Of a DNA stretch of 22,540 nucleotides, positions 1 through 22,540 are shown in pieces. Position numbers and translations under genes: made by a program. The notes below the pieces were generated by a model that made no database searches, had not been told where the DNA came from, and saw only the letters and a list, made by a program, of their open reading frames with translations. This DNA is from a virus. The stretch is taken from positions 1-22,540 of the IMG/VR virus record IMGVR_UViG_3300042383_000526; one strand, written 5' to 3'. How positions within the stretch are numbered: position 1 is the first letter of the stretch; each line of letters opens with the position of its first letter.

Positions 1-5
1 AGACA

Positions 6-209
6 ATGGTGCAACGTAACCCAGAACACTACCAAGAAAAGACTGGCACTATGATGCTGGTTGAACGGATGACAGAACGCCAGTACGAAGAATGGTTTGA
101 ACGTGCTGCCATTATGGAGCACATGGGACGATTGACAAGAAAAGACGCTGAATGGTTAGCAGCACTTGATGTGTTGCGTGATGTTTTACCACAAAGAAAG
201 GCAAAGTGA
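6..209 (+). CDS. small hypothetical protein, possibly cut at the window edge
   Basis: I do not recognise this 67-residue protein. It is rich in charged residues (Glu, Arg) and predicted mostly helical, with the sequence MTERQYEEWFERAAIMEHMG in its middle; there is no membrane segment or signal peptide. The frame is open to the window edge, so the true start may lie upstream. ATGs at 51, 54 and 69 are alternatives, and none has a clear ribosome binding site. Its TGA overlaps the ATG of the ssDNA-binding protein gene (TGATG), so the two are probably translationally coupled in the same early operon. The coding frame is supported by that coupling and by base use matching its neighbours. Confidence 0.6.
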   Translation: MVQRNPEHYQEKTGTMMLVERMTERQYEEWFERAAIMEHMGRLTRKDAEWLAALDVLRDVLPQRKAK

Positions 210-535
210 TGGAATACAATGGAGAACTCGTGCACATCGGTGCAGTTGAGCAGATTACAGACACGTTCCGAAAGCGCATCATTGTTGTGCTGAACAACAG
301 TGGCAAGTACCCAAACGAAGTGTCATTTGAACTGGTGCAAGACAACGTGCGCATTGCAGATGACTTGCGTGTTGGTGATCTTGTTGATGTTGTGTTTGAT
401 GTTCGTGGACGTGGTTTCAAGCGCAAGGACGGAACACAAGGATGGATGAATAGCTTGCAAGCATGGCGTGTCACCAAGCACGCAACACAACCACAAGCAA
501 ACCCATACCCACAGTTTGACAATGCACCATTCTGA
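209..535 (+). CDS. single-stranded-DNA-binding protein, DUF3127-like
   Basis: This 108-residue protein has the strand-rich, OB-fold-like pattern of DUF3127 proteins, small phage and bacterial ssDNA-binding proteins. The core runs from the first strand (GELVHIGAVEQITDTFRKR) through a central VSFELVQDN segment to DLVDVVFDVRGR. The C-terminus is a Gln/Pro/Asn-rich linker ending in FDNAPF, which resembles the acidic-hydrophobic tip of bacterial SSB (ending DIPF) that recruits partner proteins. The start is ATG 209, overlapping the upstream stop; a GTG at 206 would add one residue. It sits with the nuclease and replication initiator, which fits a role in coating ssDNA during phage replication or recombination. 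The family call rests on pattern recognition. Confidence 0.75.
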   Translation: MEYNGELVHIGAVEQITDTFRKRIIVVLNNSGKYPNEVSFELVQDNVRIADDLRVGDLVDVVFDVRGRGFKRKDGTQGWMNSLQAWRVTKHATQPQANPYPQFDNAPF

Positions 536-833
536 CATGTTCACAGCACTATTGCGAGCGCAGAAGTTACCACTGCCATCGACTGAACACCGTTTCCATT
601 CAACACGTCGCTGGCGTTTTGATTACGCATGGGTTGAACATCGTGTTGCGTTGGAAGTTGAAGGTGGTGTGTGGATTGGTGGCAGACACACAACTGGTGC
701 TGGGTTCGTGAAAGACATGGAGAAATACAACGAAGCTGCATGCATGGGCTGGCGCATTATCAGATGCCAGCCCAAGCAGCTGTGCAAGATGGAAACAATT
801 GACACGATCAGAAGGGCACTGGAATGGCAGTGA
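522..833 (+). CDS. small PD-(D/E)XK endonuclease, Vsr/DUF559-like
   Basis: A 103-residue protein resembling the small Vsr/DUF559-type nucleases common in phages. The likely active site is Asp34 in RRWRFDYAW, followed by Glu45 and Glu47 in VALEVEGGVW. A conserved-looking GRHTTGAGFVKDMEKYN segment and a terminal WRIIRCQP strand follow, as expected for the core of the fold. Family members nick or cut DNA, for example at mismatches or branched structures; the exact substrate cannot be read here. The frame extends upstream to a GTG at 468, but that segment overlaps the SSB gene and is low-complexity His/Thr, so I take ATG 522; ATG 537, just after the SSB stop, is equally possible. The 3' end overlaps the next gene by 10 bases. 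Confidence 0.72.
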   Translation: MHHSDMFTALLRAQKLPLPSTEHRFHSTRRWRFDYAWVEHRVALEVEGGVWIGGRHTTGAGFVKDMEKYNEAACMGWRIIRCQPKQLCKMETIDTIRRALEWQ

Positions 834-1618
834 AAGAATGGTTCCCACATGACTACCACGCAACACGTGATGTCAAGATCATGCGAATGATTCGTGAGGG
901 TGGTGCAGCGTGTTATGGGTTGTACTGGCACGTGGTGGAGATGCTGCACTACACACCAGATGCAACCACTGCTGATGTTGCAGATTCGTTGCAAGTGGTG
1001 ATGCGAGTGTCACAACAAGAGGCACAACAAGCACTGCACATGTTCGTGCAACATGGTCTTTTCGAAGTGACAGACAACGATGAAGTGAAGTGTGAACGCA
1101 TTAAACGTAACATCATGGCACGCAATGAAGTTAGCACCAGACGCAAGCAAGCAGCTGCAAAGCGCTGGGATGCAAATGCAATGCAAATGCAATGCAAACC
1201 AGATGCAAATGCTATGCTATTACATAACATAACAGAACAGAATAAGAAAGAAGAAAAGAACAGTGGTAGTGTGCGCAAGCGCACCACGCACGCAAGGCCA
1301 GTTGATGATGCAGAGTGCATTGCGTACTTTGCTGAACTGAACATGCCAGCAGCAGAGGCGCAACGTTTCACGGATTACTACACCGCTAATGGCTGGCGTG
1401 TCGGACGCAATCCCATGAAGGATTGGAAAGCAGCAGCACGGAACTGGCGCAAGGGGTTCAACGATCGTGTTGCACAGCAACAACCAACGCAAGCACGAAC
1501 AGCACCACAAGGATTGCCAAAGCACGTGGTTGAAATCGCGAATAGGCCGAAACTGTCACAAACCGACGTAGACGCGTTCAAAGCCGCGTATCTGTCCAAA
1601 GTGACGCCAGACGAATAA
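824..1618 (+). CDS. phage replication initiator / replisome organiser, DUF4373 (Lin1244/Lin1753-like)
   Basis: This 264-residue protein opens with the typical DUF4373 pattern: WFPHDYHATRDVKIMRMIRE, then GLYWHVVEML and a winged-helix-like segment ending in HGLFEVTDND (about residues 1-95). A basic helix (ARNEVSTRRKQAAAKRW) and a low-complexity linker (about 114-155) follow. The C-terminal domain contains FTDYYTANGWRVGRNPMKDW followed by KAAARNWRKGF, a signature also seen at the ends of many phage replication proteins. Such proteins bind the origin and load helicase. The linker DNA carries tandem 11-bp repeats and an A-rich tract that may be the origin itself, as in lambda O. It overlaps the nuclease gene by 10 bases; GAAGGG upstream can serve as ribosome binding site. 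DnaD-like organiser is the alternative label. Confidence 0.8.
   Translation: MAVKEWFPHDYHATRDVKIMRMIREGGAACYGLYWHVVEMLHYTPDATTADVADSLQVVMRVSQQEAQQALHMFVQHGLFEVTDNDEVKCERIKRNIMARNEVSTRRKQAAAKRWDANAMQMQCKPDANAMLLHNITEQNKKEEKNSGSVRKRTTHARPVDDAECIAYFAELNMPAAEAQRFTDYYTANGWRVGRNPMKDWKAAARNWRKGFNDRVAQQQPTQARTAPQGLPKHVVEIANRPKLSQTDVDAFKAAYLSKVTPDE
1170..1262 (+). other. candidate replication origin: 11-bp iterons plus A-rich unwinding tract inside the initiator gene
   Basis: Tandem 11-bp units are seen directly: ATGCAAATGCA at 1170 and again at 1181, ATGCAAACCAG at 1192, ATGCAAATGCT at 1203 and a decayed ATGCTATTACA at 1214. The following DNA to about 1262 is nearly free of C and very rich in A (ACATAACATAACAGAACAGA, then AAGAAAGAAGAAAAGAA). 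Because 11 is not a multiple of 3, successive units encode different residues, so the repetition is conserved as DNA rather than as a protein repeat. Iterons about one helical turn apart beside an easily melted tract, within the initiator's own linker, is the architecture of the lambda origin in gene O. The origin function is an inference. Confidence 0.6.
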
Positions 1619-1628
1619 AAACGCAACA

Positions 1629-1646
1629 GCGCACGTTTCTGTGCGC
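1629..1646 (+). other. short stem-loop after the replication initiator gene
   Basis: GCGCAC (1629-1634) and GTGCGC (1641-1646) form a perfect 6-bp stem with a 6-base loop in the 63-base gap between the initiator stop and the next start. No T-run follows, so it is a poor terminator; it might protect or process the mRNA, or be chance. Confidence 0.35.
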
Positions 1647-1668
1647 AATAGGGGTATTCACAACACAT

Positions 1669-1672
1669 GGAG
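1669..1672 (+). promoter_or_regulatory. GGAG ribosome binding site choosing ATG 1682
   Basis: GGAG lies 9 bases before ATG 1682. The in-frame ATG at 1667 has only a distant GGGG, so the second start is preferred. Confidence 0.45.
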
Positions 1673-1681
1673 CAAGTGCAA

Positions 1682-2251
1682 ATGAGCACAAAGCACAAAA
1701 AACCAGTAACAGGCTGGAAAAAGATCATTGCTGACTGGCTGGGTATTCCGACAGTCGAGATAATACAGAAACCGCCAGTGTACATCAATGGTGGTTCCGC
1801 TGTGAAGTTTTCAACAGTCGTGCCACCAGCAAGGCCACCACGTACACCACGCAAGATCATGACACTTGCACAGCGTAACCGTATTCAGTCGATGAAGACT
1901 GGTGCAAGTGCAGAGCGTTTCTATGCTCTGATTGGTTGTGGTGATCGCAACGCACTTGGATCTGAGCACGTCGAAAGATGCGTTGCAATATGGTCTGGTA
2001 TCATTGCGCACAACAAATCAATACGATTTAATCGTCATGGACAGGAATGGAGATTGATTGTAGTTGGAAAGGTGCAGACTGATATGGGTGTCAAGATCAT
2101 GGAGATCAAACAAAAGAAGTTCAAGAGCTTTGATGAAGCGCATGCGTTCAGCAAGGCAATACTTGATGTGCACAACGCCAAAGTCAAGGCAGATGAATGG
2201 GCAAAGAAATATCCACCAGCAGCAACTGTTGCATTATCATACTGGAAATGA
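1682..2251 (+). CDS. hypothetical protein, early region
   Basis: I do not recognise this 189-residue protein. The first 60 residues are basic and proline-rich (including TVVPPARPPRTPRKIM), suggesting a flexible tail. The rest looks globular: an AQRNRIQSMKTGASAERFYA helix, an ERCVAIWSGIIAHNKSIRFN segment, a strand-rich EWRLIVVGKVQTDMGVKIMEI stretch (split by the pattern into paired strands), and a terminal helix (FDEAHAFSKAILDVHNAKVK). No catalytic motif is obvious. The start at ATG 1682 is preferred over 1667 because of the GGAG. It lies directly after the replication initiator and one base before the next gene, so a replication accessory role is plausible but unproved. Confidence 0.65.
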   Translation: MSTKHKKPVTGWKKIIADWLGIPTVEIIQKPPVYINGGSAVKFSTVVPPARPPRTPRKIMTLAQRNRIQSMKTGASAERFYALIGCGDRNALGSEHVERCVAIWSGIIAHNKSIRFNRHGQEWRLIVVGKVQTDMGVKIMEIKQKKFKSFDEAHAFSKAILDVHNAKVKADEWAKKYPPAATVALSYWK

Positions 2252-2252
2252 C

Positions 2253-2462
2253 ATGCCACAATACGAAGTCACAACAACCATGATAATCACACGCAAGAGC
2301 ATTGTTGATGCTGATGGTGTAGAGACTGCACAAGAGCAATCAGAAACATTGTTTTTTGAACATCTGCAATCTGATCTTGCAACCAGCATAGCTTACTCGC
2401 ATATTCAGCATGACGTTGTTGCAATGATATTGCCATCAGAAGACGCAAGACAATACGCATAA
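2253..2462 (+). CDS. small hypothetical protein
   Basis: A 69-residue protein of unknown function, starting MPQYEVTTTMIITRKSIVDA. It begins with a strand-rich half and continues with an acidic helix (FFEHLQSDLATSIAYSHIQ) and ends in SEDARQYA. The ATG at 2253 follows the upstream TGA by one base, the spacing used repeatedly in this phage. The frame is open further upstream but that part is a shadow of the preceding gene. It is the last gene before the structured non-coding region, so it probably ends the replication transcript or is read through into the methyltransferase gene. Confidence 0.6.
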   Translation: MPQYEVTTTMIITRKSIVDADGVETAQEQSETLFFEHLQSDLATSIAYSHIQHDVVAMILPSEDARQYA

Positions 2463-2465
2463 CGC

Positions 2466-2481
2466 GTAAATAACTATTTAC
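2466..2481. promoter_or_regulatory. perfect AT-rich dyad, possible operator
   Basis: GTAAATA (2466-2472), two bases, then TATTTAC (2475-2481) form a 16-bp dyad starting four bases after a stop codon, at the head of the longest non-coding stretch. Its size and symmetry suit a dimeric DNA-binding protein; as RNA it would make only a weak hairpin. Which protein binds, if any, is unknown. No regulator gene is visible in this window. Confidence 0.35.
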
Positions 2482-2550
2482 TAACTACCACGGGGCAACA
2501 TGGTTCTGTAACTCGATGAACTACCATGCGAGTGGGATCGTAGGTAGCAA

Positions 2551-2625
2551 CACGCTGGCACAACCAACAACCGTTGGCGCGGATTCATGGTGGGGTGCAT
2601 CTTGGTTCGAATCCAAGCAGCGTGC
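2551..2625 (+). ncRNA. tRNA-like cloverleaf with a perfect acceptor stem and T-arm
   Basis: CACGCTG (2551-2557) pairs perfectly with CAGCGTG (2618-2624), 74 bases end to end, the normal tRNA length. Directly inside the 3' strand is a perfect T-arm: CTTGG, loop TTCGAAT, CCAAG (2601-2617). A 4-bp arm CAAC/GTTG (2561-2564, 2573-2576) sits where the D-arm should be but its loop lacks the usual GG. The anticodon position can form only GCGC/GTGC (2577-2580, 2595-2598, one G-T pair) with a 14-base loop; no standard 5+7+5 anticodon arm is found, U8 is missing and CCA is not encoded. So this is a degenerate tRNA, a divergent tRNA or a tRNA mimic. The rest of 2463-2648 holds other pairings, such as CATGGT 2499-2504 with ACCATG 2523-2528. 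Confidence 0.5.
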
Positions 2626-2648
2626 AACATTCACAATTTGGTGGAACA

Positions 2649-3671
2649 ATGGAATACATACTGCACAATGGCGATTGCCTTGACATATTCCGCACAATGC
2701 CAAATAACAGCATCGATGCGGTGGTGACTGATCCGCCCTATGGCCTGTCATTCATGGGCAAAAAATGGGATTATGATGTGCCAAGTGAAGACATCTGGCG
2801 TGAATGTTTACGGGTGCTTAAACCTGGTGGACATCTACTCGCATTTGCGGGAACACGTACGCAGCATCGTATGGCAGTGCGGATAGAAGAAGCGGGGTTT
2901 GATATACGTGATATGATCGCGTGGGTGTATGGTTCAGGGTTCCCAAAGTCGCACAACTTAAAAGACCAATGGCAAGGCTGGGGAACAGCGCTGAAACCCG
3001 CACTCGAACCGATTACCGTCGCACGTAAGCCGCTGACAGCAACCGTAGCCGCCAACGTGTTAGAGTGGGGGACGGGGGGTATTAATGTGGATGGGTGTAG
3101 GGTGGAAATAAGAGGCGAATTAGCGAATGAATCAGGCGGAGGTCTGGGCGCTGGATACGAGGCACACAACAAAGAAAACAGAAAATACGGCAGAGGTCTT
3201 GGTGGTATTGTATCAAAACCGCACACATTAGGCCGCTGGCCCGCAAACCTGATCCACGATGGTAGTGATGAGGCCGTCTTCGGCATGGGGGAGTCAGCAA
3301 GGTACTTCTACTGCGCGAAGGCGAGCAAGCGAGACAGGGACGAGGGGTGCGAGGGGATGGAGGCGCGTTTTGCACCGACAATGGGAAACGGTATAGGCGT
3401 AAAAGAACACGATCCTATAACTGCAAACCCCAAACACAACCACCACCCCACCGTAAAACCGACCGACCTAATGCGCTACCTATGCCGTCTCGTAACGCCG
3501 CCCAACGGTATTGTACTTGATCCCTTCACAGGCTCAGGCTCAACAGGCAAAGCAGCGATCCTTGAGGGCTTTCAATTCATCGGCATCGAGCGCGAAGCGG
3601 AATACGTCGAGATTGCACGGGCACGGATCGAGCACGCAATTAAGACAAAAGCAAATGATCTTGGTTTGTGA
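2649..3671 (+). CDS. DNA methyltransferase (N6-adenine or N4-cytosine, beta-type motif order)
   Basis: A 340-residue modification methyltransferase. The catalytic motif TDPPYGLSF is at residues 27-35 and the SAM-binding motif DPFTGSGSTGKAAI at about 291-304, so motif IV precedes motif I as in beta-class amino-methyltransferases. HHPTVKPTDLMRYL lies just before motif I, and the glycine-rich middle (about 140-260) is the likely target-recognition region. It would methylate an exocyclic amino group, masking phage DNA from restriction. Base use differs from its neighbours: runs of five and six G at 3066-3078, many CCC/GGG/CGG codons and long C-rich stretches near the end, suggesting recent transfer. 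ATG 2649 follows GGTGGA. An upstream GTG at 2574 would run through the tRNA-like element and is rejected. No restriction enzyme gene is beside it. Confidence 0.9.
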   Translation: MEYILHNGDCLDIFRTMPNNSIDAVVTDPPYGLSFMGKKWDYDVPSEDIWRECLRVLKPGGHLLAFAGTRTQHRMAVRIEEAGFDIRDMIAWVYGSGFPKSHNLKDQWQGWGTALKPALEPITVARKPLTATVAANVLEWGTGGINVDGCRVEIRGELANESGGGLGAGYEAHNKENRKYGRGLGGIVSKPHTLGRWPANLIHDGSDEAVFGMGESARYFYCAKASKRDRDEGCEGMEARFAPTMGNGIGVKEHDPITANPKHNHHPTVKPTDLMRYLCRLVTPPNGIVLDPFTGSGSTGKAAILEGFQFIGIEREAEYVEIARARIEHAIKTKANDLGL

Positions 3672-3736
3672 AACCAGAGCAACATGCATACAAAACATAT
3701 CGCAATTCTGCAAACGTTTCTTACATTGGATGCATA

Positions 3737-4228
3737 ATGCGTACCAAAACCGACAAACAGCAGATTGAATACGTGCAACTGTCAGCACTGACACCGTATG
3801 CACGCAACAGCCGTACACATTCACCAGAACAAGTGAAACGTATTGCAGCAAGCATACGCGAGTTTGGATTCACCAACCCAGTGCTCATTGATGCTGATGG
3901 TACAATCATAGCTGGTCACGGTCGTGTGCTGGCTGCACAACACTTGCAAATGGACACCGTGCCAGTGGTGCGATTGGAATACATGACCGAACAGCAGAAA
4001 CGTGCATACGTGATTGCTGACAACCGTCTTGCACTTGATGCTGGATGGGATGAAGAATTATTGCGTGTTGAACTTGACACGCTGCATGCTGATGGTTACG
4101 ATGTGGCAATGACTGGCTTTGGTGCTGATGAACTGGCTGAACTGATGGCTGATGAAGTCGATGCAGAGCAAGCACCAGATGATGATGTGCAACTATGTCC
4201 ACACTGTGGAAGCAAGATGAAGATCTGA
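3737..4228 (+). CDS. ParB-like (ParB/Srx superfamily) N-terminal domain protein
   Basis: A 163-residue protein with the ParB/Srx pattern: LSALTPYARNSRTHSPEQV, then IAASIREFGFTNPVLID, IIAGHGRVLAAQ with the GxxR motif, and a segment through VIADNRLAL (about residues 13-105). An acidic helical tail follows, ending in LCPHCGSKMKI, which has only one CxxC pair and so at most half of a zinc site. In phages this domain is often fused or next to DNA methyltransferases and often lies just before terminase genes, as here; it may help target modification or handle DNA, not plasmid partition, since no ParA is seen. ATG 3737 is chosen; a GTG at 3668 adds 23 unconvincing residues. The TerS gene starts two bases downstream. 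Confidence 0.82.
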   Translation: MRTKTDKQQIEYVQLSALTPYARNSRTHSPEQVKRIAASIREFGFTNPVLIDADGTIIAGHGRVLAAQHLQMDTVPVVRLEYMTEQQKRAYVIADNRLALDAGWDEELLRVELDTLHADGYDVAMTGFGADELAELMADEVDAEQAPDDDVQLCPHCGSKMKI

Positions 4229-4229
4229 T

Positions 4230-4595
4230 ATGGCAAGGCCACCAATTGACATCAACCCAGAGCAAGTCAAGAAACTTGCTGCAATCGGATGCACCAACGA
4301 AGAAATAGCACACATCGTTGGGTGCTCACATGATACACTTGCAAGACGTTTCAAAGATGTATTGACAGAAGGCAGATCAGTTGGCAAGATGTCATTGCGT
4401 CGCAAGCAGTGGGATGTTGCCCTTGCTGGCAACGTCACCATGCTGATATGGTTAGGCAAGCAAGTGCTTGGACAGTCTGACAAACAGGAGATCAAAGCAG
4501 AGACAGACACCAACAAGCGCATCACATTCAATTGGGGAAGCGCACCACAGATCATTGCAACAGATAGCACAGCAGACAACGATGCGAGCGATTGA
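4230..4595 (+). CDS. terS: terminase small subunit-like DNA-binding protein
   Basis: This 121-residue protein begins MARPPIDINPEQVKKLAAIG and continues with TNEEIAHIVGCSHDTLARRF, a helix-turn-helix (about residues 20-42) typical of phage small terminase subunits. The following LRRKQWDVALAGNVTMLIWL segment with GKQVLGQSDK is also characteristic of this type. TerS recognises the packaging site on the phage concatemer and hands it to TerL. Its 3' end overlaps TerL by 14 bases in another frame, supporting the pairing. ATG 4230 lies two bases after the ParB-like gene stop. The C-terminal 25 residues are polar and probably flexible. Confidence 0.82.
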   Translation: MARPPIDINPEQVKKLAAIGCTNEEIAHIVGCSHDTLARRFKDVLTEGRSVGKMSLRRKQWDVALAGNVTMLIWLGKQVLGQSDKQEIKAETDTNKRITFNWGSAPQIIATDSTADNDASD

Positions 4596-5745
4596 CGCGA
4601 ATCCGCATAGTGGGCAGTCATTCATTGTTTCGCAACGCAAGCGTTTCAATCACATCCGTTGTCACCGTCGTTTTGGCAAGTCTGTTCTGTCATACAACTT
4701 GTTGGCAGAAGCTGGTTGCAATGGTTTGCCTTCTGCATTCATCATGCCCACAGCCACTGAATATGAAAAGCGCTGGGTTGAATGCGTGCACGGTCTGTCA
4801 CCGATCATCAGCAACATCAAAATCAAAGATGGTGTCATTGAACTGGTCACTGGTGCTGCAATCCATTTCTTTGGTCTGCACCGTTTTGATGGCATGCGTG
4901 GCAACCACTACGGACGTGTGATCATTGATGAAGCTGCACACAGTGTCAACTTAGAAGATGCATGGCTGTATGTGATCAGCGCAACGCTGGCTGACTTAGA
5001 AGGTGATGCATACTTTTTCAGCACGCCAAAAGGCAACAACTATTTCAAGCGCTTGGAAGATGACAACCGTGGTGATCCTGATTGGGCATGCATCCACATA
5101 CCAGTAACATCAGAGCACCGCAACCCACACTTGAAAGCAGCAGAGATAGAACGCCAGCGCAAGAATCTACCAACCAGCGCATGGCGACAAGAATGGCTCG
5201 CTGAATATGTTGACGTTGAAGGTGCACGCGTCAAGCGTGAATGGTTGCGTTACAGCACCGCACCAACGATTGCACGTGTTGCAATGGGTGTTGACTTGGC
5301 AGTGTCAATGAAGAATGAAGCTGACTTCACTGCGATCGTTGTTGTTGGTGAAGACACTACTGGCAATGTGCACGTCCTTGATGTGTACAGAGAGCACCTA
5401 ACGTTCAACGACATTCTGCACACTATCAAGATGTATGCAGACAAGTGGAACCCCACAACGATCGCAATTGAAAAGGTGCAAGCACAAGCATACGTTGCAC
5501 AAGAGTTGATGCGCACCACGATGCTTCCAATTGATCCAGTGACACCACATGGTGACAAGCTTGCACGGTTCATGCCAGTTGAAGGCAAGATTGAACATGG
5601 CTACTTGCACTTGACACGTGGTTTGCCGATGTACTTCGAAGATGAACTGCTGAACTTTCCAAATGGCGAACATGATGATACAGTTGATGCACTTGTGTAT
5701 GCAGTCAACGCACTTCAAAACAAACTTGAAATCATTGCACTATAA
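4582..5745 (+). CDS. terL: terminase large subunit (DNA-packaging ATPase-nuclease)
   Basis: TerL drives DNA into the prohead and cuts the concatemer. In this 387-residue protein the Walker A-like RRFGKS lies at residues 29-34 close to the N-terminus, and Walker B is VIIDEAAH with Asp116-Glu117. A coupling-type FFSTPKGNN segment follows. The nuclease domain begins at MGVDLAVSMKNEADFTAIVV (first catalytic Asp), continues through TIAIEKVQAQA, and ends with HDDTVDALVYAV, the usual last acidic motif. The length is on the short side for TerL but all motifs are present. ATG 4582 overlaps TerS by 14 bases; an in-frame ATG at 4468 lies wholly inside TerS and is rejected. Its TAA overlaps the portal ATG. 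Confidence 0.93.
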   Translation: MRAIDANPHSGQSFIVSQRKRFNHIRCHRRFGKSVLSYNLLAEAGCNGLPSAFIMPTATEYEKRWVECVHGLSPIISNIKIKDGVIELVTGAAIHFFGLHRFDGMRGNHYGRVIIDEAAHSVNLEDAWLYVISATLADLEGDAYFFSTPKGNNYFKRLEDDNRGDPDWACIHIPVTSEHRNPHLKAAEIERQRKNLPTSAWRQEWLAEYVDVEGARVKREWLRYSTAPTIARVAMGVDLAVSMKNEADFTAIVVVGEDTTGNVHVLDVYREHLTFNDILHTIKMYADKWNPTTIAIEKVQAQAYVAQELMRTTMLPIDPVTPHGDKLARFMPVEGKIEHGYLHLTRGLPMYFEDELLNFPNGEHDDTVDALVYAVNALQNKLEIIAL

Positions 5746-7856
5746 TGGGATTATTAGACACCATCCGTGACAGCGTACTGAATTGGGCTGTCAAATCAAC
5801 TGGCATGCCGATCATGTCAACAACTGGCAATCGTTTTGCTGCACCAGACAGGCGTGCATTTGAACAGCAAGCAAACGCGTATCTCAATCAAGTGGTGCTT
5901 GCTTGCATTGCAACGCGTGCACAGACTCTGAATGAACCACCATTGACTGCTGTTGATCCGATCACAAAAGAGATCATACCACAGCATCCATTGACACGTT
6001 TGTTTCGCAGGCCAAACAAGGACATGTCACAAAGTATGTTCTGGCAATACGTCAGCACATACGTTGACATTGGTGGCAATGCGTACATTCACAAGGTACG
6101 CAACGTGTATGGTCAAGTAATTGAACTACGACCATATCACAGTGGGCACATCGTGCCGATTAGCGAGTCAGGCCAGTGGGTTGACTACTACCAATACCAA
6201 TACGACAACGTATCAAAAGAGATTGATCCACGCGACATCATTCACATTCGGTCTTACTACATTGATCCGTTGAACCCGATTCTGGGTATCTCACCAATCC
6301 GTGCTGCTGGTATCAACATTGATACATACAACGAATTGATGCAAACGCTGTACAGCTACCTTCGCAACAACGGCGTTCCATCTGGCGTGTTGTCTGTTCA
6401 GCAGACAATCAACCAGCAGCAAGCAGAGTCATTGAAAGAGCAATTCCAAACCAACACCACTGGTCGCAATCGTGGTAAGCCAATCGTTCTGCCTTCTGGT
6501 ATGTCTTACACACAGATGGGTTTGGACGTTAGCAAGATGGAAGCTGGCACGCAATTCGCGCAATACGAAACTGCGATCTGTGGTATCTATCGTGTGCATC
6601 CATCGGTAGCAATGACGATGGCTGGTTTGCAGTCGAGCACATACAGCAACATGCAAACGGCGTTTCAAGAATACACGTTGCTGACACGTGTACCAACTTG
6701 GAACACATGGGAAGAACAAGTTGAACTATCGTTTGCAAATGAATACCCAGAAGTTGATGTCGAGTTTGACACCAGCAACATTGGTGCTTTGCAGTCAGAT
6801 CCAGATGCGGTTATCTATCCAGTTGTTGCAACGTTCAACGCTAACTTGGTAACAGTCAATGAAGCACGTCAGCGTCTGGGATATCCACCAGCAACAGAAG
6901 GTGGCGACAACTATGCATACAATCTTGTTGCACCAGCACCAGCCTTTGGTGCATTGTCAGCAAAGCAATCTGTGCTGGCGTTGAATGGCAAGGATGCAGC
7001 ACGCAAGCAGACTGCAACAGAGCTTGTGCAAGATGTAAAGTGGCAACCAGTTGAATACCCCACAGAAGGCCAGATTGATCAAAGCACTGACTTGAAAGCA
7101 GAAGCGTTCTGGAAATCAATGGACGATACAATTGTGACATTCAGCAAGTCACTGCAAACTGATACCAGCAAGTTGATTGAAGGCATTGGTAAAGTGTTGA
7201 TCAACAACGCAACAAAGTCTGGTGCACAGTATGACACAAAGCAGAACGATCCAAAGATGCAACTGCTGATTGATCAGTACATGAAGGCCACTGGTGCATG
7301 GCGCAAGAATCTTGCAAAGCAAATCATGAAGCTGGCAGTGACAGAAGTCAATGCAGACTTCACCAGCGTTGAAAGTGAGCTTGACAAGATCGTTGCTGAT
7401 CTGAACAAGGATATGGCTGCAAACATCACAGACAGTGTTGGCACTATTCAGCAAGAAGTGCAAGATACTGTTGCGAGCATGTCGGGTTCATCAGCAGAAG
7501 ACATTGAAAAGAAGCTGCTGGAAAAGTTTGACACGTTGAAGCAATCACGTGCACAAGCAATTGCACAAACGCAAGCACGTGCATCAAGTACCAAGATTGC
7601 AACATCAACATGGTCTGCACTGAATGAAGATGAACTTGACAAGCAGAACGAAATTGTGAAGGTATGGACAACACGCCGTGATGGTCGCGTGCGTGAATCA
7701 CATCGTGCTCTTGATGGCAAGTGGGTTGAAATGGGTGCTAAGTTCAACGGCACGTTGCAAGGGCCGGGCATCGGTACAGAAGCTGGTGAAGTTGTCCGCT
7801 GTCGTTGCGTGTTGCGTCCAGTTCGCCGAAAGAATATTGACAGACAGGCACGATAG
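5745..7856 (+). CDS. portal protein (HK97-type) fused to a C-terminal Mu F-like domain
   Basis: Residues 1 to about 390 match an HK97-type portal: a region starting near HPLTRLFRRPN, YVDIGGNAYIHKVR, DIIHIRSYYID, GISPIRAAG, YRVHPSVAMTMAG and VNEARQRLGYPP. The portal forms the dodecameric DNA gate at one capsid vertex. About 230 residues of helical linker follow, including probable coiled coils. From about 640 to 700 lies a minor-head (Mu gpF-like) domain: VWTTRRDGRVRESHRALDG, then a GPGIGTEAGEVVRCRC end with the CRC motif. In many phages these are two genes; here they are one 703-residue frame without a stop or frameshift. Portal length alone would be nearer 400-450. ATG 5745 overlaps the TerL stop (TAATG). 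Confidence 0.9.
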   Translation: MGLLDTIRDSVLNWAVKSTGMPIMSTTGNRFAAPDRRAFEQQANAYLNQVVLACIATRAQTLNEPPLTAVDPITKEIIPQHPLTRLFRRPNKDMSQSMFWQYVSTYVDIGGNAYIHKVRNVYGQVIELRPYHSGHIVPISESGQWVDYYQYQYDNVSKEIDPRDIIHIRSYYIDPLNPILGISPIRAAGINIDTYNELMQTLYSYLRNNGVPSGVLSVQQTINQQQAESLKEQFQTNTTGRNRGKPIVLPSGMSYTQMGLDVSKMEAGTQFAQYETAICGIYRVHPSVAMTMAGLQSSTYSNMQTAFQEYTLLTRVPTWNTWEEQVELSFANEYPEVDVEFDTSNIGALQSDPDAVIYPVVATFNANLVTVNEARQRLGYPPATEGGDNYAYNLVAPAPAFGALSAKQSVLALNGKDAARKQTATELVQDVKWQPVEYPTEGQIDQSTDLKAEAFWKSMDDTIVTFSKSLQTDTSKLIEGIGKVLINNATKSGAQYDTKQNDPKMQLLIDQYMKATGAWRKNLAKQIMKLAVTEVNADFTSVESELDKIVADLNKDMAANITDSVGTIQQEVQDTVASMSGSSAEDIEKKLLEKFDTLKQSRAQAIAQTQARASSTKIATSTWSALNEDELDKQNEIVKVWTTRRDGRVRESHRALDGKWVEMGAKFNGTLQGPGIGTEAGEVVRCRCVLRPVRRKNIDRQAR

Positions 7857-7869
7857 TTGCACATTTTGC

Positions 7870-7898
7870 TTGCGTATTTCCCAAACTATTTGTATAGA
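7870..7898 (+). promoter_or_regulatory. possible sigma70-like promoter before the protease/capsid genes
   Basis: The 71-base gap between portal and protease genes contains TTGCGT (7870-7875), a 17-base spacer and TATAGA (7893-7898) preceded by TG. The match is partial at both boxes, but this is one of the few gaps in the morphogenesis block and it precedes the highly expressed capsid genes. Confidence 0.28.
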
Positions 7899-7927
7899 TT
7901 CGCACCGTGAAAAGAGAAACCAAAACC

Positions 7928-8677
7928 ATGTATGCAGATGTGAAGGCACAGCACGAAGGCATTATCGAAGCCGTCGTATCTGTGTTCGGTAACATCGACA
8001 GCTACAACGAACGCGTGATGGCTGGTGCATTCACCAAGTCACTTGCGCATGGCTTACCAACTGGCGTGCTTTCCCATGATTGGAACAACCCAGTTGCAAC
8101 AACGATTGATGTTGAAGAATTGGCTGCTGGTGACAACCGATTGCCAGATGCAATCAAGCATCTTGGTGGTCTGTACATACGTGGTCAATTCTTTGAAGAT
8201 ATCCCATCATCATGGGAAACATATCTGAAGATCAAACGCGGATTGTTCCGCGAGTTCTCCATTGGTTACGAAGTGGTGACCGATGGGTACAAAGATGGCG
8301 TGCGTGAACTCTATGAAGTGCGATTGCACGAATGGTCACCAGTGCTTGTGGGTGCTAACCCAGCAACGTCGCTGCTTGCAGTGAAGTCAGCTGGTTTTGA
8401 CGATCGCATTGATTTGCTGGAAACGGAAATCATGGAAGCGGTTGCAGCTACCAAAGCACGTGCTGCAATGCGTGTCAAGGCAGGACGCGTGTTGAGCAAT
8501 CGCAATGTGCTTGCGCTTTCTGCATTGGCAGATGCATTGGGCAAGGCACGCAAAGAGATCATGCACATTCTTGATGAAGCTGCACCACGTCCTAAAACTG
8601 AAGAGGGCAAAACGCATGCTTCATCACAACTTCAAAACATCGTATTGAAAAACTATTTAGAAGGTCTCGACCTATGA
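7928..8677 (+). CDS. prohead maturation protease, HK97 family (peptidase S78/U35-like)
   Basis: A 249-residue serine protease that trims the capsid and scaffold during maturation. The pattern is EAVVSVFGNIDSYNERVMAG, SHDWNNPVA with the catalytic His at residue 50, a long insert, then GLFREFSIGYEV with the catalytic Ser at 111, and YEVRLHEWSPVLVGANPAT with acidic residues of the triad type. This is the classic order for HK97 prohead proteases. The C-terminal 80 residues are helical and could act as an internal scaffold. ATG 7928 has AAGAG upstream; a GTG at 7907 would add seven residues. It lies directly before the major capsid gene, whose ATG overlaps this stop. Confidence 0.9.
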   Translation: MYADVKAQHEGIIEAVVSVFGNIDSYNERVMAGAFTKSLAHGLPTGVLSHDWNNPVATTIDVEELAAGDNRLPDAIKHLGGLYIRGQFFEDIPSSWETYLKIKRGLFREFSIGYEVVTDGYKDGVRELYEVRLHEWSPVLVGANPATSLLAVKSAGFDDRIDLLETEIMEAVAATKARAAMRVKAGRVLSNRNVLALSALADALGKARKEIMHILDEAAPRPKTEEGKTHASSQLQNIVLKNYLEGLDL

Positions 8678-10098
8678 CAATGGAAGAAATCCTTGCATTG
8701 CTGGATGCGCTGCTTGCGAATCCAAATGCAACACCAGAAGAAATGGCTGCAACACTTGCACAAGTACGTGATGGGTTGCTTGCACTTACACAAGCAGAAG
8801 CATCTGATGATTCAACAGAAGCACCAGCAGAAGCACTCTCTGCTGACCAAGTTCTTGCAATCACTGAGAAGATCACCAAGCTTGACAACATCCGCAAGAA
8901 GAAGCTTGCTGCACGTGCTGCTGTCGCTGGTATCAAGTCAGCTGATTGGAGCGCACCAAGCAACGCACTGCCTACTGGCACAAAGTCAACACCAAAGATC
9001 AGTGTGAAGACACGCCACAACGCAAAGCATTTCAAGAGCAACGAAGATGCATTTAAGGTTGGTAAGTTTCTGAAGGCCGTTGGTGGCGATCAGGCTTCAT
9101 ACCAGTGGTGTGTTGACAATGGCGTTGGATTCAAGACAATGACAGAAGGCAATGATGCAAGCGCTGGCGTGCTTGTGCCTGACTTCTGGGAAGATGCAAT
9201 CTGGGCATTGAAGGAGCCACGCGGTATTGCTCGCCAGTACGCACGCGTAGTACCAATGTCTTCTGCAACACACAAGCGCATCAAGATCAATGGTGATCAG
9301 AATGTGTACTTCGTCAGTGAAGGTGTTGCACCTACTGCATCTGATCTGAGCTATGGTTTCACAACGCTCTCTGCAAAGAAGCTTGGTCACCTCACATTCG
9401 TGTCATATGAACTTGCTGATGATGCACTTGTCAACGTAGTTGATGAGATCACACGCGAAGCTGCATACGCACTTGCTGACAAGGAAGACAAGTGCTTGTT
9501 CGTCGGTGATGGCACAAGCACACACGGTGGTGTGATGGGTCTGCGCTATGCATTCCAGCAGACACTTGAAAACGCTGGTGGCACATGGACATCTGATGCT
9601 GACAAGGCAAAGCTTGCAAGCGCAGTTGTTGCACCAACAAATGCATGGTCTGGTATCACACGCGATGCGCTCGCATCACTTCGTGGTAAGGTTCGTCAGG
9701 GACAAGGCAATGACTATGCTTACTTCACAACATCGCAATTCTACTTTGATGTGATGGCAAAGGCTGCATATGCAGCTGGTGGCGCAACAGCAACGGAAGT
9801 TGTCAATGGTGTTCCACAAGAGCGCTTTGATGGATACCCTGTTGTGTTTGCAGAAACAATGCCAACCGAGTCTGCTGCAAATGACATTCCAGTCTACTTC
9901 GGTTCTATGTCAAACGCTGTTGACTTCGGTGATTTGAAGGCAACAACAGTGGAGACTGACAAGAACATTCGTACACAGATCTGGGAAGTTGTTACAACAG
10001 AGCGCTTCGACATCAATGTGCACGACATTGGCAACTACAATGCAACTGCTGCAAACCGCAAGCGTGGTTCGGTTGCTGCTCTTATCACTAAGAACTAA
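8674..10098 (+). CDS. major capsid protein, HK97 fold, with N-terminal scaffold-like (delta) domain
   Basis: This 474-residue protein forms the icosahedral shell. Residues 1 to about 120 are helical and acidic, then basic (DALLANPNATPEEMAATLAQ; NIRKKKLAARAAV), like a delta/scaffold domain removed by the upstream protease. The capsid part follows: SAGVLVPDFWEDAIWALKEP, a strand-rich GDQNVYFVSEG, LTFVSYELADDALVNVVDEI, ALADKEDKCLFVGDGT and a final FGDLKATTVETDKNIRTQIW region typical of HK97-fold capsids. The cleavage site cannot be set from sequence alone. A strong ribosome binding site, AGAAGG (8659-8664), lies 9 bases before ATG 8674, which also overlaps the protease stop; an in-frame ATG at 8680 is less well spaced. 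Confidence 0.92.
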   Translation: MTMEEILALLDALLANPNATPEEMAATLAQVRDGLLALTQAEASDDSTEAPAEALSADQVLAITEKITKLDNIRKKKLAARAAVAGIKSADWSAPSNALPTGTKSTPKISVKTRHNAKHFKSNEDAFKVGKFLKAVGGDQASYQWCVDNGVGFKTMTEGNDASAGVLVPDFWEDAIWALKEPRGIARQYARVVPMSSATHKRIKINGDQNVYFVSEGVAPTASDLSYGFTTLSAKKLGHLTFVSYELADDALVNVVDEITREAAYALADKEDKCLFVGDGTSTHGGVMGLRYAFQQTLENAGGTWTSDADKAKLASAVVAPTNAWSGITRDALASLRGKVRQGQGNDYAYFTTSQFYFDVMAKAAYAAGGATATEVVNGVPQERFDGYPVVFAETMPTESAANDIPVYFGSMSNAVDFGDLKATTVETDKNIRTQIWEVVTTERFDINVHDIGNYNATAANRKRGSVAALITKN

Positions 10099-10110
10099 GG
10101 ATCAAAAGCA

Positions 10111-10560
10111 ATGGAACAACTACAACACGCAAAGAAGGGCATTGCCATTCTGCCACAGACACTTGACAATGCAACTGCAACGTCATATGTTATTGATACA
10201 GCTGGTGTTGATTATGTCAACATTGATGTTGTCATTGGCACAACTGACATTGCAATGACAACGTTGAAGGTGCAAGAGTCAGACACCAAAACAGATGCAA
10301 CAACACTGTCTTCTGGTGCTGACATCACTGGACTTGTCTACGGTGCAAATGGTTCATCACTCCCATCTGCAACGGATGACAACAAGATCTTTTCATTTGA
10401 GATCAACACGCAAGGCCGCAAGCGTTATCTGCAACTTGTTGCAGTCGCTGGCAATGGCACAACTGGTGTTGCACTTGCTGCGCAGTACAATGCTGGCAAG
10501 ATTGGCAACCAGTCACTCGATGCTACTGGCAAGGGCGTTGCTGCTGTTCTGAATGTCTAA
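10111..10560 (+). CDS. probable capsid decoration or head-associated protein
   Basis: A 149-residue, cysteine-free, strand-rich protein, acidic to neutral, with many Thr, Gly and Ala: NATATSYVIDTAGVDYVNID, VIGTTDIAMTTLKVQESD, FSFEINTQGRKRYLQLVAVA. No enzyme motif. Position directly after the major capsid gene, own strong ribosome binding site (AAGGA at 10097-10101, 9 bases from ATG) and beta-rich composition all fit an abundant capsid-surface protein. The assignment is by context; I cannot name a specific family. A long stem-loop follows the stop codon, which may help hold mRNA levels of the capsid-decoration pair high. Confidence 0.6.
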   Translation: MEQLQHAKKGIAILPQTLDNATATSYVIDTAGVDYVNIDVVIGTTDIAMTTLKVQESDTKTDATTLSSGADITGLVYGANGSSLPSATDDNKIFSFEINTQGRKRYLQLVAVAGNGTTGVALAAQYNAGKIGNQSLDATGKGVAAVLNV

Positions 10561-10563
10561 CAG

Positions 10564-10606
10564 TTGAAACTGATTGGGGTGCACTGCGCACCCCAGTCAA
10601 CTTCAA
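10564..10606 (+). terminator. long stem-loop after the capsid/decoration genes (no T-run)
   Basis: TTGAA (10564-10568) pairs with TTCAA (10602-10606). After a 2x2 internal loop TGATTGGGGTGC (10571-10582) pairs with GCACCCCAGTCA (10588-10599) with one G-T pair and a 5-base loop. This is 17 pairs in a 62-base gap. No T-tract follows, and AGGAGA of the next gene begins three bases after the stem. It is therefore more likely an mRNA-stabilising or partial attenuating hairpin than a full intrinsic terminator. Confidence 0.5.
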
Positions 10607-10622
10607 TCAGGAGACACAAACA

Positions 10623-10931
10623 ATGGGCATCACTGGTTTCACTGGCATTCGTGTTGGTACGATGCAAACGCAAGCATTGAGCAATCACACTGCCGTCACA
10701 ATTACACCACCAGCTGACAGCGATTTCATTTTGATCGAGTGCCATCAACATGATATGCGCATCACGTTTGACGGCAGCGCACCAACAACGTCAGTTGGTT
10801 TCAAGCTTAACAAGGATACGCCATATCGTGTTGATGTTGGTCTTGGCACAACGATCAAACTGATTGCAATTGAGAACAACCCAAGTTGCTACTGGCAAGC
10901 ATTCCGTGTCAAGAGGGACGACAACGCATGA
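10623..10931 (+). CDS. small probable virion protein
   Basis: This 102-residue protein starts MGITGFTGIRVGTMQTQALS and is strand-rich throughout (AVTITPPADSDFILIECHQH; MRITFDGSAPTTSVGFKLNK; IKLIAIENNPSCYWQAFRVK). This resembles a compact beta-sandwich seen in small head-decoration or accessory proteins, but I do not recognise the family. A strong ribosome binding site, AGGAGA (10609-10614), 8 bases before the ATG, implies high expression, consistent with a structural protein. Its TGA overlaps the ATG of the fibre-like gene. Decoration protein is the best guess from context. Confidence 0.6.
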   Translation: MGITGFTGIRVGTMQTQALSNHTAVTITPPADSDFILIECHQHDMRITFDGSAPTTSVGFKLNKDTPYRVDVGLGTTIKLIAIENNPSCYWQAFRVKRDDNA

Positions 10932-11809
10932 TTGAATCAATCAACAACAATGGCGTTGCTGGTGGTGGTGTGCAGACAGTTGTTGCTGGCACTGGTATCA
11001 GCATTGACAACACAGATCCAGAGAATCCAATTGTTACCAACACAGTCACTGATACTGATGACAAAGTGCGTGTCTCTGTGAATGACACAACAGCTGGCTA
11101 CTTGAATGGCAAGCTGGTTGCTGGCACTGGTATTGGCTTAACTGAGAACAACAATGGCGGCAACGAAACACTGACAGTTGCCATTGGCAATCATGATGCA
11201 AGTCTAATAACATCTGGCACTGTTGCCACTGCTCGTCTTGGTACTGGCACTGCAAACAGCACGACGTACTTGCGTGGTGATCAGACATGGGCAAGTGTTG
11301 CAGGTGGTGACACAACATATACAGTCACAACAGCAGATGCCGAGAACACAACAAACGACACATCAATCATCACGTTGACTGTGCCAGCCAACACATGGGC
11401 TGACAATGAAATCGTTTTCATCGAAGCATTGCTGCACATCAACAATGGGACTGGCTCAACTGCAAATCTTACGACATCAATCTACACATCTGGCGTGCAA
11501 CGCAGTACGTACACAGCTGGACAAATTACAGGCACAAACACACACACGTTTTTACGTCAGTATTTCTATCGACAGGGTTCAAACATTCGCACGGCCTTAG
11601 CTACTGAGCAACGAACATTCGGCGCTGTTGCTGGTGGCAATTGGACAAACAGTGCGTACTGGAATATCAGTACCACTGGCAGCTATGCTGCTACATTCAC
11701 ATCTGATATTCAATTGCAGTTCCGTGCACAATGGAATGCTGCAAACTCTACAATCTACGTTCGTGTGTTCAATGCCAGAGGCTACAAACAATCGGGGCAA
11801 TTCTCATGA
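10928..11809 (+). CDS. fibre-like or head-appendage structural protein
   Basis: A 293-residue protein with phage fibre/appendage features. The N-terminal half has two related Gly-rich blocks, VVAGTGISIDNTDPENPIV and LVAGTGIGLTENNNGGNETL, then TVATARLGTGTANSTTYLRG followed by DQTWAS, a motif frequent in phage fibre and spike stalks. The C-terminal half, from about residue 130, is strand-rich, Thr/Asn/Ser-rich and could be a jelly-roll tip (FIEALLHINNGTGSTANLTT; QLQFRAQWNAANSTIYVRVF). The position among head genes rather than after the tape measure suggests a capsid fibre or appendage that contacts the cell or mucus, though a tail fibre is possible. ATG 10928 overlaps the upstream stop (ATGA); an earlier in-frame start at 10886 is inside the previous gene and rejected. 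Confidence 0.65.
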   Translation: MIESINNNGVAGGGVQTVVAGTGISIDNTDPENPIVTNTVTDTDDKVRVSVNDTTAGYLNGKLVAGTGIGLTENNNGGNETLTVAIGNHDASLITSGTVATARLGTGTANSTTYLRGDQTWASVAGGDTTYTVTTADAENTTNDTSIITLTVPANTWADNEIVFIEALLHINNGTGSTANLTTSIYTSGVQRSTYTAGQITGTNTHTFLRQYFYRQGSNIRTALATEQRTFGAVAGGNWTNSAYWNISTTGSYAATFTSDIQLQFRAQWNAANSTIYVRVFNARGYKQSGQFS

Positions 11810-12168
11810 TAGATTTTGCAGTTGTTGTAAATGAACTTGGTTTGCGTGGTGCGTTATCACATCGCACTTACGAATCAATGGTTGCAACTTGGATTGATCC
11901 AAACGAACCAATACCAACACTTGATGAATGTGTTGCAAAGTGGAATGAACTTGTTGCATCTGGATTCTTCGAACCACCATACCACGTCAAACGATTGGAA
12001 GCATACCAGAACGCTGGCATTGACATGCAGAAGACAATTGAACTATGCATGGAATACCAATTGGGTATTGCTACCAATGACATGGATGCAGTGACCAAGT
12101 ATCGTGCACAGCTGGCTGAAATCCATGCAAAGCGCATTGCAATCAAAGCCCAGTTTCCAAAGGGCTGA
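11806..12168 (+). CDS. hypothetical protein downstream of the fibre-like gene
   Basis: A 120-residue, mostly helical, acidic protein: MIDFAVVVNELGLRGALSHR, then PTLDECVAKWNELVASGFFE and a long C-terminal helical segment with DAVTKYRAQLAEIHAKRIAI. I do not recognise a family. Position immediately after a fibre-like protein, with an ATGA overlap, is typical of fibre-assembly chaperones or fibre-associated proteins, so that is one possibility; nothing in the sequence proves it. The start at 11806 is chosen because the longer frame from 11731 is inside the fibre gene. Its stop overlaps the next start (TGATG). Confidence 0.6.
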   Translation: MIDFAVVVNELGLRGALSHRTYESMVATWIDPNEPIPTLDECVAKWNELVASGFFEPPYHVKRLEAYQNAGIDMQKTIELCMEYQLGIATNDMDAVTKYRAQLAEIHAKRIAIKAQFPKG

Positions 12169-12452
12169 TGATGCAAGACAACTTCACAAAGTGGATGCTT
12201 GGTATCACAGCTGGTGTTGTGGTTGCAATGGGTGGTGCTCTGTTCAGTACAGTGCTGGCATTGCGTGAAGACATGGCAGTGATCAAAACGAATCTTGCTG
12301 ACATGAAAGAGACAGTGACAAAGCTGGATGTTTTACAATCGCAAGTGTCAGATCATGAATACCGAATCCAATGGATTGAACGAAGTGAAGATCACTCGCG
12401 TGCCGATGGTACGACGCGAAGGATTGACACCCTACGAAGGGCGATTCGCTGA
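12168..12452 (+). CDS. single-span membrane protein with coiled coil, holin or spanin candidate
   Basis: This 94-residue protein has one clear transmembrane segment near the N-terminus, WMLGITAGVVVAMGGALFST (about residues 9-28), preceded by a short tail. A heptad-like helical region follows (AVIKTNLADMKETVTKLDVL) and then a basic C-terminus rich in Arg. This layout fits a small lysis protein (holin, antiholin or inner-membrane spanin) and its position two genes before an endolysin supports that. The ATG at 12168 overlaps the upstream stop. Its 3' part overlaps the next gene in a different frame by 47-98 bases, depending on which downstream start is used. Confidence 0.6.
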   Translation: MMQDNFTKWMLGITAGVVVAMGGALFSTVLALREDMAVIKTNLADMKETVTKLDVLQSQVSDHEYRIQWIERSEDHSRADGTTRRIDTLRRAIR

Positions 12453-12777
12453 ACCGATTGACAACACAGTTGCACGTGCTGAGATTGAAAAGCTTTGGGA
12501 GCTGACAGATACGGAGAAGCTTGTGCTTGCATGGGAAGACACGAAACGCAACGTGCGTTTGATTACGACATTGACACCGATCATTTTCACAATCGTAAAA
12601 GGTTACGTCATGAAGGACTGGAAAACAACAATTGCTGGTATCGTCAAAGCAGTGTTCAGTGTGTTGACGATCTTTGGTATCAGCACTGGTAACATCACAG
12701 AAGCATTGATCACAGCAGCACTGTTTGCAATTGCTGATCTTGTGCAGTCTTGGTTGATGCCTGACAAGAGCAAGTAA
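12355..12777 (+). CDS. holin-like membrane protein
   Basis: A 140-residue protein with a hydrophilic N-terminal half (MVRREGLTPYEGRFAEPIDN; IEKLWELTDTEKLVLAWEDT) and a membrane-bound C-terminal half: LITTLTPIIFTIVKGYV, then TIAGIVKAVFSVLTIFGI and ALITAALFAIADLVQSWLM, ending in a charged PDKSK tail. Two or three spans plus a charged end is typical of holins, which open the inner membrane for the endolysin. Start choice is uncertain: ATG 12355 or 12406 both overlap the previous gene. An internal ATG at 12610 (MKDWKTTIAG) has AAAGG 7 bases upstream and could give a separate 55-residue form. The terminator begins nine bases after the stop codon. Confidence 0.65.
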   Translation: MNTESNGLNEVKITRVPMVRREGLTPYEGRFAEPIDNTVARAEIEKLWELTDTEKLVLAWEDTKRNVRLITTLTPIIFTIVKGYVMKDWKTTIAGIVKAVFSVLTIFGISTGNITEALITAALFAIADLVQSWLMPDKSK

Positions 12778-12785
12778 CTTCAACG

Positions 12786-12857
12786 GGGCGGACGTGCGCA
12801 ACATAGCCCCCCATGTATATCTACCCCGTGATAGCGCAGAACGTCCGCCCTTTTTTT
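12786..12857 (+). terminator. intrinsic (rho-independent) terminator
   Basis: GGGCGGACGT (12786-12795) pairs perfectly with ACGTCCGCCC (12841-12850) and is followed by seven T (12851-12857). Inside, GCGC (12796-12799) can pair with GCGC (12834-12837) across a three-base bulge, and the remaining loop of about 34 bases contains ACAT/ATGT. It is the only hairpin in the window with a clear T-run. It lies 23 bases before the endolysin ATG. Confidence 0.85.
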
Positions 12858-12880
12858 AACACCACAACACGAGCACTGCA

Positions 12881-13342
12881 ATGCACAACTTCACATGGTA
12901 CGAAATCGCAAGACGTGAACTTGGTGTCAAGGAGTTGCAAGGCATTGCAGACAATCCGCGAATTGTTGAATACCACAGCACAACCACGTTGCGTGCAACT
13001 GATGATGAAGTGCCGTGGTGTTCATCGTTTGTCAATTGGTGCATTCACAAAGCTGGCTATGTACCAACCAAGTCAGCAGCAGCACGATCGTGGGCGAAGT
13101 GGGGTGTGCAGATTGCAACGCCAGTTACTGGCTGCATCGTAGTCATGACACGCACTGGTGGTGGTCACGTTGGTTTCTACGAAGGGCACGATGCATCACA
13201 CGTGTCTGTACTTGGTGGCAATCAAGATGATGCTGTGAACGTACGCAAGTATCGCGTTGCACGTGTGATTGCTTACGTGCTCCCAAAGAAAATGAATGAC
13301 AAAGATCAACTCGCATTTGAACTGTTGAAGGCGCAAGCGTAA
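12881..13342 (+). CDS. endolysin, TIGR02594-type cysteine peptidase/amidase
   Basis: A 153-residue lytic enzyme of the NlpC/P60-CHAP-like TIGR02594 type. It begins WYEIARRELGVKELQG and PRIVEYH, then VPWCSSFVNWCIHKAGY with the catalytic Cys at residue 47, a GGGHVGFYEG segment with the catalytic His at 96, and VLGGNQDDAVN with the polar third residue Asn114. These enzymes cut peptide or amide links in peptidoglycan to burst the cell. No signal peptide or wall-binding domain is seen, so it would depend on a holin. Ribosome binding is weak (GAG ten bases before the ATG) and a strong terminator lies just upstream, so expression may be limited or need anti-termination. The stop overlaps the connector start (TAATG). 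Confidence 0.88.
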   Translation: MHNFTWYEIARRELGVKELQGIADNPRIVEYHSTTTLRATDDEVPWCSSFVNWCIHKAGYVPTKSAAARSWAKWGVQIATPVTGCIVVMTRTGGGHVGFYEGHDASHVSVLGGNQDDAVNVRKYRVARVIAYVLPKKMNDKDQLAFELLKAQA

Positions 13343-13929
13343 TGGCATATCTTACAACCAGCATTGTCAAGTCTGATTGGCTGCGCATTGATTCTGCTGA
13401 CACCAGCATGGATGCGATTATTGCACGAATGATTGCAGCAGCAGAAGATGAGATTGATGGCATCATCAGTCAACCAGTTGAACAGCAGTCACTTGCTATG
13501 TACTGGGATGGCATTGGTGAAGTCGAGCATGCTTTGCTGTACACAGTGCCATTGACAGCAACGCAACTGCGATACAGAGAAGACCCAACAATTGCATGGA
13601 CAACAGTTGATGCAAGCAAGTATGCAGTGCGTCCACGTTACCACGGCGCTGCACTCTGGTATGCTGATGGATTCACACCACACGTTGAATACGAGTTCAC
13701 AGCCAATGTTGGTTGGACTGCTAACACAGTGCCAGCTGACATTCTTGCTGCTGGATATGAGCTGGTGAAGGAGCTGTATTTAGAGACACCCTACGCTGGA
13801 CAATCAGAACGTTTCGGAATGTCAGCAGTTACAGAAGGTCAAGGTGGCACGACATTCAGCAAGGCAATCATGCGCATGCGCCCAATCGTTACTGAGAAAC
13901 TGCAACGCTATCGGCTGATGGTAATCTGA
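13342..13929 (+). CDS. head-tail connector protein (gp6-like adaptor)
   Basis: The protein (195 residues) begins with a helical segment SADTSMDAIIARMIAAAEDE followed by IDGIISQPVE, the signature opening of head-tail connectors of the gp6/DUF3199-like group, which form a ring under the portal. The middle is strand-rich (LYTVPLTATQLRYRE; YEFTANVGWTANTVPADI) and the end is a helix with AAGYELVKELYLETPYAGQS. It is the first of a run of short head-tail genes, each overlapping the next (TGATG), which supports the role. The exact family is inferred from pattern and order. The start, ATG 13342, overlaps the endolysin stop. Confidence 0.75.
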   Translation: MAYLTTSIVKSDWLRIDSADTSMDAIIARMIAAAEDEIDGIISQPVEQQSLAMYWDGIGEVEHALLYTVPLTATQLRYREDPTIAWTTVDASKYAVRPRYHGAALWYADGFTPHVEYEFTANVGWTANTVPADILAAGYELVKELYLETPYAGQSERFGMSAVTEGQGGTTFSKAIMRMRPIVTEKLQRYRLMVI

Positions 13930-14396
13930 TGGCATCACCATTTGCAGAGAAAGCACGACGCATTCGTGAGATTGTAAAGCAGTTCATTCAGACTGCACCA
14001 GATGAGTTGTATGCATTCACCATTGAACAAATGGGTGAAGATATTGGTTCAGGCCCTTTCCGCGATCAGCAGTTTGGTGCACTATCGTTGCGTGCACCAA
14101 TCAATGAAACAAACAAACTGCGTTTCCAAACCAACACACTTGGTCGTGCACTTGCACCACGTGAACAGGGCAACATAAGCAAGGTTGATGTTGTCAATGA
14201 TCGTCTTGAAATCAAGTACGGTATTGACATTGGTGTTGTTCCGTATGCTCGTATTCACGAGTATGGTGGCAGCACAGGCCTTCGTGGTTCTGTCAAAATC
14301 AAAGCACGCCCTTATCTAAGGCCGGGATTTGCAGCGTTTTCAAAACAACAGATACCACGTTTGTTGGATCGCATCAGAAAAGAATTGGAAAGTTGA
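13929..14396 (+). CDS. head-tail joining / tail completion protein (HK97 gp10-like)
   Basis: A 155-residue protein with a diagnostic C-terminal half: GVVPYARIHEYGGSTGLRG, then IKARPYLRPGF and a final amphipathic helix. This is the pattern of HK97 gp10 and Mu gpG/gpS-like virion morphogenesis proteins, which sit at the junction between connector and tail tube. The N-terminal half is helical (KARRIREIVKQFIQTAPDEL). It lies between connector and tail terminator genes as in lambda-like phages. ATG 13929 overlaps the previous stop; the next gene begins three bases after its own stop. Confidence 0.83.
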   Translation: MASPFAEKARRIREIVKQFIQTAPDELYAFTIEQMGEDIGSGPFRDQQFGALSLRAPINETNKLRFQTNTLGRALAPREQGNISKVDVVNDRLEIKYGIDIGVVPYARIHEYGGSTGLRGSVKIKARPYLRPGFAAFSKQQIPRLLDRIRKELES

Positions 14397-14398
14397 CA

Positions 14399-14863
14399 AT
14401 GCCATCAGCAAACAAACTGTCATACTTCATTGACACCGTGCGCACTGCACTTGCAAGTGAACCAACGTTTACTGTGCAGAAGGTGCTGAATAAATCACAG
14501 CAACCAACTGCAACACGCACGATTGTCTATCCATTTATTGTGCAGACAACTGGTGGCACGATGCTGGAAAGCATGCGCATTGTTGATGGTACGTGCACCA
14601 TTCGCATCTGGTCTGATGTTGCAGTCAGCAGTGAGACTGCTTCACCAACTGGCAAGTCATTTGCAGCGTATGCAGACACGATTGCAAAGATTGAAAAAGC
14701 AATCAGAAGCATACCGATCAGTGTGTATGAAACACACACCGATGGAACCACCACAGCAATACATGTTGCAAACGTGACACTGGTTGGTGGACATGTTGAC
14801 AATGGTGACAACAAGATTGAAGCTGACTGTGATGTAACACTTTCGTTTGGACACTGGGCATGA
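14399..14863 (+). CDS. tail terminator-like protein
   Basis: A 154-residue protein in the position of the tail terminator (gpU-like). Predicted fold is alpha/beta with an initial helix (KLSYFIDTVRTALASE), strands (RTIVYPFIVQTTGG; GTCTIRIWSDV), a central helix (YADTIAKIEKAIRSI) and final strands (AIHVANVTLVGGHVDNGDNK; CDVTLSFGHWA). This arrangement is common in tail-terminator and minor tail proteins that cap the tube. The family is inferred from gene order and secondary structure, not from a catalytic motif. ATG 14399 follows the previous stop by two bases; an overlapping TTG at 14393 would add two residues. Confidence 0.65.
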   Translation: MPSANKLSYFIDTVRTALASEPTFTVQKVLNKSQQPTATRTIVYPFIVQTTGGTMLESMRIVDGTCTIRIWSDVAVSSETASPTGKSFAAYADTIAKIEKAIRSIPISVYETHTDGTTTAIHVANVTLVGGHVDNGDNKIEADCDVTLSFGHWA

Positions 14864-15048
14864 CAACTGCACAGCTGATCAACCAATTGCAGAACTGGCA
14901 AGCAATACACGGCGTGTGCAACGTCATATATCAATCATCACTGGGCAACACAATTGAATTGCCAGTCAATGGTTGTGTGATTGCAGAAGATGAAGATGGG
15001 GCAAAGGACTTGGTATTGTTTACACAATATGAGAACGAAAATGGGTAG
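14860..15048 (+). CDS. small hypothetical protein
   Basis: This 62-residue protein begins TTAQLINQLQNWQAIHG, a short helix, followed by strands (CNVIYQSSLGNTIELPVNGC; AKDLVLFTQYENENG) and an acidic turn. It resembles the small helix-plus-strand proteins often scattered in phage genomes (the LINxLxxWxxxHG start followed by a value-of-residue strand), whose role is unknown. The ATG overlaps the tail terminator stop (ATGA) and its TAG lies within the first codons of the glycosyltransferase gene, so it is translated in the same coupled series. Confidence 0.6.
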   Translation: MTTAQLINQLQNWQAIHGVCNVIYQSSLGNTIELPVNGCVIAEDEDGAKDLVLFTQYENENG

Positions 15049-15817
15049 CATCAAGCAACTGCTTGTGGGTGACATTGAACAACAAAGCAATGCAACTGTG
15101 CAGAACGATCAGCACAGTCTGTCATTCTACACAATCACACGCAAAGAAGATGCGCACTATTTACGTGGTATGCTGGACACGCTACCAACTGGTGTGCAGT
15201 GCGTGCTTGTCAACACCGTGCACCAAGCTGGATGCAAGGAGCATACACTAACAGTGGACAAACGCGAAGTGATTGATGGCATTGAATACGTGTTTGCTAC
15301 TTACAATTATGGCAGCTGGGATTTCTCTGCTGCTCGCAATGCTGCACTGTCATTGTGCGATCGTGAATGGTGTTTTTGGATTGACACTGATGATCGACTG
15401 ATGACATGGCAGCACAACAACATTCTTGAAATCACCAAGCTACCACAAGGTGTTGGTGGTGTCATGGTTGGTTGCTATGGTTACCAACCACCATACGAAG
15501 AAAACAAGCGCGGTGCGTTCTATGCTGTTCCGCACTGTCGTGCACATCGCAAAGCTGTGGGTATTCAGTGGCGTGGCAAAGTGCATGAACAGATTGAACC
15601 GCAAATCAAAGACGCTGGATTCACAGTAATTGAAGCTGACATTGGTGTGTACCATGTTGGATATGTTGTAGACTCTGCAACCCTAACTGCCAAGATGGGT
15701 CGCAATGTGATTATGCTTTGCCAGCAGATCGCAGAAGATCGCACGTATCTGCCTGACTACTATACCAACGTACTGCGCAATAACCTAAACACATATCTTG
15801 AATTGAAAGGATCATGA
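15041..15817 (+). CDS. family-2-type glycosyltransferase (GT-A)
   Basis: A 258-residue soluble protein with a GT-A fold pattern: HSLSFYTITRKEDAHYLRGM at the N-terminus, DTLPTGVQCVLVNT, NYGSWDFSAARNAALSLC, then WCFWIDTDDRLM with the metal/nucleotide-sugar motif at Asp115-Thr116-Asp117-Asp118. WRGKVHEQIEP downstream carries the His-Glu often seen near the acceptor site. It would transfer a sugar from a nucleotide-sugar donor; donor and acceptor are unknown. No membrane segment is seen. It sits just before the major tail protein gene and two genes before a membrane protein with GT-C features. The ATG at 15041 overlaps the upstream stop; 14981 would start inside the previous gene and is rejected. 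Confidence 0.85.
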   Translation: MGSIKQLLVGDIEQQSNATVQNDQHSLSFYTITRKEDAHYLRGMLDTLPTGVQCVLVNTVHQAGCKEHTLTVDKREVIDGIEYVFATYNYGSWDFSAARNAALSLCDREWCFWIDTDDRLMTWQHNNILEITKLPQGVGGVMVGCYGYQPPYEENKRGAFYAVPHCRAHRKAVGIQWRGKVHEQIEPQIKDAGFTVIEADIGVYHVGYVVDSATLTAKMGRNVIMLCQQIAEDRTYLPDYYTNVLRNNLNTYLELKGS

Positions 15818-15820
15818 CCA

Positions 15821-16396
15821 ATGGCAGGTTATGTAATCAGCGGCGGTCGTGCACTCTATGTGTACACAGCCACAAACGGTACAACACCGTCAGTCGGAAC
15901 ATCGCCAGTCTACACCAACACAGATCAGATTGATACTGATGTTGCGTTTGATGATCAGGGCGTTGCAACAGTGACAATCAATCAGCTGGCTGATGATGAA
16001 GCACTAAACACATTCATTGAAAACTACGCACGTCCAACTGCTGGCGCTGCTGGAACACCAGAAGATATCACGTTTGAAAACGGCGTGTCAATGCTTGGTG
16101 CTGCATCTGCTGGCACTCCGCTGTATGTGATTGTAAAGGGCGGTCTTGTGTCAGGCTCTGGCACATCGGTTGGAAAGCAAAAGGCATTTCACATGTTTGG
16201 TGTTGCACAGAAGACATCTGGCAGCTGGAACCAATCTGGCAACGTGTACAACAAGCCAACACTTTCGTTTGTTGCACAAGCAATTGAAACACCAATCACG
16301 ATTGCATCAACATACTTTGCATCGGTGCTTGTCACTGCTGCATCGCAATCGTTGAACAACACAACACGCAAGTACGGAGCTGTGTTTTTCGGATGA
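15821..16396 (+). CDS. major tail (tube) protein
   Basis: A 191-residue, strand-rich protein in the major tail protein position. It begins AGYVISGGRALYVYTATNGT and contains TDVAFDDQGVATVTINQLAD, DEALNTFIENYARPTAGAAG, a GTPLYVIVKGGLVSG strand pair, and NKPTLSFVAQAIETPITIAS, ending in TRKYGAVFFG. Length, Thr/Gly/Ala-rich composition and order before the tail-assembly chaperones and tape measure fit a siphovirus tail-tube subunit. A strong ribosome binding site AAAGGA (15806-15811) lies 9 bases before the ATG, as for other abundant structural proteins here. The name is given by context; no enzyme motif is present. Confidence 0.78.
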   Translation: MAGYVISGGRALYVYTATNGTTPSVGTSPVYTNTDQIDTDVAFDDQGVATVTINQLADDEALNTFIENYARPTAGAAGTPEDITFENGVSMLGAASAGTPLYVIVKGGLVSGSGTSVGKQKAFHMFGVAQKTSGSWNQSGNVYNKPTLSFVAQAIETPITIASTYFASVLVTAASQSLNNTTRKYGAVFFG

Positions 16397-17247
16397 TCAC
16401 AACAGCCATCATAGCGGTGTTACTTTACATTTTTGGGTTGGGTATTCGAAAAACAATACTGACACCAGATGGTGGCTACTATTTAGCAATGGGGCGCGGT
16501 GCACACGTGCCGTGCCCCTATGCTATGCGTCAACTTGCAACACTGTTGCCAAACGTTGCATCATGGCGTGCACTGCATGCAGTGTCATACATGGCGCTTG
16601 CATTGGCAACACACGCGTTTGCTCAACAGCATGGTGTTGATGGTACAGTTGTTGCTGCTGGTGTGCTCTGCTTGCCAACAATTCGACAGTCTATTGCATG
16701 GCCTGTGTTGCTTGATATTCCGATGCTTGCATATATCGCAATCGGTGCTGTTGTTGGTGCTGACAACATCTTGCTTGGCATGATGCTGATTGGGATTGCA
16801 CCGATGTTGCACGAACGTGCTGCATTGTGGCTGGCATTGTATCTGTCTGCATCAATGCCCATTGTGCTTGTGCTGATTGCACTGTGCTTTGCTGGCATGT
16901 GCTATCTGCACTTGCGACTGACAAGAGAACCACACCCAGATGAACAACAAATTGAATGGTTGCGCAACCCAATCAAGTCAGCTATTGCGAAGCACCGCAC
17001 AACATTGGAGACATGGCAAGTATGGTTGCTTCCGTGGGGTGCATCAATCATTGGTTTGGTTTGGAACAACGCAACACTCTATGCTGCAATGGTGCTTGGC
17101 TATGCTGGTTGCATAGCTGCACAAGATCGTGCACGCATCATTGCACCAGCTGCATTGCTGTTGACAACTGGTGCGGTCATTGTCGCTGGTGACTATGCAA
17201 TTGCAATTCCTATTGTCAACTATTTCACACACAATCGCGAGGTCTGA
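16393..17247 (+). CDS. polytopic membrane protein with GT-C glycosyltransferase-like features
   Basis: A 284-residue protein with about seven to nine membrane segments, for example TTAIIAVLLYIFGLGI (residues 3-18), LLDIPMLAYIAIGAVVG, ALWLALYLSASMPIVLVLIA and a final LLLTTGAVIVAGDYAIAIPI. After the first span is TPDGGYYLAMGRGAHVPCPY, with Asp26 placed as in the first-loop acidic motif of GT-C enzymes. After a later span comes PMLHERAALWL with His140-Glu141, also GT-C-like. GT-C proteins move sugars from lipid-linked donors. This would be unusual between the major tail protein gene and the tail chaperones. Alternatives are a superinfection-exclusion or surface-modifying membrane protein. The ATG overlaps the tail gene stop (ATGA). 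Confidence 0.55.
   Translation: MITTAIIAVLLYIFGLGIRKTILTPDGGYYLAMGRGAHVPCPYAMRQLATLLPNVASWRALHAVSYMALALATHAFAQQHGVDGTVVAAGVLCLPTIRQSIAWPVLLDIPMLAYIAIGAVVGADNILLGMMLIGIAPMLHERAALWLALYLSASMPIVLVLIALCFAGMCYLHLRLTREPHPDEQQIEWLRNPIKSAIAKHRTTLETWQVWLLPWGASIIGLVWNNATLYAAMVLGYAGCIAAQDRARIIAPAALLLTTGAVIVAGDYAIAIPIVNYFTHNREV
17239..17242 (+). promoter_or_regulatory. GAGG ribosome binding site supporting the TTG start at 17249
   Basis: GAGG lies six bases before TTG 17249, just after the membrane-protein stop. No in-frame ATG with a ribosome binding site exists near here, so the site decides the start. Confidence 0.6.
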
Positions 17248-17248
17248 G

Positions 17249-17833
17249 TTGTTTACTTTCAAGGGACAAGTATATGCAGCATATCCATTTGCAGTCAAGC
17301 TGCGCAATGTCGACAAGGCAAAGGAATTGATACAACGTATCAATGAGATTGCCAAGCAAACAAACAGCGGTTTGCAACTTGCTGTATGGAAGACTGCATT
17401 GCAGAAGTTTCCTGAGCTGAATATGTATGTGACAACGAATGGCAATTACAACAACACCACAATCATTGAACGAGTGCGCCAAAACGAAGATGCATACAAG
17501 CGCGACCATGCAGAAGTTGCAGATGCACCAGCATTCGACCGTGATGCAGCAATTGATGAAGCACGCAATTGGTGTGCACAGCGTGTGCAGCAACTGCTGG
17601 TATCAACACCAGAACTTGCAAAGCTTGTGACGTTCAACAGTGGTGCATATCCAACAACGATCGAAGCACTGATTGCTGGTGTTGATATTGTGCGTCAAAT
17701 CGTAGATAGAACTAAGACACCAAGTGAAACACTTGCACTGATTGATCAACCAATTGAAAGTGACTTCTGGCAAGACATTGATGCTGGGGAGGTGGCAGCG
17801 TTTATTGACTCCTTTTGCGGTCAGTACCAATGA
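17249..17833 (+). CDS. tail assembly chaperone, G-like (short form)
   Basis: A 194-residue protein starting at TTG 17249 (read as Met): FTFKGQVYAAYPFAVKLRN. It continues with a helical region (KELIQRINEIAKQTN) and ends in FWQDIDAGEVAAFIDSFCGQ. Position just before the tape measure, between tail-tube and tape-measure genes, and an overlapping downstream ORF are the marks of the G/T tail chaperone pair, which keeps the tape measure soluble and guides tube assembly. A rare TTG start is supported by GAGG six bases upstream; a longer frame from 17171 lies inside the membrane protein gene. Its TGA at 17831 is bypassed if the frameshift described next occurs. Confidence 0.72.
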   Translation: MFTFKGQVYAAYPFAVKLRNVDKAKELIQRINEIAKQTNSGLQLAVWKTALQKFPELNMYVTTNGNYNNTTIIERVRQNEDAYKRDHAEVADAPAFDRDAAIDEARNWCAQRVQQLLVSTPELAKLVTFNSGAYPTTIEALIAGVDIVRQIVDRTKTPSETLALIDQPIESDFWQDIDAGEVAAFIDSFCGQYQ

Positions 17834-18152
17834 CACGTTGTGGCGTGCATGGTGTTACCAACAGTGGCCTATTGCAACGACAAACCCAAAGGATGAACGC
17901 GGAAATGAAAAACAGACGGAACGCAATTACTTGGATGACTACCACGTACCATCTGAACACCATGCAGAAGCAATGGCACTGCAATACGTTGATGTCTTGC
18001 GTGTCAGTTTCTACGACATCATTGAGATGGACTATGCAGAGTTCGTCAAAATATCATTGCTGCACAAAGCAGTGACGATGCGCAGGCCAGCACGATTCAT
18101 TACAGAACACGAGTACGTTTTACAGAACACACGCCGCAAGTACGGCCTTTGA
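17781..18152 (+). CDS. tail assembly chaperone, T-like (C-terminal part of a probable G-T frameshift product)
   Basis: This frame has the composition of a real protein: VSTNDTLWRAWCYQQWPIAT, then ERNYLDDYHVPSEHHAEAMA and LQYVDVLRVSFYDIIEMDYA, ending RFITEHEYVLQNTRRKYGL. It overlaps the end of the G-like gene in the +1 frame and ends six bases before the tape measure start, the classic T position. No start codon with a ribosome binding site is visible; ATG 17781 and TTG 17742 are only the nearest in frame. I therefore infer it is made as a G-T fusion by a +1 shift (or -2), most likely at CC-TTT-TGC (17811-17818). Independent initiation at 17781 is the alternative. Confidence 0.7.
   Translation: MLGRWQRLLTPFAVSTNDTLWRAWCYQQWPIATTNPKDERGNEKQTERNYLDDYHVPSEHHAEAMALQYVDVLRVSFYDIIEMDYAEFVKISLLHKAVTMRRPARFITEHEYVLQNTRRKYGL
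17810..17818 (+). other. candidate +1 ribosomal frameshift site (TCC TTT TGC)
   Basis: In the G-like frame the codons are TCC TTT TGC. Because there are four T in a row, a Phe-tRNA on TTT can move one base forward and still pair fully, entering the T frame at GCG GTC AGT. This gives a fusion reading IDSFAVSTNDTLWRAW. The site is 13 bases before the G stop. No clear stimulatory hairpin was found. The -1 frame here (17815-18075) looks like a shadow. Confidence 0.45.
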
Positions 18153-18158
18153 TGAGCA

Positions 18159-21100
18159 ATGGCAGTTTCCGAATTCGTTGTCAAGTTAGGTGTTGACTCT
18201 GGTGCACTGATGAAAGCAGCAAGTGCTGCTGACAAAGTGCTTGGTTCATTGGGCGCAAAGAAAGTGCGCATTGATGTTGACACATCACAAGTTGATACAG
18301 CAGAAGACAAGATTGATGGTTTGTCTGGTGTTGAAAGTGTTGTTGTTGATGTTGATACCAAAGGCGCGAACAACGCACTTGATGGTTTTGGCAGCAAGGT
18401 TGGTGGCCTGTCTTCAATTATTGGTGGTGCTCTTGGTGGTGCTGCATTTGCTGGTATCAGCAAGCTGGCAACAAACTTGTTTGAAGGTGCAATGGCTGGT
18501 GATGAACTTGGTGATTCACTCGAAGTTGCATTTGCACAAGCTGGTGTGCAAGACGTGCAAGCAGCTATTGAAGAAACAACGAAGGCAAATCTTGCACTTG
18601 CCAATTCACTTGGGCAAGATGTCAAACGTGTTGATGAACTTTCGACAGCAGCAGCTGGTTTGGCTGGTGCAAGTGGCAAGCTGAACACAGATTTGACCAA
18701 AGCAGCAGTTGGTATTGAATCATTGTCTGGCGGCGCTGTCAAAGGTGAAGCTGTTATCAAAGCATTGTCACGTGGTTTGGCTGATCCTGAAGGCGCTGCT
18801 GCTATTGACAATCTTGCGAAGAAATACCCACAGCTTGCTGATACTTTGCGCTCGAATATTTCGCCAGCTGAAAAAGTCATTGCACTGAACAAGGAGCTTG
18901 GCAGCACATACGAAACACTTGAATCACAAGCGCAAGGCCCTGATGCAGTTATTCAGAATCTGAAGAACACTCTTACAAGAGGATTCGAAGAGGCTGGCCT
19001 TGCAATCATGGATGCGCTCGGTCCAGCAATCACTGAAATCAGTGCAGCCATCACGCCACTGATTCAACAGATCGGCCCCGTGATTGGCAAGCTTGTTGAA
19101 ACAATCGGCCCCGTGCTGGCAACACTTGGCACTACACTTGGCAAAACATTTGAATCACTTGCACCAGTGTTGTTGCAAGTGTTTGATGCAATCGGCCCTG
19201 TCATTGCACAGTTGACTGGCACCGTTGGTGCTCTGATTCAACGTCTTGTGACTGGCCTTGCACCTACGCTTGGCATCATTGCCAATGTTGTTGGTGTTGT
19301 GTTGAAAGCATTGCAACCAGTTATTGATGCGCTTGGTGATTCATTGGGGCCGATCATTGACACTGTTGTTGCATCCGTTGCTGATCTTGCAAAATCACTT
19401 GCGCCATTGGTGCAACTGCTTGTGCAGATACTTGTGCCAGTGATTGAAGTGCTTGTGCGTTTGTTTGCTGTTGCATTGAACGGTGCGTTGAAAGTTGTAT
19501 CTGGTTTGATCACTGGCATTGTTGGTTTGATCAGTGGATTTGTGCAAGGCGTTGCTGGACTTGTGTCAGCAGTTGGCAAATGGGTATCATCGTTTGATCT
19601 TCTAAACAGTGTGTTTGGTGCAGTCAAAAAAGCATTCATGGATTTTGTTTCCATCTTGCCTGACTTTGTAAAGGAGGCGCTCGGATTCAAAGATGCTGCT
19701 GGTGCAGTCAAGCAAGTTGCAGATGAAGCTGGCAATGCATCCAATGCAGTTGGTGATACAACAAAGAATGCACAAGAGCTGAACAAGACACTTGCTGACA
19801 CTGGCAAGAAGGGAGCTGGTGCAGCTGGTAAAGTCAAATCAGAGTTTGATAAAGTCAAAGAATCAATTGACGGAATACGCAAAGCACAACAAGCTGCACT
19901 TGTCATACAGCAAGAATTGATTGAAAGGCAAGTTGCATCTGGCAAGCTTTCAAAGGAGCAAGCAGACATACAATTGAAGCAAGTGACTGCACAGAATGCA
20001 AAACAATTGCTTGATGCAGCCAATACGTTGTTGAAAGCACAGACAGATACAGAAGGTTTTGCAATTGCAACGAAGATTGTCGGACCTGATGCAAAAGCTG
20101 CAAACGAGTTTTACAACGATTTGCTTGTGTTGCTTGGCAAGGCAGAACGTGCGTTGCCAGCAATACAACCAGAACTTGTCATTCCATCAGCAGAAGTGCG
20201 CTTGCGTGGGTTGCAGAAAGAATTGGAGTTCACGCAGAAGACACTGAAAAAAATTGAGCTGCCGAAAGATGAAATTGATTTGCTTGATCAGTCACTTGAA
20301 ATGCTTGTTGCTGGTTTGTCAAGCATTGAAGTCAACATTGACACAGAAGATGCACAGCAAAAGCTTGATGAATTGCGCGAAGCAAATGATGCTGTGCTTG
20401 CATCATTCCGTGCTGGTGAAACATCGTATCAAGATGCAGTTGATGGTTTGCAGCAAGGTGTTGAAACTGCGTTTTCATTTCTAAACAATCTTGGTGAAGC
20501 AAGCAAACAAGCATTTTCACAGCTGTTTGCAAACCTATCCAGCGAACAGAAGAAAGCAGCAGAGAACACACTGGCAGAAGAAAAGAAGATCTACACGCGC
20601 ATTGAAGAAATACGCAACGATGATCAGATTGATGCCAAAGCAAAGCAGACACTGATTGCAGATGAGGAAGAAAAGGCTGCTGAAAAGCGCACCAAAGCAA
20701 TTGAAAACTTTGCCACTGCTGGCGCTGCACAACTTGTGTCTTTGATTGCTGCTGGTGAAAACGTTGGTGATGCATTGAAAGCTATTGCTGGCGATCTTGC
20801 AAAGTCATTGCTTGCTATATACACACCACAGATCGTTGCATTGTTTTCTTCAATCATTCCGCCACCATTTGGTCAGATCGCTGGTCTCGCTGCCGTTGCT
20901 GGATTGCAAGCATTGCTATCTGCTGCGCTTGCTTCATTTGCTGATGGTGGTTTTACTGGTGCTGGTGGTAAGTATGAACCCGCTGGCGTTGTGCACAAGG
21001 GAGAGTTTGTTGCACCACAGACAATGACACGCAAGCATCGTGGATTGTTGGAACACCTATATGCAAACAAACCACTTGAATCATTCCCAGCTATTCAGCA

Positions 21101-21347
21101 GATGTTGCAGCAGAACCGCATTGGTGTTGTGGATGAAATGAAGCGTGGTATCTATTCGCAATCAGTTGCCAATACATACAACGCTGTTGACATACAGCCA
21201 GTGGTGAATGAAGTGCGTGCAATGCGTGAACAGTTGCAAGCAATGGACACGTTGCAGAAGACAGCAACAACAGTGGTAGTCAGTGCAGACAAGGATGCAG
21301 TGATACGACAGATCAACAAAGCCAATTTCAGAAAGACACGACGATGA
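18159..21347 (+). CDS. tape measure protein
   Basis: The longest gene, 1062 residues. It sets tail length and helps DNA entry. The N-terminus (FVVKLGVDSGALMKAASAAD, then VDTSQVDTAEDKIDGLSGVE) and a hydrophobic GGALGGAAFAGISKLATNLF segment are typical. Residues about 300-480 form a long hydrophobic, repeated stretch with IGPV-type units and probable membrane-inserting helices. From about 560 to 860 the protein is mostly coiled-coil helix. The C-terminal domain has FADGGFTGAGGKYEPAGVVH followed by KGEFVAP, a widely shared tape-measure motif, then TMTRKHRGLL. At roughly 0.15 nm per residue, the tail would be about 160 nm (inference). It follows the T-like frame by six bases and overlaps the next gene (ATGA). 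Confidence 0.92.
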   Translation: MAVSEFVVKLGVDSGALMKAASAADKVLGSLGAKKVRIDVDTSQVDTAEDKIDGLSGVESVVVDVDTKGANNALDGFGSKVGGLSSIIGGALGGAAFAGISKLATNLFEGAMAGDELGDSLEVAFAQAGVQDVQAAIEETTKANLALANSLGQDVKRVDELSTAAAGLAGASGKLNTDLTKAAVGIESLSGGAVKGEAVIKALSRGLADPEGAAAIDNLAKKYPQLADTLRSNISPAEKVIALNKELGSTYETLESQAQGPDAVIQNLKNTLTRGFEEAGLAIMDALGPAITEISAAITPLIQQIGPVIGKLVETIGPVLATLGTTLGKTFESLAPVLLQVFDAIGPVIAQLTGTVGALIQRLVTGLAPTLGIIANVVGVVLKALQPVIDALGDSLGPIIDTVVASVADLAKSLAPLVQLLVQILVPVIEVLVRLFAVALNGALKVVSGLITGIVGLISGFVQGVAGLVSAVGKWVSSFDLLNSVFGAVKKAFMDFVSILPDFVKEALGFKDAAGAVKQVADEAGNASNAVGDTTKNAQELNKTLADTGKKGAGAAGKVKSEFDKVKESIDGIRKAQQAALVIQQELIERQVASGKLSKEQADIQLKQVTAQNAKQLLDAANTLLKAQTDTEGFAIATKIVGPDAKAANEFYNDLLVLLGKAERALPAIQPELVIPSAEVRLRGLQKELEFTQKTLKKIELPKDEIDLLDQSLEMLVAGLSSIEVNIDTEDAQQKLDELREANDAVLASFRAGETSYQDAVDGLQQGVETAFSFLNNLGEASKQAFSQLFANLSSEQKKAAENTLAEEKKIYTRIEEIRNDDQIDAKAKQTLIADEEEKAAEKRTKAIENFATAGAAQLVSLIAAGENVGDALKAIAGDLAKSLLAIYTPQIVALFSSIIPPPFGQIAGLAAVAGLQALLSAALASFADGGFTGAGGKYEPAGVVHKGEFVAPQTMTRKHRGLLEHLYANKPLESFPAIQQMLQQNRIGVVDEMKRGIYSQSVANTYNAVDIQPVVNEVRAMREQLQAMDTLQKTATTVVVSADKDAVIRQINKANFRKTRR

Positions 21348-21808
21348 CAAGTGATCTTTGGAAAGCAACGTTTTACCGTGCTGATACCGATCTTGCAACT
21401 GTCAGTTACACACAATGCGCAACAAGCGCACTGCCAACAACGCATGCAAGCACCACAGCGTATATCGTTGCACCGTCCAACACGAAAGAATACAATGCTG
21501 AATTGTTGACTGACGTATCTGGATGGGTCGAAACAACTGGCACTGTTCGTGATGTGTTCGCAGTCGAGTTGTATCCATACCAATACGAAGCAACGACAAC
21601 ACCAGATCTTGATGATTGGGAAACACTTATTGATTGGTTGACTGAAAAGCCAAAGCTGTGGGTGTCGATGCAAGGTGGCACACGTAGATACCCAGCAACA
21701 GCTGGCAATGTCATGCCAGTTGTCATTGAATCTGTCAGTGAATCCGTCAACAAGAGTGCTGGCAATCATGCAGTGACATTGCAGTTGCGAGTGAAGGGAT
21801 TGCGCTGA
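21344..21808 (+). CDS. probable distal tail / minor tail protein
   Basis: A 154-residue protein directly after the tape measure gene, where siphophages usually carry minor tail or distal tail genes. It is strand-rich: SDLWKATFYRADTDLATVSY, TAYIVAPSNTKEYNAELLTD, VRDVFAVELYPYQYEATTTP, and a C-terminal VMPVVIESVSESVNKSAGNH then VTLQLRVKGLR. This pattern could be one lobe of a tail-tip ring protein. I do not recognise a family. It is shorter than most Dit proteins. The ATG overlaps the tape measure stop and its TGA overlaps the next gene's ATG. Confidence 0.62.
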   Translation: MTSDLWKATFYRADTDLATVSYTQCATSALPTTHASTTAYIVAPSNTKEYNAELLTDVSGWVETTGTVRDVFAVELYPYQYEATTTPDLDDWETLIDWLTEKPKLWVSMQGGTRRYPATAGNVMPVVIESVSESVNKSAGNHAVTLQLRVKGLR

Positions 21809-22540
21809 TGTCTACACAGTATCGCAAAGAGTGGACGTCACCAACAACTGGCTGGCGCTTTCGTTTGGACATCGTGCCATATGATGCAACACTATCGTCA
21901 ACGCGTGTTATGTTATCGGGTGCAGAGTCAACTGCAATTGAAATTGGTGCTATTGAATCGAAGTTTGATTCACTGCCATATGGGTTGAAGTCACCAGACC
22001 AAATGACAATCAATCTGGTGTACAGCAAGTTGCCAGCTGATTTGAAAAACAAACTGCTGAACAAAGTGCGGTACATATACGCACCACTTGTTGGATGGCA
22101 GAAGAATACGTTTCTGTACTTCAGCGATCGTGGCACTGGTGGTGTTACATGGACATTGGAGTTTTGCGGAACACCAGCCAAGATTGCTGGCACGAGTTAC
22201 ACCAAGGAAGCTGGTGCATACACGACATCAATCGAGCTTGTTGATGCAATGTATGATGCACTTGTTGGCATGCCGATGTCTAAGATTGAAAGCAACGCAT
22301 GGGCTGGCAACTACCACACTGTGTTGTATGATGTTGGTTTTCCAAGTGCAGTGCGATCAGATGCATACCACACAGCACGTGTTGAAGATACTGGTTGGAG
22401 CACTGGTTTCTTTGTTGAAGATTGGGCATCCATATTCAGCAAGATTCGCACCAACATCACTGCTGAACTGACAAGACAGACATGCAGAACTGCAAACGTA
22501 TCAGCAGCAGCGACGCAACAAGCAGCAGACGCAACTGGCA
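21808..22540 (+). CDS. distal tail / baseplate protein, truncated by window end
   Basis: From ATG 21808 (TGATG overlap with the previous stop) the frame stays open to the last base, giving at least 244 residues. It begins MSTQYRKEWTSPTTGWRFRL and continues with TAIEIGAIESKFDSLPYGLK, MTINLVYSKLPADLKNKLLN and IYAPLVGWQKNTFLYFSDRG, a strand-rich start that would suit a tail-tip hub or distal tail protein. The visible end (RTNITAELTRQTCRTANVSA) becomes helical. No enzyme motif is seen. The assignment rests on position after the tape measure and on composition; the missing C-terminus could change it. Confidence 0.68.
   Translation, partial: MSTQYRKEWTSPTTGWRFRLDIVPYDATLSSTRVMLSGAESTAIEIGAIESKFDSLPYGLKSPDQMTINLVYSKLPADLKNKLLNKVRYIYAPLVGWQKNTFLYFSDRGTGGVTWTLEFCGTPAKIAGTSYTKEAGAYTTSIELVDAMYDALVGMPMSKIESNAWAGNYHTVLYDVGFPSAVRSDAYHTARVEDTGWSTGFFVEDWASIFSKIRTNITAELTRQTCRTANVSAAATQQAADATG

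Follow-up and report, generated by a model that had tools for sequence, protein, structure and literature searches.

Origins of iteron plasmids contain direct repeats that are bound by the initiator and lie beside an AT-rich element; such iterons, at about 17-22 bp, exceed in length those described here, and their normal place is not within the rep coding sequence. In phage lambda, the iterons to which the O protein binds lie midway in gene O, and the AT-rich tract beside them undergoes unwinding (PMC7466680). An origin inside the initiator gene is an already known kind, represented by lambda, the Stx phages and SPP1, and in-gene origins have so far been known from a few model phages. Here we analyse an IMG/VR virus record of 22,540 bases, linear by class, which in its full length is referred to as the window. 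Our conclusion is that positions 1170-1262 very probably constitute a phage replication origin of the lambda-like type, which is embedded in the linker-coding part of the initiator gene and in which dyad iterons of 11 bp lead to a half-site and an A-rich element for unwinding; its binding by the initiator, its melting and its function as the start site are what we infer. The features of the region, all on the plus strand, are as follows.

206-535, plus strand: gene of a single-strand DNA-binding-like protein (DUF3127), a neighbour from the replication/recombination module (PF11325, E=8e-18; phrog_4932)
824-1618, plus strand: replication initiator gene, 264 aa (ORF list, Pfam, PHROG), encoding an N-terminal domain (aa 6-83), a linker (aa ~105-155) and a C-terminal domain with the motif NGWxVGxNPMKDWKAAxRxW
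1170-1180, plus strand: iteron 1, ATGCAAATGCA, core TGCA-AA-TGCA with inverted arms round an AA centre (sequence, TRF, consensus)
1181-1191, plus strand: iteron 2, ATGCAAATGCA (sequence, TRF, consensus)
1192-1202, plus strand: iteron 3, ATGCAAACCAG, divergent, 7/11 (sequence; unit-by-unit frequencies)
1203-1213, plus strand: iteron 4, ATGCAAATGCT, 10/11 (sequence; relatives; substitutions)
1214-1219, plus strand: terminal half-unit ATGCTA, in the 11-bp register and bordering the A-rich tract (register in 34/35 representatives)
1220-1262, plus strand: tract rich in A and poor in T and C, presumably the DNA unwinding element (composition; suppressed synonymous change in relatives)

The initiator gene of the window and its iteron array

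The initial annotation had described the initiator as DUF4373-type, and this is confirmed by the Pfam profile PF14297 (Lin1244_N/DUF4373), which matches aa 6-83 with E=5.2e-8 and a score of 33.9 bits against a curated cut-off of 25. The protein also matches phrog_15768 and phrog_2562, "replication initiation protein" in PHROG, and its C-terminal stretch matches families found in phage replication proteins. No direct match of the window initiator to an O-like PHROG was obtained; its relatives mEp515 gp16 and YdaU match phrog_345 / phrog_678, "replication initiation O-like". In the structure model, the N-domain is helical and confidently predicted (pLDDT about 92), and a disordered linker, in which residues 123-155 mostly have a pLDDT below 50, joins it to a separate C-terminal domain. 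A fold search of the PDB gave nothing significant, the weak matches being of winged-helix, DnaD and ORC type (best E 0.015), and a sequence search of the PDB returned matches to ribosomal S7 only, which we rejected as chance-level. The motif NGWxVGxNPMKDWKA is common to most of the 80 viral loci that were retrieved by protein search. Within the window, no gene for a helicase or a helicase loader was recognised beside the initiator gene. In relatives, the initiator gene adjoins a gene for a DnaB-like helicase in L474, for a DnaC-like loader in L476 and for YdaV, likewise a DnaC-like loader, in L477, and the nearest relative of the window (L001) has a Sak4-like gene upstream.

The best-scoring TRF array of the window (1170-1217, period 11, 4.4 copies, score 66) lies in ORF 824-1618, where it occupies codons 116-132 in the linker-coding region, downstream of the N-domain and ahead of the C-terminal motif. 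The 11-bp period runs out of phase with the codons, as had been stated earlier. The same annotation had counted four near-identical units followed by a decayed fifth. The four positions (1170, 1181, 1192 and 1203) stand, but only the first two units are identical. In relatives, too, no full unit varies more than the third, according to the unit-by-unit frequencies, and the fourth is perfect in L001 and L002, two near relatives of the window. The supposed decayed fifth unit, where the sequence from 1214 reads ATGCTATTACA, has to be replaced by a conserved terminal half-unit, ATGCTA, in exact register. When the codons of the linker or of the whole gene were shuffled, the observed lag-11 identity was never matched (0/5000 and 0/2000, respectively), and synonymous recoding of the same peptide reached it in 20 of 5000 cases (about 0.004). 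The encoded peptide itself thus favours an 11-nt repeat, and the repeat of the single gene is only moderately significant. It is the comparative data presented below, and not the window gene alone, that put the repeat far beyond chance.

The tract that directly follows the repeats is indeed A-rich and C-poor, as had been noted: positions 1220-1262 consist of 63% A and 12% C, with 74% A+T, and they form, overlapping windows apart, the most A-rich 43 nt on either strand of the 22.5 kb. The GC skew is monotonic across the window and does not point to a start site, the contig being partial and the array close to one of its ends.

Arrays in related initiator genes

We scanned IMG/VR and genome contigs with probes consisting of two tandem units at period 11. 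Tandem TGCAAATGCA was found at 48 IMG/VR loci and tandem TGCGAACGCA at at least 120, whereas the reversed string of tandem TGCAAATGCA was found at none, which rules out that tandem strings of this kind are simply common. The viral arrays reside almost exclusively in one class of gene: according to N-domain profiles, 161 of the 175 are housed in DUF4373/DUF1376 ORFs. All 189 arrays assigned to this class, including those from bacterial genomes and that of the window, have the sense orientation, and they use all three codon phases (0/1/2: 18/15/156), so that one DNA repeat encodes peptides as different as DANAMRTH, CERNANA and MRTHCER. Among 140 cluster members tallied by Pfam and PHROG, 52 were DUF1376, 35 Lin1244_N and up to 65 "primosomal protein". 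Comparison of the DUF4373 and DUF1376 N-domain profiles (hhalign probability 87.5, E 3.6e-6) indicates that they are probably homologous. The scan of genome contigs was noisy, with 39 of 66 arrays outside DUF4373/DUF1376 genes, many of them in Bradyrhizobium. The Bradyrhizobium contigs (L265, L270, L274, L282, L290, L300, L301 and L308) carry tandem TGCGAACGCA in chromosomal, apparently non-phage surroundings, probably as an interspersed repeat that is unrelated to the phage arrays. Four DUF1376 genes (L170, L176, L192 and L201) have a further tandem TGCGAACGCA pair within the N-domain coding sequence, where it encodes IRMRTHCERIA; in L170, L176 and L201 the linker array follows about 160-190 nt further downstream.

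For an unbiased sample, loci were picked by their N-domain protein alone and clustered to 25 DUF1376 and 25 DUF4373 representatives, whose 180-nt linkers were compared with control windows from the same loci, scoring TGCRAAYGCA units with one mismatch allowed. At least two such units were present in 23/25 DUF1376 and 9/25 DUF4373 linkers (32/50), compared with 10/4160 control windows. Irrespective of the unit sequence, a lag-11 similarity of at least 14/20 was found in 38/50 linkers and in 36/2801 control windows. The typical array has three or four 11-bp units, followed by a half-unit in register and an A-rich, T-poor tract; the half-unit [AT]TGCT[AC] was in the 11-bp register in 34/35 representatives, compared with a background of 0.001 per position. 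Every expectation of the initial annotation that could be checked on sequences held: linkers of relatives have their own period-11 repeats with an A-rich tract behind them, and the case that it had named as refuting, in which the same domains occur but the repeats do not, is limited to about 2-3 of the 50 representatives. These belong to the DUF4373 set, in which about 2-3 of 25 (L385, L391 and perhaps L364) lack a clear array. Many DUF4373 linkers (L330, L338, L344, L356 and L387) have an (AAAGG)n-like purine tract with a 5/10-bp period just past the half-site. The L334 linker contains an in-frame 12-bp array, eight copies of AGCAATGCAG, which still ends in ATGCTATAAAGG.

The sequence of the iterons varies among relatives. 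The dyad reads TGCA-AA-TGCA in the window and TGCG-AA-CGCA in most relatives, with the consensus arms conserved. In the TACGAACGTA-type iterons both arms have changed together, while the period is still 11 and the half-site reads AATACTA (L331 and L356). The linkers of the 80 viral loci hold repeats of several kinds. There are CAAGCAGAAGT units in L046 (DUF6291), and among named phages AGGGTCATGAT units at 11 bp in mEp515 (E. coli K-12) and AATACAAATGT units in Porphyromonas phage005b. With an N-domain of another type, the iterons differ as well. In L003, the C-terminal domain is 71% identical to that of the window, the N-domain is DnaD-like (phrog_2514), and the linker reads, every 11 bp, GCAACAGAAGT AAAACAGAAGT CAATCAGAAGT GCAACAGAAGT GCAACTA. 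This gene (L003:1258-2136) is a natural domain swap, in which a window-like C-terminal domain is combined with a DnaD-like N-domain and with other 11-bp iterons. Three loci with other N-domains (L042, L054 and L057) repeat parts of their linkers every 21-22 bp, or about two turns of the helix; a period of 21 bp would also fit whole codons, so that a protein repeat is possible there.

It is likely that one layout, in which several dyad iterons recur about once per helical turn and are followed by a half-unit with TA at its end and by an A-rich tract, and which is written in any codon frame, is common to DUF4373 and DUF1376 initiators and, as far as the repeat period indicates, to DUF6291 and DnaD-like ones, with the iteron TGCRAAYGCA kept in phages and prophages of several bacterial phyla and with the origin sequence following the N-domain. 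If true, the origin and the binding specificity of many uncharacterised phages would be readable from sequence.

Selection on the DNA and the possible function of the array

Homologous genes that are 45-95% identical were compared for the share of identical amino acids that use different codons. This share was 42.0% in the N-domain and 43.2% in the C-terminal domain, outside the array and the tract. It fell to 13.2% in unit 3 plus the half-site and to 14.8% in the A-rich tract, for which the test is free of circularity, and to 3.9% in units 1-2, for which it is partly circular, the arrays having been located by their motif. Pairs that are 70-95% identical gave 24.1% and 27.5% for the N- and C-terminal domains, 1.3% for units 1-2, 3.2% for unit 3 plus the half-site and 5.8% for the tract. 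Synonymous change is therefore suppressed several-fold across the array and the tract.

Firstly, the initiator may bind its own coding sequence for the control of transcription, by autoregulation or as a roadblock, with replication starting elsewhere. Tandem dyads in the gene of a regulatory protein would suit autoregulation, and so would the fact that every array is oriented as its gene. However, the mid-gene position is unusual for an operator, which would have no need for a conserved A-rich tract and a half-site in fixed register, and the known in-gene arrays of such a layout, those of lambda and SPP1, are origins (PMC7466680, PMC6316719). An operator instead of an origin is unlikely in our view; the two roles could coexist.

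Secondly, the constant sense orientation would also be expected of an RNA element in the initiator mRNA, that is, hairpins or a protein-binding site regulating translation, and the RNA of positions 1160-1265 folds somewhat better than shuffled sequences (z = -2.2). However, a TGCR-AA-YGCA hairpin would have a loop of two bases, or three pairs with a loop of four, and the A-rich tract is predicted to be single-stranded. Moreover, the border formed by the half-site and the strictness of the 11-bp period, a helical one, indicate DNA, and the lambda equivalent works as DNA. We judge a role as an RNA element to be very unlikely.

Finally, an ordinary low-complexity protein linker, whose codons repeat by chance and whose DNA has no function of its own, would fit the disorder of residues 123-155 and the 20 of 5000 recodings mentioned above, but the same DNA in three reading frames gives unrelated peptides, the half-site stays in register and synonymous change is suppressed, and the use of all frames together with the synonymous-site test excludes a mere protein repeat, which leaves this explanation with hardly any credibility.

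The replication origin remains the preferred reading, and its mode of action may, on the model of lambda, be envisaged as follows. The four 11-bp iterons would present the same face of the DNA at each helical turn, so that the N-terminal domain, which may be winged-helix-like, could bind them side by side, and the fixed half-site ATGCTA would set the border to the A-rich tract. Formation of this nucleoprotein complex would lead to melting of the tract at 1220-1262, after which the C-terminal domain could bring in the helicase or its loader, and replication of the phage would start at the array.

Comparison with known in-gene origins

In the open-access papers we did not find a description of the layout present in the window; subscription papers were outside the scope, and the term "undescribed" is provisional. 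In the same literature DUF4373 never appears alongside replication, Lin1244 does not appear at all and DUF1376 is mentioned only in passing. The exact origins, that is, sites, border and unwinding tract, can now be predicted for several hundred environmental phages and prophages with initiators annotated only as "DUF4373" or "DUF1376". As mEp515 of E. coli K-12 and ydaU of Rac are among them, the predictions are testable in laboratory strains. That the array ends in a half-site and that the iterons change with the N-domain are specific, checkable statements on how such origins are built and how their specificity evolves.

Gp16 of mEp515 (Lin1244_N) and YdaU of the Rac prophage (DUF1376) belong to the same initiator classes as the window protein and have linker repeats, but their iteron sequences differ from those of the window and the spacing in ydaU is irregular. 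No origin is annotated in the mEp515 or ydaU records. The ydaU gene of E. coli K-12 (L477:5620-6477) has linker repeats of the GTTCAAACA/GATGTT type and adjoins ydaV, and its repeats are possibly the Rac origin.

Other systems share parts of the layout. Iteron plasmid origins resemble the window in combining direct repeats with an AT-rich element. The Francisella phage KIRK has a putative in-gene origin with repeats in its Phg_2220_C replication gene, which its authors termed lambda-like (PMC7924643); its initiator is of another family, and the origin is a prediction only. In the Bacillus phage SPP1, oriL is located in gene 38, which encodes the origin-binding protein gp38, and has direct repeats and an AT-rich unwinding element within that gene (PMC6316719). 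However, SPP1 has a different initiator and a second origin, oriR, as well.

A close parallel is the lambda ori in gene O, together with those of the Stx phages P27 and 933W: inverted-repeat iterons lie in the middle of the initiator gene, and an A-rich tract follows directly (PMC7466680). For P27, synonymous recoding that leaves the protein as it is has already been carried out (PMC7466680). The array had been said to lie exactly where lambda gene O carries its iterons, and the positions agree well, the annotated lambda iterons being located at about 39-48% of gene O and the window array at about 44-50% of its gene. The tracts are also similar in composition, with 57% A in lambda and 63% A in the window and the same A+T content of 74%. 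On the other hand, lambda has 18-bp dyads with starts 20-24 bp apart, whereas the window has 10-bp dyads every 11 bp and a terminal half-site, and the window initiator, with its DUF4373 N-domain, does not match the O family directly. Taken together, the linker repeats in relatives, the A-rich tract, the suppressed synonymous change and the lambda-like position support the reading of the array as a lambda-like origin inside its initiator gene.
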